Position numbers and translations under genes: made by a program. Below the pieces are notes generated by a model that had not been told where the DNA came from, did not search any database, and was given only the letters and a program-made list of their open reading frames with translations. From Tropicimonas sediminicola (GTDB lineage: Bacteria; Pseudomonadota; Alphaproteobacteria; Rhodobacterales; Rhodobacteraceae): a stretch of DNA of 64,000 bases. Shown one piece after another: positions 1-64,000 of this stretch. The stretch's first letter is position 1; each line of letters starts with the position of its first letter. The stretch spans positions 248,001-312,000 of the forward strand of contig NZ_FZOY01000003.1 in assembly GCF_900188335.1 (NCBI RefSeq). The letters run 5' to 3'.

Positions 1-360
1 TCGGCGGCCAAGGTGCTTTCGGACAACCGGATCGGCTCCGTCGTGGTTTCGGCGGACGGGCGCTCCTGCGTCGGGATCCTGTCGGAGCGCGACATCGTGC
101 GCGAACTGGGCAAGCGGGGGCCGGGCTGCATGGCCGACAAGGTCGAGGTTCTGATGACCGCCGTCATCGAGACCTGCGGGCTGGCCGATGACGCCGAGGA
201 GATCCTGACCCGGATGACCGACGGCCGCTTCCGCCACATGCCGGTGGTCAAGGACGGCGAGATGATCGGCATCATCTCCATCGGCGACGTGGTCAAGGCC
301 CGGCTGATGGAACTGGCGATGGAGAAGGACGCGCTGCAGGGGATGATCATGGGGCATTGA
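1..360 (+). CDS. CBS-domain pair protein (5' end outside window)
   Basis: The reading frame is open from the first base, so the N-terminus (probably some 20-30 residues) lies outside the window; the GTG at 13 is internal. The visible 119 residues make most of a tandem CBS (Bateman) module: a first CBS unit around the IGSVVV...GILSERDIV stretch and a second around HMPVVKDGEMIGIISIGDVVK. CBS pairs bind adenine nucleotides and usually regulate a partner. This is a stand-alone short CBS protein, a type common in alphaproteobacteria; its partner is unknown. No gene follows closely (168 bp to coaD). Confidence 0.85.
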   Translation, partial: SAAKVLSDNRIGSVVVSADGRSCVGILSERDIVRELGKRGPGCMADKVEVLMTAVIETCGLADDAEEILTRMTDGRFRHMPVVKDGEMIGIISIGDVVKARLMELAMEKDALQGMIMGH

Positions 361-527
361 GCCCCCGCGCTCGCCACGTCGCGGCCGGAGGGGTGCGCCC
401 AGATGGCCGTGGATCGCTGCGCTGCGGAATGTTAAGCGTGCATGACAGATCAGTTGGTGGTCCTGCGGCGTGTCTCGGGGAGGCGGGTGCGTTGGGACGC
501 GCCGGAGCCTAACAGGGAGCCACCACC

Positions 528-1028
528 ATGCGCATCGGGCTGTACCCCGGGACCTTCGACCCGGTCACCCTCGGCCATCTGGACATCATCCGCCGGGCCA
601 CGGTGCTGGTCGACCGGCTGGTGATCGGGATCGCGATCAACCGCGACAAGGGTCCGCTCTTCGACCTCGAGCAGCGCGTCGAGATGATCGAGGCGGAATG
701 CGTCAAGATCTCGGCGGAGACCGGCTGCGAGATCGTTGCGCATCCGTTCGAGAACCTGCTGATCGACTGCGCCCGGGACGTCGGCGCCGGCATCATCATC
801 CGCGGCCTGCGCGCGGTGGCGGATTTCGAGTACGAATTCCAGATGGTCGGCATGAACCGGCGACTCGACGCCTCGGTCGAGACGGTGTTCCTGATGGCGG
901 AGGCACAGCACCAGGCGATCGCCTCCAAGCTGGTCAAGGAGATCGCGCGGCTGGGGGGCAATGTCTCGCAGTTCGTGACCCCGCCGGTGCGTCTGGCGCT
1001 GCAGGAAAAGCTCGGCTCCGACTGCTGA
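528..1028 (+). CDS. coaD: pantetheine-phosphate adenylyltransferase CoaD
   Basis: Cytoplasmic enzyme of coenzyme A synthesis: it transfers AMP from ATP to 4'-phosphopantetheine to give dephospho-CoA. The 166-residue length is normal. Visible family marks are the nucleotidyltransferase motif PGTFDPVTLGH (residues 7-17, with the TxGH catalytic element), the central IIRGLRAVADFEYE segment, and the C-terminal IASKLVKE motif that corresponds to the ISSSxVKE signature. The ATG at 528 follows a GGGAG-like ribosome site. It ends 13 bp from a convergent 46-codon gene. Identification is secure. Confidence 0.97.
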   Translation: MRIGLYPGTFDPVTLGHLDIIRRATVLVDRLVIGIAINRDKGPLFDLEQRVEMIEAECVKISAETGCEIVAHPFENLLIDCARDVGAGIIIRGLRAVADFEYEFQMVGMNRRLDASVETVFLMAEAQHQAIASKLVKEIARLGGNVSQFVTPPVRLALQEKLGSDC

Positions 1029-1040
1029 GGGCGGCGGCGC

Positions 1041-1181
1041 TCAGCGCCAGAAGGCCAGCCATTCCACCGCATCGATGAACTTGCGGCCAAGGAAGATGTG
1101 CAGGTTCCACTCGAAAGCCGCATTGGCGCCGATGGCGAAGGCGAGCAGCAGGGCGAGGAACATCCAGGATCGGGTCGACAT
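1041..1181 (-). CDS. 46-residue hydrophobic small protein
   Basis: A 46-codon reading frame runs leftwards from the ATG at 1179-1181 to TGA at 1041-1043. The product starts MSTRSWMFLALLLAFAIGANA, a strong membrane segment or signal-like helix (residues about 6-22), followed by a charged/aromatic tail rich in Trp, Phe and His. It fits neatly between coaD (convergent, 13 bp) and the DUF808 gene. I do not recognise a family and assign no function. The ribosome site is weak, so the call rests on the coherent hydropathy pattern and position. It could also be a non-coding shadow. Confidence 0.5.
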   Translation of the reverse strand: MSTRSWMFLALLLAFAIGANAAFEWNLHIFLGRKFIDAVEWLAFWR

Positions 1182-1319
1182 GGGCAGAGGGTCCGGCGAA
1201 ACACTTGCAATTTCTCTAATGGCTTGCGGCGGTGGCGACAATCGCCGGCCCTTTGCCTTGGCGCGGCGCAGGCGGGGCGTTAGGGTCCGCTGCAAGGAAC
1301 GGGAACGCGCGAGGCGACG

Positions 1320-2333
1320 ATGAGCGGATTGCTGGCACTTCTGGACGACGTGGCCGCGCTGGCCAAGGTGGCGGCGACCTCGATCGACGACGTGGCGAGC
1401 CAGGCGGTCAAGACCACGGCCAAGGTCGCGGGCGGGGTGATCGACGACGCGGCCAAGGCGGGCGCCAAGGCGGCGGGCGCGGTGATCGACGACGCGGCGG
1501 TGACGCCGAAATACACCATGGGATTCCCGGCGGCGCGCGAGCTGCCGATCGTCGGGAGGATCGCCTGGGGCTCGATCCGCAACAAGCTGCTGGTGCTGCT
1601 GCCGGCGGCGCTGGTCCTGAGCAACTTCGCGCCCTGGCTCATCGTGCCGCTGCTGATGCTGGGCGGGGGCTACCTGTGTTTCGAGGGCGCCGAGAAGATC
1701 CTGCACGCGCTGATGCCGCACAGGGAGCACGACACCCACGGCGACACCCCCGAAGATCCCACGCACCTGGAGGAAAGCCGGGTCGCGGGCGCGATCAAGA
1801 CCGATTTCATCCTCTCGGCGGAGATCATGACGATCGCGCTCTCGGCGATCCCGGAATCGGGATTCTGGACCGAGGCGCTGACGCTGGCGCTGGTGGCGGT
1901 CGGCATCACGGTGTTGGTCTACGGCTCTGTGGCGCTGATCGTGAAGGCCGACGATATCGGACTGCTGATGGCCCAGCGGGGACGGCTCGGCCTGACCCGG
2001 GCGATCGGGCGCGGCATCGTGCGCGGCATGCCGACCTTCATGTCGATCCTGACGACCGTCGGCACGGCGGCGATGCTCTGGGTCGGCGGCAGCATCGTGA
2101 TCCACGGGATGGAAGAGCTGCACCTTGGCGCCGAGGTCGGCCACTGGATCCACGACGTGGCCCATGCGGCGGGGCACATGGTGCCGGAAGACTGGTCCGG
2201 GGCGACGATCTGGTTCGTGACGGCGTTCCTCGACGGCATCTTCGGTCTCTTCGTGGGATTGCTGCTGGTACCGGTGGCCACGCGGGTGCTCATTCCGCTG
2301 GCCGGGATGTTCCGTGGCAAGGATCCTGCCTGA
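1320..2333 (+). CDS. DUF808 family inner-membrane protein (YedI-like)
   Basis: A 337-residue protein of the DUF808/YedI family, whose function is not established. The N-terminal half has the family hallmark of repeated VIDDAA/ASIDDVA segments (residues about 20-65), giving an Ala/Asp-rich helix, followed by the KYTMGFPAARELPI block and GSIRNKL. Several membrane segments follow (about residues 88-115, 165-205, 235-260, 300-325). The length matches the family (about 300-340). The ATG at 1320 was chosen because the family begins MSGLLALLDD. A two-hairpin repeat begins 28 bp after the stop. Confidence 0.9.
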   Translation: MSGLLALLDDVAALAKVAATSIDDVASQAVKTTAKVAGGVIDDAAKAGAKAAGAVIDDAAVTPKYTMGFPAARELPIVGRIAWGSIRNKLLVLLPAALVLSNFAPWLIVPLLMLGGGYLCFEGAEKILHALMPHREHDTHGDTPEDPTHLEESRVAGAIKTDFILSAEIMTIALSAIPESGFWTEALTLALVAVGITVLVYGSVALIVKADDIGLLMAQRGRLGLTRAIGRGIVRGMPTFMSILTTVGTAAMLWVGGSIVIHGMEELHLGAEVGHWIHDVAHAAGHMVPEDWSGATIWFVTAFLDGIFGLFVGLLLVPVATRVLIPLAGMFRGKDPA

Positions 2334-2360
2334 CGCGACCGGCACGCCCGGCCCCGGGGA

Positions 2361-2434
2361 GCTCCCGCCCGGTCGCGCCGCATCGTGGATGCGGCCTCCC
2401 GGTTGGGCGTGGCGCGCGGCTTGCGCCGCGCGGG
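2361..2434 (-). repeat. two-hairpin dispersed repeat, copy 1 (RPT-A1)
   Basis: First of five copies of the same intergenic element. Read on the minus strand it has a hairpin (GCGCGGC/GCCGCGC, loop 2421-2424), the core GCCCAAC (2402-2408), a second hairpin with an 8-bp stem (2377-2384 with 2388-2395, loop 2385-2387) and the tail GGGCGGGAGC (2361-2370). It lies 28 bp after the DUF808 stop codon, between that gene and the convergent small membrane-protein gene. Hairpin sequences differ between copies while the pairing is kept, which indicates a conserved structure. See the matching finding. Confidence 0.8.
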
Positions 2435-2444
2435 GCCCGGAGAG

Positions 2445-2693
2445 TCACCGGCTCGCCATGCCGAACAGCATGGAGCCGAGCGCGACGAGATGGATCAGGA
2501 TAATCGCCTTATCGTTCCAGAGCAGGCCCACGATCAGCCAGCCGAGCACGCCGACCAGGAACAGGTACAGGTTCCACGGCGTCCAGCCGAAGCCGGTTCC
2601 GGCGTAGCCGAGGATCTTGATGATCGAGGCCACCCACTTCACGACGAAGACGGTCCGGCTGCGTGCGGCGATATCGGTTGCCTCAGACGCCAC
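2445..2693 (-). CDS. small integral membrane protein, 82 residues
   Basis: The product has a short polar N-terminus and two to three hydrophobic segments: residues about 14-32 (VVKWVASIIKILGYAGTGF), 42-60 (LYLFLVGVLGWLIVGLLW) and 63-80. A WNLYLFL...GWLIVGLLWND block resembles small Rhodobacteraceae proteins grouped, as far as I remember, under DUF6552; that label is tentative. Its start overlaps the 3' end of the upstream SDR gene by 11 bp on the same strand, so the two are probably co-transcribed. Function unknown. Confidence 0.75.
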   Translation of the reverse strand: MASEATDIAARSRTVFVVKWVASIIKILGYAGTGFGWTPWNLYLFLVGVLGWLIVGLLWNDKAIILIHLVALGSMLFGMASR

Positions 2694-3387
2694 GGGTCAG
2701 CCCCCCGTCGATCCGCCAGTTCTGCCCTGTGACATAGGCACCGTCCTCCGAGGCGAGCCATCCGATCAGCGAGGCCACCTCGTCTTCCTTGCCATAGCGG
2801 CCCATCGGGATGCGCGCACGGCGTTCCCCGGTTTCGGGCAGGCTGTCGATGAAGCCCGGCAGGACGTTGTTCATGCGGATGTTCCGGGGCGCATACCTGT
2901 CGGCATAGAGCTTGGCGAAGCTGGCGAGACCGGCGCGGAAGATGCCCGAGGTCGGAAACAGCGGGTCGGGCTCGACGGCCGCGAAGGTCGAGATGTTGAT
3001 GATCGCGCCACCGCCCTGGGCCTCCATGATCGGCGTGACGAGGCGGGTCGGGCGGATCACGTTCAGAAGGTAGACATCCAGCCCCGCATGCCATTCCGCG
3101 TCCGTGATCGCGAGGACGTCCCCGTTGGGACCGTGACCCGCCGAGTTCACCAGCACATCGACCCGCCCCCAGCAGTCCATCGCGCCGTCGACGAGGCGCG
3201 CAAGGTCCGCGACCGACTGGTTCGACCCCGTGACGCCGAGGCCGCAGAGATCCCGGGTGAGCGCCTCCGCCTTGCCGGAGGAGGACAGGACCCCGACCTT
3301 GAAGCCGTCGGCGGCGAGCCGTCTTGCAGCGGCCGCTCCCATGCCGCTGCCACCTGCGGTGACGAGGGCCACTTTTTCTATCGTCAT
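2683..3387 (-). CDS. SDR family oxidoreductase with altered catalytic pair
   Basis: A 234-residue short-chain dehydrogenase/reductase fold protein. It has the cofactor-binding glycine motif TAGGSGMG (residues 10-17), the NSAG element (81-84), Ser133 in NISTF, and a normal C-terminus ending in a DGG motif. The canonical YxxxK pair is absent: the aligned positions read Ser147 and Arg151 (SGIFR). It therefore belongs to a divergent subgroup or has lost activity. The ATG at 3385-3387 was chosen over one 54 bp upstream because a GGGAG ribosome site precedes it and homologues begin directly at the first beta strand. A LysR gene is divergent, 117 bp away, and may control it. Confidence 0.85.
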   Translation of the reverse strand: MTIEKVALVTAGGSGMGAAAARRLAADGFKVGVLSSSGKAEALTRDLCGLGVTGSNQSVADLARLVDGAMDCWGRVDVLVNSAGHGPNGDVLAITDAEWHAGLDVYLLNVIRPTRLVTPIMEAQGGGAIINISTFAAVEPDPLFPTSGIFRAGLASFAKLYADRYAPRNIRMNNVLPGFIDSLPETGERRARIPMGRYGKEDEVASLIGWLASEDGAYVTGQNWRIDGGLTRGV

Positions 3388-3504
3388 GATCTTGCGCTCC
3401 CTGAGGGCGGCAGTCGGTCTGTCTTTCGTATCGTTCGGCAATTAGGCCGTATAGAATGCCCGGACCAGCCAGATCGGTTGCTGCGTGGGTGTAGGAAATC
3501 TATC

Positions 3505-4392
3505 GTGACAGACAGGATCGACCTGCCGCCGCTGAATGGCCTTCGCGCCTTCGCAGCCGCGGGCAGACATCTGACCTTTCGCGCGGCGGCGGAGGAGCTG
3601 GGTGTGACCCAGGGGGCCGTGGCGCAGCAGGTGCGCGGCCTCGAGGCACATCTTGGCCTGCGCCTGTTCCTGAGGGAGCCGCGCGGTCTGGCGTTCACCG
3701 AGGAGGGGCGCGCCTACCACGCGGCGGTCTCCCGTGCTTTCGCTCAGCTCTCGGAGGCGACCGGAGCGCTCCGGGCCGCGCCCTCGCGTGTGACCATCAG
3801 CGTGACCCCGACCTTCGCGTCGAAATGGCTCATCCCCCGGCTCGCGGAGTTCACGGCGGCACATCCCGGGATCGACCTTCGCATCACGGCGACGGAGCGC
3901 GTCGCGAGCTTCCATGCCGACGGGATCGACCTGGCGGTGCGGCAGGGCCGGCCGCCGTTCGGCGCGAGCCTGCGCGCCGACCTGCTGTTCCCGCAGGAGG
4001 TCATCGCGGTCTGCTCGCCCGGCCTCGTGGCCGATGAGCGCCTCCCGCTCGATGCAGCGACCCTGTCGCGCCTGACGCTGCTGCACGACACGCACGATCT
4101 CTGGCCCAGGTTCATCGTGGCGGCTTTCGGGCGGGAGACCGACCCGCCGCGCGGCCTGCGGTTCAACCAGACGACACTGAGCCTCGACGCGGCCCTCGCC
4201 GGTCAGGGGATCGCCCTCGCCAGCCGTCTCCTGGTTCAGCGGGACCTGGACGCCGGCCGCCTTGTGCAGCCGGTTGACGGGGCGCTTGAGGGAGGGCTGG
4301 ACTTCCACCTCCTGGCGCCGCGCCAGGGGGCGTCCGGCGCGTCCTTGCATGTGCGGGAGTGGTTGCTCGGCATGAGGAGCAAGGAAGCCTGA
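3505..4392 (+). CDS. LysR family transcriptional regulator (GcvA-like)
   Basis: A 295-residue LysR-type regulator. The N-terminal winged helix-turn-helix (residues about 5-65) reads LNGLRAFAAAGRHLTFRAAAEELGVTQGAVAQQVRGLE, close to the GcvA/AmpR branch. The rest is a periplasmic-binding-protein-like effector domain. The GTG at 3505 has an AGGAAA ribosome site and places the helix at the usual distance from the start. It is divergent from the SDR gene with a shared 117-bp promoter region, the usual arrangement for a regulator of its neighbour. The effector is unknown. Confidence 0.92.
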   Translation: MTDRIDLPPLNGLRAFAAAGRHLTFRAAAEELGVTQGAVAQQVRGLEAHLGLRLFLREPRGLAFTEEGRAYHAAVSRAFAQLSEATGALRAAPSRVTISVTPTFASKWLIPRLAEFTAAHPGIDLRITATERVASFHADGIDLAVRQGRPPFGASLRADLLFPQEVIAVCSPGLVADERLPLDAATLSRLTLLHDTHDLWPRFIVAAFGRETDPPRGLRFNQTTLSLDAALAGQGIALASRLLVQRDLDAGRLVQPVDGALEGGLDFHLLAPRQGASGASLHVREWLLGMRSKEA

Positions 4393-4508
4393 CGCTCCCT
4401 GGGGAGAGCCGTTCGCGGACGCCCTGCCTGCATGGCCGCCGCGCCTCTCCGCCGTAAACGCGTCTCTCGCGGGATAGCTCCGCCACGACAATCCGGCGGG
4501 ACGCTCTT

Positions 4509-4527
4509 CTTCTTGGCTCAAATACCC
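4509..4527 (+). repeat. CTTCTTGGC-type dispersed motif, copy 1 (RPT-B1)
   Basis: The 19-bp word CTTCTTGGCTCAAATACCC is one of six near-identical intergenic copies in the window. It lies 117 bp after the LysR stop codon. Function unknown; see the finding on this motif. Confidence 0.7.
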
Positions 4528-4692
4528 AATGGCCTGACGGCGGGCGTGTCGCGCGTTGCGAGGAGCCGACGACGACCGGAGCCGGGATTGCCGCCTCGCC
4601 AAGATCAGGCGCTGGTGGTCAGTTCCCTGACGGCGCAGGCATCAAGACCAGCGCGGCCTTCCGGCAAGCTGTCAGGGGGAGCCATCAACGAC

Positions 4693-4769
4693 GCACGCGG
4701 CCCGAGGGGCCGCGTGCCCGGCCCAACCGGGCCGGTGACATCTTCGATGTCGCCGGGCCGGGCGGGAGC
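4693..4769 (+). repeat. two-hairpin dispersed repeat, copy 3 (RPT-A3)
   Basis: Hairpin 1 has an 11-bp perfect stem (4693-4703 with 4707-4717, loop GAG). The core GCCCAAC is at 4721-4727. Hairpin 2 has a 9-bp stem with one G-U pair (4734-4742 with 4746-4754, loop TTC), and the tail GGGCGGGAGC is at 4760-4769. Seen from tkt, whose stop is 25 bp away, the element starts with GCTCCCGCCC, the same relative orientation as the copies after the DUF808, zapA and lexA genes. Confidence 0.8.
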
Positions 4770-4793
4770 GCACCGGCCGCGGCGGGGGAGCGC

Positions 4794-6809
4794 TCAGAGC
4801 AGGGACTTGACCTTTTCGGCGGTCGCCGCGGCGGTGATGCCGAAATGCTCGAAGAGTTCGCCGGCCGGCGCCGAGGCGCCGAAGCTGTCCATGCCGATGA
4901 AGCCGGCCTTCGCCTCGCGGCCGCGCTCGCCGCAGAGCCAGCGGTCCCAGCCCTGCTGCACGCCGGCCTCGATCCCGACACGCACCGCGCCGCTCGGCAG
5001 CACCTTGCGGCGGTACTTCTCGTCGGCCCGGGCGAAGAGCTCCATGCAGGGCATGGAGACGACGCGGGTGCCGATGCCCTCGGCCTCGAGCAGGTCGCGC
5101 GCGGCCATCGCCACGGCGACCTCGGAGCCGGTGGCCATCAGCACCGCCTGGCGCTTGGCTTCGGCCTCGGCCAGCACGTAGGCGCCGCCGGCGGTGAGGT
5201 TGGCGGGCTTCGCAACCTTGCGCAGGGTGGGCAGGCCCTGGCGGGAGAGCGCCAGCACCGAGGGGGTGCCGGTCTGCTGCAGCGCCAGTTCCCAGGCCTC
5301 GGCGGTCTCCACCGCGTCGGCCGGGCGGAAGACCAGCGTGTTGGGCGTGGCGCGCAGCATGGCAAGGTGCTCGACCGGCTGGTGGGTCGGGCCGTCCTCG
5401 CCGAGGCCGATGCTGTCATGGGTCATCACGTAGACCACCGGCACGCCCATCAGCGCGGAGAGGCGCATGGAGGGGCGGGCATAGTCGGTGAAGCACATGA
5501 AGGTGCCGCCGTAGGGCCGCACGCCGCCATGCAGGGCGATGCCGTTCATCGCCGCCGCCATGCCGTGCTCGCGCACGCCGTAGTGGATGTAGCGGCCCTT
5601 GCGGTTGCCGGGCTCGAACACCGTCATCTCCTTCGACTTGGTGTTGTTGGAGCCGGTGAGGTCGGCCGAGCCGCCGAGGGTTTCGGTGAGGATCGGGTTG
5701 ATGACGTTGAGCGCCATCTCGGAGGCCGAGCGGGTCGCCACCTTGGGGGCGTCGGCCACCAGCTGCGCCCGGTAGTCGCGCAGCGCCTTGGCGAGTTTTT
5801 TCGGCAGCTCGCCGGACTGGGCGCGGGCAAACTCGGCGCGCTTGCGGTCGGAGAGGGCGGCGAGGCGCGCGTCCCACTCGGCGCGGTCGGCCGCGCCGCG
5901 AGCGCCGATGGCCTCCCAGGCCGACTTGATCCCGGCCGGGATCTCGAACGGGCCGTGCTCCCAGCCATAGGCGGCGCGGGTGTCGGCGATGAGCTGCGCG
6001 TCGGTCAGCGCGCCGTGGCCCTTGGAGGTGTCCTGGGCGGAGGAGCCGAGGGCGATATGGGTCTTGCAGGCGATCATCGTCGGTCGATCCGAGGACTTGG
6101 CCGCGGTCAGCGCTGCGTCGATCGCCTCGGGGTCGTGGCCGTCGCATTCCAGCACGTTCCAGCCGGAGGCCTGGAAGCGCATCTTCTGGTCGGTGATGTC
6201 GGCCAGCGCGACCTTGCCGTCGATGGTGATGCCGTTGTCATCCCACAGCACGATCAGGCGCGAGAGCTGCTGGCGGCCGGCCAGCGCGATCGCCTCCTGG
6301 CTCACGCCCTCCATCAGGCAGCCGTCGCCGGCGATGCAGTAGGTGTAGTGGTCGACGATCTTCGGGCCCCAGGTGGCGCGCAGGTGCTCCTCGGCGATGG
6401 CGAAGCCGACCGCGTTGGCGATGCCCTGGCCGAGCGGGCCGGTCGTCGTCTCGACGCCCATGGCGTGGCCGTATTCGGGGTGGCCGGCGGTGATCGAGCC
6501 GAGCTGGCGGAAGTCCTTGAGCTGCTCGAGCGTCATGTCGGGCGAGCCGGTCAGGTGCAGCAGCGAATAGAGCAGCATCGAGCCGTGGCCGGCGGAGAGG
6601 ATGAAGCGGTCGCGGTCGGGCCAGCCGGGATTGGCGGCGTCGAACTTCAGGTGCTTCTCGAACAGCACCGTGGCGACGTCGGCCATGCCCATCGGCATCC
6701 CGGAGTGGCCGGAGTTCGCGGCGGCCACGGCGTCCAGCGTCAGCACGCGGATCGCGCAGGCCTTCTGCCAATGGTCGGGATGGGCATCTTTCAGAGCTGC
6801 AATATCCAT
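4794..6809 (-). CDS. tkt: transketolase
   Basis: Thiamine-diphosphate enzyme of the pentose phosphate (and Calvin-type) sugar rearrangements, moving two-carbon ketol units between sugar phosphates in the cytoplasm. At 671 residues it is full length. Visible marks are [11 protein letters not shown] (33-43), the TPP/metal-binding motif starting GDGCLMEG (161-168), the transition-state histidine region GHGSM, and a transketolase-type central domain with EDGPTHQP. A single ATG at 6807-6809 has an AAGGA ribosome site. It is divergent from the coiled-coil/zapA pair, a common neighbourhood in alphaproteobacteria. Confidence 0.97.
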
Positions 6810-6869
6810 GGCGAGATCCTTTCGTATGCGCCGCGGTCGCGCACGGGGCGCGACAGAAGGGGTTGGCGC

Positions 6870-6897
6870 GGTGTAGCAGGGGGAGCGGGCGGGTCAA
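6870..6897 (-). promoter_or_regulatory. candidate sigma-70 promoter of tkt
   Basis: On the minus strand upstream of tkt there is a TTGACC -35 (6892-6897) and a TACACC -10 (6870-6875) with a 16-bp spacer. This predicts a start near 6863 and a leader of roughly 50 nt. It was read by eye only, and the -10 match is modest. Confidence 0.4.
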
Positions 6898-7061
6898 GGC
6901 GGCTTGGCGCGCATGAAGAAGCCGCCCTAAGTACCTGACCACCAAGGGGGGCGCATTCCGCTGGCTTGTTGGTTAGTATTCATTCAATTGAGGGGAGGGC
7001 CGATTCGCTGCGGCTGCCGGACCCGCCCCTGAGACAAGAGCCGCGAAACGGGGAGATGAGC

Positions 7062-7478
7062 ATGAGCGAAATTGCCGATCTCGAGAGCCGGATCAGCGCC
7101 GCGATGGCGCGGATCGGACGTGCCGTCGAAGGGTACCAGGGCGGTGGCGGCGGCGCCTCGTCCGAGGAGCTGGACCACGCCCGCGGGGCCGCGGAGGCCG
7201 CCGAGGCCGAGGCGCGCAAGGCACAGGCCCGGGCGGAAGCCGCCGAAGCGGAGGTGGCGCGGCTGCGCCAGGCGCTCGAGGCGGAAACCACCGCCGGCGG
7301 GCAGCTGCGCGAGCGCGTCGGGTCGCTGAAGTCGATGAAGGACCGCCAGCAGGAACGGATCGTGGAACTGGAGGCCGAGCTCTCCGCGCTGGCGGGGCAG
7401 CGCTCGGCCGACCGCGAAGAGCTCGACGGCCTGATCTCGGCGCTTGAGCCGCTGGTGAAGGAGCAAAGCGATGCCTGA
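7062..7478 (+). CDS. coiled-coil protein encoded upstream of zapA
   Basis: A 138-residue protein that is almost entirely heptad-patterned: after a short head and a Gly-rich stretch (about residues 25-30), it continues as Ala/Glu/Arg-rich coiled coil to the end. It overlaps zapA by 8 bp, so the two are translationally coupled. By position and shape it may be a ZapB-like or other divisome-associated partner, but no signature proves this. The ATG at 7062 is preferred to the ATG at 7056 because a GGGGAG ribosome site sits 7 bp before it. Confidence 0.8.
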   Translation: MSEIADLESRISAAMARIGRAVEGYQGGGGGASSEELDHARGAAEAAEAEARKAQARAEAAEAEVARLRQALEAETTAGGQLRERVGSLKSMKDRQQERIVELEAELSALAGQRSADREELDGLISALEPLVKEQSDA

Positions 7479-7866
7479 AGTGCGGATTGTCGTGGGCGGC
7501 AAGGAATTCACCGTGGCCTGCCAGGAAGGCGAGGAGCCGTTCCTGCAATCCGCGGCGGCGATGCTGGACCGCGAGGCGCAGGGGCTGGTCAGCCAGATCG
7601 GCCGGATGCCGGACGCCCGGATGCTGCTGATGGCGGGGCTGATGCTCGCGGACCGCACGGCGGCCTACGAGGAAAAGGCAGCCGCCGCGGAGGAGAAGCT
7701 CGCCCGGCAGGAGCGCCTGATCGAGGAGATGAAGGCGATGCCCGCGCCCGAGCCCGAGCGCGTGGAAGTCGCGGTGATCCCGCCGATCGTCAGCGATACG
7801 CTGGCCGAGATCGCGGCCCGCGCCGAGGCGCTGGCGGCGCTGGCCGAGGAAAAGGCCGGACGCTGA
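7471..7866 (+). CDS. zapA: cell division protein ZapA
   Basis: Cytoplasmic protein that binds FtsZ and bundles its filaments at midcell. The product has 131 residues. The N-terminal ZapA domain (residues about 1-75) reads MPEVRIVVGGKEFTVAC and then a helical dimerisation segment with the RMLLMAGLMLADR block, followed by a coiled-coil tail. The tail is longer than in E. coli ZapA (109 residues), as is usual in this group. Its start overlaps the upstream coiled-coil gene by 8 bp. A two-hairpin repeat begins 15 bp after the stop. Confidence 0.9.
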   Translation: MPEVRIVVGGKEFTVACQEGEEPFLQSAAAMLDREAQGLVSQIGRMPDARMLLMAGLMLADRTAAYEEKAAAAEEKLARQERLIEEMKAMPAPEPERVEVAVIPPIVSDTLAEIAARAEALAALAEEKAGR

Positions 7867-8396
7867 CGGCGGGGCCGGGGGGCTCCCGCCCCTTGGCGAT
7901 GCCTTGCGGCATCTTCGCGGGTTGGGCGTGGCACGCTTCGCGTGCCGGTCCTGGCGGGACGGGCAAGGCGCGCGCCTGCGACGATTGGCGCAGGGCCGAC
8001 ACGGCCGCGATCGAGCGGTCCGCCTGCCGCGTACACGGCATCACCCCGGTATGACCGTCGATCTGTGCGTGGTGGCGGCCCGGCGCGGCCGTGATCTCTC
8101 CAGATTCGAATCCCGAAACAGGCGGGCCGCGATGTGTTGTGCCGAACGTTCTTTCGGGGAGGCCTGGCCGGTGGCGGGCGGCGTCGGAATGCAAGCGTGG
8201 CGTCCTGCGCTCAGAGAACCAGGCCCATTTGCCCTTCCACGCCTTCGATGACGATGGGCCCGAATGAAAATGCCGGCCTGAAGAGTGGCCGGCACGAACA
8301 TTCGTCGGGCGGCGGCTGCGTGGACCGCCGCTGCAAATCGCCGTTCGGCCCGGCGATGGCGCCCCGATGCGGTGCAGACCGCGCCGGGGTCGGCAA
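7867..8396. other. 530-bp intergenic region between zapA and grxD
   Basis: The first 80 bp contain two-hairpin repeat copy 2. The remaining stretch of about 450 bp (7947-8396) has no gene I can support on either strand, although it is unusually long for this dense region. In many proteobacteria the 6S RNA gene (ssrS) lies just downstream of zapA, so this is where it would be expected. I could not recognise 6S sequence or fold it by eye. Confidence 0.5.
7882..7946 (-). repeat. two-hairpin dispersed repeat, copy 2 (RPT-A2)
   Basis: On the minus strand: hairpin GGCACGC/GCGTGCC (7930-7936 with 7940-7946, loop of 3), core GCCCAAC (7921-7927), hairpin GATGCC/GGCATC (7898-7903 with 7908-7913) and a GGCGGGAGC tail (starting at 7882). 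It begins 15 bp after the zapA stop codon. The second hairpin has its two arms exchanged relative to the other copies (GATGCC first instead of CATC first), showing compensatory change. Confidence 0.8.
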
Positions 8397-8759
8397 TCAG
8401 GCGTTGGCTTCGCGGATCTTGTCCGCCGCTTCCTTGTTGTAGGCGACGCCGTTCTGCTCGAAGAGCTGGTCCAGCTCGCCCGACAGGGTCATCTCGGTGA
8501 CGATGTCGCAGCCGCCGACGAACTCGCCCTTCACGTAAAGCTGCGGGATCGTCGGCCAGTCGGAATATTCCTTGATGCCCTGGCGGATCTCCTCGTCGGC
8601 CAGCACGTTCACATCGGCGAAATCGACGCCCATGTAGTTGAGAACGCCGGCCACCCGCTGCGAGAACCCGCATTGCGGCGCCATCTTGGTGCCCTTCATG
8701 TAGAGCACGACATCGTTCTCGGAGACGGTCTTTTCGATCTGGGCTTTAGCTTCGGTCAT
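8397..8759 (-). CDS. grxD: monothiol glutaredoxin, Grx4/GrxD family
   Basis: A 120-residue CGFS-type glutaredoxin: the active-site motif CGFS is at residues 30-33, with the WPTIPQLYV cis-proline segment (about 68-76) and the GGCDIV glutathione-binding motif (about 82-87). Family members bind a [2Fe-2S] cluster with glutathione and cooperate with BolA in iron-sulfur trafficking and iron sensing. The start [10 protein letters not shown] (8757-8759) follows a GTGGAAA-like ribosome site; the longer upstream frame is not homologous to the family. A bolA gene lies two genes upstream on the same strand, supporting this role. Confidence 0.96.
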
Positions 8760-8799
8760 TTTTCCACATCCATTGTCCTGTGCCGGCAGGCGCGGTTTC

Positions 8800-9075
8800 C
8801 TACACTCCGGAGAGGTCCGAGCGGATTTCTTCCTTGCGCTGCCGTTCCATTTCGCGCCGGCGGAGCCTGAGCTCGATTTCATAGGCATCCGCCACGTCGG
8901 GGTCCACCCCATCGCGCCGTGCTTGCTCCAGATAGGCACGGCGCGCCGATTCTTCAGCTTCCAGCGGGTCGAACCCGGTGCGCGGACCGCTGAGGGCCCG
9001 CTTCAGGGCGAACGCCATGATGCCAGCCAGCGCAGCGAGCGCGAGGGTGACGGCCATGGCGTTGCCGCCGGACAT
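8800..9075 (-). CDS. single-span membrane protein between bolA and grxD
   Basis: A 91-residue protein: residues about 6-25 form one hydrophobic segment ([21 protein letters not shown]), and the remainder is a highly charged helical tail ([18 protein letters not shown]) predicted to be cytoplasmic. Its ATG overlaps the bolA stop codon by one base (TGATG), which implies coupled translation. I know no assigned function. Its steady position between bolA and grx4 suggests, as inference only, a link to iron or redox handling. Confidence 0.8.
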
Positions 9076-9317
9076 CAGTCCGGCGCCTTGGTGGTCAGGG
9101 CCAGCGCATGCAGGTCGGCCTGGCTGCCGTCCATCATGCCCTTGAGCGCGGCATAGACGGCGCGCTGCTGCTGGACCCGGTTCATGCCGCGAAAGCTTTC
9201 GTCCACCACCTCGGCGGCGAAATGGGCGCCGTCGCCGGCCATGTCGGTCACCTTGACCTTGCCTTGCGGAAAGGCCTCGCGAAGAAGCGTCTCGATCTGC
9301 TGGGCCTCGATGGCCAT
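9075..9317 (-). CDS. bolA: BolA family protein
   Basis: An 80-residue BolA/IbaG-type protein. The visible signature includes GDGAHFAAEVV and the helix-turn-helix-like segment FRGMNRVQQQRAVYAAL, with the family His in DLHALAL near the C-terminus. BolA proteins pair with CGFS glutaredoxins through a shared [2Fe-2S] cluster, and the partner grxD is downstream in the same operon. The start at 9315-9317 (MAIEAQQIE) fits the family; an ATG 18 bp further upstream is less likely. Confidence 0.93.
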   Translation of the reverse strand: MAIEAQQIETLLREAFPQGKVKVTDMAGDGAHFAAEVVDESFRGMNRVQQQRAVYAALKGMMDGSQADLHALALTTKAPD

Positions 9318-9440
9318 GGGTGTAATCCCTGTCACGTTGTGTTTCGATGGAAGTTAGGGCCGCCGGACAATGGCCGCAAGGGTGCGCGGGGCGATCCCCG
9401 CCACGGCGTGGCGCCGGTCACCTGAGGTGCCGGGCCTCGT

Positions 9441-9459
9441 CTTCTTGGCGAAAATACCC
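9441..9459 (+). repeat. CTTCTTGGC-type dispersed motif, copy 2 (RPT-B2)
   Basis: The word CTTCTTGGCGAAAATACCC is followed by TCGCCGAAGGC, the same continuation seen (inverted) at copy 4. It lies between bolA and the 3' end of purL, 51 bp from the purL stop. Function unknown. Confidence 0.7.
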
Positions 9460-9509
9460 TCGCCGAAGGCACCGCGCCATCGGCGCGGCCCGCTCGGTGC
9501 GCTCCGCGT

Positions 9510-11669
<2,160 letters not shown>

Positions 11670-11780
11670 GTTCGTCCCCTTTGTCCGCTGCGCTTTTATT
11701 CGGGCGCGGCGAAAAGGGGAAGGGTGGTTTGGGCAAGGGCGGCTTTGCGCGGGCCCGGAGGGGGAGGGGTCGCTGCCCCC

Positions 11781-11827
11781 GCTGCGGCCGGGCCGCAGCC
11801 CCCCGGGATATTTGCGGACAGAAGAAG
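11781..11827 (-). repeat. perfect hairpin plus CTTCTTGGC-type motif copy 3 (RPT-B3)
   Basis: Between the 5' end of purL and the 3' end of the transglycosylase gene. A 9-bp perfect inverted repeat (11781-11789 with 11791-11799) is followed by a variant of the CTTCTTGGC motif, read on the minus strand as CTTCTTCTGTCCGCAAATATCCC (11805-11827, a four-base insertion relative to the others). It lies 45 bp after the transglycosylase stop and may mark its 3' end. Confidence 0.55.
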
Positions 11828-11871
11828 CGGGTGCGGGCGATGGCGGATCGCGCGCATCCGGAAGGGCCGGC

Positions 11872-12672
11872 TCAGCCGTCGATCTGGGCGCCCATCACGG
11901 CCAGCGACTGCTGGTACACGGAGGCCGCGTTCCATTCCTTGAGCACGTTGTAGTTGCGGGTGCCCGGCTGGTACGGCTGTCCGGGGGCCCAGCCCTTCAT
12001 CCGCAGGTAGTTGGCGGTCGAGGCGAGCGCGTCGGACATGTTGTTGAAGTCGATGCGGCCGTCGCCGTTGCCGTCCTGGCCGTAGCGCAGGGCGTTGCCG
12101 GGCAGGAACTGGGTGTGGCCGAGTTCGCCGTGCTTGGCGCCAATGGCGTTGGGGGACATCATGCCCCGATCGATCATCACCAGCGCGCCCATCAGATGCG
12201 GCTGGAAGAACTGTGGGCGGCGGCAGTCGTAGGCGAGGGTCGCGGTGGCGTTGAGCACGTTGGAATCGCCCATGAAGCGGCCGAATCCGGTTTCCATGCC
12301 GTGGATCGCGATGATGACGCCGGAGGGGACGCCATAGGCGCGCTCGAGCGACTGGTAGAAGCCGGGGTTCTGCGCCTTGCGCTTCTTGCCCTGTGAGACG
12401 ATCACGTTGCAGCCGCGCTTCTGGCAGAACTGGTCGTAGCTGAGCTTGAAGCTCTTCTGCCCGCGGTCGGCGTTGATCGTGGCCTGGGAATACTGGGTGT
12501 TGGCAAGGGCCGAGAGGCCGCGCTGGCCGATCCCGGCGCGCGACGCTTCGGCCGCGAATTCCCGCTTCCACGCGTCGAAGCCCGAGGCGGAATTGCCGCA
12601 GCTGGCGGCGTGGCCGGCGGTGGGAAGGGACAGCGCCGCGGCGAGGGCGATGGCGGCGAACTGGCGGAACAT
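11872..12672 (-). CDS. lytic murein transglycosylase, MltB-like (SLT_2 family)
   Basis: Periplasmic enzyme that cleaves glycan strands of peptidoglycan with 1,6-anhydro bond formation. 266 residues, with a signal peptide (about 1-22, cut after GHA). The catalytic Glu is in the [15 protein letters not shown] stretch (Glu127), followed by the family segments [26 protein letters not shown] and [16 protein letters not shown]. It is shorter than E. coli MltB and has no C-terminal wall-binding domain. The start at 12670-12672 has a perfect GGAGGTG ribosome site. Confidence 0.92.
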
Positions 12673-12799
12673 GGGACACCTCCGGATCTGGGTTCGGCGC
12701 ATCATAGACCAGCTTTCCGGTTTGCAAAATGCCGGGATTCGCGGAGGGCGCCTGTGGAAAACGGTGAGAATTTCAGCGGTTCGGGGATGGAAAAGGTCG

Positions 12800-12827
12800 A
12801 AAAAAAAGGCCGAGACAAGTCTCGGCC
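12800..12827 (-). terminator. strong intrinsic terminator of the small RNA
   Basis: On the minus strand a perfect 9-bp stem (GGCCGAGAC with GTCTCGGCC; 12819-12827 and 12808-12816, loop of two T) is followed directly by eight T (12800-12807). This is the best intrinsic terminator in the window. It ends the small RNA candidate and would also stop read-through from the lsrB-like gene. Confidence 0.9.
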
Positions 12828-12872
12828 CAAGTCCAACAGGGAGGTAAAGACGAGCGAAGAACGCCCGTCGAT
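12800..12872 (-). ncRNA. small RNA candidate downstream of lsrB (AbcR-like by position)
   Basis: Predicted 73-nt transcript on the minus strand, starting near 12872. It would fold into a 5' hairpin (GACGGGCG with CGCTCGTC, 12851-12868, one G-U pair), then an unpaired pyrimidine-rich stretch TTTACCTCCCTGTTGGAC, then the terminator hairpin. The ACCTCCCT word is complementary to ribosome binding sites, as in AbcR-family (alpha-r15) RNAs that repress transporter mRNAs with Hfq. In rhizobia abcR genes lie next to the LysR gene lsrB/vtlR, which is the arrangement here. Sequence identity to AbcR is not claimed; the existence call rests on promoter, terminator and structure. Confidence 0.65.
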
Positions 12873-12878
12873 ACTCCG

Positions 12879-12907
12879 GATGTAGAAAAGTGAACGGTCC
12901 GGTTCAA
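12879..12907 (-). promoter_or_regulatory. sigma-70 promoter of the small RNA
   Basis: Minus-strand -35 TTGAAC (12902-12907) and -10 TACATC (12879-12884) are separated by exactly 17 bp, predicting initiation at 12872 or 12873, 45 bp before the terminator stem. The promoter is preceded by two LysR-type palindromes, suggesting activation. Confidence 0.6.
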
Positions 12908-12918
12908 GTCCAAAATTG

Positions 12919-12962
12919 CCGCAAGTGCAAATAGCGGGTTTGCCTGTGTTGCAAGTGCAACG
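12919..12962 (-). promoter_or_regulatory. pair of LysR-type binding sites upstream of the small RNA promoter
   Basis: The word GCAAGTGCAA occurs twice, at 12921-12930 and 12951-12960, exactly 30 bp apart (about three helix turns). The distal copy sits inside a perfect palindrome GTTGCA-AG-TGCAAC (12949-12962). Relative to the predicted start the sites centre near -83 and -53, a layout typical of LysR activators (recognition site plus activation site). The obvious candidate regulator is the lsrB-like gene whose stop is 30 bp away. Binding is inference. Confidence 0.5.
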
Positions 12963-12991
12963 ACGCCCGGACGCTGTACGGGAGGGGCCGG

Positions 12992-13903
12992 TCAGCCCTC
13001 GTCGGGCTGGCTGGCCTCGAGAATCCGGCGGTGCGCCTGGATCTCCTCGACCACGAAATCGCGGAAGGCGGCGATCCGCTTGGACTGCCTGAGTTCCTCC
13101 GGGTAGGCGAGGAAAACCGGCACTTCGGCGCTCTCCACCTCGGGCAGGACGCGCACGAGATAGGGCTCGGAAGCCACGATGTAGTCGGGCAGGACGCCGA
13201 TGCCGAGGTTGTTCTTCACGCACTGGAGCACGCCGAAATAGTTGTTGACGTTCAGCCGCGAGGTGATGTCGTGGCCGATCAGCCATTGCACCATCGAGGC
13301 GCCGGCGGAGACCTGGGTAGAGGAGGTCCCCTGGCAGATCAGCCGATGGTCGCGCATCTCGTCCGCGGTTTGCGGCATGCCGAACTGCTCGATGTAGTCC
13401 CGCGATGCGTAGAGCCGCATCCGGACCGTCATCAGGCGCTTGCGGATCAGGTCGGCCTGCGAGGGCTCCTTCATCCGGATCGCGACATCGGCCTCGCGCA
13501 TCGGCAGGTCGAGCACCCGCTCTTCCAGCATCAGGTCGATGTTGAGATCGGGGTACTTGCCGTAGAGCTTGGCCAGGCGCGGCGCCAGCCAGAGGCAGCC
13601 GAACCCGTGGGCGGTGGTCACGCGCAACTCGCCGAAGACCTCCTCCTCGCTGTCGCGAATCCGGGCCGAGGCGGCCTCCAGCCGCTTGCTCATGCCGCGC
13701 GTCGCCTCGTACAGCAACTCGCCCTGCTCGGTGAGGATCAGGCCGCGGGCATGGCGGTGGAACAGGGTGGTGTTGAGGCTCTCCTCGAGCGCGCGAATCT
13801 GCCGCGAGACGGCCGACTGGCTCAGGTGGAGGGAATCTCCCGCGTGGGTGAGACTTCCGGCGGAAGCGACGGCGTGAAAGATCCTGAGCTTGTCCCAATC
13901 CAT
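12992..13903 (-). CDS. lsrB: LysR family regulator, LsrB/VtlR-like
   Basis: A 303-residue LysR regulator. The N-terminus MDWDKLRIFHAV...GSLTHAGDSLHLSQSAVSRQ and the segment LFHRHARGLILTEQGELLY match my memory of LsrB of Sinorhizobium and VtlR of Brucella, which control stress and virulence functions and activate the adjacent abcR small RNA. The effector domain has RVTTAHGFG, READVAIRMK and GIGVLPDY blocks. Start 13901-13903 puts the helix-turn-helix at residues about 16-40; an upstream in-frame ATG would add 27 non-homologous residues. A small RNA candidate follows on the same strand. Confidence 0.88.
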   Translation of the reverse strand: MDWDKLRIFHAVASAGSLTHAGDSLHLSQSAVSRQIRALEESLNTTLFHRHARGLILTEQGELLYEATRGMSKRLEAASARIRDSEEEVFGELRVTTAHGFGCLWLAPRLAKLYGKYPDLNIDLMLEERVLDLPMREADVAIRMKEPSQADLIRKRLMTVRMRLYASRDYIEQFGMPQTADEMRDHRLICQGTSSTQVSAGASMVQWLIGHDITSRLNVNNYFGVLQCVKNNLGIGVLPDYIVASEPYLVRVLPEVESAEVPVFLAYPEELRQSKRIAAFRDFVVEEIQAHRRILEASQPDEG

Positions 13904-14155
13904 GGAGTTCAATTCCGGCTGCGAAGGTTTGCGATGGTCCGCGGATGCGTCAAAGCGTTTTGGCACGCTCTGCGCCAGGATCATATCCCCAATGCGTGAA
14001 AATTTGTAAATCGCGACGACTTGGCCCCGGTCGCCGCCCGGCGATCGGCCTCGGGGAGCGTCGTGGCTCTCCCTATCCCTGCCACGGTGTCCTATATCAT
14101 GTGGCTAAGCCCCGGAAGGCACGGTATGACGCCCGGCAGATTGGAGGCCGCTGGA

Positions 14156-15061
14156 ATGTCCGACAGGCATGTCGCCCGAGACATAAGCTATGCAACGAGC
14201 GTGCGGTCGCGGGGCGGCCGGGCGCTGGTGCGCGTTCTGGAGAACGCCACCGGCAGGATCGGGCTGATCCGGCGGGCGGAGGGCTATGAGCACGAGGTCG
14301 CCGCGGGCAAGGATTTCTGGGGGGTGATGGTCGCGCGCTACGGGCTGAGCCTCGACGTGGTCGGCGGAAGCCTCGACAACATCCCCGCCGAGGGGCCGCT
14401 GATCCTGATCGCCAACCATCCCTACGGCATCCTCGACGGGTTGATGATGGGGCATATGCTGTCGATCGTGCGGGGGGATTTCCGCATTCTCGCCAACAGC
14501 GTTTTCCGCAAGGCCGAGGACCTGAACAAGGTGATTCTGCCGGTGTCCTTCGACGAGTCCAAGGAGGCGATGAAGGAGAACCTGGCGACCCGGAAGATCG
14601 CGCTGGAATACCTTGCCGCGGGCGGCGCGATCGGGGTGTTTCCCGGCGGCACTGTCTCGACCTCGGCCAGGCCGTTCACCCGGCCGATGGATCCGGGCTG
14701 GCGCAGCTTCACCGCGCGGATGGTGGCCAAGTCGAACGCCTCGGTGGTGCCGATCTTCTTCGAGGGGCACAACAGCCGGCTGTTCCAGTTCGCCAGCCAC
14801 CTGCATTCCACCTTGCGGCTGGCGCTGCTGATCAAGGAGTTCCGCAAGCGGGTGGACGAGCCCGTGCGGGTTGTGATCGGCGAGCCGATTCCGCGCGAGG
14901 AACTTGCCAAGAGGGCCGGGGATTCCCGCGCAATGATGGATTTTCTGCGCTCCGAGACCTATGCGCTGTCGCCGCGGCCGTTGAAGTCGCTCGACTATGG
15001 CTTCGAATTCGAGGACAGATACCGGGAAGACAAGGGCGAGAGGGGGCCACGGATCTACTGA
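14156..15061 (+). CDS. lysophospholipid acyltransferase family protein (hemolysin-type acyltransferase)
   Basis: A 301-residue PlsC-fold acyltransferase that probably uses acyl-ACP or acyl-CoA to acylate a glycerolipid or related acceptor at the inner membrane. The acceptor motif is NHPYGILDG (residues 87-95; an HX5D form typical of the hemolysin/OlsA-like branch, instead of HX4D), with the second block VFPGGTVST (161-169). The start at 14156 (GGAGG ribosome site) fits homologues; an ATG at 14126 is possible. Its stop overlaps the murI start by one base. Confidence 0.85.
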
Positions 15062-15873
15062 TGGCAGTTGGCATATTCGACAGCGGGCTGGGCGGGCTGA
15101 CCGTTCTGGATGCGGTGAGCAAGCGTCTCCCCGAGGTGCCCTTCGTCTATTTCGGCGACAACGCCCATGCGCCCTACGGCGTGCGGGACGCCGACGACGT
15201 CTATGCGCTGACCACCTCGGCGGTGGAGCGGATGTGGCAGGAGGGGTGCGACCTGGTGATTCTCGCCTGCAACACGGCCTCTGCGGCCGCGCTGCGGCGG
15301 ATGCAGGAGAGCTGGGTGCCGCGCGAGAAGCGGGTGCTCGGCGTCTTCGTGCCGCTGATCGAGGCGCTGACCGAACGCCAGTGGGGGGACAACTCGCCGC
15401 CGCGCGAGGTCGAGGTGAAGCATGTGGCGCTGTTCGCCACGCCGGCGACGGTGCGCAGCCGGGCCTTCCAGCGCGAGCTGGCCTTCCGCGCCATCGGGGT
15501 CGACGTGGAGGCGCAGGCCTGTGGCGGCGTCGTGGATGCGATCGAGGAGGGGGACATGATCCTCGCCGAGGCGCTGGTCCGCAGCCATGTCGACGCGCTC
15601 AAGCGCAAGATGCCGGACCCCGAGGCCGCGATCCTTGGCTGCACCCATTACCCGCTGATGGAAGACATCTTCCGCGATGCGCTCGGCCCCGACGTGAAGG
15701 TCTATTCCCAGGCCAACCTGGTGGCGGAGAGCCTTGCCGATTACCTCGAACGTCATCCCGCGATGATCGGGCCGGGCGAGGCGCCGCGCTTCCTGACCAC
15801 CGGCGATCCGCGCAGGGTTTCGAGCCGCGCGACCCAGTTCCTGCGACGACAGATCGAGTTCACCGCCGCGTGA
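15061..15873 (+). CDS. murI: glutamate racemase
   Basis: Cofactor-independent enzyme converting L- to D-glutamate for peptidoglycan. 270 residues. Both catalytic cysteines are present: Cys70 in ILACNTAS and Cys194 in [10 protein letters not shown]. The N-terminal [15 protein letters not shown] motif (5-19) carries the conserved Asp and Ser. The ATG overlaps the preceding acyltransferase stop (TGATG), so the two are coupled. argC follows 55 bp later on the same strand. Confidence 0.97.
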
Positions 15874-15928
15874 GTGCGGCAATTCTCGACCTTTGACGCA
15901 ATCGAAATCCTAATATGTAAGGGCAGAC

Positions 15929-16957
15929 ATGACCTATTCCGTCGCCATCCTCGGGGCGTCCGGCTACACCGGCGCCGAACTCGTACGCCTGATCGCAACT
16001 CACCCCGGTCTGGAGGTGCGTGCGCTGTCGGGCGACCGCAAGGCAGGCATGGCAATGTCGGAGGTCTACCCGCACCTGCGCCACCTGGACCTGCCGCCGC
16101 TGCAGAAGATCGAGGAGATCGACTTCGACGGCGTCGACCTGTGCTTCTGCGCGCTGCCCCATGCCACAAGCCAGGCGGTGATCGCGGAGCTGCCGCGGAG
16201 CGTGAAGGTGGTGGACCTGTCCGCCGATTTCCGGCTGCGCGACCCTGTGGAATACGAGAAGTGGTACGGCAAGCCGCATTCGGCGCCCGAGCTGCAGAAG
16301 GAGGCCGTCTATGGCCTCACCGAGTTCTACCGCGACGAGATCCGCGGCGCGCGGCTGGTCGCCGGCACCGGCTGCAACGCGGCGACGGGGCTCTATTCGC
16401 TGCTGCCGCTGATCCGGGCCGGGGTGATCGACCTCGACGACATCATCCTCGACATGAAGGTGGGCGTCAGCGGGGCCGGGCGGTCGCTCAAGGAGAACCT
16501 GCTGCATGCCGAGCTGTCGGAGAGCTGGTTCCCCTACAGTGTCGGCGGCAAGCACCGGCACCTGGGCGAGTTCGACCAGGAGTTCAGCAAGGCCGCCGGC
16601 CGCAAGGTCGAGGTGCAGTTCACCCCGACGCTGCTGCCCGCCAACCGGGGCATCCTGGCTGCGACCTATGTGCGCGGCGATGCGGCCGAGATCCATGCGA
16701 CGATGCAGGCGGCCTATGGCGACGAGCCGTTCTTCGCCGTGCTGCCGATGGGCGAGGTGCCCGCGGCCAAGCATGTGCGGGCGAGCAACTTCGTCCATAT
16801 CGGCGTGGTGAAGGAGCGCGCGGCGGGGCGTGCGACGGTCTATGCCACGCTGGACAACCTGACCAAGGGGTCGTCCGGCCAGGCGATCCAGAACGCGAAC
16901 CTTATGCTCGGGCTGCCGGAGACCGAGGGGCTGATGCTGGCCCCCGTCTATCCGTGA
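15929..16957 (+). CDS. argC: N-acetyl-gamma-glutamyl-phosphate reductase
   Basis: NADPH-dependent third step of arginine synthesis, reducing N-acetylglutamyl phosphate to the semialdehyde. 342 residues. The NADP-binding motif [10 protein letters not shown] is at 9-18 and the active-site Cys149 lies in AGTGCNAATG, with a C-terminal His-containing segment SKHRHLGEF-like ([10 protein letters not shown]). The ATG at 15929 has an AAGG ribosome site. No other arg gene is nearby; ccmE follows after 34 bp. Confidence 0.97.
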
Positions 16958-16991
16958 GGCCCGGGGCTGTCTCCGAGGGAGGGCGACGACC

Positions 16992-17453
16992 ATGCAGGGA
17001 ATGAAAGGGCTCAAGAAGAAGCGCCGGATCCAGGTGATCCTGGTGGCCTTTATCGCCCTGGCGGGCAGCACGGCGCTGATCGGCTACGCGATGCGGGACG
17101 GGATCAACTACTTCCGCGCCCCGTCCGACGTGGTTGCCGAGCCGCCGGCGGAGCGCGAGACCTTCCGGATCGGCGGCCTGGTGGAGGAGGGCACGCTGGT
17201 GCGCGGGCAGGGCGAGACCATCACCTTCAGCGTGACCGATGGCGGCGCCTCGGTGCAGGTCTCCTACACCGGCGTGCTTCCCGACCTGTTCGGCGAGGGC
17301 CAGGGCATGATCGGCACCGGCAACCTGGTGGACGGCGTCTTCGTGGCCCGCGAGATCCTCGCGCGCCACGACGAGACCTACATGCCCAAGGAGGTCATGG
17401 ACGCGCTCAAGGAGCAGGGCGTGTACCAGGACCCGGCCGAGAGCGGCTCCTGA
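16992..17453 (+). CDS. ccmE: cytochrome c maturation haem chaperone CcmE
   Basis: Periplasmic haem carrier of System I cytochrome c biogenesis: it takes haem from CcmC/CcmAB and hands it to CcmF/CcmH. 153 residues, with a positively charged N-terminus and a single membrane anchor (about residues 12-33), an OB-fold domain, and the haem-binding motif HDETYMP with the covalent-binding His126 and Tyr130. The rest of the system in the window, ccmF and ccmH, lies 5 kb downstream rather than adjacent. Confidence 0.97.
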   Translation: MQGMKGLKKKRRIQVILVAFIALAGSTALIGYAMRDGINYFRAPSDVVAEPPAERETFRIGGLVEEGTLVRGQGETITFSVTDGGASVQVSYTGVLPDLFGEGQGMIGTGNLVDGVFVAREILARHDETYMPKEVMDALKEQGVYQDPAESGS

Positions 17454-17649
17454 CACCGGCCCGGCTCGGACTGCCGACCGTCCTCCCGCGATCGTTGGGC
17501 TGCGCTGCCGGTGACGCTGGCCGATGGCCGGACGGTGCCGATAATGGGCCGGCTTGAGGATGGGGGCGCCGTCGGGGTGGCGCGTTTCGCGTCCTTGATA
17601 CGAGGCCGGCACGCGGAGATACTGCCCGGGCAAACCATGGAGCGAAGTC

Positions 17650-18036
17650 ATGCGCATTGCACTGCCGCTCGCAGCGATCACCGTCGCACTTTCTGCCGGG
17701 GCCATTGCCGCTGACACGATGGCGGCGACCAAGCGCGCCAGGTCGGGCGATTTCGACGCCACGGACGAGGTTCGTTGCGCGCAGGAGGTCGGACAGGCGC
17801 TTGGCACATGCGGCGCGTCGGTCGCCCGCGTCGACGGTTCAGCGGCGGTAACGGTGACATTTCCCAACGGCTTCGCGCGAATGCTGACGTTCTCCGAGGG
17901 GGCGTTCCTTCGCGGCTCTGCCACCATGTCGGGCGTTGGAACCGACATCGACTGGAGCCTGTCCGATGGCGTCTACACCATTCGCGTGGATGACCAGCGC
18001 TTTGACATCCCCGATGCGCTGGTGATCGGGGACTAG
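17650..18036 (+). CDS. secreted protein of unknown function, 128 residues
   Basis: A signal peptide (about residues 1-20, MRIALPLAAITVALSAGAIAA) is followed by a small soluble domain with two cysteines (Cys43 and Cys54, possible disulfide) and a beta-rich pattern. A GGAGCG ribosome site precedes the ATG. It ends 34 bp from the convergent PQQ dehydrogenase gene. I do not recognise a family. Its nearness to a periplasmic dehydrogenase and a cytochrome suggests an accessory role, as inference only. Confidence 0.75.
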   Translation: MRIALPLAAITVALSAGAIAADTMAATKRARSGDFDATDEVRCAQEVGQALGTCGASVARVDGSAAVTVTFPNGFARMLTFSEGAFLRGSATMSGVGTDIDWSLSDGVYTIRVDDQRFDIPDALVIGD

Positions 18037-18060
18037 GCCGCGCGACGGTGCCGCGCGGCC
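18036..18060. terminator. hairpin between convergent genes
   Basis: A perfect 9-bp inverted repeat GGCCGCGCG (18036-18044) with CGCGCGGCC (18052-18060), loop of seven, sits in the 34-bp gap between two convergent stop codons. There is no T-run on either side, so it is a likely bidirectional 3'-end hairpin rather than a classical intrinsic terminator. Confidence 0.5.
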
Positions 18061-18070
18061 CGTGTTCAGG

Positions 18071-19363
18071 TCAGCTGCCGGGGGTCAGCTTGTAGATCGT
18101 GCCCTCGTCGATGGCCGTGTAGAGGCTGCCGTCCGGCCCCATGACGACCGACCGGAAGCGCCCGGGCTCCATCGGCAGGGTCATTTCGGTCACGTCCTCG
18201 ACGTCGGTATTGTCGTCGTTGAACTGGATGACGTCGATCCGTTGTCCGATCGGCGTTCCGCCGAACCCGATCCCCATGATGCCCACGACCATGGCGCCGT
18301 CCCAGTCACCCCAGGCATCGCCCGCGAGGAACGCGGCCGACGAGGTGCCCTGCGACCAGCCGTTGTTGTTCCAGATCGGCGGCATGGCGTCGGGATAGGT
18401 GTCGAAATCGGTCATCGGCATGTAGGCCGCGCGCTCGTAGCGGTTCATGCCCTCTTCCTGGTTCGGGCTGTAGCCGCAGTAATTGTCCGGACAATCCTCG
18501 CGTCCGGCCATGTTCGGCCGCGGATCCCAGCCGGCATTGCCGCCGTTCTGCAGGATCGTGATCTCGTCGGAATGCCACGGACCGTGCTCGGCGGTGATGG
18601 CCTGACCGGTCTCGGGGTGGAAGGCGATGCCCTGGACGTTGCGGTGCCCGTAGGTATACGTCCGCGTGTCGAAGCCCTCGGGCGGGCTGTTGTCGGGATG
18701 GGCGTTGCCGTCGGTGTCGATACGGATGACCTTGGAGCCCATCATCGTCGGGCTCTGCGGCACCTCGCCATTGTGGGTATCGCCGGTCGTCAGCCAGAGC
18801 GCGCCATCCGGGCCGAAACGCACGCGCCCGCCGTTGTGGGCACCGGGGCCTCCGAACGGATGGTTCGATGCGGCCATCTTGTAGGGCACGTCGTCGACGA
18901 TGTCGGTGCGGTCCGCGACGCCGGTGAAGTCGTCGTTCACGGTGAACCGCATCAGGCGGTTGGTGTGCGGATCCGACATGTTCGACGTCGAGTAGACGTA
19001 GATGCGACGGTTGTTGGAGAAGTCCGGATCGAAGGCGACCCCCATCATGCCGGCCTGGCCCTCGCAGAACAGGTCGGAGCCGTTGTCAGCGTAGCCTTCG
19101 GTCTCGCCGACACCGTAGAGCGCGTTGACCGATCCGTCCGGCATCCGCACCGAGAGACCCTTGCATTTCTCGGTGAACAGCATCGTGCCGTCATCGAGAA
19201 ACGCCATGTCCCACGGGTTTTCCAGCCCGTCGAGCACGACCTCGGATTGAAGGCTGGTGGTGTTCATGCCGCTTTGGGCAAATGCCTGCGATGACATGAT
19301 CGCCGTACCAGCGAGCAGCGACGCGACGACGGGGAGCGTCGAGCGGTGCATAGAATGAAACAT
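18071..19363 (-). CDS. PQQ-dependent sugar (aldose/sorbosone-type) dehydrogenase
   Basis: A 430-residue periplasmic beta-propeller of the soluble glucose/sorbosone dehydrogenase family. Signal peptide about 1-29 (cut after QAFA). Family marks are LENPWDMAFLDDGTMLFTEK (entry of the propeller), GMMGVAFDPDF, HNGGRVRFGPDGALWLTTGD with the catalytic His region, YGHRNVQGIAF, and EHGPWHSDEI. It would oxidise an aldose or related sugar and pass electrons to a cytochrome; a c-type cytochrome gene lies 168 bp upstream on the same strand. A GGGAGGA ribosome site fixes the start. The substrate cannot be read from sequence. Confidence 0.88.
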   Translation of the reverse strand: MFHSMHRSTLPVVASLLAGTAIMSSQAFAQSGMNTTSLQSEVVLDGLENPWDMAFLDDGTMLFTEKCKGLSVRMPDGSVNALYGVGETEGYADNGSDLFCEGQAGMMGVAFDPDFSNNRRIYVYSTSNMSDPHTNRLMRFTVNDDFTGVADRTDIVDDVPYKMAASNHPFGGPGAHNGGRVRFGPDGALWLTTGDTHNGEVPQSPTMMGSKVIRIDTDGNAHPDNSPPEGFDTRTYTYGHRNVQGIAFHPETGQAITAEHGPWHSDEITILQNGGNAGWDPRPNMAGREDCPDNYCGYSPNQEEGMNRYERAAYMPMTDFDTYPDAMPPIWNNNGWSQGTSSAAFLAGDAWGDWDGAMVVGIMGIGFGGTPIGQRIDVIQFNDDNTDVEDVTEMTLPMEPGRFRSVVMGPDGSLYTAIDEGTIYKLTPGS

Positions 19364-19530
19364 TGTGTCCTCCCTTAGGTGTTGTATCTCGCCAACCGGG
19401 GGTGTTTTCGCACTCTTATGTACCGGCCTGGCCGAGACTCCCTACGGTAATCTGCGGTCATGCAACCGGTCAACGCGGAACTTACGTCGGGGAAGTCTCT
19501 GGCCGCGCAGGTATCGTCAATCGTTCGGGA

Positions 19531-19905
19531 TCAGTCGAATGCGGTGGCGATGTAGACCGACAGGTTCGCGATGTCCGCGTCCGACAGCTTCTTCGCGTTC
19601 TGGATCATCAGTATCGAGTTGGGTCCGAATTTCTCGCCCGCCCGGTAGCGCTCCAGTTTCTCCGCGAGGTAATCCGGCTCCTTGTCCGAGAGCTTCGGAT
19701 AGCTGGCGGCGCCCTGCGCCTTGTTGCCGTGACAGGCCCGGCAGGATTTCTTGAATATCTGTTCAGCCGCGGCGAGGTCCACATCTTGCGAAGCCGTGGC
19801 CGTTGCGGGCGTTTCGCTTGCGCTGGCGTCGGGCGTCTCGCCTTCAGCGAAGGCCGCGAGCCCCCAGAGGACCAGCGGCGCGCTCAGTATGATCTTCGAT
19901 GACAT
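19531..19905 (-). CDS. class I c-type cytochrome
   Basis: A 124-residue periplasmic monohaem cytochrome c: signal peptide (about 1-21), a Thr/Ala/Ser-rich linker, the haem motif CRACH (55-59), and a Met in LMIQNAKKL (about Met100) as likely sixth ligand. It is the probable electron acceptor of the PQQ dehydrogenase downstream on the same strand. The start at 19903-19905 has a GGAGA ribosome site at good distance; a GTG 6 bp upstream is less likely. Maturation would need the Ccm system encoded on both sides. Confidence 0.9.
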   Translation of the reverse strand: MSSKIILSAPLVLWGLAAFAEGETPDASASETPATATASQDVDLAAAEQIFKKSCRACHGNKAQGAASYPKLSDKEPDYLAEKLERYRAGEKFGPNSILMIQNAKKLSDADIANLSVYIATAFD

Positions 19906-20242
19906 GTTCACGGTCTCCGAGAGTTGAACGGTTCGTCTACGCTAGTTCCCTTTGCAACATTGTCCAGCGAGCAGCGGGCGTCGAAACGCGCGGAGCGCTC
20001 TGCGTCCTTGCCTCGGAGCTGCGGCGATGATCGACGGAAGCCGCCATGTGCACGGCACGGTCGGATGGTGGGCTGCGCCGGGAAACGGGCCACCGTCGCG
20101 GCCTGTCGAAACGGGCGCCGGGGCCGGCGCGGACCGGTTCGGGAATGCCGCTTGCAGGGGCCGAGCGAACGGCCGGGTTCATCTTTCTTAAACCATTTGG
20201 GCCAGCTTCAGGGGCATTCCTAGGCACCGGAGAGCAGGCTCC
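19906..20242. other. 337-bp divergent region before the lysis genes
   Basis: The region separates the cytochrome c gene (-) from the endolysin gene (+). No protein gene is supported. It includes TTAAACCAT (20188-20196), which resembles a CtrA half-site (TTAACCAT) with one extra base, 47 bp before the endolysin start. This matters because GTA lysis genes are under CtrA-linked control in Rhodobacter, but the match is weak. No clear -35/-10 pair was found. Confidence 0.4.
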
Positions 20243-20854
20243 ATGAAAGACATTGAGGCAATCGCCAGCGAGATCGTCGCCCGCGAGGGCGGCTTTGTGA
20301 ACGATCCGGACGATCCGGGCGGGGCGACCAAGTATGGCGTCACCATCGGCACCCTGCAGCGGCTCGGGATGGATCTCGATGGCGACGGGCGGGTCGGCGT
20401 GAGCGATGTGCAGCGGCTCGACCGGGCGACGGCAGTGCGCATCTTCATCGAGCATTACTTCCACCGGCCGCGGATCGCCGCGCTGCCGCAGGCGCTGCAG
20501 GCGAGTGTCTTCGACATGTACGTGAACGCCGGGTCCAACGCGGTGAGGATCCTGCAGCGGCTGCTGGTGCAGATGGGCGAGACGGTCGCGGTCGACGGAG
20601 TGATCGGGCCGCAGACCATCGCCGCGGCGGAGCGCGCCGCCGTGAGGGCGCCGGACCACCTGGCGGACGCCTACGGGATTGCCCGGCGCAATTACTACTA
20701 CGCCCTGGCCGATGCCAGGCCGGCCAGCCGCAAGTACGCCCGCCGCCGGGATGGCGGGAAGGGCGGCTGGATCGTGCGGGCAGAGGAGTTCATCGCTCCG
20801 CGCTTTCACCTGTCGGAGGCCCAGCACCGGGCGCGGGTGGCGGCATGGGGGTGA
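20243..20854 (+). CDS. GTA-type endolysin (GH108 N-acetylmuramidase)
   Basis: A 203-residue muramidase. The GH108 catalytic motif EGGFVNDPDDPGGATKYGVT begins at Glu15, and a C-terminal PG_binding_3-type domain contains VDGVIGPQTIAAA and the NYYYALA segment. There is no signal peptide, so export needs a holin, and a holin gene overlaps it by 10 bp. In Rhodobacter capsulatus the GTA endolysin/holin pair sits at a locus away from the main GTA cluster and is needed for particle release; this pair has the same make-up. A lone prophage remnant is the alternative, but no other phage genes are near. Confidence 0.9.
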   Translation: MKDIEAIASEIVAREGGFVNDPDDPGGATKYGVTIGTLQRLGMDLDGDGRVGVSDVQRLDRATAVRIFIEHYFHRPRIAALPQALQASVFDMYVNAGSNAVRILQRLLVQMGETVAVDGVIGPQTIAAAERAAVRAPDHLADAYGIARRNYYYALADARPASRKYARRRDGGKGGWIVRAEEFIAPRFHLSEAQHRARVAAWG

Positions 20855-21432
20855 TGTCGGCGCTGATGGGCACGCTGTTCGGCGACGGGCGCAACGCGGT
20901 GGCCGAGACGGTGGAGCTGTTTCGCGAGAATGCCGAGAACGGCGCCGCGCGGGAAGCCGCGCTCAGCCAGGCGGCGCTGGCGCAGTTCGCGGCGGAGTTC
21001 GCCGGCACGCGCCGGTCGCCGTTCGACGTGGTGATCGACGGGCTCAACCGGCTGCCGCGGCCGGCGCTGGCGCTCGGCACGCTGGCGCTCTTTGTCTCGG
21101 CGATGGTGGACCCGGTGTGGTTCGCTTCCCGGATGCAGGGCATCGCGCTGGTGCCGGAACCGCTGTGGTGGCTGCTGGGCGGGATCGTCGGCTTCTATTT
21201 CGGTGCCCGTCACCAGGCCAAGGGGCAGGAGTTCCAGCGCTCGATCGCCGCAACCCTGGCGCAGGCGGGGCAGGTGACCGAGGGGCTCGCGGCGCTGGAG
21301 GCGCTTCGGGGCGGGGCTCTCGCCCGGCAGGCCGCGCTGCCGGCGCCGGTTTCCGAGCCTGTCGACGACGAGGAGGCCGCCACAGATGCGCCGAACGCGG
21401 CGCTGGCGGAGTGGAAGAATGCCCGTGGCTGA
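20845..21432 (+). CDS. GTA-type holin (three-TM holin family)
   Basis: A 195-residue protein of the GTA_holin_3TM type. Amphipathic N-terminal half, then hydrophobic segments at about residues 71-90 and 108-124, and a charged C-terminal tail. Holins open the inner membrane so that the endolysin can reach the cell wall. It overlaps the endolysin stop by 10 bp (a second in-frame ATG at 20854 would reduce this to 1 bp). A 63-residue membrane protein gene overlaps its 3' end, forming one lysis operon. Confidence 0.87.
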   Translation: MGVMSALMGTLFGDGRNAVAETVELFRENAENGAAREAALSQAALAQFAAEFAGTRRSPFDVVIDGLNRLPRPALALGTLALFVSAMVDPVWFASRMQGIALVPEPLWWLLGGIVGFYFGARHQAKGQEFQRSIAATLAQAGQVTEGLAALEALRGGALARQAALPAPVSEPVDDEEAATDAPNAALAEWKNARG

Positions 21433-21610
21433 AGGATTCTGGATCACCCTTGTCACCGAACACGGACCCTGGGTGCTCCTGGTCTTCTACCTGCTGTTCC
21501 GGGACCATCAGAAGGACGATGCGACCCGGACCATCCTGAACCGAAACACCGAGATCATCGTCGAGATCACCACGCTGATCCGCGAGAGGCTGCCGCGCGA
21601 CCGCGTGTGA
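21419..21610 (+). CDS. small single-span membrane protein of the lysis operon
   Basis: A 63-residue protein with one membrane segment (about residues 5-23, WITLVTEHGPWVLLVFYLLF) followed by a charged helical tail (RNTEIIVEITTLIRERLPRD). The ATG at 21419 lies inside the 3' end of the holin gene (14-bp overlap), so translation is coupled. The shape recalls small phage membrane proteins that assist lysis (UviB/BhlA-like or spanin-like), without a decisive motif. Confidence 0.75.
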   Translation: MPVAEGFWITLVTEHGPWVLLVFYLLFRDHQKDDATRTILNRNTEIIVEITTLIRERLPRDRV

Positions 21611-21634
21611 GCCAGACCCCTCCCGAAAGAGGAA

Positions 21635-22066
21635 ATGGACGTGAAACAGGCACTTACCATCTATGCCGTCCTGCTGGGCGCGATCCATGCGTCCTACCTG
21701 AGCCAGGGTTACCTGGGCACGGCGGAGATCGCCTTCGGGGCGCTGACCGTGATGGCGCTGATGATCTCCGCGATCTTCCTGTGGCTCTGGGCGATGCGGA
21801 TGTCGCCGCTGTCGCTCGGCATGGCGTTCTCCTGGGCCGGGGCGGCGATGGTGATGGGGTGGTGGTGGCTATTCACCCTGCTGGGGGCGCCGGTCTCGAT
21901 GGAGCGCAGCGAGATGCTGCTGGGGCTGGTGGGGCTGATGCTGACCGGGGCGGTGCTGCATTTCGAGGTGCTGGAGACCTCGCTCGGGCATCGGCGCGGC
22001 AGTTTCCTGCTGCCTGTGGCCGGCGCCTTCGCGGTCTCGGTCCTGCTGCTGATCCTTGTCAGGTGA
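21635..22066 (+). CDS. four-span integral membrane protein
   Basis: A 143-residue protein made almost wholly of hydrophobic helices (about residues 5-25, 30-53, 60-82, 92-108 and 122-142). It follows the lysis genes by 24 bp with an AGAGGAA ribosome site, on the same strand. I do not recognise a family. It may be an accessory of the lysis operon or an independent gene. Confidence 0.75.
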   Translation: MDVKQALTIYAVLLGAIHASYLSQGYLGTAEIAFGALTVMALMISAIFLWLWAMRMSPLSLGMAFSWAGAAMVMGWWWLFTLLGAPVSMERSEMLLGLVGLMLTGAVLHFEVLETSLGHRRGSFLLPVAGAFAVSVLLLILVR

Positions 22067-22074
22067 GCTGTCCG

Positions 22075-22236
22075 ATGCGCGGGATCTGGCGGGTCTGGAT
22101 GGGGAAGGTGGCGGCCGATCTGCGCCGCACCGCGCGCAAGCTGCTGCTGGGGCGGCGATTCCTGCAGACGCTGGAGCGCAACCGGGAGGCGGCGGATCTT
22201 CTGGACCTGGCATTGAAGGAGATGCTGGAGCGGTAA
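22075..22236 (+). CDS. 53-residue basic small protein
   Basis: A 53-codon frame from ATG 22075, 8 bp after the preceding stop and with an AGGTGAG ribosome site. The product is Arg/Leu-rich and helical (RGIWRVWMGKVAADLRRTAR...LDLALKEMLER), with no membrane segment. Its coupled position supports it being real; function unknown. It is too short for most automatic gene calling thresholds. Confidence 0.6.
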   Translation: MRGIWRVWMGKVAADLRRTARKLLLGRRFLQTLERNREAADLLDLALKEMLER

Positions 22237-22287
22237 GGCCCGGGGCGGCGCGAAACGGATCTTCTGCGAAGATCCGGCCTTCGGCGA

Positions 22288-22306
22288 GGGTATTTGGGCC
22301 AAGAAG
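22288..22306 (-). repeat. CTTCTTGGC-type dispersed motif, copy 4 (RPT-B4)
   Basis: On the minus strand this reads CTTCTTGGCCCAAATACCC followed by TCGCCGAAGGCC, matching copy 2 over about 30 bp. It lies in the 192-bp gap between the 53-codon gene and ccmF, 51 bp after the stop. Function unknown. Confidence 0.7.
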
Positions 22307-22428
22307 ATGCTGTTGGGGCGATTATTGGCACAAGGCGGCCCCGGGCGAGCGATCTGCTCCCGCTATCGTGAGGGCATGGTGCCGCAGGCCCGTTGCCGGA
22401 GGGCGGGGGCTCGGCTAATTTGCCGGCC

Positions 22429-24408
22429 ATGATAGTCGAACTCGGCCACTTCGCCCTCGTCCTCGCCGCGCTTGTCGCGATCGTTCAGATGATCGTTCCC
22501 ATGATCGGAGCGTCCCGGCAATGGAGCGGCTGGATGGCGGCTGCCGTTCCGGCGGCGACGATCCAGTTCCTGCTGGTCTCCGCCTCCTTCGCCGCGCTGA
22601 CCTATGCCTTCGTGGTGTCGGACTTCTCGCTGCGGCTGGTGGTGATGAATTCGCACACCGCGAAGCCGATGCTCTACAAGATCTCCGGCGTCTGGGGGAA
22701 CCACGAGGGCTCGATGCTGCTCTGGGTGCTGATCCTGGCGCTGTTCGGGGCCTGTGCGGCCTGGTTCGGCGGCAATCTGAAACCCTCGCTCAAGGCGCGG
22801 GTCCTGGCGGTCCAGGCGTCGATCTCGGTGGCCTTCTACGCTTTCATCCTGTTCACCTCGAACCCGTTCCTGCGGCTCGCCACGCCGCCGATGAACGGCG
22901 AGGACCTGAACCCGTTGCTGCAGGACCCGGGCCTCGCCTTTCACCCGCCGTTCCTCTACCTCGGCTACGTGGGCCTTTCGATGGCCTTTTCCTTTGCTGT
23001 CGCGGCGCTGATCGAGGGCAAGGTCGATGCCGCCTGGGGCCGCTGGGTGCGGCCCTGGACGCTGGCGGCCTGGCTGTTCCTAACCATCGGCATCGGGCTC
23101 GGCTCCTGGTGGGCCTATTACGAGCTGGGCTGGGGCGGGTTCTGGTTCTGGGACCCGGTCGAGAATGCCTCCTTCATGCCCTGGCTGCTGGCGGCGGCGC
23201 TGCTGCACTCGGCCATCGTGGTGGAGAAGCGCGAAGCGCTGAAATCCTGGACCATCCTGCTCGCCATCATGGCCTTCGGCTTCTCGCTGATCGGGACGTT
23301 CCTCGTGCGCTCCGGCGTCATCACCTCGGTCCATGCCTTTGCCAACGATCCGGAGCGCGGGGTGTTCATCCTGCTGATCCTCGCGGTGTTCATGGGCGGT
23401 GCGCTGACGCTGTTCGCGGCACGGGCCAACGTGATGCAGGCCAAGGGCGTCTTTGCGATGGTCAGCCGGGAAAGCGCGCTGGTGGCCAACAACGTGCTGC
23501 TGGCGGTGTCGGCCTTCGTGGTCTTCGTGGGCACGGTCTGGCCGCTCTTCGCGGAGCTCGCCTTCGATCGCAAGCTGAGCGTCGGCGCGCCCTTCTTCAA
23601 CGCGGCTTTCACGCCCTTCATGGTGGCCCTGACCGCGATCCTGCCGATCGGGGCCATGCTGCCCTGGAAGCGCGGGACGCTCGCACGGACGATGCAGCCG
23701 CTCTGGGGCGTTCTGGCGCTGAGCGTGGCCTTTGGCGCGCTGGTATGGGTGATGCAGACCGGCGGCGCGATGCTGGCGCCGGTCGGGCTGGCGCTGGCGA
23801 CCTGGGTGACCCTCGGGGCGCTGGTCGATCTCTGGAGCCGGACCGGTCGGGGCGACATTTCCAGCCGGCTGCGGCGCCTGCGCAACCTGCCGGGTGCGGA
23901 CTGGGGCAAGACGACCGCCCATATCGGCCTCGCGGTGACGGTCTTCGGGATTTCCGGCCTGATGGCCTGGGAGAGCGAGGACATTCGCGTGGCGCGGATC
24001 GGCGAGCGGTTCGAGCACGCGGGCTACGAGGTCGAGCTGCGGGACGTGCGGGACGTGCAGGGGCCGAACTACGTGTCGACCATGGCGACCATGGCGGTCT
24101 ATCGCGACGGCGACGAGATCGCGGTGCTGCATCCCGAGAAGCGCGTCTACCCGGTGGCCGGAATGCCGACCTCCGAGGCCGGGATCGACAACGGCTTCCT
24201 GCGGGACGTCTACCTTGTGATCGGCGACGCGCAGGCCGACGGCGGCTATGCGGTGCGGACCTACATCCGGCCCTTCGCCAACTGGATCTGGGCGGGCTGC
24301 ATCATCATGGGGATCGGCGGGGTCTTCTCGCTGACCGACCGTCGCTATCGCATCGCCGCGGGCGCCCGCAAGCGCCGCGCACCCGCCGCCGGAGTGCCCG
24401 CAGAATGA
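22429..24408 (+). CDS. ccmF: cytochrome c haem lyase subunit CcmF
   Basis: A 659-residue polytopic membrane protein (about 15 membrane segments) that joins haem from CcmE to apocytochrome c in System I biogenesis, with CcmH. The tryptophan-rich WWD haem-binding segment reads [18 protein letters not shown] (235-252). Conserved periplasmic histidines are visible in [13 protein letters not shown] and [12 protein letters not shown]. The start at 22429 ([10 protein letters not shown]) matches the family; an in-frame ATG at 22393 is upstream. Its stop overlaps the ccmH start (ATGA). Confidence 0.97.
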
Positions 24409-24860
24409 AGCGCCTTGTCCTCGCCCTCGGCCTCCTGCTCGCCGCGCCGGCACAGGCCGTCACGCCTGACGAAATCCTCGACGACCCGGCGCTGGAGGCG
24501 CGGGCGCGGGAGATTTCCAAGGGGCTCCGCTGCCTGGTCTGTCGCAACGAGAACATAGACGAATCCAATGCCGAGCTGGCCTCCGACCTCCGGGTGCTGG
24601 TTCGCGAACGGCTCGTCGAAGGCGACAGCGACGAGGAGGTCCTGGACTACGTCGTCGACCGCTACGGCGAATACGTGCTGCTCAAGCCGACCGCGACCGG
24701 GGCGAACCTGGTGCTGTGGATCGCGGGGCCGGCCATGCTGCTGGTCGCCGGCGGGCTCGGTCTGGTCTATGTCCGCCGCCGTGGCAGCGCGCCGGACGCC
24801 GCCGCCGCCGGTCTCTCCGCCGAAGAAGAAGCGCGGCTGCGCGACATTCTCGAGGAATGA
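24405..24860 (+). CDS. ccmH: cytochrome c maturation thiol-reductase CcmH
   Basis: A 151-residue periplasmic membrane-anchored protein: signal peptide (1-18), the redox motif LRCLVCRN (Cys43, Cys46) that reduces or presents apocytochrome cysteines, a helical bundle, and a C-terminal membrane anchor (about 104-123). This is the short CcmL/CcmH form; the TPR subunit CcmI is not here. The ATGA overlap with ccmF indicates coupled translation. Confidence 0.96.
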
Positions 24861-24944
24861 CGTAACGGCCCGGCCGGGGCGGACTTTTGCGATGCCGATG
24901 GCCGGCCTATGCTCGCGCCGACCGGTTATGAGGGAGACGGCAGG

Positions 24945-25721
24945 GTGCAATACGACGCAATTACCTATGCGGTGCGCGACGACGTCGCCTTGGTGACGAT
25001 GAACCGCCCCGAGGTGATGAACGCGCTCAACACGCAGATGCGGGCCGAGATCGCTCATGCGGTGCGGCGCGCCGGATCGGAAGCGCGGGTTGTCGTGCTG
25101 ACCGGCGAGGGGCGGGCCTTCTGCTCCGGGCAGGATCTGGGCGACCGCGCCAACGTGGGCCACATCGACCTCGAGCGGACGCTGCGCGACGAATACATCC
25201 CGATGCTGGAGGCGATCACCGAGAGCCCGGTGCCGACCATCGCGGCGGTGAACGGCGCCGCGGCCGGGGCAGGGGCCAACCTCGCGCTGGCCTGCGACGT
25301 GGTGATTGCCGCCGAGAGCGCCGTGTTCCTGCAGGCCTTCGCCCGGATCGGCCTGATCCCGGATGCCGGCGGCACCTACATGCTGCCCCGCCAGATGGGC
25401 GCGGCCAAGGCGATGGGGGCGGCGCTCTTTGCCGAGCCGATCACCGCGCGGCAGGCCGATGCCTGGGGGATGATCTGGGAAGCGGTGCCGGACGAGGATT
25501 TCCCGGCGCGCTGGTGGAGCCGGGCGCTGCACCTGGCCAAGGGCCCGACGGCGGCCTATCGCGCGGCGCGGCAGGCGCTGCGCCAGGGCTGGGACAACAC
25601 GCTGGCGGCCCAGCTTGAGCTGGAAGCGCAGTTGCAGGGGGAATGCGGGCTGAGCCGGGACTTCAAGGAAGGTGTGCTGGCCTTCCTCGAGAAACGTCCG
25701 GCCCATTTCGAGGGACGCTGA
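24945..25721 (+). CDS. enoyl-CoA hydratase/isomerase, PaaG-like
   Basis: A 258-residue crotonase-fold protein acting on an acyl-CoA. Oxyanion-hole motifs are FCSGQDLG (59-66) and the NGAAAGAGANLALACD block (about 103-118). Position 140 is Asp in IGLIPDAGGTY, as in PaaG-type isomerases (which use Asp instead of the hydratase Glu pair). No other phenylacetate genes are nearby, so a PaaG role is uncertain. The GTG at 24945 has a GGGAG ribosome site; an ATG at 24909 in the same frame is the alternative. Confidence 0.88.
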   Translation: MQYDAITYAVRDDVALVTMNRPEVMNALNTQMRAEIAHAVRRAGSEARVVVLTGEGRAFCSGQDLGDRANVGHIDLERTLRDEYIPMLEAITESPVPTIAAVNGAAAGAGANLALACDVVIAAESAVFLQAFARIGLIPDAGGTYMLPRQMGAAKAMGAALFAEPITARQADAWGMIWEAVPDEDFPARWWSRALHLAKGPTAAYRAARQALRQGWDNTLAAQLELEAQLQGECGLSRDFKEGVLAFLEKRPAHFEGR

Positions 25722-25766
25722 GCGCCTGCGGTTCGGCCCCGCGCCTGCTCTTCATCGCCCGCGCCC

Positions 25767-25841
25767 GCCGCGCGCCGAAGGCGCGCGGCCCGGCCCAACC
25801 GGCCGGGGCCCATCTTTGATGGGTGTCGGCCGGGCGGGAGC
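25767..25841 (+). repeat. two-hairpin dispersed repeat, copy 4 (RPT-A4)
   Basis: Hairpin 1 has a 10-bp perfect stem (25767-25776 with 25780-25789, loop GAA). The core GCCCAAC is at 25793-25799. Hairpin 2 has a 7-bp stem (25808-25814 with 25818-25824, loop TTT), and the tail GGGCGGGAGC is at 25832-25841. It lies between the enoyl-CoA hydratase and transglycosylase genes, both on +. Unlike the other four copies, its tail end does not face a nearby stop codon. Confidence 0.8.
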
Positions 25842-25929
25842 CCTTGCCGCCGGCTTTTTCCTTTGGCGGCGATGCGAAACGTGGTTCCCTTCGGCCGGTG
25901 TGGATGTCTGGGTTGGTGGAGAGCGTGGC

Positions 25930-26901
25930 ATGGCCGCAGGGAGGCAACTCGGGGCAGGGCGCGGCAGGCGGCGGCTCGGGCGCGCCCTGGTGCTGGGGTT
26001 GTGCCTGGCGCTGCCCGCCCTCGCCGATCCTCCTGGCCCCCCTGTGCGGGAGCCGGGCCAGCTCCGCCCGCCGCCGCGACCGGCGGCGCTTGGCAAGGCC
26101 GACCTGCGCTGCACCCCGGATGGCGCCCATTGCATCGCACTCGAGAGCTACACTGCCGATGTCTGCCGCACCATCGAGGCCGCCGCCTCCGAGGCCGGGC
26201 TGGACCGGGATTTCTTCGTCCGGCTGATCTGGCGCGAGAGCCTGTTCGACGCCTCCGCCGTCAGCCCGGCCGGCGCGCAGGGCATCGCGCAGTTCATGCC
26301 GGGTACCGCGCTGCTGCGGCGGCTCGACGACCCGTTCAACCCGGCCAAGGCGCTCCGGGCCTCGGCAATCTACCTGGCCGAGCTGCGGGACCGCTACGGC
26401 AACCTCGGCCTCGCGGCGGCAGCCTACAATGCCGGCGAGGACCGGGTGGAGGATTTCATCGACCGTGACCGCATCCTGCCGCTGGAGACCCGGCGCTACG
26501 TGCCCGCGATCACCGGCTATTCGGCGCTCGACTGGCGCGACGCCCCGCCCGAGAGCCTGGCGCTGACGCTCGATGACGACCGGCCTTTCCGCGAGGCCTG
26601 CGTCGAGCTGGCCGAGTCGCGCCGGTTTCGCGAGTTCCGGATGCCCGACGTCTACCACCCCTGGGCCGTCATCCTGGCGGCCAACCCGAGCCAGGGCGTG
26701 GCCGCGCAGCGTGTGGAGCAGTTGCGCCGCCGCCGGCCGGTCCTCGAGGAGTATGACGTCACCTTCCGGCGGATGCGGCTGCCGGCCCGGTCCGGCCGGC
26801 AGGTCACCGCCCAGATCGGCGCCGACAGCCGCGCCGAGGCGCAGCGCCTCTGTGGCCGCCTGCGGGGCGGCGGGGTGCCCTGCGTGGTGCTGCGCAACTG
26901 A
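25930..26901 (+). CDS. lytic transglycosylase (Slt domain) with SPOR-like C-terminus
   Basis: A 323-residue periplasmic wall hydrolase. An Arg-rich N-region and hydrophobic core (about 14-32) form the signal peptide. The Slt catalytic domain has Glu103 in LIWRESLFDASAVSPAGAQG and the AAAYNAGEDRV motif (about 176-186). The last 80 residues (HPWAVILAAN...GGGVPCVVLRN) look like a SPOR fold that binds denuded glycan at division sites; that part is inference. The ATG at 25930 has a GGAGAG ribosome site. Confidence 0.88.
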   Translation: MAAGRQLGAGRGRRRLGRALVLGLCLALPALADPPGPPVREPGQLRPPPRPAALGKADLRCTPDGAHCIALESYTADVCRTIEAAASEAGLDRDFFVRLIWRESLFDASAVSPAGAQGIAQFMPGTALLRRLDDPFNPAKALRASAIYLAELRDRYGNLGLAAAAYNAGEDRVEDFIDRDRILPLETRRYVPAITGYSALDWRDAPPESLALTLDDDRPFREACVELAESRRFREFRMPDVYHPWAVILAANPSQGVAAQRVEQLRRRRPVLEEYDVTFRRMRLPARSGRQVTAQIGADSRAEAQRLCGRLRGGGVPCVVLRN

Positions 26902-27086
26902 CCCCTTGAATTTGCAGCCGCCCGGGGCCAGATAGGCACTCGGTCAGGGACGCCGGCCGCTCGCATGCGCTGGTCGCAATGGTGAAGTCCCGTCGAAGAT
27001 GATCATCCCGAGCCCGAGCGACATCCGGCAGGGTGGCAATGCGAGCCCCATCGAACCGCCATCGGTCGCGTTTCACGAGGCAACAG

Positions 27087-27551
27087 ATGACCCATACTCA
27101 TTCCAACGACCGCCTTCCCGGCGTCTATGCCCTGAAGGCGCAGGCACGCCGCCTGCGCGACAGTCTCGCCGCAACCGGCACTCCGGTGTCCCATTCCCGC
27201 AGCCTCGAGCTGCTGGCCGCCCAGCTCGGCTATCGCGACTGGAACACCCTGCACGCCGCCGCCAACACGCAGCCGACGCCGAACCGCCCGCTGCCGCCGC
27301 TTTCCGTCGGCGACAGGGTGCGCGGCAGCTATCTCGGCCAGGCCTTTACCGGCGAAGTTCTGGCGCTGCGCCAGATCGCCGGCGGCACGCATCACGAGGT
27401 GACGCTGCATTTCGACGATCCGGTCGACGTGGTGCGCTTCGACAGCTTCTCCTCGTTCCGTCAGCGCGTGTCGGCGACGATCGACGGGAAGGGCGTCTCG
27501 CCGCAGCGCACGTCGGACGGTGCGCCGCACCTGCGCGTCGCCGCGATCTGA
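27087..27551 (+). CDS. glyoxalase-superfamily domain protein (Glyoxalase_8-like)
   Basis: A 154-residue protein. The N-terminal part (about 10-55) has the pattern LKAQARRLRDSLAATG...SHSRSLELLAAQLGYRDWNTLHA, which I associate with the Glyoxalase_8 domain found in small proteobacterial proteins. The C-terminal half is a beta-rich domain with GDRVRGSYLGQAFTGEVLAL. Function is unknown, and the glyoxalase name describes fold ancestry only. Start 27087 (GAGG ribosome site) was chosen over 27033. It ends before a strong hairpin shared with gltA. Confidence 0.8.
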   Translation: MTHTHSNDRLPGVYALKAQARRLRDSLAATGTPVSHSRSLELLAAQLGYRDWNTLHAAANTQPTPNRPLPPLSVGDRVRGSYLGQAFTGEVLALRQIAGGTHHEVTLHFDDPVDVVRFDSFSSFRQRVSATIDGKGVSPQRTSDGAPHLRVAAI

Positions 27552-27578
27552 GGCACGCCCCCCCCCTTGAAACGGCAG

Positions 27579-27603
27579 AAGGCCGGGGCAATGCCCCGGC
27601 CTT
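27579..27603. terminator. bidirectional hairpin between convergent genes
   Basis: A perfect 11-bp stem (27579-27589 with 27593-27603, loop AAT) lies 28 bp after the glyoxalase-like stop and 30 bp from the gltA stop. It serves both convergent genes. Only short T tracts flank it, so termination efficiency is uncertain. Confidence 0.65.
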
Positions 27604-27633
27604 CGCCTGTTCTGGTGCCGATGGCGCCGTGTC

Positions 27634-28926
27634 TCAGCCCCGGTTCTCCACCTCGACGTAGTCGCGGAAGGGATGGCCGGTGTAGAGCTGGCGCGGGCGG
27701 CCGATCTTGTGCGCCGGATCGGAGAGCTGCTCCTTCCACTGCGAGATCCAGCCGACGGTCCGCGACAGGGCGAAGATCGGGGTGAACATCGAGGTCGGGA
27801 AGCCCATCGCCTCGAGGATGATGCCGGAGTAGAAGTCGACGTTCGGGAACAGCTTCTTCTCGGCGAAGTAGGGATCCTCCAGCGCCTGGCGCTCCAGCTC
27901 CTTGGCGACCTGAAGGGTCGGGTTGTCGTGGATGCCGAGCAGGTCCAGCACCTCGTCGGCCGATTCCTTCATGACCTTCGCCCGCGGGTCGAAGTTCTTG
28001 TAGACGCGGTGGCCGAAGCCCATCAGGCGGAACGGATCGTCCTTGTCCTTGGCGCGGGCGATGTATTCCGGGATCTTGTCCACGGTGCCGATCTCGCGGA
28101 GCATTTCCAGGCAGGCCTGGTTGGCGCCACCGTGGGCCGGGCCCCAGAGACAGGCCGCACCGGCCGCGATGCAGGCGAAGGGGTTGGCGCCCGACGAGGA
28201 GGCCAGACGCACCGTCGAGGTCGAAGCGTTCTGCTCGTGGTCGGCGTGCAGCGTGAAGATGCGGTCCATGGCGCGGGCCAGGACCGGGCTCACTTCGTAA
28301 TCCTCGGCCGGGACCGAGAAGCACATGTTCAGGAAGTTCGCCGCGTAGTCGAGATCGTTGCGCGGATAGACGAAGGGCTGGCCGATCGAATACTTGAACG
28401 CCCAGGCGACGATCGTCGGCATCTTCGCGATCAGGCGGTGCGTGGCGATCTCGCGCTGGCGCGGGTCGGAGATGTCGGTCGAGTCGTGGTAGAAGGCCGA
28501 CATGGCGCCCATCACGCCGACGATGATCGCCATCGGGTGCGCGTCGCGGCGGAAGCCGCGGTAGAAATACGTCATCTGCTCGTGGAGCATGGTGTGACGG
28601 GTGATGGTGTTCTCGAACTTCTCCATCTCCGCCGCGGTCGGCAGCTCGCCGTAGAGTAGCAGGTAGCAGACTTCGAGGTAATGCGACTTGGAGGCCAGCT
28701 GGTCGATCGGGTAGCCGCGGTGCAGCAGCTCGCCCTTGTCGCCATCGATGAAGGTGATGGTCGACTCGCAGGCCGAGGTCGAGGTGAAGCCCGGGTCATG
28801 GGTGAAGACATCGCCCTGGGCGTAGAGCTTGCGGATGTCGATCACGTCCGGCCCGGCGGTGGGCGAGTGGATCGGCAGTTCGAGCGTCTTGTCGTCGAAC
28901 GTCAGCGTCGCTTTTCTGTCTGTCAT
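27634..28926 (-). CDS. gltA: citrate synthase
   Basis: Type II citrate synthase (430 residues), condensing oxaloacetate and acetyl-CoA at the entry of the TCA cycle. Catalytic residues are visible: the His in HADHEQNAS, the second His in GFGHRVYK, and the Asp in PNVDFYSG. The N-terminal beta-rich extension typical of the NADH-inhibited hexameric form is present (about 1-50). The start at 28924-28926 has an AGGGA ribosome site; an ATG 45 bp upstream is not needed. gltX lies upstream on the same strand, as in Rhodobacter. Confidence 0.97.
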
Positions 28927-29007
28927 GTGGCGTCCCTTTCTGACTGGCACCGATGTCGCACGGGGGCGCACATCCGGGCTCGGATTTCTGCTACGCGGGC
29001 CGTGGGA

Positions 29008-30426
29008 TCACTCCCCCGGATGGCCCGCGGCGTCTGCTATGCGGCCCAGGGTCTCCTCCCGGCCGATCACGAGCATCATGTCGAAGACGCTCGGCGTTGC
29101 TGTGCGCCCCGCGAGGGCCGCACGAAGGGGCTGTGCGATCTTTCCGAGCTTGAGCCCCTTGAGGTCGGCGAATTCCTTGACGGCCCCCTCGAGACCGTCG
29201 CGCGTCCAGCTAGCATTTTGCAGGTGCGGCGTCAATTCTTCCAGTATACCACGGGATACCGGATCGAGCGCGCCGGCAGCCTTTTCGTCCGGCACAATCG
29301 GCCGTTCTGTCAAGGCGAAATGTGCTTTTTCAAGGAGTTCTCCGAAGGTCTTCGCGCGCTCCTTGAGGCTGTCCATGCCCCGCGACAGTGCGTCCTTTTG
29401 CGTTTCGGAGAGCGGAGCAGCCTCGATTGCGGCCAGATAGGCGATCAATTCCTCGAGCAGATCGGAGTTTTCTGCAGCTGCAATATGCTGCCCGCAGAGG
29501 TTCTCGAGCTTCTTGAAATCGAACCGCGCGGCGGCCTTGTTGATGCCGTCGAGGTCGAACCAGTCGAGCGCCTGCGCATCGGTGAAGAACTCGTCGTCGC
29601 CGTGGCTCCAGCCGAGCCGGGCGAGGTAGTTGCGCATCCCCGCGGCCGGGTAGCCCATCTTCTGGTACTCCTCAACGCCGGTCGCGCCGTGGCGCTTGGA
29701 GAGCTTCTTGCCGTCTGGGCCGAGGATCAGCGGGATGTGGGCATAGACCGGCAGCGGCCAGCCCATCGCGGTGTAGATCAGCGACTGACGCGCGGCGTTG
29801 GCCAGGTGGTCGTCGCCGCGGATCACGTGGGTGATGCCCATGTCCACGTCGTCCACCACGACGGCGAGCATGTAGGTCGGCGTGCCGTCGGACCGCAGCA
29901 GGACCATATCGTCGAGATCTGCGTTTTTCCATCGCACGGTGCCCTGAACGGCATCCTCGATCACCGTCTCGCCCTCGCGCGGGGCCTTGATCCGCACCAC
30001 ATAGGGTGCGTCCGGGTGGGTCGAGGGATCGGCGTCGCGCCAGGGCGACTGGAAAGTCGTGCTCCGCCCCTCGGCGCGCGCCGCTTCGCGGAACGCGGTG
30101 ATCTCTTCGGGGGTGGCAAAGCACTTGTAGGCCGCGCCCCGCGCCAGCAGTTCATGCGCCACCTCGGCGTGCCGCCCGGCGCGCTCGAACTGGCTCACCG
30201 CCTCGCCGTCCCAGTCGAGCCCGAGCCAGCGCATCCCGCGCAGAATCGCCTCGGTCGCTTCCGGCGTGGAACGCTCCCGGTCGGTATCCTCGATCCGCAG
30301 CAGGAACTTGCCGCCGCGACCCCTGGCATAGAGCCAGTTGAAGAGCGCGGTGCGGGCCGTGCCAATGTGCATGAACCCGGTGGGGGAAGGTGCGATGCGG
30401 GTGACGACTGGGGGCGTGTCCGACAT
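29008..30426 (-). CDS. gltX: glutamate--tRNA ligase
   Basis: Class I aminoacyl-tRNA synthetase charging tRNA-Glu (472 residues). The HIGH-type motif is in [11 protein letters not shown] (residues 13-23) and the KMSKS-type motif reads KKLSKRHG near residue 247. A C-terminal anticodon-binding helical domain is complete. Divergent from comEC, with a 255-bp gap in which I see no gene. Confidence 0.97.
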
Positions 30427-30681
30427 GAAAACCTGAGACCTCTCGCTGCATTGGGCGCGCCGTCATGCGAGGTTCCGGGATCGTCCCGGCCCCCCGCATC
30501 GCGCCCTCCGATATCTGTCGTCGCGGATATATTTCAGCGCTGGCGGGATGGAAAGCCAAGCCCGCGGCGAATGCAAGAGGGCTTGATGAGGACGCCGTCA
30601 CGGAAGCCTGCGACAGGCTGAACCGGGGGCGACCGGCGGGCGTTAACGCTTTGGCAAGGATGATCGCCGAAGGCTGGCGCG

Positions 30682-32772
30682 ATGGAACCCGTTGCACCGG
30701 CCGAAATGCCCGATGCCGGAGAGGCAGGCAGGCAGGGAAGGATCGCCGCGGCGCTTCTGGCGCAGCGGGGGCGGCTGTTGCTGTGGGTCCCGATCTGCCT
30801 CGGCCTCGGCAGCGGCGGCTGGTTCGCCTTGCGGGTCGAGCCGGGGGCGGAGGTCTACCTGGGCGGCGCGCTGGCGATCCTGGTGCTGATGGCGCTCGGC
30901 CGCTGGGCCGGGGAGGTCGCTGCGCCGCTGGTCTGGGCGGTGGCGCTGGTACTCTGCGGCGCGATGCTGGCGGGCGCGCGGGCGCATTCGGTGGCGGCGC
31001 CTGTGCTCGGGTTCCGCTACTACGGGCCGGTCGAGGGCCGGATCATCGAGATCGACCGCTCCGTCTCCGACAAGCCTCGGCTGACCCTGGACCGCGTGGT
31101 GCTCGCCGATGTCGCCCCGCACCGCACGCCCGAGCGCGTGCGCGTGTCCCTGCACGGCCCGCAGGATTACGTGATCCCGGAGCCGGGCCTGACGGTGATC
31201 CTGACCGGCCATCTCTCGCCCCCCGCCGGCCCGGTCGAGCCCGGCGGCTTCGACTTCCGCCGCAATGCCTGGTTCGAGCGGCTTGGCGCGACCGGGTACA
31301 CCCGGACGCCGGTGCTCGTGCTCGCCCCGGCAGAGGAGGGTCGGGCCGGGCTGGCGGTGTTCCGGATGCGAATGGCGATCAGTGCCGCGGTTCAGGAACG
31401 CATCCCCGGCGCCGCCGGGGCCTTCGCGGCCGCGATCCTGACCGGTGACCGCTCCGCCATGCCGCGCGAGGTGGTCGAGAACCTGCGCAACTCCAACCTC
31501 GCGCATCTGCTCGCGATCTCCGGCCTGCACATGGGGCTGCTGACCGGATCTGTCTTCGCCGCGCTGCGCGGTTTGCTGGCGCTGGTGCCATGGCTCGCAT
31601 TGCGCTTCCCGATCCGCAAGGCGGCGGCGCTCGGCGCGCTGGCGGTCGGGGCCTTCTACCTCGCGCTGTCGGGCGGGGCCGTGTCCACCATGCGGGCCTT
31701 CGTCATGGTCTCGGTCATGCTGGTGGCGGTGATCCTCGAGCGGCGGGCGATCTCGCTGCGCTCGGTTGCTCTGGCGGCGACGTTGCTGCTGGTGATCTCC
31801 CCCGAAGCGCTGCTGGGCCCGGGCTTCCAGATGTCCTTCGCCGCCACGACCGCGCTGGTCGCGGCCTTCGGCGCGCTGCGGACACAGCGCGAACGGATGA
31901 ACCGGCTGCCGCGCTGGCTGATGCCGGTGCTCGCGGTCGTACTGTCCTCGGCCGTCGCGGGAGCGGCCACGGCGCCCTACTCGGCGGCCCATTTCAACCG
32001 GCTGGCGGATTATGGCCTGCTGGCCAATCTGGCCTCGGTGCCGCTGATGGGCGCGCTGGTGATGCCCGCGGCAGTGACGGCTGCGGTGCTCTGGCCCTTT
32101 GGGCTTGCCGCCCCCGCGTTCTGGGCGATGCAGATGGGGCTCGAGTGGATCCTCTACGTGGCCGATCGTGTCGCGGGGATGGACGGGGCGGTCACCCACG
32201 TCATCTCGCCCGGAGACGCGGTGCTGCCGCTCCTGACGCTCGGATTCCTGTTCACGCTGATCTGGTGCGGCCGGATGCGCTGGATCGGGCTTGGCGCGGT
32301 GGCGGTGGCGCTTGCGCTCTGGACACAGGCCTCCCGTCCGGACGCACTGATCGCCGACACCGGGGGGCTGGTGGGGATCATGGGGCCGGACGGGCGCGCC
32401 CTGTCGCGCCCGCGGGGCGACGGTTTCGCCGCCCAGGTCTGGCTGGAGAACGATGGCGACGGAGGGGACCAGGCGAGCGCCGCCGTGCGCACCGGCTTCA
32501 CCGGTCCGCCCCACGACCGCCGCGCGGCGCTTGGCGACACCGCCGTTCGGCATCTGGCCGGCAAGACCGGTCTGAAGGAGCTGGGCGAGCGATGCGGACC
32601 TGGGGTGATCGTCACCAACGTGGAGGTCGAAACCCGGCCCGCCGGCCCGTGCTGGCTGCTCGACCCGGTGGATCTGCGCGCGACGGGAGCGGTTGCGCTG
32701 CGGATTCGGGATGGCGGCCTGGAGGTCGAGACGGTGGCGGAGCGTTCGGGGCAACGCATGTGGTCGCCCTGA
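30682..32772 (+). CDS. comEC: ComEC/Rec2 family DNA-uptake channel protein
   Basis: A 696-residue inner-membrane protein that in competent bacteria forms the channel for incoming single-stranded DNA. It has an N-terminal DUF4131-like part with an OB-type periplasmic domain (about 50-215) and the Competence domain with the LLAISGLHMGLLTG motif (about 276-289) and many membrane segments to about residue 545. The C-terminal 150 residues are not a recognisable metallo-beta-lactamase domain: no HxHxDH was found. Natural transformation or GTA DNA import are both possible uses. An AAGG-type ribosome site lies 8 bp before the ATG. Confidence 0.92.
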   Translation: MEPVAPAEMPDAGEAGRQGRIAAALLAQRGRLLLWVPICLGLGSGGWFALRVEPGAEVYLGGALAILVLMALGRWAGEVAAPLVWAVALVLCGAMLAGARAHSVAAPVLGFRYYGPVEGRIIEIDRSVSDKPRLTLDRVVLADVAPHRTPERVRVSLHGPQDYVIPEPGLTVILTGHLSPPAGPVEPGGFDFRRNAWFERLGATGYTRTPVLVLAPAEEGRAGLAVFRMRMAISAAVQERIPGAAGAFAAAILTGDRSAMPREVVENLRNSNLAHLLAISGLHMGLLTGSVFAALRGLLALVPWLALRFPIRKAAALGALAVGAFYLALSGGAVSTMRAFVMVSVMLVAVILERRAISLRSVALAATLLLVISPEALLGPGFQMSFAATTALVAAFGALRTQRERMNRLPRWLMPVLAVVLSSAVAGAATAPYSAAHFNRLADYGLLANLASVPLMGALVMPAAVTAAVLWPFGLAAPAFWAMQMGLEWILYVADRVAGMDGAVTHVISPGDAVLPLLTLGFLFTLIWCGRMRWIGLGAVAVALALWTQASRPDALIADTGGLVGIMGPDGRALSRPRGDGFAAQVWLENDGDGGDQASAAVRTGFTGPPHDRRAALGDTAVRHLAGKTGLKELGERCGPGVIVTNVEVETRPAGPCWLLDPVDLRATGAVALRIRDGGLEVETVAERSGQRMWSP

Positions 32773-32823
32773 CCCGAGCCGGGACAGTCGTTATTCCTGA
32801 AGCGGAGCGCCCGGCCTGGGACC

Positions 32824-32892
32824 GCCGCGCGAAGCGCGGCTCGGCCCAACGGGAGGAGGCGCATCTGTGATGCGCCGACGACGGGCGGGAGC
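32824..32892 (+). repeat. two-hairpin dispersed repeat, copy 5 (RPT-A5)
   Basis: Hairpin 1 has a 7-bp perfect stem (32824-32830 with 32834-32840, loop GAA). The core GCCCAAC is at 32844-32850. Hairpin 2 has an 8-bp perfect stem (32858-32865 with 32869-32876, loop TGT), and the tail GGGCGGGAGC is at 32883-32892. It fills the gap between the convergent comEC and lexA genes, with the tail end 25 bp from the lexA stop. Confidence 0.8.
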
Positions 32893-32917
32893 CCTCCCGG
32901 GCGGCGCTCCCGACGGA

Positions 32918-33619
32918 TCAGTAGGTGCGGATCAGACCGACCAGCCGGCCCTGGACCTTGACCTGGTCGTCCCGCAACAGGCGGGTCTCGTAGGCCTGGT
33001 TGGCAGCCTCCAGGGCGATCATGCCGCCCTTGCGGCGGAAACGCTTCAGCGTCGCTTCGTGATCCTCGACCAGCGCGACGACGATGTCGCCATCGTCCGC
33101 GGTGTCCTGCTCGTGGATCACCACCACGTCGCCATCGTTGATTCCGACCTCGATCATCGAATCCCCGCGCACCTCGAGCGCATAATGCCGGCCCGCGCCG
33201 ACCATCTGGCCGGGCACCGCCACGGTGTGGCTGACCTCGCTGATCGCTTCGATGGGAACACCGGCGGCGATCCGGCCCATCACAGGCAGTTCCGTCGCGT
33301 GCAGGTCCACAGGAATCGAGTTCGCGGGCTGGGGCGGGGTTGCCGGCGCCGGTTCCGCCGCGTCGCCCTCGATCACAACGGGCTTGAACCCCTTGGCCTG
33401 GAGCGTCTCCGGCAGCCGGACGATCTCGATCGCCCGGGCGCGGTGGGCGAGGCGACGGATGAAGCCCCGCTCCTCCAGTGCCGTGATCAGCCGGTGAATG
33501 CCGGATTTTGACCGCAGGTCGAGCGCGTCCTTCATCTCGTCGAAGGAGGGCGGAACCCCGTCGCGCTGCATCCGCTTGTGAATGAATTCCAGCAGGTCGA
33601 GTTGCTTCCGTGTCAGCAT
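32918..33619 (-). CDS. lexA: SOS regulator LexA
   Basis: Repressor of the SOS response and serine autoprotease (233 residues). The N-terminal winged helix covers about 1-70 ([13 protein letters not shown]). The self-cleavage bond is Ala119-Gly120 in [10 protein letters not shown], and the catalytic dyad is Ser154 (RGDSMIEVG) and Lys192 (ATLKRF). It is longer than E. coli LexA because of an Ala/Pro-rich linker (about 86-100), as in related alphaproteobacteria. Its own promoter region carries an SOS box, so it is autoregulated and separate from the moeA operon upstream. Confidence 0.97.
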
Positions 33620-33677
33620 GGCACCCTTCCGTTGTCTGCCCGCGCGGGCGCATTCCGCCGGCCCGCGTTTCCCCCAT

Positions 33678-33706
33678 GTTCTGCCAGTGTTCACGTTTTG
33701 TGTCAA
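33678..33706 (-). promoter_or_regulatory. lexA promoter with overlapping SOS box
   Basis: On the minus strand a consensus -35 TTGACA (33701-33706) is followed after 17 bp by a weak -10 CAGAAC (33678-33683). The alphaproteobacterial SOS box, GTTC-N7-GTTC on the plus strand (33678-33692), covers the -10 and part of the spacer. LexA binding there would block RNA polymerase. The predicted start lies about 50 bp before the lexA ATG. Confidence 0.85.
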
Positions 33707-33728
33707 CCGGCCCAATGGAAGCAGACGA

Positions 33729-34901
33729 TCAGATCGGCAGGATCTCCACCGTCTCGCCGGCCTTGCGCGGCCCGTCGGCCACCGGGCGGACGAGCAGGGC
33801 GTTGGCGCGCGACAGGATGCCGAGCAGGGCGCTGTCCTGCCGTTCGAAGGGCGTGACCACGCCGTCGGCCAGCACCGCCCGCATGTAATGCTCGCGGGGG
33901 CCGTTCGCGTCCACGTCGATCCCAAGCACGGCCGTCTTCCTAGGCGCGGGCGCCCGGCCGAGTCCGAGCATTGCGCGCAGCAGGGGGAGGATGAATATAT
34001 GACCACAAACCATTGCGGAAACGGGATTTCCTGGCAGTCCGACCATCGCGGAGCCGTTCAGGCGGCCGGCCATCAGCGGTTTGCCCGGGCGCATCGCCAC
34101 CTTGTAGAAGGCGCGCTCCATGCCGAGGGCCCCGGCGACCGGCGCGACGAGGTCGTGGTCGCCCACGGAAGCGCCGCCAATGGTGACGATCAGGTCCGCG
34201 CCGGCGGCCAGTTCGAATGCGGCGCGCAGGCTGGCCTCGGTGTCGCGGGCAATGGGCAGCATCCGCGCCTCGGCTCCGGCGGCCTCGATCATCGCCTTCA
34301 GGCCGAAGGAGTTGGAGGCGATGATCTGGTCGGGCCGCGGATCCTCGCCCGGCATCACCAGCTCATCGCCGGTTGCGAGCAGGGCAACGGAGGGCCGGCG
34401 GGCCACCACCAGTTCCGGCACGTTCATCGCCGCGGCCAGGGCCACGTCGCCGGGCGACAGGAGGCGTGGCGCCTCGATCCGGTCGCCGGGACCGAAATCG
34501 CCGCCGGCCGGGCGGATGTTGTCGTTGTGCAGATCGGCCTCGGTGATCGTCATCACCTCGCCGTCGCGGGCGGTGTCTTCCTGGATCACCACGAAGTCCG
34601 CGCCCTCGGGCAGGGGCGCACCGGTGAAGATCCGGACGGCCTCGCCGGGGCCGACGGTGCCGGAGAACGCCCGCCCCGCCGGGGCCTCGCCGATCACCCG
34701 GAACCGGGCGCCCGTCGCGATCTCGGCCCGGCGCAGGGCGTAGCCGTCCATGGCGGAGGCGGCGAAGGGCGGTTGCAGGCGGCGGGCGATCACCGGTTCG
34801 GCCAGCACCCGGCCGGCGGCGTCGGCGAGCGGCACGCGCTCGGTGCCGAGCGGCGCGGCGAGGTCGAAGAGCCGATCCAGCGCCTCGGAGACGGGGATCA
34901 T
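33729..34901 (-). CDS. moeA: molybdopterin molybdenumtransferase MoeA
   Basis: Final step of molybdenum cofactor synthesis: inserts molybdate into adenylylated molybdopterin. 390 residues with the family order: N-terminal domain with AMDGYAL (about 50-56), [11 protein letters not shown], the catalytic MPT-binding block [10 protein letters not shown]...[26 protein letters not shown] and [10 protein letters not shown]. It overlaps moaC by 4 bp and is the last gene of the trpG-trpD-ung-trpC-moaC-moeA operon. Confidence 0.96.
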
Positions 34902-35374
34902 GCGCCCGCCTCGAACCGCCCGGACTTGCCGCCGTCCTTCAGGATCACCCGGATGCCGCCCATCTCCATGCCGCGGTCCACCGCCTTGAGCATGTCGTAG
35001 ACGGTGAGCGCGGCGGTGGAGACCGCGGTCAGCGCCTCCATCTCGACCCCGGTCTGGCCGGTGGTCTTGACCGTCGCGGCGATGCGCACGCCGGGCAGGG
35101 CGGGGTCGGCCTCCAGTTCCACCGCGACCTTGCTGATCGGCAGCGGGTGGCAGAGCGGGATCAGATCGGCCGTCTTCTTGGCCCCCATGATCCCCGCCAG
35201 CCGCGCCACGCCCAGCACGTCGCCTTTCTTGGCGCTGCCCTGCTGCACCAGTGTCAGCGTCTCGGGCAGCATCCGCACCCAGCCTTCCGCCACGGCGACG
35301 CGGCTGGTGATCTCCTTGTCCGAGACATCGACCATGTGGGCGCGTCCCTGCGAGTCGAAATGCGTGAGAGCCAT
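34898..35374 (-). CDS. moaC: cyclic pyranopterin monophosphate synthase MoaC
   Basis: Works with MoaA in the first step of molybdenum cofactor synthesis, forming cyclic pyranopterin monophosphate. 158 residues, with the family core [33 protein letters not shown] split over residues about 55-80, and [12 protein letters not shown]...YDMLKAVDR. The His in LCHPLP and the Lys in KKT are the conserved active-site residues. It overlaps trpC by 1 bp and moeA by 4 bp. moaA is not in the window. Confidence 0.96.
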
Positions 35375-36198
35375 CACATGCCTCCGCCGTGCGCGGCCGT
35401 GAGCGGGTTGGCGAGCAGCGCGCGCGTGGCGCTCTCGACATCCTCGTTGCGCATCAGGCTTTCGCCGATGAGGAAACAGCGGGCGCCGTACATCGCCAGC
35501 TCGGCGAGCTCCTTCGGCCCGTTCAGCCCGCTCTCCGAGACGATCAGGTATTCCTCGGGGATGTGCTTGATGAGCCCGCGGGTGACGTCGAGCGAGGTCT
35601 CGAAGGTGTTGAGGTCGCGGTTGTTGATGCCGATGAGCCTCGACTCGAGATGCAGGGCGCGGTTCAGTTCCTCGGCGTTGTGCACCTCGATCAGCGCGTC
35701 CATGCCCCATTCATGGGCCGCGGTTTCCAGCTCGGAGGCCTGCGCGTCGGAGACCGAGGCCATGATGATCAGGATGCAGTCTGCGCCGAGGGCGCGGGCC
35801 TCGGCGACCTGGTAGGTGTCGTACATGAAATCCTTGCGCAGCGCCGGCAGGGAGGTCGCGTTGCGGGCGGCGGTCAGGAACTCGTCGGCGCCCTGGAAGG
35901 ACGGGCCGTCGGTCAGCACGCTCAGGCAGGTCGCGCCGCCGCGCTCATAGGCCTGCGCCAGCGCCGGCGGGTCGAAATCGGCGCGGATCAGCCCCTTGGA
36001 GGGGCTGGCTTTCTTGACCTCGGCGATCAGTCCATAGCCCTGCTTGACCGCCTTGCGAAGCGATGCCTGGAAGCCGCGCACCGGGTCCGCGCCGCGCGCC
36101 AGCGCCTCGACGTCGCTGTAGGAGCGGGCCTCCTTGCAGGCGGCGATATGCTCCAGCTTGTACGCCTTGATCTTCTCGAGAATAGTCGGGGTGCTCAT
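35374..36198 (-). CDS. trpC: indole-3-glycerol-phosphate synthase
   Basis: Cytoplasmic (beta/alpha)8 enzyme that closes the indole ring in tryptophan synthesis. 274 residues. It has the catalytic Lys/Glu segment [14 protein letters not shown] (about 56-69), LRKDFMYD (about 117), and INNRDLNTF and SESGLNGP near the C-terminal phosphate site. This is the single-function form, not fused to TrpF. It overlaps ung by 4 bp upstream and moaC by 1 bp downstream. Confidence 0.97.
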
Positions 36199-36860
36199 GA
36201 CGTCTCCGGGGTCGTCCAGTTGATGGGAGTATGCCCCTGGGCGCGCAGCCAGTCGTTGGCGCGCGAGAAGGGTCGGGAACCGAAAAATCCGCGGTGGGCG
36301 GAGAGAGGCGAGGGATGCGCCGTCTCGATCTTGAGGTGCCGCGTGGCGTCGACCGAGGCCGCGGCAGCCTGGGCGGGCTTGCCCCAGAGCAGGAAGGCGC
36401 GCGGCCTGTCGGACAGGCGGGCCAGCACCTGCGCGGTGAGCCTCTGCCAGCCGACCGCCTTGTGGCCGTTGGCCTCGCCTGCGGGGACGGTCAGCACCGC
36501 GTTCAGCAGCAGCACACCCTGACGGGCCCAGAACCGCAGGTCGGCGTTCGGCGGCACGGAGCCGAGATCGTCCTGCATCTCGCGAAAGATGTTGGCCAGC
36601 GAGCGCGGCAGCGGCCGCACCTCGGGCTCGGCGGAAAAGGCCAGCCCGTGGGCGTGGCCCGGCGTGGGGTAGGGGTCCTGGCCCAGGATCACCACGCGGA
36701 CGTCCTCCGGCTGGGTCATCTCCAGCGCGGCGAAGACCCGGTCGGGTGCGGGCAGGAAGGGGCGCTCCTCGGCCGCCAGCGCCGCGTCGATGCGGGGCAG
36801 GTCGTCTCGGAAGAACGGCAAGCTCGCCCAGGCGCCCGTATGAGCCGGGTCGAGCTTCAT
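36195..36860 (-). CDS. ung: uracil-DNA glycosylase, family 1
   Basis: Removes uracil from DNA to start base excision repair. 221 residues. The water-activating motif GQDPYP has Asp62 (60-65), and the leucine-loop motif [11 protein letters not shown] is near residues 183-193; LLLNAVLTV is the uracil-recognition segment. It is inserted between trpD and trpC with 4-bp overlaps on both sides, which is unusual company for a repair enzyme and makes its expression follow the trp operon. Confidence 0.96.
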
Positions 36861-37876
36861 ACGGCGGCGGAGGTGAGTGCGGCCAGCGCCTGCACCTTGG
36901 CGCGCGCCTGGCCGGAATCGATGCTGGTCCGGCCCATCTCGACGCCTTCTTTCAGGTCGGCGGCCACGCCGGCGACCAGCAGCGCGGCGGCGGTGTTCAG
37001 CAGCACCGCGTCGCGATAGGCGCCCGGCGCCCCGTTGAGCAGCGCGGCGAAGGCGCGGCCGTTTTCCTCCGGCGTGCCGCCGAGGATCGCCTCGAACGGA
37101 TGGACCGGCAGGCCGGCGTCCTCGGGCGAGACCTCGAACTCGGTCACGGTGCCGTCCTTCAGCGCGGCCACTTGCGAGGGGCCGGCGATGGAGAGCTCGT
37201 CGGTGCCGTCGGAGCCGTGCACCAGCCAGGCGGAGACGCTGCCGAGCGCGCCGAGGGTCTCGGCCATCGGGCGCAGAAGGGCGGGAGAATAGGCGCCGGT
37301 CAGCTGGCGCTTCACGCCCGCGGGGTTGGTCAGCGGGCCGAGGATGTTGAAGATCGTGCGGGTGCCGAGCTCGGTGCGGGTCGGCATGACGTGGCGCATC
37401 GCCGGGTGGTGCATCGGCGCCATCATGAAGCAGATGCCGGCCTCGGCCAGCGCCCGCTCGGCGACCTTCGGTCCGACCATCACGTTGATGCCCATCTGGG
37501 TCAGCGCATCGGCGGAGCCGGATTTCGACGACAGGTTCCGATTGCCGTGCTTGGCCACCGGCACGCCCGCGCCGGCCACGACAAAGGCGGTGGCGGTCGA
37601 GATGTTGAGCGTGCCCTTGCCGTCGCCGCCGGTGCCGACGATGTCCATCGCCCCGTCCGGCGCGGCCACGGCGTGGCACTTGGCGCGCATGACGCTGGCG
37701 GCGGCCGCGATCTCCTCGACCGTCTCGCCGCGGGTGCGCAGCGCCATCAGGAAGCCGCCGATCTGGCTCGGCGTCGCCTCGCCCTCGAACAGCGCGTCAA
37801 AGGCGGCCTCCGCCTCGGCGCGGGTCAGGGGGCGATCGGCGGCAAGGCCGATAAGGGGTTTGATCGTGTCGCTCAT
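36857..37876 (-). CDS. trpD: anthranilate phosphoribosyltransferase
   Basis: Second step of tryptophan synthesis: joins anthranilate to PRPP. 339 residues. The PRPP loop is [11 protein letters not shown] (81-91), followed by the [15 protein letters not shown] block and the Arg-containing NPAGVKRQ segment. Start at 37874-37876. It overlaps trpG and ung by 4 bp each. Confidence 0.97.
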
Positions 37877-38454
37877 GCCGGCACCTTCATGCGGTCGAGG
37901 AAGTTCCGGAGCATCAGGTGGCCGTGCTCGGACCGGATGCTCTCGGGGTGGAACTGCACGCCTTCGATAGGCAGCGTCTTGTGGCGCAGGCCCATGATCG
38001 TGCCGTCCTCGAGCCAGGCGGACACCTCGAGGCATTCGGGAAGGCTCTCGCGCTCGACCACCAGCGAATGGTACCGCGTGGCCTGGAACGGCCCGTCGAT
38101 GCCCGCGAAGAGGCCCTTTCCGTCATGATGGATGAGGCCCATCTTGCCGTGCACGATCTCGTGGCAGCGGACCACCTTGCCGCCGAAGGCCTCGCCGATC
38201 GTCTGGTGGCCGAGGCAGACACCCAGCAGCGGGGTCCGCGTCTCGGCGGCGGCGGCGGTCAGCGCGAGGCAGATGCCGGCCTGGGCGGGGTCGCAGGGGC
38301 CGGGCGAGAGCAGGATCGCGTCCGGGCGCAGGGCCATCGCCTGCTGGACGTCGAGCGCATCGTTCCGGCGCACTTCAACTTCGGCCCCCAACTCGCCAAG
38401 ATAATGGACGAGGTTGTAGGTAAAACTGTCGTAATTGTCGATCAGAAGCAGCAT
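37873..38454 (-). CDS. trpG: anthranilate synthase glutaminase subunit TrpG
   Basis: Glutamine amidotransferase that feeds ammonia to TrpE. 193 residues. The class I triad is visible: Cys80 in GVCLGHQ, and His/Glu in the C-terminal FHPES motif. The start at 38452-38454 ([11 protein letters not shown]) matches the family; the frame extends 22 codons further upstream without homology. First gene of the overlapping trp-moa operon. TrpE is encoded 9 kb away on the same strand. Confidence 0.97.
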
Positions 38455-38598
38455 TCCGGGGTGTCCGAGCAATTGGGGGTGAACCGGTCTCAGTGTCGGG
38501 CTATACATGCTCAGAGGCACTCGCCGGGGTCAAGGTCAAGGCCTCGGTCGGGGAATGCCCGAGGCGAGAGCGCAACGATAAGCAAGCGGGGATAAGGC

Positions 38599-40755
38599 AT
38601 GGGTCGCGGTATCCTGTCGGGTCTGATCTGGGGCAGCATCATTTCGGTCTTTGTGCTCAGCGCGGTATCGCTGCTGGCACCCTTGCCGCAGCGTCCTGGC
38701 GAGGGGGGCGAGGATCTCGCTTCGGTGGAGCCGGAGGCGGACGCCACGGAAACCGCGCCGCAGCTCGACGCGCCGGATGCGGGCGCATCCCCGGAAGCCG
38801 AAGTCCCGGCGGCCGAGACCCCCGAGCCCGAGGCCGCGGGACCTGCCGCGGAGACCGCCGGCACCTCCGAACCCGAACGCCCGGCGCCGGCCACCCGGCA
38901 GACCATCGGCGAGGCCGTCTCCGTGCCCGCGGGCTCCGAGTTCCGCCGCCCGCCGCCGGAAACGGAAGCCGCGTTGCCGGTTGCCGACCCGACCTCGCCC
39001 GTCGCGGGGGCGCCGGCGGTGCCGCCGAGCGTGACCCAGGAGGGCGGGCTGGACCTGCCGCTGACCGAGGGCGCGGCGCGCCCAGACACGCCGGGCATGT
39101 CCGTCACCGCGCCGGTCGCGCCGGCGATCGACGAGACCGCCCCGGAGGTGACCGCGGACTCCTCTGGCGGAACGCTGATCCGGCCGGAGGGCGAGTCGCT
39201 GAGCCCGGTCTCCGGACCGAACGCAGATAGCTCCCTTCAGCTCGACGGTGGCGGGCTCCCGCCGGCGGTCACGCCGCAGCCGGTCCCGACCGACACGCTC
39301 GAAGTCACCGAAACGCCTGCCGAGTCGCTTGCCGCCAGCGATGCGGCGCCGGCCGAATCCATTGCCGCCACCGATGCCGCGCCCGTGCCGGCGGAAGGCG
39401 GCGCGGCGGCCGTCGAAGGCACCACGCAGCCGGAGGTCGGTGATGCGGCAGAGACGCCCGCCGTGGACACGGCCGAGGCCACGACGCCCACGACCGAGGC
39501 CGAGACCCCGGCCGCCGTCGCGTCGGCGCTGCCCTCGGAGGAGAGCCAGGCAGCAAGCCCCATCGCGCCGGTCGAACCGCCCGAGGCCACGCCGGCCGTC
39601 AACGGCGATGCCGCCTCGGAGGCGGAGATCGTGACCGCCAGCCCGGGCACGCCTGTCGATGAGGCCGAACCGGCCCCGGCGGCCGAGGGCGAACAGATCG
39701 CCATGGCCGAGTCCCGGACCGAGCTGCCCGGTCCCGTCGCGCCTGAGCGGGTGACGGAGGAACCGCAATCCGGCGAGGCCGTGCCAGCCGAGGGCACCGA
39801 GCCGTTGCCCGCCGCGAGCCCCGATGCGCTGCCCGAAGGCGGCGATGAGCCCGACCGGCCGGAGCGCATGGAGATCCGCCGCGCCGACCCCGGCGAGGCC
39901 GCGCCCGAGGTCGGGGACGAAACGCCCACCGTGCCCGGCGTCCGGGTCCTGCCGCTGACCGACCGGTCCCGCGGCTCCTCGCGGTTGCCGCAGATCGGGC
40001 GGGAACCGGAGGGCGAGGAGGTGGCCGTCGCCGTCGAACCCGAGACCGACCCGCTGCCCGGTGCAACCGGCCAACCGACGCTCGGCGCGCTGAGCCGCCA
40101 CGCGGTGCCCTTTTCCAACCCCGAGGGCAAGCCGCTGTTCTCGGTGATCCTGATCGACGACGGGTCGCGGACGCTGGACCGGCAGGTCCTCGGCACCTTC
40201 AACTTCCCGGTCACCTTCGCCATCGACCCGGCGCTGCCGGATGCGGCAGAGGCGGCGGAGTTCTATCGCTCGGCCGGCTTCGAAGTCGTCGCTCTGGCCA
40301 CCGGGCTCGCCCCGAACGCCACGGCGCGCGATCTCGAGGTGGCGCTGGAAGCCAACCTCGCCGCCGTGCCGGAGGCCGTTGCGATCATGGATCCCGCAAC
40401 GGACGGGATCGGCGGCCGTCGGGCCCTCGTGGAACACGCGGTGGAGTTCGCCGCGGGCGACGGGCTGGGCATGATCGGTTGGGACCGCGGGCTCGGCGCG
40501 GTGCGCGCGGCCTCGGCGCGGGCCGGCCATCCGGCGGCGCTGATCTTCCGCAGTGTCGACGACCAGGGCGAGCGCAGCACGGTGATCCAGCGCTATCTCG
40601 ACCGCGCGGCGTTCAAGGCGGCGCAGGACGGGGCCGTTGTCATGGCGGGCCATGCCCAGCCGGAAACGGTGGAGGCCCTTTTCCGATGGGCGCAGGAAGA
40701 CAAGGCGCAGGAAGTGGCGCTCGCGCCGGTCTCGGCGGTGCTCAGAGGCCAGTAA
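38599..40755 (+). CDS. divergent polysaccharide deacetylase (YibQ-like) with long acidic spacer
   Basis: A 718-residue protein. N-terminal membrane anchor (about residues 5-26), then an extremely Ala/Pro/Glu/Thr-rich low-complexity stretch of about 430 residues, then the YibQ-type divergent polysaccharide deacetylase domain (about 500-718: PLFSVILIDDG, FPVTFAIDPALP, DGIGGRRALVE, IFRSVDDQGE). The family (DUF610) is NodB-related but its reaction is unproven. In Rhodobacter sphaeroides, as I recall, yibQ sits between trpE and trpGDC; here it is beside trpG and divergent from it. The spacer is much longer than the catalytic part and probably spans the periplasm. Confidence 0.85.
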   Translation: MGRGILSGLIWGSIISVFVLSAVSLLAPLPQRPGEGGEDLASVEPEADATETAPQLDAPDAGASPEAEVPAAETPEPEAAGPAAETAGTSEPERPAPATRQTIGEAVSVPAGSEFRRPPPETEAALPVADPTSPVAGAPAVPPSVTQEGGLDLPLTEGAARPDTPGMSVTAPVAPAIDETAPEVTADSSGGTLIRPEGESLSPVSGPNADSSLQLDGGGLPPAVTPQPVPTDTLEVTETPAESLAASDAAPAESIAATDAAPVPAEGGAAAVEGTTQPEVGDAAETPAVDTAEATTPTTEAETPAAVASALPSEESQAASPIAPVEPPEATPAVNGDAASEAEIVTASPGTPVDEAEPAPAAEGEQIAMAESRTELPGPVAPERVTEEPQSGEAVPAEGTEPLPAASPDALPEGGDEPDRPERMEIRRADPGEAAPEVGDETPTVPGVRVLPLTDRSRGSSRLPQIGREPEGEEVAVAVEPETDPLPGATGQPTLGALSRHAVPFSNPEGKPLFSVILIDDGSRTLDRQVLGTFNFPVTFAIDPALPDAAEAAEFYRSAGFEVVALATGLAPNATARDLEVALEANLAAVPEAVAIMDPATDGIGGRRALVEHAVEFAAGDGLGMIGWDRGLGAVRAASARAGHPAALIFRSVDDQGERSTVIQRYLDRAAFKAAQDGAVVMAGHAQPETVEALFRWAQEDKAQEVALAPVSAVLRGQ

Positions 40756-41133
40756 GGCGCTGATCGCGTCCGCGTCGACCGCTTTCCCGTCGGCGAACGG
40801 CCTGACGGAGACGATGGCGGTCGTGCAAGCCCGAGTCCGTGGTTCGACGTTTCGAGCCCCTGTTTCTCTGCGAATTCCGCATTCCGCGTTACGGCCACTT
40901 GCCGAGCGGGTGAGCCTGGATGCGGCTCGCATGACGTTCTGAAGGATCGGGTGCCTGGGCGCGTGAGCACGCCCGCGCACGGTCACCCGAACCCGGAGCC
41001 TGATCTCTGCAGGCCGAAAGGCGAGCCCCGCCCGGGAACCTTCCTCCCTCGCCAAGCATTACTTGCATCACGGCGGGCGCTGCGTTCAGTATCGCCGGAG
41101 AGCCGGAACCGACGTTGGAAAGGGAGGTCTGAC
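40756..41133. other. 378-bp intergenic region before the phospholipase D gene
   Basis: Between the YibQ-like gene and the phospholipase D gene, both on +. No gene, strong hairpin or member of the two dispersed repeats was found. The last 40 bp hold a near-perfect ribosome site (AAGGGAGGT) for the downstream gene. The remainder is unexplained. Confidence 0.4.
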
Positions 41134-42546
41134 ATGTGGGTCACGATCTACGCCGTCGCCTATCTGGCTCTGGAGGTCGCGGCCGTCTATTTCGCCCACC
41201 GCGCGGTGACCAAGGCGCGCACGCCGCAGGGGTCGCTGGCCTGGGTGATGTTCCTGATTACCCTCCCCTGGCTGGCGGTGCCGGCCTTCCTGTTCCTCGG
41301 CCACTTCCGGTTCAGCGGCTACGTCATCTCGCGGCGCGATTCCTCTGCGGTGATCGCCGGCATCGACGCGCTTGCCGAGCTGAACCGCGCGAAGGGAGAT
41401 GGCGGTCCCTATGGCTTCCGCGCCTTCGAGAGGATCGCCGAAATGCCCGTGGTTTCGGGCAATTCGGTGGAGCCGCTGATCGACGGGCAGCAGACCTTCT
41501 ATGCCATCTTCGCCGCGATCGAGGAGGCGAAGAGCTATGTGCTGGCGCAGTTCTACATCATCCATGACGACGAGCTGGGCCAGGCCTTTGCCGAGCGGCT
41601 CAAGGGCGCGGCGGCGCGCGGCGTGACGGTCAAGCTGCTCTACGATTCCGTGGGCTGCTCCAAACTGCCCAATGCCTACCTGGAGGATCTCCGGGAGGCC
41701 GGGATCGACGTCGTCAATGCCCATGCCAGCGGCGGTCCGCGCCACCGTTTCCAGATCAACTTCCGCAACCACCGCAAGACGGTGGTGGTGGACGGGCAGG
41801 TCGGGTTCATCGGCGGGCTGAACGTGGGCGACGAATACATGGGGCGGGATCCGACCTTCGGCCCCTGGCGCGATACCCATTGCCGGCTGCGTGGGCCGGT
41901 CGTCTCGGAGCTGCAGTTGGTCTTTGCCGAGGACTGGCACTGGGCCACGCGCACGCTGCTGCTCGATTTCCTCGAGTGGCGGGCCGAGCGGGTGACAAAC
42001 GGCATGGATGCGGTGGTCGTGCCCACCGGTCCCGGCGACCTGCTGGAGACGGGGAGCCTCTATTTCTGTGCCTGCATCACCCGCGCGACCAAGCGGGTCT
42101 GGATCGCCTCGCCGTATTTCGTGCCCGATGTCGACATCCTGACCGCGCTCAAGCTGGCGGCGCTGCGCGGGGTCGATGTGCGCATCCTCGTGCCGGCGGC
42201 GATCGACCACCGGATGCCCTGGCTCGCGGCCTTCGCCTATTTCGACGAGATCCGGGACGCCGGGGTGCAGGTCTGGCGCTATACCGAGGGTTTCATGCAC
42301 CAGAAGGTCGTGCTGGTGGACGACAACCTTGCCTCCATCGGCACCACCAACATGGACAACCGTTCCTGCCGGCTGAATTTCGAGGCAACCGTCGTGGTCT
42401 TCGACGCCCGCGCGGCGGCGGAGGTGGCGGCAATGCTGGAAGCGGATTTCAGGCGTGCCTATGTACTGGAGAAGAGCCTGAGCGAACAGCCATGGCCAAG
42501 GCGCGTGGGTGCGCCCTTCGCCAGGCTGATGGCGCCGGTTCTGTAG
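41134..42546 (+). CDS. cls: phospholipase D-like protein, cardiolipin synthase type
   Basis: A 470-residue inner-membrane enzyme. Two N-terminal membrane segments (about 3-23 and 36-57) precede two HKD catalytic motifs, HRKTVVVDG (His213) and HQKVVLVDD (His389), each with the trailing Asp. This architecture is that of bacterial cardiolipin synthases (Cls), which join two phosphatidylglycerols. A perfect ribosome site precedes the ATG. An endonuclease/exonuclease/phosphatase gene follows after 56 bp, a pairing also seen in E. coli (ybhP-clsB). Confidence 0.92.
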   Translation: MWVTIYAVAYLALEVAAVYFAHRAVTKARTPQGSLAWVMFLITLPWLAVPAFLFLGHFRFSGYVISRRDSSAVIAGIDALAELNRAKGDGGPYGFRAFERIAEMPVVSGNSVEPLIDGQQTFYAIFAAIEEAKSYVLAQFYIIHDDELGQAFAERLKGAAARGVTVKLLYDSVGCSKLPNAYLEDLREAGIDVVNAHASGGPRHRFQINFRNHRKTVVVDGQVGFIGGLNVGDEYMGRDPTFGPWRDTHCRLRGPVVSELQLVFAEDWHWATRTLLLDFLEWRAERVTNGMDAVVVPTGPGDLLETGSLYFCACITRATKRVWIASPYFVPDVDILTALKLAALRGVDVRILVPAAIDHRMPWLAAFAYFDEIRDAGVQVWRYTEGFMHQKVVLVDDNLASIGTTNMDNRSCRLNFEATVVVFDARAAAEVAAMLEADFRRAYVLEKSLSEQPWPRRVGAPFARLMAPVL

Positions 42547-42602
42547 CGGCTGCGGGCGAGGCAGCCGGAGCCAGGCCGGCAGGGAAACGGGAGCGAGGCC
42601 AG

Positions 42603-43328
42603 ATGCGGCTGCGACTAGCCAGCTACAACATCCAGAAGGCCGTCGGCGTCGATCTGCGCCGCGATCCGATGCGGATTCTGGAGATCGTGAACGAGCTGGA
42701 GGCCGACGTGGTCGCGCTTCAGGAAGTCGACAAACGACTCGGCGAGCGGCCTTCGGTGCTCTGCCGCACCTACATCGATACCGAGACGGATTACGAGATC
42801 GCGCCGCTGGCCCAGAACGAGGTCAGCCTTGGCTGGCACGGCAATGCCGTTCTGGTCCGCAAGGGGCTCGACATCGCCCATGTGGAGCGCGTGGACCTTC
42901 CCGGGCTGGAGCCGCGCGGGGCCGTTCGGGTGGATGTGCAGGGCGAGGACGGGATGCTCTCGGTCGTCGGGGCGCATCTCGGGCTGGTGCGCTATCACCG
43001 CCGCCTGCAGTTGCAGACCATCCGCGAACATCTGGGCGACATGCCCGGCCGTGCGGTGGTGATGGGCGATTTCAACGAATGGTCGACGGATCGCGGATTG
43101 GAGCCGCTGGAGCGCGATTTCCAGCTGGTCTGCCCCGGCAATTCCTTTCACGCCGCACGTCCGGTGGCCGGGCTCGACCGGTTTGCGCTCGGCCGCGACG
43201 TCGGGCTGCGGGACGCAGGCGTGGAGGAGGGGCCGCGGGCAAGCTGGGCCTCCGATCACCTGCCGATCTGGAGCGACATCGAGATTGCGCCGTCAGCGGC
43301 TCCGGAGGGGCAGGACGACGGGCGCTAG
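42603..43328 (+). CDS. endonuclease/exonuclease/phosphatase family protein
   Basis: A 241-residue single-domain protein of the EEP fold (metal-dependent phosphodiesterases). Core motifs are ASYNIQK (N-terminal Asn), VALQEVDKR (metal-binding Glu), GAHLGL, MGDFNEW (catalytic Asp/Asn) and the C-terminal SDHLPI His. No signal peptide. It lies directly after the cardiolipin synthase gene, so a phospholipid or inositol-type phosphodiester substrate is plausible, but the sequence does not show the substrate. Its 3' end overlaps the convergent transporter gene by 4 bp. Confidence 0.88.
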   Translation: MRLRLASYNIQKAVGVDLRRDPMRILEIVNELEADVVALQEVDKRLGERPSVLCRTYIDTETDYEIAPLAQNEVSLGWHGNAVLVRKGLDIAHVERVDLPGLEPRGAVRVDVQGEDGMLSVVGAHLGLVRYHRRLQLQTIREHLGDMPGRAVVMGDFNEWSTDRGLEPLERDFQLVCPGNSFHAARPVAGLDRFALGRDVGLRDAGVEEGPRASWASDHLPIWSDIEIAPSAAPEGQDDGR

Positions 43329-44428
43329 GGCGCCTCGCCGCCGGGTTCCTCTGGCGTGGCCGATACCGGGGCGGGGGACTGGGCGGGGGGCTGGGCGATC
43401 CAGTGGACCAGCAGCCGGTGGAACACGGCAAGGACGACCGGCCCCACGAAGATGCCCACCACCCCGTAGGCCATCAGCCCGCCCAGCACACCGACCAGGA
43501 TCACCAGCATCGGCGTGTCGAGCCCGCGGCCCATGAAGATCGGCTTCAGAATGTTGTCGATGATCGTCACCGGCGCCAGCAGCACCGTGAAGAGCAGGGC
43601 CTGCGATGTGTCCATCGCGGTCCATGCCCAGATGATCGTCGGCAGCAGGACCGGACCGGCGCCGATCTGGATCACCGCGAGCAGCAGGCAGGCCAGCGCC
43701 AGCGGGCCGGCGGCGGCGAGGCCGAAGGCGCCCATGATGATGCCGGCCAGCAGGGCCTGGATGACCGCGACCCCGATCACCCCGCGCGAGACGTTGCGGA
43801 CCGTCGCCCCGGCCATGTCGAGCAGCTCCGGCCCGCTGGTCTCGAAGATCCGGTCGGCGAAGGTTCGGGTGCCGGCGGCAAAGCCCGGCCCGACGACCAG
43901 CAGCGCGCCCATGATCAGCACCGACAGGGCCATCATGAGCAGCCCGATCCCGAGCCCCGCCAGCTCGCCCAGCACCCGCCCGCCTGCCCGCAGGATCTGC
44001 GGCACGAACCGGCCGAGCGTGTCCGCGAGGTTGGCGTGGGAGGCCGTCCAGACCTCGTGCAACTTGGGTCCGACGAGCGCCCAGTCCCGGATGCTTTCGG
44101 GGGGCGGCGGGATATGGAAGGTCCCGGCATCGACGCTCGCGGCAACGGTGTTGGCGGCTTCGAAGATCCCGGCGGCCAGCAGCGCGACCGGCCCTGCCAC
44201 CAGCAGCAGCCCGAGGGTCGTGAGAAGTCCCGCCGAGATCCGGACCCGCCCGCCGAGCAGGCGCGAGAGCCACAGATGCAGCGGGTAGACCGCGACCGCG
44301 AGGATCACCGCCCAGAGCATCAGCCCGATGAGCGGCGCGACCAGCACCACCGCGCCGTAGACGAAGATGGCGATGAAACCGATGCGGATGGCCAGGTCAA
44401 TGATCTGGCGCTCGGAAATGGGTGTCAT
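43325..44428 (-). CDS. AI-2E family transporter (PerM/YdiK/TqsA type)
   Basis: A 367-residue membrane protein with about eight segments. It shows the family pattern: two N-terminal helix pairs (about 13-48 and 66-90), a periplasmic helical region, and C-terminal helices with the conserved DNILKPIFMGRGLDTPMLVI block (about 290-309). Members export small molecules or act as Na+/H+ antiporters; the autoinducer-2 link in the name does not hold for all. The substrate is unknown. It is divergent from the GNAT gene. Confidence 0.9.
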   Translation of the reverse strand: MTPISERQIIDLAIRIGFIAIFVYGAVVLVAPLIGLMLWAVILAVAVYPLHLWLSRLLGGRVRISAGLLTTLGLLLVAGPVALLAAGIFEAANTVAASVDAGTFHIPPPPESIRDWALVGPKLHEVWTASHANLADTLGRFVPQILRAGGRVLGELAGLGIGLLMMALSVLIMGALLVVGPGFAAGTRTFADRIFETSGPELLDMAGATVRNVSRGVIGVAVIQALLAGIIMGAFGLAAAGPLALACLLLAVIQIGAGPVLLPTIIWAWTAMDTSQALLFTVLLAPVTIIDNILKPIFMGRGLDTPMLVILVGVLGGLMAYGVVGIFVGPVVLAVFHRLLVHWIAQPPAQSPAPVSATPEEPGGEAP

Positions 44429-44531
44429 GCGCGCCTCCCGGTGCTTCCCTGATCTGGAACCTGCTCATGACGATGCGAACTTGGCAAGCCACGGGATTGC
44501 AAAGCCCGCGGGTCCGGCCCAGATATTACAC

Positions 44532-44978
44532 ATGGACACACCCGAGATCCGCCAAGCCCGCGCCGAGGACGCCCCGGCCTTCACCTCCGTCATCCGCGCC
44601 GCCTATGGACCGTGGATCGACCGGCTGGAGGGCCTGCCGGATGTCGATGCCGGGGTGGCCGACGAGATCGCGCATCACCCGGTCTGGGTGGCGGAGCAAC
44701 CGGGCACGGGGCGCATCGTCGGCGGGCTGGTGCTGCATCTCGAGCCGGGTGTGGCGCGGATCGCCAACCTCGCGGTGCATCCCGATTGTGGCGGGCAGGG
44801 GATCGGGCGCGCGCTGATGGCGGCGGCGGAAGACCACGCCCGCGCCGCCGGCTACGGGCAGATGACGCTCGCCAGCCACCGGGACATGACGCCGACCCTG
44901 CGGTTCTATCGCAACAGCGGCTGGGCCGAGACCGGGCGCGAGGGGTTCCGCGTCTTCATGGTCAAGGATCTGGGCTGA
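44532..44978 (+). CDS. GNAT family N-acetyltransferase
   Basis: A 148-residue acetyltransferase of the GNAT fold. The acetyl-CoA pyrophosphate loop is in PDCGGQGIGRALM (about 87-99), preceded by ARIANLAVHP and followed by FYRNSGW in motif B. The substrate is unknown. The last 17 bp overlap the convergent TVP38 gene. Confidence 0.88.
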   Translation: MDTPEIRQARAEDAPAFTSVIRAAYGPWIDRLEGLPDVDAGVADEIAHHPVWVAEQPGTGRIVGGLVLHLEPGVARIANLAVHPDCGGQGIGRALMAAAEDHARAAGYGQMTLASHRDMTPTLRFYRNSGWAETGREGFRVFMVKDLG

Positions 44979-45678
44979 CGGGCGTTGTCTCGATGCTCCG
45001 GGCGGCGCTGATCGCGCGTCTGCGCCGGAGATAGCGGACCAGGCCGGGGCCCAGGCAGAGCAGCCCTAGGATGGCGAGAAAGGCCGGCCCCATGAACGTG
45101 GCATGAAGGCCCGCACCGGCCGCCACGGAAAGCAGCAGGATCGGCAGGATCCCGACAGCCGTGGTCCAGAGAAATGTCCACCAGCCGACCGAGGTCAGAC
45201 CGGCGCCGTAGTTGACGAGGTTGAAGGAGATCAGTGGCACCAGCCGCAAGCCGATCAGCCCCGTCGCGCCCCAGCTCTCCCAGTTCCGCTCGATTCGCGC
45301 GAGGTGGCCCGAGGCGTCGCGCGCGGCGATGAACCGGCGGCCGTAGCGGCGCGACAGCCCGAAGGCGATCACCGCGCCCAGCATCGCCCCGATCCAGATC
45401 GCGAAGGCCCCGGCCGCAATGCCCAGGGTCGCGCCGGCGCAGATGGCGATGGCCTCGGCCGGGACGGGGACGAAATTGTGGAGCACCATCAGCGCGATCA
45501 GCAGCAAGGCGATGTGACCGGGATTGCTGGCCACCTTCTCGACCAGCGCCGCCGGGTCGACGCTCGGCAGCAGCCAGGTGGTGGCGAGGATCGCCAGGGC
45601 GCAAAGGCCGAGAACGGCCGCGCCGAGGTACTTGCGGCGGGCGGTGCTGCGCGGGAGAGGCGACGGAGAACTGTCCAT
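44962..45678 (-). CDS. TVP38/TMEM64 family (DedA-superfamily) membrane protein
   Basis: A 238-residue integral membrane protein with about six segments. The SNARE-associated/VTT domain covers roughly residues 55-200, with the conserved FVPVPAEAIAICAGATLG re-entrant segment (about 69-86) and RLVPLISFNLVNYGAG (about 145-160). DedA-superfamily members are linked to lipid-carrier or phospholipid flipping; its place near cardiolipin synthase suits membrane maintenance. Specific function unknown. Confidence 0.9.
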   Translation of the reverse strand: MDSSPSPLPRSTARRKYLGAAVLGLCALAILATTWLLPSVDPAALVEKVASNPGHIALLLIALMVLHNFVPVPAEAIAICAGATLGIAAGAFAIWIGAMLGAVIAFGLSRRYGRRFIAARDASGHLARIERNWESWGATGLIGLRLVPLISFNLVNYGAGLTSVGWWTFLWTTAVGILPILLLSVAAGAGLHATFMGPAFLAILGLLCLGPGLVRYLRRRRAISAARSIETTPVSPDP

Positions 45679-45769
45679 CGCCCGATCCTATCACATGGCC
45701 CCGGCGGAGGGGGAATCTCAAACCCAAACGTGATGCCCGGCGTCTGCGATCAGTCGCCGGGCGCTGCCG

Positions 45770-47698
45770 TCAGGGCATGTACCAGATCGGCGAGGTATAG
45801 GCGCGGTCCTGCACCGTCGGCGGGACGCTGTCGGGCAGCGGCACGCCGTAGAAGGCGGCATCGTGGGTCGTCCAGCGCGGGGTCGGGATCTCGAGGACGC
45901 GCACGTAGTAGAAGGCGCCCTGCGCCGGGTCGAATTCCGGGTCGGTCCAATGCGCCTGCAGGGTCGGCGCGCCGATGCTGTTGGCGTAGGTCGCCGTCTC
46001 GATGTCGACCGTGTTGCCGACCGGTTCCCGTGCGCGACCGTCCTCGCCGATCTCGCGCCCGCCGGAGACGGCGAGGTCGTAGACCCGTTCGTGGGTCTCG
46101 CCGGCGGCGTCGACCCAGCCCTTCACCATCTGGACCCGGTCGAGATTGGCGCCGTCCGGGTCGCGGATGGCCTGCACCATGAAGCTCGGCGCGCCGCCAT
46201 CGGGTGCGCCGCGGAGCGCACCGCCCATCGGGACGCCGTTACGGTAGCCCTTGGCCACGAAATCCGGCGTCGCCATGTCCTCGGCCGTGAACTCCCAGCC
46301 GCCGAAGACCCGGACGCGCAGGCGCGTGCCGGTCGTCGCGAAGACCTACTTGCGTTTCAGCGCGCCGAAGACCTCCTCGCGCGTGTTCTCCCTGGCCCAG
46401 ACCGCCGCGAGGCCGGAGGCCGATTCCTGCGCCGTCAGGATGCGCAGCGCGGGATCCTCGGCCGGGATCACGTCGATGTTGTGCCGGTTGGCGGAGGGTT
46501 CGGTGTGCTGGTACTTGCCGAAATAGTTCTCCTCGCGCGACGTCGGGATGGCGGTGTGCGCGTCCGTCGTGCCGTAGAGGCCGAACTGGAACGGGTTCAC
46601 GCCGAGTTCCCGCCCCAGCTTCAGCCCGAGCTTGAGGGCAGAGCGCGCATACTCGTATTGCAGCATCTCCGGCTCTTTCGGGAAGGCGCCCGAGAGGTTC
46701 CCGACGTCCCATGTCTCGAAATCGGCGAACTCGTCGTCGGGCGACAGGAAAGGGTGCGTTTCCTCGTCGCCCTTGATCTGCGTCATTTCGTGGATCGGTT
46801 CCCAGCGGGCGCGCCTGGCCGCGTACTCGGCGTCCATCGGCGAGCCGTCGAACCGTGTCGGCGCGAACATCAGCCCGTTCGAGAGGTTGGCGTTGTGCGG
46901 CACGGCGATCGCCCGCCCGCCCGTCTGCGCCTCGTAGCCCTCGAGGTAGTCCCACAGCCTTTCCGGATCCTCGTTGTCGAAGAACGGGAACGGCCGTGTC
47001 TGGCCGGTCTTGTCGGCGCCGTCACCGAACAGGACGATCCGGTGAAGGTTGTCCCCCATCGGGGTGGAGGTCCATTCGAACCCCGACAGCGCGGTGAAAT
47101 TGCCCGGATCGTTGTAGGAGTCGACCGCGTCGACGATGTCGAGCCAGATCTGTCCGTCGAGGTCGAGCCCGGCGGTCGGGTCGCGGCCCTGAACGGTGCC
47201 GATCTCGATGATGTCGGCGAAGGCGGCCATGCGCCCTTCCTGCCCGGAGTTGAACAGGTCGTGGATGTTGCGGCCCCACTCGTCCGACAGCAGGCGTGGG
47301 TCCGATGTCCGGACCGCGGTGGCGATGCCGAGCATCTCGGCGTGCTCGGTGATCGCGAGGAAGTCCAGCGGGCGGATCAGTTGAACCGGCTGGCCGGTGT
47401 TGGAGAGGACCTTCTCGCCGCGGGCGATGCGAAACGCGTCGTGAACAGACAGCGAGGTGCCGATCAGACCGGCGTCAAAGGAGATCTCGGTGTGGAAATG
47501 CAGGTCGCCAAAGAGTACCTGGTCGGGATAGGCGCGGCCGGCGTAAGGCGAATAGACCTCCGGTGCGGCAAAGGTCTCCGGCTCGACCCTGACCTCGTAG
47601 GACGACGCCGTTGCGCTCGCCGACATCGCAACGACAGACACCGCGGCCCAAAGACCTTTGCGGCGCGTGCCGCCGCCGGTGGAAACTCCCTGAAACAT
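45770..47698 (-). pseudogene. DUF3604 gene interrupted by an in-frame amber codon
   Basis: DUF3604 proteins (about 620-650 residues, PHP-like metal hydrolase fold, usually exported) are encoded here in one continuous frame of 643 codons that is broken only by a TAG at 46346-46348. The part before it (start 47698, strong GGGAGGGAG ribosome site, signal peptide about 1-32) holds GDLHFHTEISFDAG, FLAITEHAE and GTTDAHTAIP metal-site segments. After TAG the frame continues at once with VFATTGTRLRVRVFGGWEF and ends at 45770 with the normal C-terminus SPIWYMP. Family members carry Glu in RKEVFATTGTR, so GAG to TAG is the likely change. It may be a true pseudogene, a sequencing error or a read-through case. 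Confidence 0.8.
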
Positions 47699-47780
47699 CG
47701 CTCCCTCCCCTTGGAAAATTGCAGCCAAACTGCATCCCATAGGGTGGCAGGAATATGATCCCTGTCAAAGCGAGTGTGAT

Positions 47781-49295
47781 TTAGCGGTTGCCCCGGCGCA
47801 CGAATCGGCCGGCATCCTGCGCGGCGGCGCGGATGGCGCGGGACTTGTTCACCGTCTCCAGCCATTCCGCTTCCGGGTCGCTGTCATAGACCACCCCGCC
47901 ACCGGCCTGGATGTAGAGCTTCTCGTCCTTCAGCACCGCGGTGCGCAGGGCGATGCACATATCCATGTCGCCGTCGGCGGAGAAATAGCCCACGCCGCCG
48001 CCGTAGACACCGCGTTTCTCGGGCTCCAGCTCGTCGATGATCTCCATCGCGCGGACCTTGGGCGCCCCGGACACGGTGCCGGCGGGCAGGCCGGCCAGCA
48101 GCGCGGAGAGCGCGTCCTCGCCGTCCTTCAGCTCTCCGACGACGTTGGAGACGATGTGCATGACATGGCTGTAGCGCTCGATCACGAATTCTTCCGTGGG
48201 ATGCACGGTGCCGATCTTCGCAACCCGGCCCACATCGTTGCGGCCGAGGTCGAGCAGCATCAGGTGTTCGGCCATTTCCTTCTCGTCGCCGAGCAGGTCG
48301 GCTTCCAGCGCGCGGTCCTCGTCCTCGTTGGCGCCGCGCGGACGGGTGCCGGCAATGGGCCGGATCGTGACCTCGCCCTCACGCAGGCGAACAAGGATCT
48401 CGGGACTCGCACCGATTACCTGGAACCCGCCGAAGTTGAAGAAGAACATGAACGGCGAGGGGTTGGTGCGCCGCAGGCTGCGGTAGAGCGCGAAGGGCGG
48501 CAGCGGGAAATCCACGGTCCAGCGCTGCGAGGGCACGACCTGGAAGATGTCTCCGGCACGGATGTATTCCTTGGCCTTGTCGACGGCCGCCAGGTAGTCC
48601 GGCTTGGTGAAGTTCGAGACCGGTTCGCCAACATGGGCCTGGTCAGCGAGCGCGCGGCTTTCGCCCCGCATCCCGGACTCGAGGTCGCGGATCGCGTCCA
48701 TCACCCGCTCGGCGGCCTGGGCATAGGCGGCCTTGGCAGACAGCCCCTGGCCGGTGAAGGTGGGAGAGACGACCATCACCTCGCCCTTCACCCCGTCGAG
48801 CACCGCCACGACCGAGGGTCGCATCATCACCGCGTCGGGCAGGCCGAGTGGATCGGGATTGACGCCGGGCAGGTGTTCGACCAGCCGGATCATGTCGTAG
48901 CCCAGATAGCCGAAAAGCCCGGCCGCCGCGGAGGGCAGGCCGTCGGGCAGCTCGATCTGGCTCTCCGCGATCAGCGCGCGCAGAGAGGTCAGGGGATCGG
49001 TCTCTTCGTCGACATAGGCGTCGGGGTCGAAGCGGGCCGACCGGTTGATCCGGGCCGCGCTGCCGTTGCATTTCCACACGAGGTCCGGCTTGAGTCCGAC
49101 GATGGAGTAGCGGCCGCGCACCTCTCCGCCGGTCACCGATTCCAGCATGAAGCTGTCGGTGCGGGCGTCGGCGAGCTTGAGCATCAGGCTGACGGGCGTG
49201 TCGAGATCGGCGGCCAGGCGGGCATAGACCACCTGGTTCTGCCCCGCATTGTAGCCACGGGCGAAATCGTCGAAGCCGGGAAGGAGCTGTACCAT
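47781..49295 (-). CDS. trpE: anthranilate synthase component I
   Basis: Chorismate-using subunit that makes anthranilate with ammonia from TrpG. 504 residues. The N-terminal regulatory part contains LMLKLADARTDSFMLESVTGG, a tryptophan-binding segment with the LLES-type motif (about 48-53). The C-terminal chorismate-binding core has IAGTRPRGANEDED, LLDLGRNDVGRV, GTVSGAPKVRAMEII and a GGGVVYDSDPEAEW end. It lies 7 bp after the PpiD-like gene and is separated from trpGDC by about 9 kb on the same strand. Confidence 0.97.
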   Translation of the reverse strand: MVQLLPGFDDFARGYNAGQNQVVYARLAADLDTPVSLMLKLADARTDSFMLESVTGGEVRGRYSIVGLKPDLVWKCNGSAARINRSARFDPDAYVDEETDPLTSLRALIAESQIELPDGLPSAAAGLFGYLGYDMIRLVEHLPGVNPDPLGLPDAVMMRPSVVAVLDGVKGEVMVVSPTFTGQGLSAKAAYAQAAERVMDAIRDLESGMRGESRALADQAHVGEPVSNFTKPDYLAAVDKAKEYIRAGDIFQVVPSQRWTVDFPLPPFALYRSLRRTNPSPFMFFFNFGGFQVIGASPEILVRLREGEVTIRPIAGTRPRGANEDEDRALEADLLGDEKEMAEHLMLLDLGRNDVGRVAKIGTVHPTEEFVIERYSHVMHIVSNVVGELKDGEDALSALLAGLPAGTVSGAPKVRAMEIIDELEPEKRGVYGGGVGYFSADGDMDMCIALRTAVLKDEKLYIQAGGGVVYDSDPEAEWLETVNKSRAIRAAAQDAGRFVRRGNR

Positions 49296-49302
49296 TGGGC
49301 GC

Positions 49303-51153
49303 TCAGCGGAAGAGTTGCGAGTTCACGGCGTTCAGCCCCGCGTCGTTGAAGCGGATCCCCGCGCTGGAGGTCAGCGACTGCGCGAAGTAGAGGAACAGGT
49401 CGGAGGCGGTGCCTTGGGCGACCTGCGCCCGGATCTGTTGCTCCATCAGCGCGTTCTGCGGGTCCTCGGCGTCGACCGGATCGATGCTGTCGAGCACCAC
49501 CACGATCGCGACGCCCGGAAAATCGACCAGTGTGCTTTCACCGGCTTCCAGCGCAAACACGGCGTCGGCCAGGATCGCGGGCGCGCCGGTCTCGGCAAAG
49601 TTCGCGCGGGTCGCATTCTCCGCCGTCTCCACCGTGGCCGCGTCGCTGCCGAGCGTGCCGCCGATCTCGAGCTGTGCCTGCGCCGCCGCGGCCTCTTCAC
49701 GGGCGCGGTCGAGCGCGCGCTCGGCGAGCAGGGCGTCGGCCACCTGGTCGCGGATCTCGTCCAGCGGCTGCAGCCGCGGCGGCACCGTCTCGTCCATCCG
49801 CAGGGCAAAGATGCCGCCATCGTCGAGCGTGTCGATCTCGGGGAAGTCGCTCTCGGTCACCGCCTCGGCGGCAGCGCGGAATGCCTCGTAGCCCGCAACA
49901 CCGGCATCGACGCCGGGGTAGTAGTCGATCGTGCCGAGCTCCATCTCGGTTTCGGCGGCCAGGTCTTCCAGCGTCGCGCCACCGGCGAGCCGGTCGTCGT
50001 AATCGCTGATCATGTCCTCGATCGTCCGGGCGGCGCGCTCGCGGCCAAGCTCCGCGCGGAGGTCCGGCTCCGCCTCTTCAAAGGTGGTTTCCTGCGCCGA
50101 GAGGATGCCGTTCATCCGGAACAGCGCCGGGCCCAGATCGGTCGGGTAGGGGCCGACGATGCCCGGCTCTTCCAGCCCGAAGACCGCATCCGCGGCCGCG
50201 CCGAGCGCGTCGCGGGTCACGTCGCCGAGATCCACGTCCTGCAGGGTCAGGTCGCGCTTCGCGACCTCCGCGGGGAAATCGCTCTCGCCGGCCTCGATCG
50301 CCTCGCGGGCGGCGGTCGCATCCTCGGCCGTTCCGAAGACCAGGCGTTCGACCAGCCGGCGCTCGGGCATGACGTATTGAGCGGCCCGCTCGGTGTAGAG
50401 CGCGCGCAGGTCGTCCTCGTTCAGCTCGACCTCGCCGGCGATCATGTCGGGCGTCAGCAGCGCATAGGTGATGCGCTTGCTCTCGGGCAGGGTGAAGGCG
50501 TCCTCGTTCTCGGCATGGAAGGCCGCGAGTTCGTCCTCGGTCGGCTCTTCCAGCTCGGCAAGGTAGCGGGTGGCGCGGAAGGCGGCCCAGCGGAAGCTGC
50601 GGCGCTCGCCGAGCCAGTTGGTCAGTTGGTCGACCATCTGCTGCGACGGCGCGACCCCGGCCGAGACCGCACCCTGCAGGATCTGGCGGGTGGTCTCCTC
50701 GCGCACCGAGGTCTCGAACTCGCTCACGCTCCAGCCGTTCTGCTCCAGCGTGTATTCATAGGCATCGCGGTCGAACTCGCCGTTGACGCCGGCAAAAGAG
50801 GAGGACGCCCGGATCTGGCGAGCGACCTCGGCGTCGCCCACCGACAGGCCGAGCCGGTCGGCCTCGCCGTTGATCGCCTCGATCCCGGCAAGCTGCCCGC
50901 GCACCTGCGAGGGGATTCCCTGGGCCTCGAGCGTGGCGAAGTTCAGGTCGGTCGCGCCGGCGGCTTCCTGCGCCCGGATCGCCTCGACCATCGCGCGGTA
51001 GTATTCCTCGGCCGTGATCTCGCGGTCGCCGACGGTCGCGACGGTGGTGCCGCCGCCGGAGAAACTGGAGATGCCGAACCCGCCGAGACCTGCGATCAGC
51101 GCCGCTATCAGCGCATAGACGAGGATGTTACCGGCCTTCTTGCCTTTGCTCAT
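49303..51153 (-). CDS. SurA/PpiD-type periplasmic peptidyl-prolyl isomerase
   Basis: A 616-residue membrane-anchored chaperone for outer-membrane and periplasmic proteins. N-terminal anchor (about 9-29), a SurA-N type helical region (about 30-175, ITAEEYYRAMVEAIRAQE), and a central parvulin-like domain (about 235-370, degenerate) followed by a second helical/rotamase-like region. The start at 51151-51153 (MSKGKKAG) is favoured over an ATG 63 bp upstream. It is co-directional with trpE and only 7 bp away, so the two are likely one transcript. Confidence 0.9.
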   Translation of the reverse strand: MSKGKKAGNILVYALIAALIAGLGGFGISSFSGGGTTVATVGDREITAEEYYRAMVEAIRAQEAAGATDLNFATLEAQGIPSQVRGQLAGIEAINGEADRLGLSVGDAEVARQIRASSSFAGVNGEFDRDAYEYTLEQNGWSVSEFETSVREETTRQILQGAVSAGVAPSQQMVDQLTNWLGERRSFRWAAFRATRYLAELEEPTEDELAAFHAENEDAFTLPESKRITYALLTPDMIAGEVELNEDDLRALYTERAAQYVMPERRLVERLVFGTAEDATAAREAIEAGESDFPAEVAKRDLTLQDVDLGDVTRDALGAAADAVFGLEEPGIVGPYPTDLGPALFRMNGILSAQETTFEEAEPDLRAELGRERAARTIEDMISDYDDRLAGGATLEDLAAETEMELGTIDYYPGVDAGVAGYEAFRAAAEAVTESDFPEIDTLDDGGIFALRMDETVPPRLQPLDEIRDQVADALLAERALDRAREEAAAAQAQLEIGGTLGSDAATVETAENATRANFAETGAPAILADAVFALEAGESTLVDFPGVAIVVVLDSIDPVDAEDPQNALMEQQIRAQVAQGTASDLFLYFAQSLTSSAGIRFNDAGLNAVNSQLFR

Positions 51154-51222
51154 GGGGCACCTGTCTCCTGCGGATCCGTGTCGCGCTTGTCTATGCGCCT
51201 GATCGCAGGGAGGCAAGCGCCC

Positions 51223-52425
51223 TCAGGCCGGGAAACCGACCTGTGAAAGCCGCTCGTAGAGTGCGCCGATCCCGGCGCGGTCGATGTTGGCATAGGCGAT
51301 CCGCAGATGGCGGCTGCCGGTCGCGCCGCCCGGCGCCTCGCTCGCCGGCTCGAACATCGTGCCCGGCAGGCAGAGCACGCCCGCCCGGTCCACCAGCTCG
51401 GGGGCCAGCGCGTCGGAAGGCATCGCGAAGGGATGCTCGACATAGGCGAAATAGGCGCCGCAGCCGCGCAGCCGCCAGCCCCGATCGGCGAGCCCCCCGA
51501 AGCCCTCCACGATGGCCGCGCGCCGGTCGAGGATCTCGCGCCGCTCGCCGGCCAGCCAGTCGCCAAGGTGCCGGATGCCCCAGAGCGCCGCCCGCTGGCC
51601 GACCTGGCTGGGGCAGATGGTGACGCTGTCGATGAACTTCTCCACCTCGGAAAGGCGCGCCGGCGAACTGACCAGCGCACCCACCCGGTGCCCGGTGAGC
51701 CGGTAGGCCTTGGAGAAGCTGTAGAGGTGGATCACCGTGTCCTCCCAGTCCGGGTCGGAGAAGAGCCCGTGCGGCGCACCGGGGTCCGGATGAAAGTCGC
51801 GATAGGTCTCGTCGATCACCAGCGCCAGACCGTGCGCGCGGGCGAGGTCGCGGAAAGCGGCAATCGTTTCAGGCGGATAGGCAACGCCCGTTGGGTTGTT
51901 CGGCGTGACAAGCACGATCGCCCGGGTGCGGCTTGTGATCCGCGCGGCCGCGGCGTCCGGATCGGGCACGAGGTCGTCTCCGCTGGGCAAGGGCGCCGCG
52001 CGCACGGAGGACATGTCGAGCCACATCTTGTGGTTGAAGTACCAGGGCACCGGCAGCAGAACCTCGTCGCCGGGGCCGGCGAGGGTCGCGATGGCGGCGG
52101 CAAAGGCCTGGTTGCAGCCGGAGGTGATCGCCACCTGTGCCGGCGCGACGGCGCTGCCATAGATGCCGGCGATCTGTCCCGCCAGCGCTTCCCTCAAGTC
52201 CGGCAGGCCAAGGTCGGGGCCGTAGAGATGCGCGCCGGCCTCCTCCATCACCGCCCGCGCCATCGCCTCGCGCAGGGGCAGGGGGGGCGTCGCCACCGGC
52301 GCGGCCTGGCTGACGTTGATCAGGGGGCGGTCGTCGGGAAACTGCCGGCCGGCGATCCAGCGGGCGGACTCCGGCACCGGAGATACCGCCGTCGCGGCCA
52401 TGGCTGGGTTCAGGGGCATGGGCAT
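51223..52425 (-). CDS. class I/II aminotransferase
   Basis: A 400-residue fold type I PLP enzyme. It has the aspartate-aminotransferase-like pattern [14 protein letters not shown] (substrate region), [31 protein letters not shown] (cofactor Asp) and the PLP-binding Lys in [15 protein letters not shown]. The C-terminal Arg region is in [10 protein letters not shown]. The amino donor and acceptor are unknown. The ATG at 52425 has a GGAG ribosome site. It is transcribed towards the PpiD and trpE genes (69 bp gap), so aromatic amino acid metabolism is possible but unproven. Confidence 0.9.
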
Positions 52426-52603
52426 CGGCGGGGCTCCTTCGGTCCTTGCCCTGTCTAGCAGCGCGGGCACCGTCCCGAAAGGGTCCTGCTGCGGCGCGGC
52501 GAAGGCGGCTTCTGCGCACCCTCAACACGATTTGGTGACGGGCGTCGCGCGGCCGGATTCCGGTGCTACAGTCCGCCCGGACACCCTCGCCAAGGAGCGC
52601 GAC

Positions 52604-53491
52604 ATGACCCGCAAGAAGGCAACCGATTTTCATCCCAAGCTATTGGAACTTTACGACGGCTATGCCCACGGGCAGCTGACCAAGCGCGAATTCCTGCGTC
52701 AGGCGGCGCATTACACCGCCGCCGGCGTGACCGCGGCCGCGGTGCTGCAGAGCATGCGGCCGAACTATGCCCTCGCCCAGCAGGTGGCGGAGGACGACCC
52801 GTCGATCGAGACCATGATCGCGGAATACGACAGCCCCGAGGGGCACGGCACCATTCGCGGCCTGATGGCCAAACCCGCCGGCGCCAGCGGCCCGCTTCCG
52901 GCGGTGCTGGTGATCCACGAGAACCGGGGCCTCAACCCCTATATCGAGGACGTCGTGCGCCGGACTGCCAAGGCGGGCTACCTCGCCTTCGGACCCGACG
53001 GGCTCACGCCGCTCGGCGGCTATCCCGGCAATGACGACGACGGCCGCGCCATGCAGCAGACGCTCGACGGCGCCAAGCTGATGGAGGATTTCTTCGCCGC
53101 TTTCGAATTCTTGCGCGACCACGAGGGCTCGACCGGAAAGGTCGGCGCGGTGGGCTTCTGCTACGGCGGCGGCGTCTGCAACGCGCTGGCGGTGGCCTAT
53201 CCCGAGATGGCCGCCTCCGTGCCCTTCTACGGGCGCCAGCCGGAAGCGGCGCAGGTGCCGTCGATCCAGGCGCCGCTGCTGCTGCACTACGGCGGGCTCG
53301 ACGAACGGGTCAATGCCGGCTGGCCCGCCTACGAGGAGGCGCTGCAGGCGAACGGCAAGGCCTACGAGGCGCATATCTACGAGGGCGCCAACCACGGCTT
53401 CCACAACGACTCGACCCCACGCTACGACGAGGCGGCGGCGACCCTGGCGTGGGATCGCACGCTGGCGCATTTCGCGGCCAACCTGGCCTGA
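52604..53491 (+). CDS. dienelactone hydrolase family protein with Tat/Sec-like N-terminus
   Basis: A 295-residue alpha/beta hydrolase of the dienelactone hydrolase family. The triad is visible: Cys186 in GFCYGGG, Asp233 in GGLDERVN and His264 in GANHGFHND. An N-terminal extension (about 1-60: [25 protein letters not shown]...) contains a KREFL element and a hydrophobic stretch, suggesting export, possibly by Tat although no twin Arg is seen. Substrate unknown. It is divergent from the aminotransferase gene, with an AAGGAG ribosome site. Confidence 0.88.
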
Positions 53492-53509
53492 TCAGACCAG
53501 GTCAGGCAG

Positions 53510-53590
53510 CTTTTCCTGGTGGAAATATCCTCGGGGGGAGGCTGCCCCGAACGGGGCAGACGGGGGGCAGACGGCCCCCCTTCGGCCTTT
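53510..53590 (+). repeat. CTTCTTGGC-type motif variant plus GC-rich block, copy 5 (RPT-B5)
   Basis: Between the convergent dienelactone hydrolase and gpt genes. A diverged motif (CTTTTCCTGGTGGAAATATCC, broken after CTTTTCCTGG; 53510-53530) leads into TCGGGGGGAG, an inverted repeat GCCCCGAACGGGGC, and a GGGGGGC-agac-GGCCCCCC-like hairpin. The same order of blocks recurs at 58317-58382. The hairpins may act as a 3'-end structure for both convergent genes. Confidence 0.6.
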
Positions 53591-53603
53591 GCCGCCTGAG
53601 CCG

Positions 53604-54119
53604 TCAGTCGGTGCCGCGATAGGGCTCGACGTATTGCAGGGCCATGTCCCAGGGAAAGAAGATCCAGGTGTCCTGGCTCACTTCGGTGATGAAGGTGTCC
53701 ACCATCGGCCGGCCCTTGGGCTTGGCGTATACGGTGGCGAAATGCGCCTTGGGATAGAGCTTGCGGACCAGCTCCAGCGTCTTGCCGCTGTCCACGAGGT
53801 CGTCGATCACCAGGATGCCCTCGCCGTCGCCCATCATCGCCTCGTCCGGCGCCTTGAGCACGACCGCATCCATCTGGTGCTGGTGGTTGTAGGACTTCAC
53901 CGAGATCGTATCGACCATCCGCACGTCGAGCTCGCGGGCGATGATCATCGCCGGCGCCATGCCGCCCCGGGTGATCGCGACGATCGCCTTCCAGGCGCCG
54001 CCTTCCATCGGCCCGTGGCCGTCGAGACGCCAGGCGAGCGCGCGGCTGTCGCGGTGGATCTGATCCCAGCTGATGTGGAATCCCTTTTCGTGGGGCAGGC
54101 GGTCGGGGCGCTGGCTCAT
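53604..54119 (-). CDS. gpt: xanthine phosphoribosyltransferase
   Basis: Purine salvage enzyme joining xanthine/guanine to PRPP. 171 residues. The PRPP motif is [13 protein letters not shown] (about 100-112), with [10 protein letters not shown] for the pyrophosphate loop and FPWDMALQY near the C-terminus as in Gpt. The start [18 protein letters not shown] (54117-54119) fits the family; an in-frame ATG upstream lies inside fabI. It follows fabI by 7 bp on the same strand. Confidence 0.94.
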
Positions 54120-54126
54120 CGGGGTC

Positions 54127-54945
54127 TCACTTCCTTCCGGTGGTGACGTCGATATCCGGGGCATCGACGGCCTTCATGCCGACGCTGTGATAGCCGGCGT
54201 CCACGTGGTGCAGCTCGCCCGTGACGCCCGCGCCGAGATCCGACAGCAGGTAGAGGGCCGAATTGCCGACGTCCTGGATCGTCACGTTGCGGCGCAGCGG
54301 CGAGTTCAGCTCGTTCCACTTCAGGATGTAGCGGAAATCGCCGATGCCGCTGGCGGCCAGCGTCTTGATCGGGCCGGCCGAGATCGCGTTGACCCGGATG
54401 CCGTCCTTGCCGAGGTCCTCGGCGAGGTAGCGCACGCTGGCCTCCAGCGCGGCCTTGGCGACACCCATCACATTATAGTGTGGCATCACCCGCTCGGCGC
54501 CGAGGTAGCTGAGCGTCAGGCAGCAGCCGCCGTTCTTCATCAGCTTCTCGGCCCGCTGCACCACGGAGGTGAAGGAATAGACCGAGACATCCATGGTCAT
54601 GTTGAAATTGGCCCGGCTGGTGTCGACGTAGCGGCCGCGAAGCTCGTTCTTGTCGGAAAAGCCGATGGCGTGAACCACGAAGTCGAGCGAGCCCCAGGCC
54701 TCTTCCAGCTGTGCGAAGACGGCATCCACGGAGGCATCGTCCATCACGTCGCAATCGGCGAGCTGGGTCACGCCCAGTTGCTCTGCCAGCGGCAGCACCC
54801 GCTTGCGGAAGGCATCGCCCTGGTAGGTCAGCGCCAGTTCGGCGCCGGCATCTGCGCAGGCGCGCGCAATTCCCCAGGCGATGGACTTGTCATTGGCCAG
54901 CCCCATAATGAGGCCACGCTTGCCCGCCATAAGACCCGTCGTCAT
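54127..54945 (-). CDS. fabI: enoyl-[acyl-carrier-protein] reductase FabI
   Basis: NADH-dependent last step of fatty acid elongation, in the SDR superfamily. 272 residues. The cofactor region [13 protein letters not shown] (about 15-27) and the active site with YxxxxxxK form ([11 protein letters not shown], after the first Tyr in [14 protein letters not shown]) are typical FabI signatures. It is divergent from pdxH and followed by gpt. Identification is secure. Confidence 0.96.
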
Positions 54946-55080
54946 CTGTCCCTCCGCCGCTCGGATTTCCTTTCGGCCCCTTTACGGCAAGCGGCATGGG
55001 CAGGGCAAGAGCGACGGAAGGCACTGGAAATGCCCGTGCATCGCGTGTAGCCCGGGCTCCGCAAGGCAGGAGAGACCCCG

Positions 55081-55683
55081 ATGAGCGACCGAACCGGCAT
55101 CTTCGCAGGCGACGATCCCTTCGCGCTGGCCCGAGACTGGCTGGCCGAGGCGGAGGCCAGGGAAGTGAACGATCCCAACGCGATCGCGCTCGCCACGGTC
55201 GACGAGGGGGGCATGCCCAATGTCCGGATGGTGCTGCTCAAGGAGATCGAGGCCGATACCTTCGTCTTCTACACCAACTACGGCAGCGCCAAGGCGGCCG
55301 AGCTGGAGCAAGCCGGCAAGGCGGCCTTCGTCGCCCACTGGAAAAGCCTTCGCCGGCAGATCCGGGTGCGCGGCACGGTGGAGCGCGAAGAAGGGCCGCA
55401 GGCCGATGCCTATTTCGCCTCCAGGTCTCTGAAATCCCGGCTGGGGGCCTGGGCGTCGCACCAGAGTCAGCCGCTTGCGTCGCGCGCGTCACTTATGGCC
55501 GAAGTGGCCCGCGTCACGGCAAAACACGGCACCAACCCGCCGCGTCCGCCATTCTGGGGCGGTTTCCGGCTGCGGCCGACCGAGATCGAATTCTGGGCCG
55601 ATGGCGCGTTTCGCCTTCACGATCGTTTCCAGTGGCGGAAATCTGCCCAGGGTTCATGGGAAGTTCGTCGGCTACAGCCGTGA
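55081..55683 (+). CDS. pdxH: pyridoxamine 5'-phosphate oxidase
   Basis: FMN enzyme that makes pyridoxal 5'-phosphate from the PNP/PMP forms. 200 residues. Family marks are [18 protein letters not shown] (about 40-57), [13 protein letters not shown] (about 62-74), the [18 protein letters not shown] block (about 117-134), and the C-terminal [16 protein letters not shown] end with the conserved RL-P. Divergent from fabI. Confidence 0.96.
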
Positions 55684-55759
55684 AATCTGTCGAAAATGTG
55701 TTTTTTCATCATCAATCTTGGTCATTTCGTGGCATGTGCGTTGAAACGAAGGCCAAAGC

Positions 55760-55788
55760 TTGAAACGATGGGTATCATGCCCTAACCA
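55760..55788 (+). promoter_or_regulatory. candidate promoter of the cold-shock gene
   Basis: TTGAAA (55760-55765), a 17-bp spacer, and TAACCA (55783-55788) in a distinctly AT-richer stretch (55684-55880). It predicts a leader of roughly 110 nt, which would fit the long structured leaders of cold-shock mRNAs. Read by eye; alternatives closer to the gene exist. Confidence 0.35.
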
Positions 55789-55907
55789 TCGAAGCTCTGA
55801 ATTGATTGTTTCCATTTGCGTCACGCTTTTCCCCGAAAGAACTTTGATTGGTGTAGTGTTAGAAAACCGAAGGCCCGTAATCGGGAGTGTACAAAGGTGA
55901 CCCGCTG

Positions 55908-56444
55908 GTGACCGCGAAAGACGAGACTGGAAACGCGTGGCCGGTAAACGGCCGTGTAAAATGGTTTGACCCCAGCAAGGGGTTTGGCTTCGTGGTCGCC
56001 GAAGAGGGCGGTCCGGACATTCTGCTTCATGCGAATGTGCTCAGAAATTTCGGGCAATCTTCCGTTGCCGACGGGGCTCTTATCGAGATCCTCGTACAGC
56101 AGACCGCGCGCGGCATGCAGGCGGTCGAGGTGCGCACGATCACCCCGCCCGACGAGGACGACGGCCCGCCGCTGGAAGATGCGGCCGCCATCACGGCCGA
56201 GGAAATCGCCGCCCTGCCGCTGGAGCCCGCGAGGGTGAAGTGGTTCGACAAGGGCAAGGGCTTCGGCTTTGCCAACGTGTTCGGCCGCAACGAGGATATC
56301 TTCGTGCATGTCGAGGTGCTGCGCCGTTCCGGGTTGGCCGACCTGCAGCCGGGTGAGGCGGTTGGCCTGCGCGTGGTCGAGGGCCGTCGAGGCCGAATGG
56401 CCATAGAGGTTGCGGCCTGGGAACGCGCGATCAGGGATAGCTGA
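55908..56444 (+). CDS. cold-shock protein with two CSD domains
   Basis: A 178-residue protein with two nucleic-acid-binding cold-shock domains: the first around GRVKWFDPSKGFGFV (about 15-75) and the second around ARVKWFDKGKGFGFA (about 108-172), joined by an acidic linker (EDDGPPLEDAAA). Both keep the RNP1-type KGFGF element and the second has IFVHVEVL (RNP2). Double-CSD proteins are common in alphaproteobacteria (CspD-like). The GTG at 55908 follows an AAAGG ribosome site; a GTG at 55887 in the same frame is possible. A DUF192 gene follows 2 bp later. Confidence 0.93.
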   Translation: MTAKDETGNAWPVNGRVKWFDPSKGFGFVVAEEGGPDILLHANVLRNFGQSSVADGALIEILVQQTARGMQAVEVRTITPPDEDDGPPLEDAAAITAEEIAALPLEPARVKWFDKGKGFGFANVFGRNEDIFVHVEVLRRSGLADLQPGEAVGLRVVEGRRGRMAIEVAAWERAIRDS

Positions 56445-56446
56445 AG

Positions 56447-56926
56447 ATGTCTGCAGGGTGGGGCAGGAAGGCGATCCTGGCGCTCGTCGCGGCGGCTCTG
56501 CCCGCCGTTGCGAGCGCGGAATGCGCCGAGGACCAGATCGACCTGCGCGGCGACTGGGGCAGTGCGCGCTTCTCCGTCGAGGTCGCCGATGACAACGAGG
56601 AACGTGCCCGCGGCCTGATGTTCCGCGAGTCGCTGCCCCGGTCCGCCGGCATGCTGTTTATCTATCCGCAGCCGCAGCACGCGAGCTTCTGGATGAAGAA
56701 CACGCTGATCCCGCTCGACATGATCTTCGCCGATGCCCACGGCGTCGTGACCCGCGTGCATTCGGAGGCGATTCCGGGCGACCTCACGCCGATCGACGGC
56801 GGCCCCGGCGTGGTGGCGGTGCTGGAGATCAACGGCGGGCTGGCCGAGGCGTTGAACATCGCGCCCGGCACCCAGATGCGCCACCCCGCCCTTGGAGAGG
56901 ACGCCGCCTGGTCCTGCGCGGACTGA
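56447..56926 (+). CDS. DUF192 family exported protein
   Basis: A 159-residue protein: signal peptide (about 1-24, cut after ASA), then the DUF192 domain with RARGLMFRESLP, MLFIYPQPQHASFWMKNTLIPLDMIF and VLEINGGLAEALNI. Function of the family is not established. It follows the cold-shock gene by 2 bp, so they are co-transcribed. The same csp-DUF192 order is, as I recall, widespread in Rhodobacteraceae. Confidence 0.92.
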   Translation: MSAGWGRKAILALVAAALPAVASAECAEDQIDLRGDWGSARFSVEVADDNEERARGLMFRESLPRSAGMLFIYPQPQHASFWMKNTLIPLDMIFADAHGVVTRVHSEAIPGDLTPIDGGPGVVAVLEINGGLAEALNIAPGTQMRHPALGEDAAWSCAD

Positions 56927-56984
56927 GACGCGCTGGCGGCGTTTCGCAAACGCGCGGCTCGGCCTATCAGGACCGAAATGGATC

Positions 56985-58238
56985 TTATTGGCGGGCTGGC
57001 CCGGCCATGTCTCCCCGAAACAACCCGGCCAGCCGTTCCGCTTCGCGTTCGGTGGAGAATTCATCGATCACCTGCGCGCGTCCGGCCTCTCCCATGGAGC
57101 GCATCCGGTCCGGATCGTCCAAAAGGCGCAGAAGCGCGTCGGCGAAGGCGTCCGCATCCCCTGAAGTCACGGCAAGTCCGCTCACGCCGTCCTCGACCAG
57201 TTCCTGAACCCCGCCAACGCGCGTCGCGACGACCGGCAGGCGCGCCGCCATCGCCTCCATCAACACCACCGGCACCCCCTCGGCGAAGGAGGGCAGAACG
57301 AACAGGTCCGCATCCGCCAGCGCGGCAGCCACCTCCTCCTGGCTGCGATACCCGGCAAAGGCCACCTGCCGCGAAACGCCGAGATGTTCCGCCTCGGTTT
57401 CCAACCGGGCCCGCTCAGGGCCATCGCCAATCAGGGTCAGGTGGGCTTCCGGGTGCTGCGCGGCCACCGCCTTGAACGCCTCCAGAAGCACCGGCACCCC
57501 CTTGACCGCCGCCAGTCGCCCGACAAACAGCAGCCGCTTGCCGGTTCGTTCCCGCGCTCCGGTATCGTAGAGTGCCGGATCGACGCCGCAGTGGATCACC
57601 TTGAGACGGTCCCAATGCTCGGGCGCGGCAAAGATCATGGCCTGGCTTCGGCAGAACCGGCTGATGCAGGCCACGAAGCGCGCCCGGGCGATCTTCTCGT
57701 CGATCCGCCAATGCTTCGGCGCATAGAAGATCGTCGGCCCGTGCAGGGTGAAACTGTAGGGAATGCCGGACAATTCGCTGGCCAGCATGGCGACGCTGCA
57801 GGCGGAGTGCCCGAAATGGCAGTGCAGGTGCGTTATGCCCCGCTGGCGCAGGTGGCGCGCCAGGACCGCGGCCTCGACGAGGTAGAATGCCTGGTAGAGC
57901 ATGGCCCGCAAGCCCGGTGGCCGGCTGCGCCAGGCGAGCGCCGCTGCCCGCAGCCACCGCGCGGGCCGGGCCAATGCAGTCAGTTGCGCGGAGATCAGCG
58001 CCAGGGGAGACCGCGCGGCGCCCAGGACGTAGAAGGTCGACGCCGCCGCCTGCCGCTCCTGCGGCCCAAGGTGATGAAGCGCCGGATCCGTCCGCCGGAT
58101 CGAGCAGGTCTCGACCTCGAAGCCCAGCCGCCGCAGGGCGAGCACCTCCCGCAGGATGAAGGTGTGAGACACCGCCGGGTATTCGCTGGTCAGGTAGGCG
58201 AGGCGCGGCAGGGCCTTCGATTGCGGGCGGTCGTCCAT
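56985..58238 (-). CDS. glycosyltransferase family 4 (GT-B)
   Basis: A 417-residue cytoplasmic GT4 enzyme. The N-terminal acceptor domain begins LAYLTSEYPAVSHTFILREV (about 12-31) and has HLHCHFGHSACSVAML. The C-terminal donor domain contains GRLAAVKGVPVLLEAF, LTLIGDGPERARLE and the nucleotide-sugar motif FAEGVPVVLMEAMAARLPVVAT with the Glu of the EX7E pattern. It probably adds a hexose to a growing surface polysaccharide. The start at 58236-58238 has an AAGGA ribosome site. It is last in the minus-strand run manC-GT2-GT4. Confidence 0.93.
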   Translation of the reverse strand: MDDRPQSKALPRLAYLTSEYPAVSHTFILREVLALRRLGFEVETCSIRRTDPALHHLGPQERQAAASTFYVLGAARSPLALISAQLTALARPARWLRAAALAWRSRPPGLRAMLYQAFYLVEAAVLARHLRQRGITHLHCHFGHSACSVAMLASELSGIPYSFTLHGPTIFYAPKHWRIDEKIARARFVACISRFCRSQAMIFAAPEHWDRLKVIHCGVDPALYDTGARERTGKRLLFVGRLAAVKGVPVLLEAFKAVAAQHPEAHLTLIGDGPERARLETEAEHLGVSRQVAFAGYRSQEEVAAALADADLFVLPSFAEGVPVVLMEAMAARLPVVATRVGGVQELVEDGVSGLAVTSGDADAFADALLRLLDDPDRMRSMGEAGRAQVIDEFSTEREAERLAGLFRGDMAGPARQ

Positions 58239-58316
58239 GAGGGTCCTTCGATGCGGGCGACGGCACCTTGCGACGCGGCAGGGGCGGAGGTCCATCGCAA
58301 AACGGCCCATACCCGT

Positions 58317-58382
58317 CTTCTTGGGGAAAATACCCTCGGGGGGAGCCCCGGAACGGGGCGCGGGGGGCAGACGGCCCCCTAT
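58317..58382 (+). repeat. CTTCTTGGC-type motif plus GC-rich block, copy 6 (RPT-B6)
   Basis: CTTCTTGGGGAAAATACCC (58317-58335) followed by TCGGGGGGAG, an inverted repeat CCCCGGAACGGGG, and GGGGGGCAGACGGCCCCC (hairpin). It is a close relative of the block at 53510-53590. Located between the GT2 stop (58393, minus strand) and the GT4 start, so it lies just after GT2 in its direction of transcription. Confidence 0.65.
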
Positions 58383-58392
58383 CCGCCGCAGA

Positions 58393-59256
58393 TCATCCGC
58401 GCCCGAGCTTGCCGTACAGGTAGCGCCAGAGCCCCTGCGGATGATAGCGCAGCGCCGCACCGATCGCGCGCACGGCCGGCAGGATGTGCCCCTGTTTCAG
58501 ATGTCCGGCCGCTTCGCTGGGCAAGCCCGGCCCATAGGTCGCGATCCAGCGCCGCCGGCCCGCTTCAAGGGCGGCCTTCAGCTCCGGGTCGTCCGCGACA
58601 AGTGCACGGTTGCGCTCCAGCAGGTCGAGGCTGGCCTTGAGCAGCCTGGCACGATTGCGGGTGATGTTGCGGCCGTGGCGGCGATATTCGACGATCAGCG
58701 CCGGGTGGGCATGAACCTCGAAGACCCGCGCCATGCGCAGGTAGATGTCCAGATCCTCGCAGCCCGACCGAAGCGCGGTGTCGAAGGGGCCGGTCGCCTC
58801 GAAGGCCGCGCGGCGGAACATCACGGTGGAGGGCGGCACGAAGGAATGCCCGGCCAGCAGGGTGGCAAAGCTGCAGGTGCCGGGACTGCCGAGGCGCTTA
58901 TCGGGGCTGGTCCGGGTGCCGGCGGCGTCGATCGGCGTGGCGCATCCGGCGACGAAGGCCGCCTGCGGGTATGCGGACAGGAGACGCAGCCCCGTGGCGA
59001 GGTTCTCCGGCAGCATCCGGTCGTCATCGTCGAGAAACACCACCGCGTCCGACTGCACCGCGGCGAGCCCGGTGTTGCGGGCGGCGCTCAGTCCCTGGTT
59101 CTCCTGCCGGATCACCCGCACGCCGGGATGGCTGCGCGCGGTCTGCCCGCTGGAATCAGTCGAGCCGTCATCGACCACGATCACCTCGTCCGGCACCCGG
59201 CTCTGCGCGAAGACGGAGGCGAGCGCCGCGCCAAGGAAGCGTTCGCCGTTGAACAC
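58393..59256 (-). CDS. glycosyltransferase family 2 (GT-A), start uncertain
   Basis: A GT2 enzyme: VIVVDDGSTD (about residues 25-34), ENQGLSAARNTGL, the metal-binding FLDDDDRMLPE (DDD, about 74-84), and a family C-terminal helical part. With the conventional GTG start at 59254-59256 it has 287 residues, but this cuts off the first beta strand of the fold (AVVLAVFNG). The strand is encoded in frame upstream (59257-59313), where no ATG, GTG or TTG exists before the manC stop at 59341. A CTG at 59311-59313 is preceded by GGAGA at 7 bp. The true start is therefore probably upstream of the coordinates given. Confidence 0.85.
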   Translation of the reverse strand: MFNGERFLGAALASVFAQSRVPDEVIVVDDGSTDSSGQTARSHPGVRVIRQENQGLSAARNTGLAAVQSDAVVFLDDDDRMLPENLATGLRLLSAYPQAAFVAGCATPIDAAGTRTSPDKRLGSPGTCSFATLLAGHSFVPPSTVMFRRAAFEATGPFDTALRSGCEDLDIYLRMARVFEVHAHPALIVEYRRHGRNITRNRARLLKASLDLLERNRALVADDPELKAALEAGRRRWIATYGPGLPSEAAGHLKQGHILPAVRAIGAALRYHPQGLWRYLYGKLGRG

Positions 59257-59340
59257 GGCGAGGACGACAGCGACCGTCTCCGGGGCAGGAAAGGTGCGGG
59301 GGCGGTCAGGCAGGGCGAAGTCTCCAGGTGGGGCGGGGCG

Positions 59341-60762
59341 TCAGCCCCTGCCGTAGACATCCTCGTAGCGCTGGATGTCGTCCTCGCCGAGATAGGCCCC
59401 GGTCTGGACCTCGATCAGGTACATCGGCAGCTTTCCCGGGTTGGCCATGCGGTGCACGGTGCCGAGCGGAATGTAGACCGACTGGTTCTCGGTCACCAGT
59501 TTGACCTGGTCGCCGATCGTCACTTCGGCCGTGCCGGACACAACGATCCAGTGCTCCGACCGGTGATGGTGGCTCTGCAGGCTCAGCACCCCGCCGGGGT
59601 GCACCATGATCCGCTTCACCTGGAACCGGGTGTCGATGCAGAGCGTCTCGTACCAGCCCCAGGGACGGTGGAATCGCGGGTAATCGTCGGCCTGGTCGAC
59701 GCCACCGGCGCGCAGGGTCGAGACCAGTCCCTTGACCTCCTGCACCCGGCTCTTGTCGGCCACGAGCACCGCATCGCGCATCGCCACCGCGACGACCCCG
59801 TCGAGCCCCAGCCCCACGAGTTGCAGCCCAGGCTCCTCGGACCGCAGGTAGCTGTCGCGGCAATCGACGGCCGTGACCGGCCCCCGGATGGCCAGCCCGT
59901 CCTCGTCGGGGCTCTCGGCCGCCCAGATCGCATCCCAGGCGCCAAGATCGGACCAGGCGCAGTCGAGCGGCACGGCGGAGACCCGGCCGGCCTTTTCCAT
60001 CACGGCGTAGTCGAAGGAGATCGACGGCGACCCGGCGTAGGAGTCAGGGTCCAGCCGGAACAGGTTCAGATCCTCGCGGCCGCGATCCAGAGCGGCGCGG
60101 GCGGGGGCGACGAGGTCCGGTGCATGGGCCTCGAAGGCCGCGATCACGTCGGCGGCGCGGAACAGGAAGATCCCGGCGTTCCAGAGATAGGTGCCCGCTT
60201 CGAGGAACTTCGCTGCCGTGGCGACATCGGGCTTCTCGCGGAAGCTGGACACCGGCAGGGCGGCGCCGGTCCCGTCGGGCTTGCGGGCGATCTCGAGATA
60301 GCCATAGCCGGTTTCCGGCCGGTCCGGCGTCACCCCAAAGGTGACCAGCGCGCCGCTGCGGGCGGCTTCGGCGCCGCGGTCCACCGCATGCAGGAAACCG
60401 GGCAGGTCGGCGATCACGTGGTCGGACGGGGCAACCAGCATCAGCCCTTCGTCGCCGTCGTCCTGCGCCACGATGAGGGCCGCGACGAGGATGGCCGGAG
60501 CGGTGTCCCGCAAGCAGGGCTCGACCACAACCTGCGCATCCGAGAGCCCGATGCCGGCGGCCTGTTGCGAGGCGAGGAAGCGGAATTCCTCATTGGTCAT
60601 CACGAGCGGGCGGGTGAAGCGCGGGCCGGTGAGGCGGCGCAGCGTCGCCTGGTAGAGACTGCTCTCTCCCAGCAGCGGCGCGAACTGCTTGGGGTAGCCC
60701 TTGCGCGACGAGGGCCACAGACGTGTGCCGGAGCCACCACAGAGAATGACGGGATGGATCAT
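59341..60762 (-). CDS. manC: mannose-1-phosphate guanylyltransferase / mannose-6-phosphate isomerase
   Basis: A 473-residue bifunctional enzyme (CpsB/ManC/AlgA type) producing GDP-mannose for surface polysaccharide. The pyrophosphorylase motif GGSGTRLWPSSRKGYPKQF begins at residue 9, VAPSDHVI is near 112, and FSFREKPD (SSFREKPDVATA) is the mannose-binding region. The C-terminal cupin-type isomerase domain has HRPWGWYE, LQSHHHRSEHWIVVSG (metal-binding histidines) and YIPLGTVHRMANPG. It supplies the neighbouring glycosyltransferases. Confidence 0.96.
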   Translation of the reverse strand: MIHPVILCGGSGTRLWPSSRKGYPKQFAPLLGESSLYQATLRRLTGPRFTRPLVMTNEEFRFLASQQAAGIGLSDAQVVVEPCLRDTAPAILVAALIVAQDDGDEGLMLVAPSDHVIADLPGFLHAVDRGAEAARSGALVTFGVTPDRPETGYGYLEIARKPDGTGAALPVSSFREKPDVATAAKFLEAGTYLWNAGIFLFRAADVIAAFEAHAPDLVAPARAALDRGREDLNLFRLDPDSYAGSPSISFDYAVMEKAGRVSAVPLDCAWSDLGAWDAIWAAESPDEDGLAIRGPVTAVDCRDSYLRSEEPGLQLVGLGLDGVVAVAMRDAVLVADKSRVQEVKGLVSTLRAGGVDQADDYPRFHRPWGWYETLCIDTRFQVKRIMVHPGGVLSLQSHHHRSEHWIVVSGTAEVTIGDQVKLVTENQSVYIPLGTVHRMANPGKLPMYLIEVQTGAYLGEDDIQRYEDVYGRG

Positions 60763-61095
60763 GGCGAAACCCTCTTGCCTGTACTTTCAAATCAATTGCC
60801 TGCGTGGGTGCTTTCCTTGCCCGCGCTGGCACAGGGTTAACCGCAGCTTGCCCGCGTCCGCTACCGGTCCGACCGGATTGCGGGCCACAATTTTCGAGGT
60901 GTGATGGTTCCGCCATCGTGGTAGCGGTCGGGCAGGGGGCGCATCGCCGCGAGGCGGTGACGGGGCTCTGGTCCGGGCGCAATGGCCGGGCCGCGGGACG
61001 CAGGCAGAACACGGCAGGCGATGGACGGCAGCGACGCAATGGTAGCGGCCCGCGGGATCGGGCAGGGCAGTGAGGACGGGCGGCACGAGGCCCGG
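60763..61095. other. 333-bp divergent region between manC and the sulfotransferase gene
   Basis: Shared upstream region of manC (-) and the sulfotransferase gene (+). An AT-richer patch (about 60775-60840) near the manC start probably holds its promoter, but no clear -35/-10 pair was fixed. In-frame ATGs at 60982 and 61021 could extend the sulfotransferase gene into this region. No repeat element or other gene is seen. Confidence 0.4.
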
Positions 61096-61845
61096 ATGAA
61101 CGGCCTGCCGCGCCGCTTGATGGCCGCGCTGCCGCCGGAAGTCCACAAGGCCTATTACCGACTGCGCGACCCGGAGTATTACGGGAAACTCCAGAGCCTG
61201 CGCACGCGGGAGATCTCGCCGGACTACCCTGTGACGCTTGCACCGATGATCGCGCGGCGCGCCGTCTTCGTCCACATCCCGAAATGCGCGGGCCTGTCCG
61301 TGGCCGATGCGCTTTTCGGTTGCCGCGGCGGCGGGCATCTGCCGATCACGGCCTATCGCCTGGCCCTGACGGGGCGGGAATTCCGGGAGTTCTTCAAGTT
61401 CACCTTCGTGCGCAACCCCTGGGACAGGGTGCATTCGGCCTATCGGTTTCTCAAGGCCGGCGGGCTGGTGCCCGAGGATGCCGCGCGGGCGGAGCGTATC
61501 ATCGTGCCCTTTCCGGATTTCGACGCCTTCCTGCGCGGCTTCATCGCCGGGGGGGACATCTGGAGCGCCGTGCATTTCCGGCCGCAACATGCCTTTGTCT
61601 GCCTGACCGGGCGGTCCGCGCCGGCCGTGGATTTCGTGGGGCGCTACGAACGGCTGGAGGACGACTACCGCCATGTCTGTGACCGGATCGGGGTGGAGGC
61701 GCGGCTGGCCCGGCTGAACCCGACCGGCGGCAGCGAGGGCGACTACCGCCGCGCCTACAGCGACGCGACCGCCGAGATCGTCGCCCGCGCCTATGCCCGG
61801 GACGTGGAGCTCTTCGGCTACAGCTTCGACGGCGGTGCCTCGTGA
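61096..61845 (+). CDS. sulfotransferase family 2-like protein
   Basis: A 249-residue sulfotransferase of the carbohydrate/heparan type, using PAPS to sulfate a sugar. The 5'-phosphosulfate loop is FVHIPKCAGLSV (58-69) and the 3'-phosphate motif is FTFVRNPWDRVHSAYRFL (103-120). Its place beside glycosyltransferases and a flippase suggests a sulfated exopolysaccharide or O-chain. The ATG at 61096 (GAGG ribosome site) was chosen; earlier in-frame ATGs are possible. Confidence 0.87.
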   Translation: MNGLPRRLMAALPPEVHKAYYRLRDPEYYGKLQSLRTREISPDYPVTLAPMIARRAVFVHIPKCAGLSVADALFGCRGGGHLPITAYRLALTGREFREFFKFTFVRNPWDRVHSAYRFLKAGGLVPEDAARAERIIVPFPDFDAFLRGFIAGGDIWSAVHFRPQHAFVCLTGRSAPAVDFVGRYERLEDDYRHVCDRIGVEARLARLNPTGGSEGDYRRAYSDATAEIVARAYARDVELFGYSFDGGAS

Positions 61846-61876
61846 TGGTTGCGGTCCCGCGATGCGGAGGGTGGGC

Positions 61877-63223
61877 GTGAGCGACCTGGGGATCGGCGAG
61901 AGCGTCCGGGCGCGGGCCTGGCGCGGCACCCTGCTTGTCTTCGTGCAGTTCGGCGGCGCGCAGGTGCTGCGTCTCGCCTCCAACCTCCTTCTGACGCGGC
62001 TGCTCTTCCCGGAGGCATTCGGCCTTATGGCGCTGGTGCAGGTCTTCCTCAACGGGCTGAACCTGTTTTCCGACACCGGGGTGCGCCCGCTGATCGTGCA
62101 GAGCGGGCGGGGCGACGATCCGGACTTTCTCAACACGATCTGGACGGTGCAGGTGGCGCGCGGACTTCTGCTCTGGCTCTTGACGCTGGCGATCGCGGGG
62201 CCGGCCGCGGCGCTCTACGAGGCGCCGGATATTGCGCTGATCCTGCCGGTCTCCGGGCTGGCGCTGCTGGTGAACGGCTTCGTGCCGACGGCGCTGCACA
62301 CCGCGCATCGGCATCTGCGGCTGGGGCAGGTGACGGCGATCCAGCTTGGCTGCCAGGCCTTGACGCTCGTCATCATGGCGGTTCTCGCCGTCACCCTGCG
62401 GTCGGTCTGGGCGCTGGTGATCGGCACGCTGATCGGCGAGGTGATCCGGACGCTCGCCTGGTGGATCTTTCTGCCCGATGCGAAGAACCGCTTCCGGCTG
62501 GAACGCGCGGCCCTCGGCAATGCCTTCGGGTTCGGGCGCTACATCTTCATCGGCACGGCTGCCGGGTTCGTCATCGCCCAGGGCGACCGGGCGATCCTTG
62601 GCGCGCACCTGAGCCTCGGGGAACTCGGCGTCTACAACGTGGCCTTCTTCCTCGCCAGCGTGCCGCTTCTGCTGACCCGTGCCGTCAGCAGCAAGATCGT
62701 GCTGCCGCTCTACCGGGTGCGGCCGATGTCCGGCGATCCGTCCGGGCGGGCCGCGATCTTTCGGGCGCGGCGGATGCTGACCGCTGCGGCGCTGCTGGCG
62801 GCGGCGGTGATGGCCTTCGGCGGGCCGCTGATCGTCGATCTGCTCTACGATCCCCGCTTCGCCGATGCGGGGCCGACGCTGAGCCTCTATGCCCTGACAC
62901 TGGTGCCGCCGCTGGCGCTGAACTCGGTCGGATCGCTGCTCCTGGCGGAGGGCGATTCGGCCCGGAACGCTGTGTTGCAGATCGTGACTGCGGTGCTGCA
63001 GACGGGGTTGATGTTCGCGGGCATCGACCTTGCGGGCGTGGTCGGCGCGATCGCGGCGATCGGGCTGGCGGTGTTGCTGACGCTGCCGATGCGGGTGGCC
63101 TATGCCCGTCGGTACAATGCCTGGGACCCGGTGCAGGATGTCTGGATGACCCTCGCGGGACTGGCGATCTGCGCCGCCGGCGTGGCGATCAACTGGGACC
63201 GGATCGCGCCGCTCCTCCCCTGA
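61877..63223 (+). CDS. oligosaccharide flippase (Wzx-like, MOP superfamily)
   Basis: A 448-residue protein with about 12-14 membrane segments of the polysaccharide-biosynthesis flippase family, moving lipid-linked repeat units across the inner membrane. Visible elements are QFGGAQVLRLASNLLLTRLLFPEAFGLMAL split across the first two helices (about 20-50), the DTGVRPLIVQS motif, FGFGRYIF and GPLIVDLLYDPRFADAG. The GTG at 61877 has a GGAGG ribosome site; an ATG at 61862 is an alternative. It follows the sulfotransferase gene by 31 bp. Confidence 0.9.
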   Translation: MSDLGIGESVRARAWRGTLLVFVQFGGAQVLRLASNLLLTRLLFPEAFGLMALVQVFLNGLNLFSDTGVRPLIVQSGRGDDPDFLNTIWTVQVARGLLLWLLTLAIAGPAAALYEAPDIALILPVSGLALLVNGFVPTALHTAHRHLRLGQVTAIQLGCQALTLVIMAVLAVTLRSVWALVIGTLIGEVIRTLAWWIFLPDAKNRFRLERAALGNAFGFGRYIFIGTAAGFVIAQGDRAILGAHLSLGELGVYNVAFFLASVPLLLTRAVSSKIVLPLYRVRPMSGDPSGRAAIFRARRMLTAAALLAAAVMAFGGPLIVDLLYDPRFADAGPTLSLYALTLVPPLALNSVGSLLLAEGDSARNAVLQIVTAVLQTGLMFAGIDLAGVVGAIAAIGLAVLLTLPMRVAYARRYNAWDPVQDVWMTLAGLAICAAGVAINWDRIAPLLP

Positions 63224-63229
63224 AGCCGG

Positions 63230-64000
63230 TTACTTGTATTCCACCAGAGAGCTGCGCTGCTTGCCGAGACGGCGGAGCCGGTAGCCAATGGCGCCCTGCG
63301 CCTCGGCGATCTTGCCGACGGTCAGCAGCGTGGCTTCGGCGAGGCCACGAGACCGCGCGAGGCGCTGGATCTGGAGCGGATAGGCCAGGGCGAGGAGCAG
63401 GAACCAAGGCGAGATGGCGAGCGTCAGCACCAGGGTCGCCAGCGGCAGCGCCGCGCCCCACAGGAGGCAGCGGCGGAGCTGCGGGACGTAGTGCCGTTCC
63501 GGTGGTGCGCCATGGCGCGCGGCGCCCTCGGCATAGGCGTGACCCGCGCGGCGGGCGCGCTGCCAGAACTGCGCGAACCGGGTGATGCCGGCGTCGTGGC
63601 GCGTCATCTCCGCGTCGAGCCGCCGGACCTTCCAGCCAGCGGCCCGCAGGCGGATGCAGAGATCGGGCTCCTCCCCCGCGATCATCGTCGGATCGAACCC
63701 GCCGACCGCCCGGAACGCGGCGCTGCGCATCATGGAATCGCCCCCGCAGGCCCGCGCGCGGCCGACTGGCGTGTCCCACTCCCGGTCGATCATCCGGGTG
63801 TAGACAGACGCTTCCGGGTGCCGCTCCCGCCGTCGTCCGCAGGCTACGGCAAGCTCCGGCTCGGTGGCGAAGGCGGCGCGGGCGGTGGCGATCCAGCCCG
63901 GCACCAACGTGCAATCGCCGTCGATGAACTGGATCAGCTCGGGCAGGCCGATCTCCCCGAGGGCATCGACGCCGGCGTTGCGGGCGCGGGCGGCGGTGAA
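63230..64000 (-). CDS. glycosyltransferase family 2 with C-terminal membrane segment (5' end outside window)
   Basis: The frame is open to the window edge, so the N-terminus is missing. The visible 256 residues contain ARARNAGVDALGE, the metal-binding region FIDGDCTLVPGW, GGDSMMRSAAFRAVGGFDP, GEEPDLCIRLRAAGWKV (the ED-type base region) and one or two C-terminal membrane segments (about ALPLATLVLTLAISPWFLLLALAYPL). It resembles GT2 enzymes of exopolysaccharide synthesis. Its stop is 6 bp from the convergent flippase stop. Confidence 0.88.
   Translation of the reverse strand, partial: FTAARARNAGVDALGEIGLPELIQFIDGDCTLVPGWIATARAAFATEPELAVACGRRRERHPEASVYTRMIDREWDTPVGRARACGGDSMMRSAAFRAVGGFDPTMIAGEEPDLCIRLRAAGWKVRRLDAEMTRHDAGITRFAQFWQRARRAGHAYAEGAARHGAPPERHYVPQLRRCLLWGAALPLATLVLTLAISPWFLLLALAYPLQIQRLARSRGLAEATLLTVGKIAEAQGAIGYRLRRLGKQRSSLVEYK

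Follow-up and report, generated by a model that had tools for sequence, protein, structure and literature searches.

Two small RNA circuits of the Alphaproteobacteria are the closest described systems to the locus treated here. In rhizobia and Brucella the LysR-type regulator LsrB/VtlR is described as binding and activating abcR1, and AbcR is given, in the parts of PMC3712013 and PMC8844928 that deal with it, as an RNA of 114-121 nt with three hairpins and two anti-Shine-Dalgarno (aSD) motifs. The control is described as split in S. meliloti, with an LsrB input on AbcR1 and an RpoH1 input on AbcR2. The other circuit is that of the photosynthetic bacterium R. sphaeroides, where the singlet-oxygen small RNA SorY, formerly RSs1543 (PMC5036791; RSP_1543 is entered as a hypothetical protein in PMC4618611), has its own promoter, is RpoHI/RpoHII-dependent and co-precipitates with Hfq, according to the passages concerned in PMC5036791 and PMC8307010. 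It acts on takP, and SorX arises by processing of an ompR-type mRNA at its 3' end, as stated in the corresponding passages of PMC6238624.

We analysed a window of 64 kb from Tropicimonas sediminicola, by which we mean the whole stretch of DNA under study, and propose that it contains the lsrB-sorY locus of a Rhodobacteraceae genome, where LsrB would turn on a SorY-type RNA that lowers target mRNAs. We put the probability of this reading at about 0.78. The parts of the locus are as follows.

12992..13903 (stop codon included), minus strand: gene for an lsrB-type LysR regulator of 303 aa, with Pfam HTH_1 and LysR_substrate, reciprocal best match with S. meliloti LsrB
12948..12961, minus strand: palindrome GTTGCA-CT-TGCAAC from a pattern scan, overlapping the distal dyad
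12940..12954, minus strand: putative distal operator dyad TTGC-AACACAG-GCAA (T-N11-A), centre at about -74, in the position of ATGC-N7-GCAT of relatives
12931..12943, minus strand: box GCAA-ACC-CG-CTA-T, counterpart of the VtlR/LsrB box GCAT-N3-TG-N3-T as printed in passages of PMC7486931 and PMC8844928, two fixed positions differing
12916..12930, minus strand: proximal dyad TTGC-ACTTGCG-GCAA from a dyad scan, centre at about -50
12902..12907, minus strand: -35 element TTGAAC (CTTGAAC), CTTGA being the usual form in relatives
12879..12884, minus strand: -10 element TACATC at 17-bp spacing, from the sequence and relatives
12800..12873, minus strand: SorY-type small RNA of about 74 nt (SorY match 56.5 bits, fold z -5.60, start by homology with the mapped SorY start)
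12849..12869, minus strand: 5' hairpin with an 8-bp stem, from the fold and covariation in same-genus sequences
12829..12845, minus strand: anti-Shine-Dalgarno core ACCTCCCTGTTGGACTT, near-invariant as ACCTCCCTGTTGGACT in relatives
12800..12828, minus strand: terminator with a 9-bp stem, a 4-nt loop and a T run, from the fold
11872..12705, minus strand: gene for an MltB-like lytic transglycosylase that separates the RNA from purL, from context
9510..11669, minus strand: purL, which directly follows SorY in R. sphaeroides, from context

The RNA gene starts 119 nt past the LysR stop codon on the same strand (minus), and a divergent acyltransferase gene lies upstream of the LysR gene. The parts named in the first-pass annotation were recovered. 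The repeat TTGCACTTGC stands twice on the minus strand, at 12960-12951 and 12930-12921 and thus 30 bp apart, and the palindrome GTTGCA-CT-TGCAAC has one place only in the window at up to 2 mismatches (0.17 expected). The promoter TTGAAC/TACATC with its 17-bp spacing is present and, as the RNA's own promoter, conserved in relatives; it was absent from the output of a simple sigma-70 scan. The hairpin, the free core stretch and the 9-bp terminator stem with eight T are likewise seen in sequence and fold, the 74-nt strand folding at -30.9 kcal/mol (z -5.60; 0/200 shuffles as good) into the 8-bp 5' hairpin and the 9-bp terminator stem, followed by 8 T, and the core ACCTCCCTGTTGGAC occurs a single time in the 64 kb at up to 2 mismatches (0.10 expected). 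Terminator-like sites as such were not rarer than chance in this 3-kb region (1 vs 1.8 in shuffles). The stretch CTCCCT is open in the centroid fold of the window RNA; at least five of its six positions are unpaired in only 5/91 MFE folds of family RNAs, because a weak 2-bp helix forms. A transcript of 73 nt from 12872 had been suggested, and a small RNA does lie there, but homology with the mapped SorY start places its beginning better at 12873, for a length of about 74 nt.

No Rfam family reached its gathering score in the window. The best permissive match, at 12869-12800, was SorY (RF02651) with 56.5 bits and E 1.3e-10, below the gathering score of 111, and the second was SorX (RF02784) with 39.1 bits, below 46.6. 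A SorY-type match was present somewhere in 370/394 family genomes, and the RF02651 cut-off must be very narrow, since just one of the 394 passes it. This sole genome (G070) encodes a TakP identical over 365 residues to PDB 2hzk, which we take to be TakP and whose own entry says SmoM. Its match starts at 1632645; the SorY start of R. sphaeroides printed in the relevant part of PMC6238624 is 1,632,642. As the SorY start fits and TakP equals 2hzk, we infer that G070 is R. sphaeroides 2.4.1 or its equal. SorY there lies directly after a LysR gene 76% identical to that of the window, with purL next, and among the 30 best SorY loci the LysR ortholog was inside the fetched stretch in 28, in 2 of these only partly. 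The genomic place is thus common to both species, with the lsrB ortholog before the RNA and purL after it, and one inserted gene before purL here. That gene, the MltB-like one at 11872-12705, is without counterpart at the R. sphaeroides SorY locus. Judged by place, core and layout, the window RNA is a SorY ortholog, yet not a member of RF02651. The first-pass annotation had called it single-copy, which holds at the locus but not in the genome, where a sibling SorX on contig C10 passes its cut-off with 63.4 bits (L002, G000:C10:333967-334034) and follows a reading frame that by eye ends like a response regulator; the genome has two RNAs with the same core, one of SorY type and SorX.

The regulator was taken from the start as LsrB/VtlR-like, and reciprocal best matching with S. 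meliloti LsrB bears this out as orthology. Among proteins of solved structure the closest to it is 9hh1 (E 2.6e-73; next 2.3e-29), which has cysteines at 144, 236, 244 and 273, and we take this chain for A. tumefaciens LsrB because these coincide with the four named for that protein in the passage concerned of PMC11975290. A record of S. meliloti in the plasmid collection shows trxB, LysR, a 650-bp gap and arsR, which is the printed lsrB-abcR layout, and the R. leguminosarum copy in the same collection is annotated VtlR. The order trxB-lsrB-abcR-arsR is carried by a 3.7-Mb S. meliloti record labelled plasmid pSymB (L267, CP090106.1), and the label may be wrong; in S. meliloti this gene group is presumably chromosomal. 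S. meliloti LsrB is 43% identical to the window LysR. Searched back in the genome of the window it finds the window gene first (8.5e-76; next 2.8e-37), and in R. sphaeroides it finds the SorY neighbour first (2.0e-74; next 2.5e-34), so that in both genomes the best match leads the next LysR by 39-40 orders of magnitude. By these comparisons the window LysR gene is the LsrB/VtlR ortholog. LsrB has been called unique to Rhizobiales in a passage of PMC11975290; the orthology, together with LsrB matches at E 1e-60 or better in 85/144 genomes of the class, speaks against this. The TrxB end motif next to lsrB was found in 0/101 family loci vs 56/69 outside the family, the latter set being 68 of 83 class places (the 15 weakest left out) plus L025. 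The redox cysteines C144 and C273 are replaced in the window LysR by V140 and A266, and Cys was at neither place in the 101 family proteins and at the first place in 6/69 of the others. Because both the trxB neighbour and the two cysteines are missing in the family, the sensed signal may differ.

Of the 101 family loci, 18 come from genomes to which that of the window belongs, 80 are the top-scoring among 576 named loci and 3 were added; the named ones, being the top of that ranking, lean to close relatives, and the window locus (L003) is counted among the 101. Three (L006, L066, L016) duplicate L061, L012 and L124; the operator counts omit them and hence refer to 98 distinct loci. The record of L066 is titled Enemella evansiae and holds a Rhodobacteraceae lsrB-sorY locus identical to that of G010 where compared, so the title looks wrong. 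The closest named relative among the best 80 of 576 is Aliiruegeria haliotis, with a LysR 92% identical. The RNA core lies at most 900 nt behind lsrB in 97/101 family loci (94/98 distinct), is absent there from L086, L106, L108 and L122, and 93 of the 97 RNA-bearing loci have ACCTCCCTGTTGGACT without change. The first-pass annotation had named loss of the promoter and terminator in related genomes as a sign against its reading, and both were found to be kept: 91/91 family RNAs form a terminator stem of 6 bp or more. A 5' hairpin of at least 7 bp is formed in 88/91, vs 234/455 shuffled versions. RNAalifold gave no pair on the 91-RNA family alignment, in which the variable 5' hairpin is scrambled, and the structure was tested on 8 same-genus sequences. 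There every cell of the 5' hairpin is paired, 4 of its 8 pairs show two-sided changes, and pairing over the whole structure reaches 98.5% of cells vs 38.5-54.8% when slid; one of five structure measures, the number of further pair types, was not above shuffles (289/500) in these 8 sequences. The model built from the 91-RNA alignment, R1, holds sequence only.

When the relatives are aligned on the -35 element, a common pattern ATGC-N7-GCAT-N3-NG-N3-T emerges, whose right half-site begins 36 or 37 nt before -35 in 84/93 loci; 77 of these 84 have a gap of exactly 7. In sequence terms ATGC-N7-GCAT fits the T-N11-A form of LysR sites. In the 350 nt that follow lsrB, the dyad with gap 7 is found in 68/98 family loci and 38/69 outside, vs at most 13 and 2 for any other gap from 3 to 12, and 0.42 and 0.24 in base shuffles. 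Its right half is the VtlR/LsrB box GCAT-N3-TG-N3-T as printed in passages of PMC7486931 and PMC8844928, with the T before G not kept: the strict box fits 4/93 promoters of the family, and 26/93 fit if A, C or T is allowed at the position before G. In S. meliloti and R. leguminosarum the abcR1 promoter has the same dyad too, and the S. meliloti promoter is bound by LsrB according to the part of PMC8844928 concerned. The box lies at about -71 to -59 in the window and is described at -61 to -49 in S. meliloti. Both half-sites of the window dyad are changed together relative to ATGC/GCAT, to TTGC-N7-GCAA, as happens in 3/84 loci, and a second TTGC-N7-GCAA dyad lies 24 bp nearer the promoter. This form occurs 3 times in the 64-kb window, two of them at the locus (0.70 expected; 4/100 shuffles reach 3); a second dyad at 22-25 bp is found in 21/72 loci and is hence not the rule. 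The CTTGA form of -35 is common in relatives, and the window promoter is of similar form. A motif GCATRGC upstream of lsrB, present in 50/69 outside loci, was considered as a second operator and rejected, since it lies in a TrxB-like frame in 3 of 6 loci inspected and the TrxB end motif stands in 56/69; the rejection is based on those 6 loci and the end motif count. A predicted LsrB-type operator is conserved ahead of the RNA promoter, which supports the earlier claim that the RNA has its own LysR-type operator; the two repeats then pointed out overlap the conserved dyad only partly.

In 15 family genomes a stricter form of the dyad pattern had 64 matches, counted by strand, vs 4 for the reversed control, and loci were available for 30 of the 64. 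Six of the 15 genomes (G009, G013, G016, G017, G070, G074) have it some 100-140 nt ahead of a gene that encodes a DUF1127-type protein of 70-74 aa, at L279 (G070:C4:692796), L277, L281, L293, L295 and L301; five of the DUF1127 matches are above the Pfam cut-off and one is below (19.9 vs 23.3 bits). The main VtlR targets in B. melitensis are, in the passage concerned of PMC12595884, AbcR2 and three DUF1127 proteins, and the VtlR motif given there, reverse-complemented, reads TGCATGGCTGCATTG; the R. sphaeroides DUF1127 site contains GCATGGCAGCATTG. The same two target classes with the same operator in two orders suggest a shared circuit, and we regard this as the best argument for it beyond gene order. 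In 4 of the 6 DUF1127 dyad loci the opposite flank holds a gene that by eye encodes a Mrp/ApbC-like ATPase. No DUF1127 gene was among the stricter-dyad matches of the window's own genome, where the two with loci are near DUF6280 and sulfate-permease-like genes. One of these sites (L289, G000:C9:78276) is between the DUF6280 gene and a gene that by eye is elongation factor P-like, and a near-perfect dyad precedes a sulfate-permease-like gene (by eye) in both the own genome (L304, G000:C9:253605) and a same-genus one (L290, G004:C69:5875).

In R. sphaeroides the pairing of the SorY core with the takP ribosome site (-24.2 kcal/mol) was the best of the 9 TRAP genes found, with 1/1000 shuffled seeds as good, and the seed-complement pattern before ATG had takP as its single site in the genome, against 0 sites of the reversed control. 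The pattern in the T. sediminicola genome gave 2 sites vs 1 for the reversed control, no better than chance; by eye the two precede adhesin-like and metallo-hydrolase-like genes. Target prediction in the same genome did not separate 21 TRAP genes from 46 control genes (p = 0.079), where the 21 are those of 30 that had loci and were scored, the controls were chosen by a home-made GC3 rule and start codons by Shine-Dalgarno score.

We hypothesize that the LsrB-family LysR protein binds the T-N11-A dyads centred near -74 and, here, -50, and that bound LsrB, by analogy with S. meliloti, would activate the next gene from these upstream sites. The SorY-type RNA would be transcribed from its CTTGAA-type promoter, which is RpoH-dependent in R. 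sphaeroides, and its exposed core ACCUCCCUGUUGGACUU could then pair with the ribosome-binding sites of a set of mRNAs and lower their expression. Binding and activation of the window promoter by LsrB, as well as the target set in T. sediminicola, are predictions of this scheme. A sigma factor of RpoH type is likely, because SorY is RpoHI/RpoHII-dependent in the passages in print and CTTGA is kept, and the LsrB and RpoH inputs may both meet on one promoter here.

The strongest competing explanation is that SorY is driven by RpoH sigma factors alone, with the dyad serving another LysR-type regulator and lsrB and sorY being mere stable neighbours. The RpoHI/RpoHII dependence described in the passages of PMC5036791 and PMC8307010 may suffice for SorY, for which we found no literature report of a LysR regulator. 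Against it stand the constant spacing of the dyad and its fixed distance to -35 in 84/93 loci, its presence at the abcR1 promoter that LsrB binds and its recurrence ahead of DUF1127-type genes, and we consider this explanation rather improbable.

Far less probable still is that the RNA is a true AbcR of the ar15 family in shortened form, close to what the first-pass annotation had proposed in calling it AbcR-like. The covariance search it recommended gave no match: ar15 (RF02345, cut-off 40 bits) is not among the 6 Rfam matches up to E 10 in the window, the locus included, nor did it match in the own genome up to the same E, vs 97-127 bits in the named Rhizobiaceae records of the plasmid collection that served as positive control, with two copies behind lsrB in each of the S. 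meliloti and R. leguminosarum records. Scans of 144 and 385 class genomes with ar15 had 0 and 0 matches and are uninformative, as 0/14 control genomes matched too. The family model R1 in turn found nothing convincing in the ar15 loci (best 6.9 bits). The RNAs do have the same place behind lsrB, the same operator and an anti-Shine-Dalgarno core in common. By comparison of the sequences, homology of SorY and ar15 is without support, and AbcR is a system of common place and operator with no demonstrable sequence likeness. The element could also be a merely conserved 3' end and terminator of the lsrB mRNA, 119 nt behind its stop codon on the same strand as it is, but SorY has its own mapped start (PMC6238624, in the part concerned) and the conserved promoter and operator, the covarying 5' hairpin and the near-invariant core make this the least credible of all. 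We thus retain the lsrB-sorY reading. The locus is conserved in its anatomy, both partners are orthologs of described ones and the operator is that of the S. meliloti lsrB-abcR1 promoter; the first-pass idea of an LsrB-AbcR circuit in a roseobacter-type genome is well supported with SorY in the place of AbcR, not with AbcR itself, and with a control of SorY by LsrB, and a silencing of transporter mRNAs in T. sediminicola, that we infer.

Outside the family, R1 gave 41 matches up to E 0.1 in 38 of the 69 lsrB loci, and all 41 lie at most 1000 nt behind lsrB on its strand, a zone that makes up 13% of the sequence searched. An RNA form CTCCCAGACGT...CCTCCCTG plus terminator stands behind lsrB in 33/69 of these loci (L023, L025, L173-L236). 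No RNA behind lsrB was above an Rfam cut-off in the 20 of the 69 outside loci scanned, CTCCC was missing within 800 nt in 9/69, and in Azospirillum brasilense (L270, 50% identity) the 282 nt that follow the LysR gene contain no CTCCC motif and no dyad. Tandem RNA copies behind lsrB were noticed in L018 (G009; two), L180 (G541; three) and L177 (G434), and recall the abcR1/abcR2 tandem. SorY and the widespread CTCCCAGACGT...CCTCCCTG RNA look related in sequence. We lean, with some reserve, towards the idea that SorY, AbcR1 and this unnamed widespread RNA are heirs of one ancestral alphaproteobacterial anti-Shine-Dalgarno RNA activated by LsrB. LsrB would then be class-wide, with one operator, GCYATGC-N7-GCATRGC, and a core regulon of the adjacent sRNA and DUF1127 small proteins, and the RNA would have been rebuilt lineage by lineage with regulator, place and operator constant.

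Our literature search found nothing linking SorY with AbcR1, nor with AbcR as a whole word, the original descriptions of SorY and SorX being outside its reach, and LsrB, Rhodobacterales and sRNA occurred together only in PMC11975290. SorY is an RNA already known; what is new, as far as searched, is its apparent membership in an LsrB circuit that runs parallel to LsrB-AbcR and has the operator and a second class of targets in common with it. Comparison with related bacteria suggests that regulator and RNA form an ancient common circuit, of which separate accounts had been given under different names. LsrB becomes a candidate transcription factor for SorY. If the reading is true, the stress metabolism of Rhodobacter (SorY) and the nutrient uptake of rhizobia and Brucella (AbcR) are one circuit under one regulator, the statement in PMC11975290 that LsrB is unique to Rhizobiales falls, and the printed half-box becomes a full palindromic operator for regulon searches.

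Compared with LsrB/VtlR-AbcR1 (ar15, RF02345) of Rhizobiaceae and Brucella, the locus has the same LsrB ortholog directly upstream, an LsrB-type dyad and an anti-Shine-Dalgarno RNA, but that RNA is of 74 nt vs 114-121 nt, with two stems and one core vs two aSD motifs, and gives no ar15 match, and the locus has one RNA copy vs two, no trxB before lsrB and no redox cysteines in the regulator. With SorX (RF02784) the window RNA has the core in common, whereas SorX is derived from a 3' UTR and the window RNA has a promoter-like sequence of its own. It is shorter than SorY (RF02651) of R. sphaeroides, with another 5' hairpin and one extra gene before purL, but it has the same place behind the lsrB ortholog, purL downstream, the identical core ACCTCCCTGTTGGACTTG, two stems and the same terminator layout.
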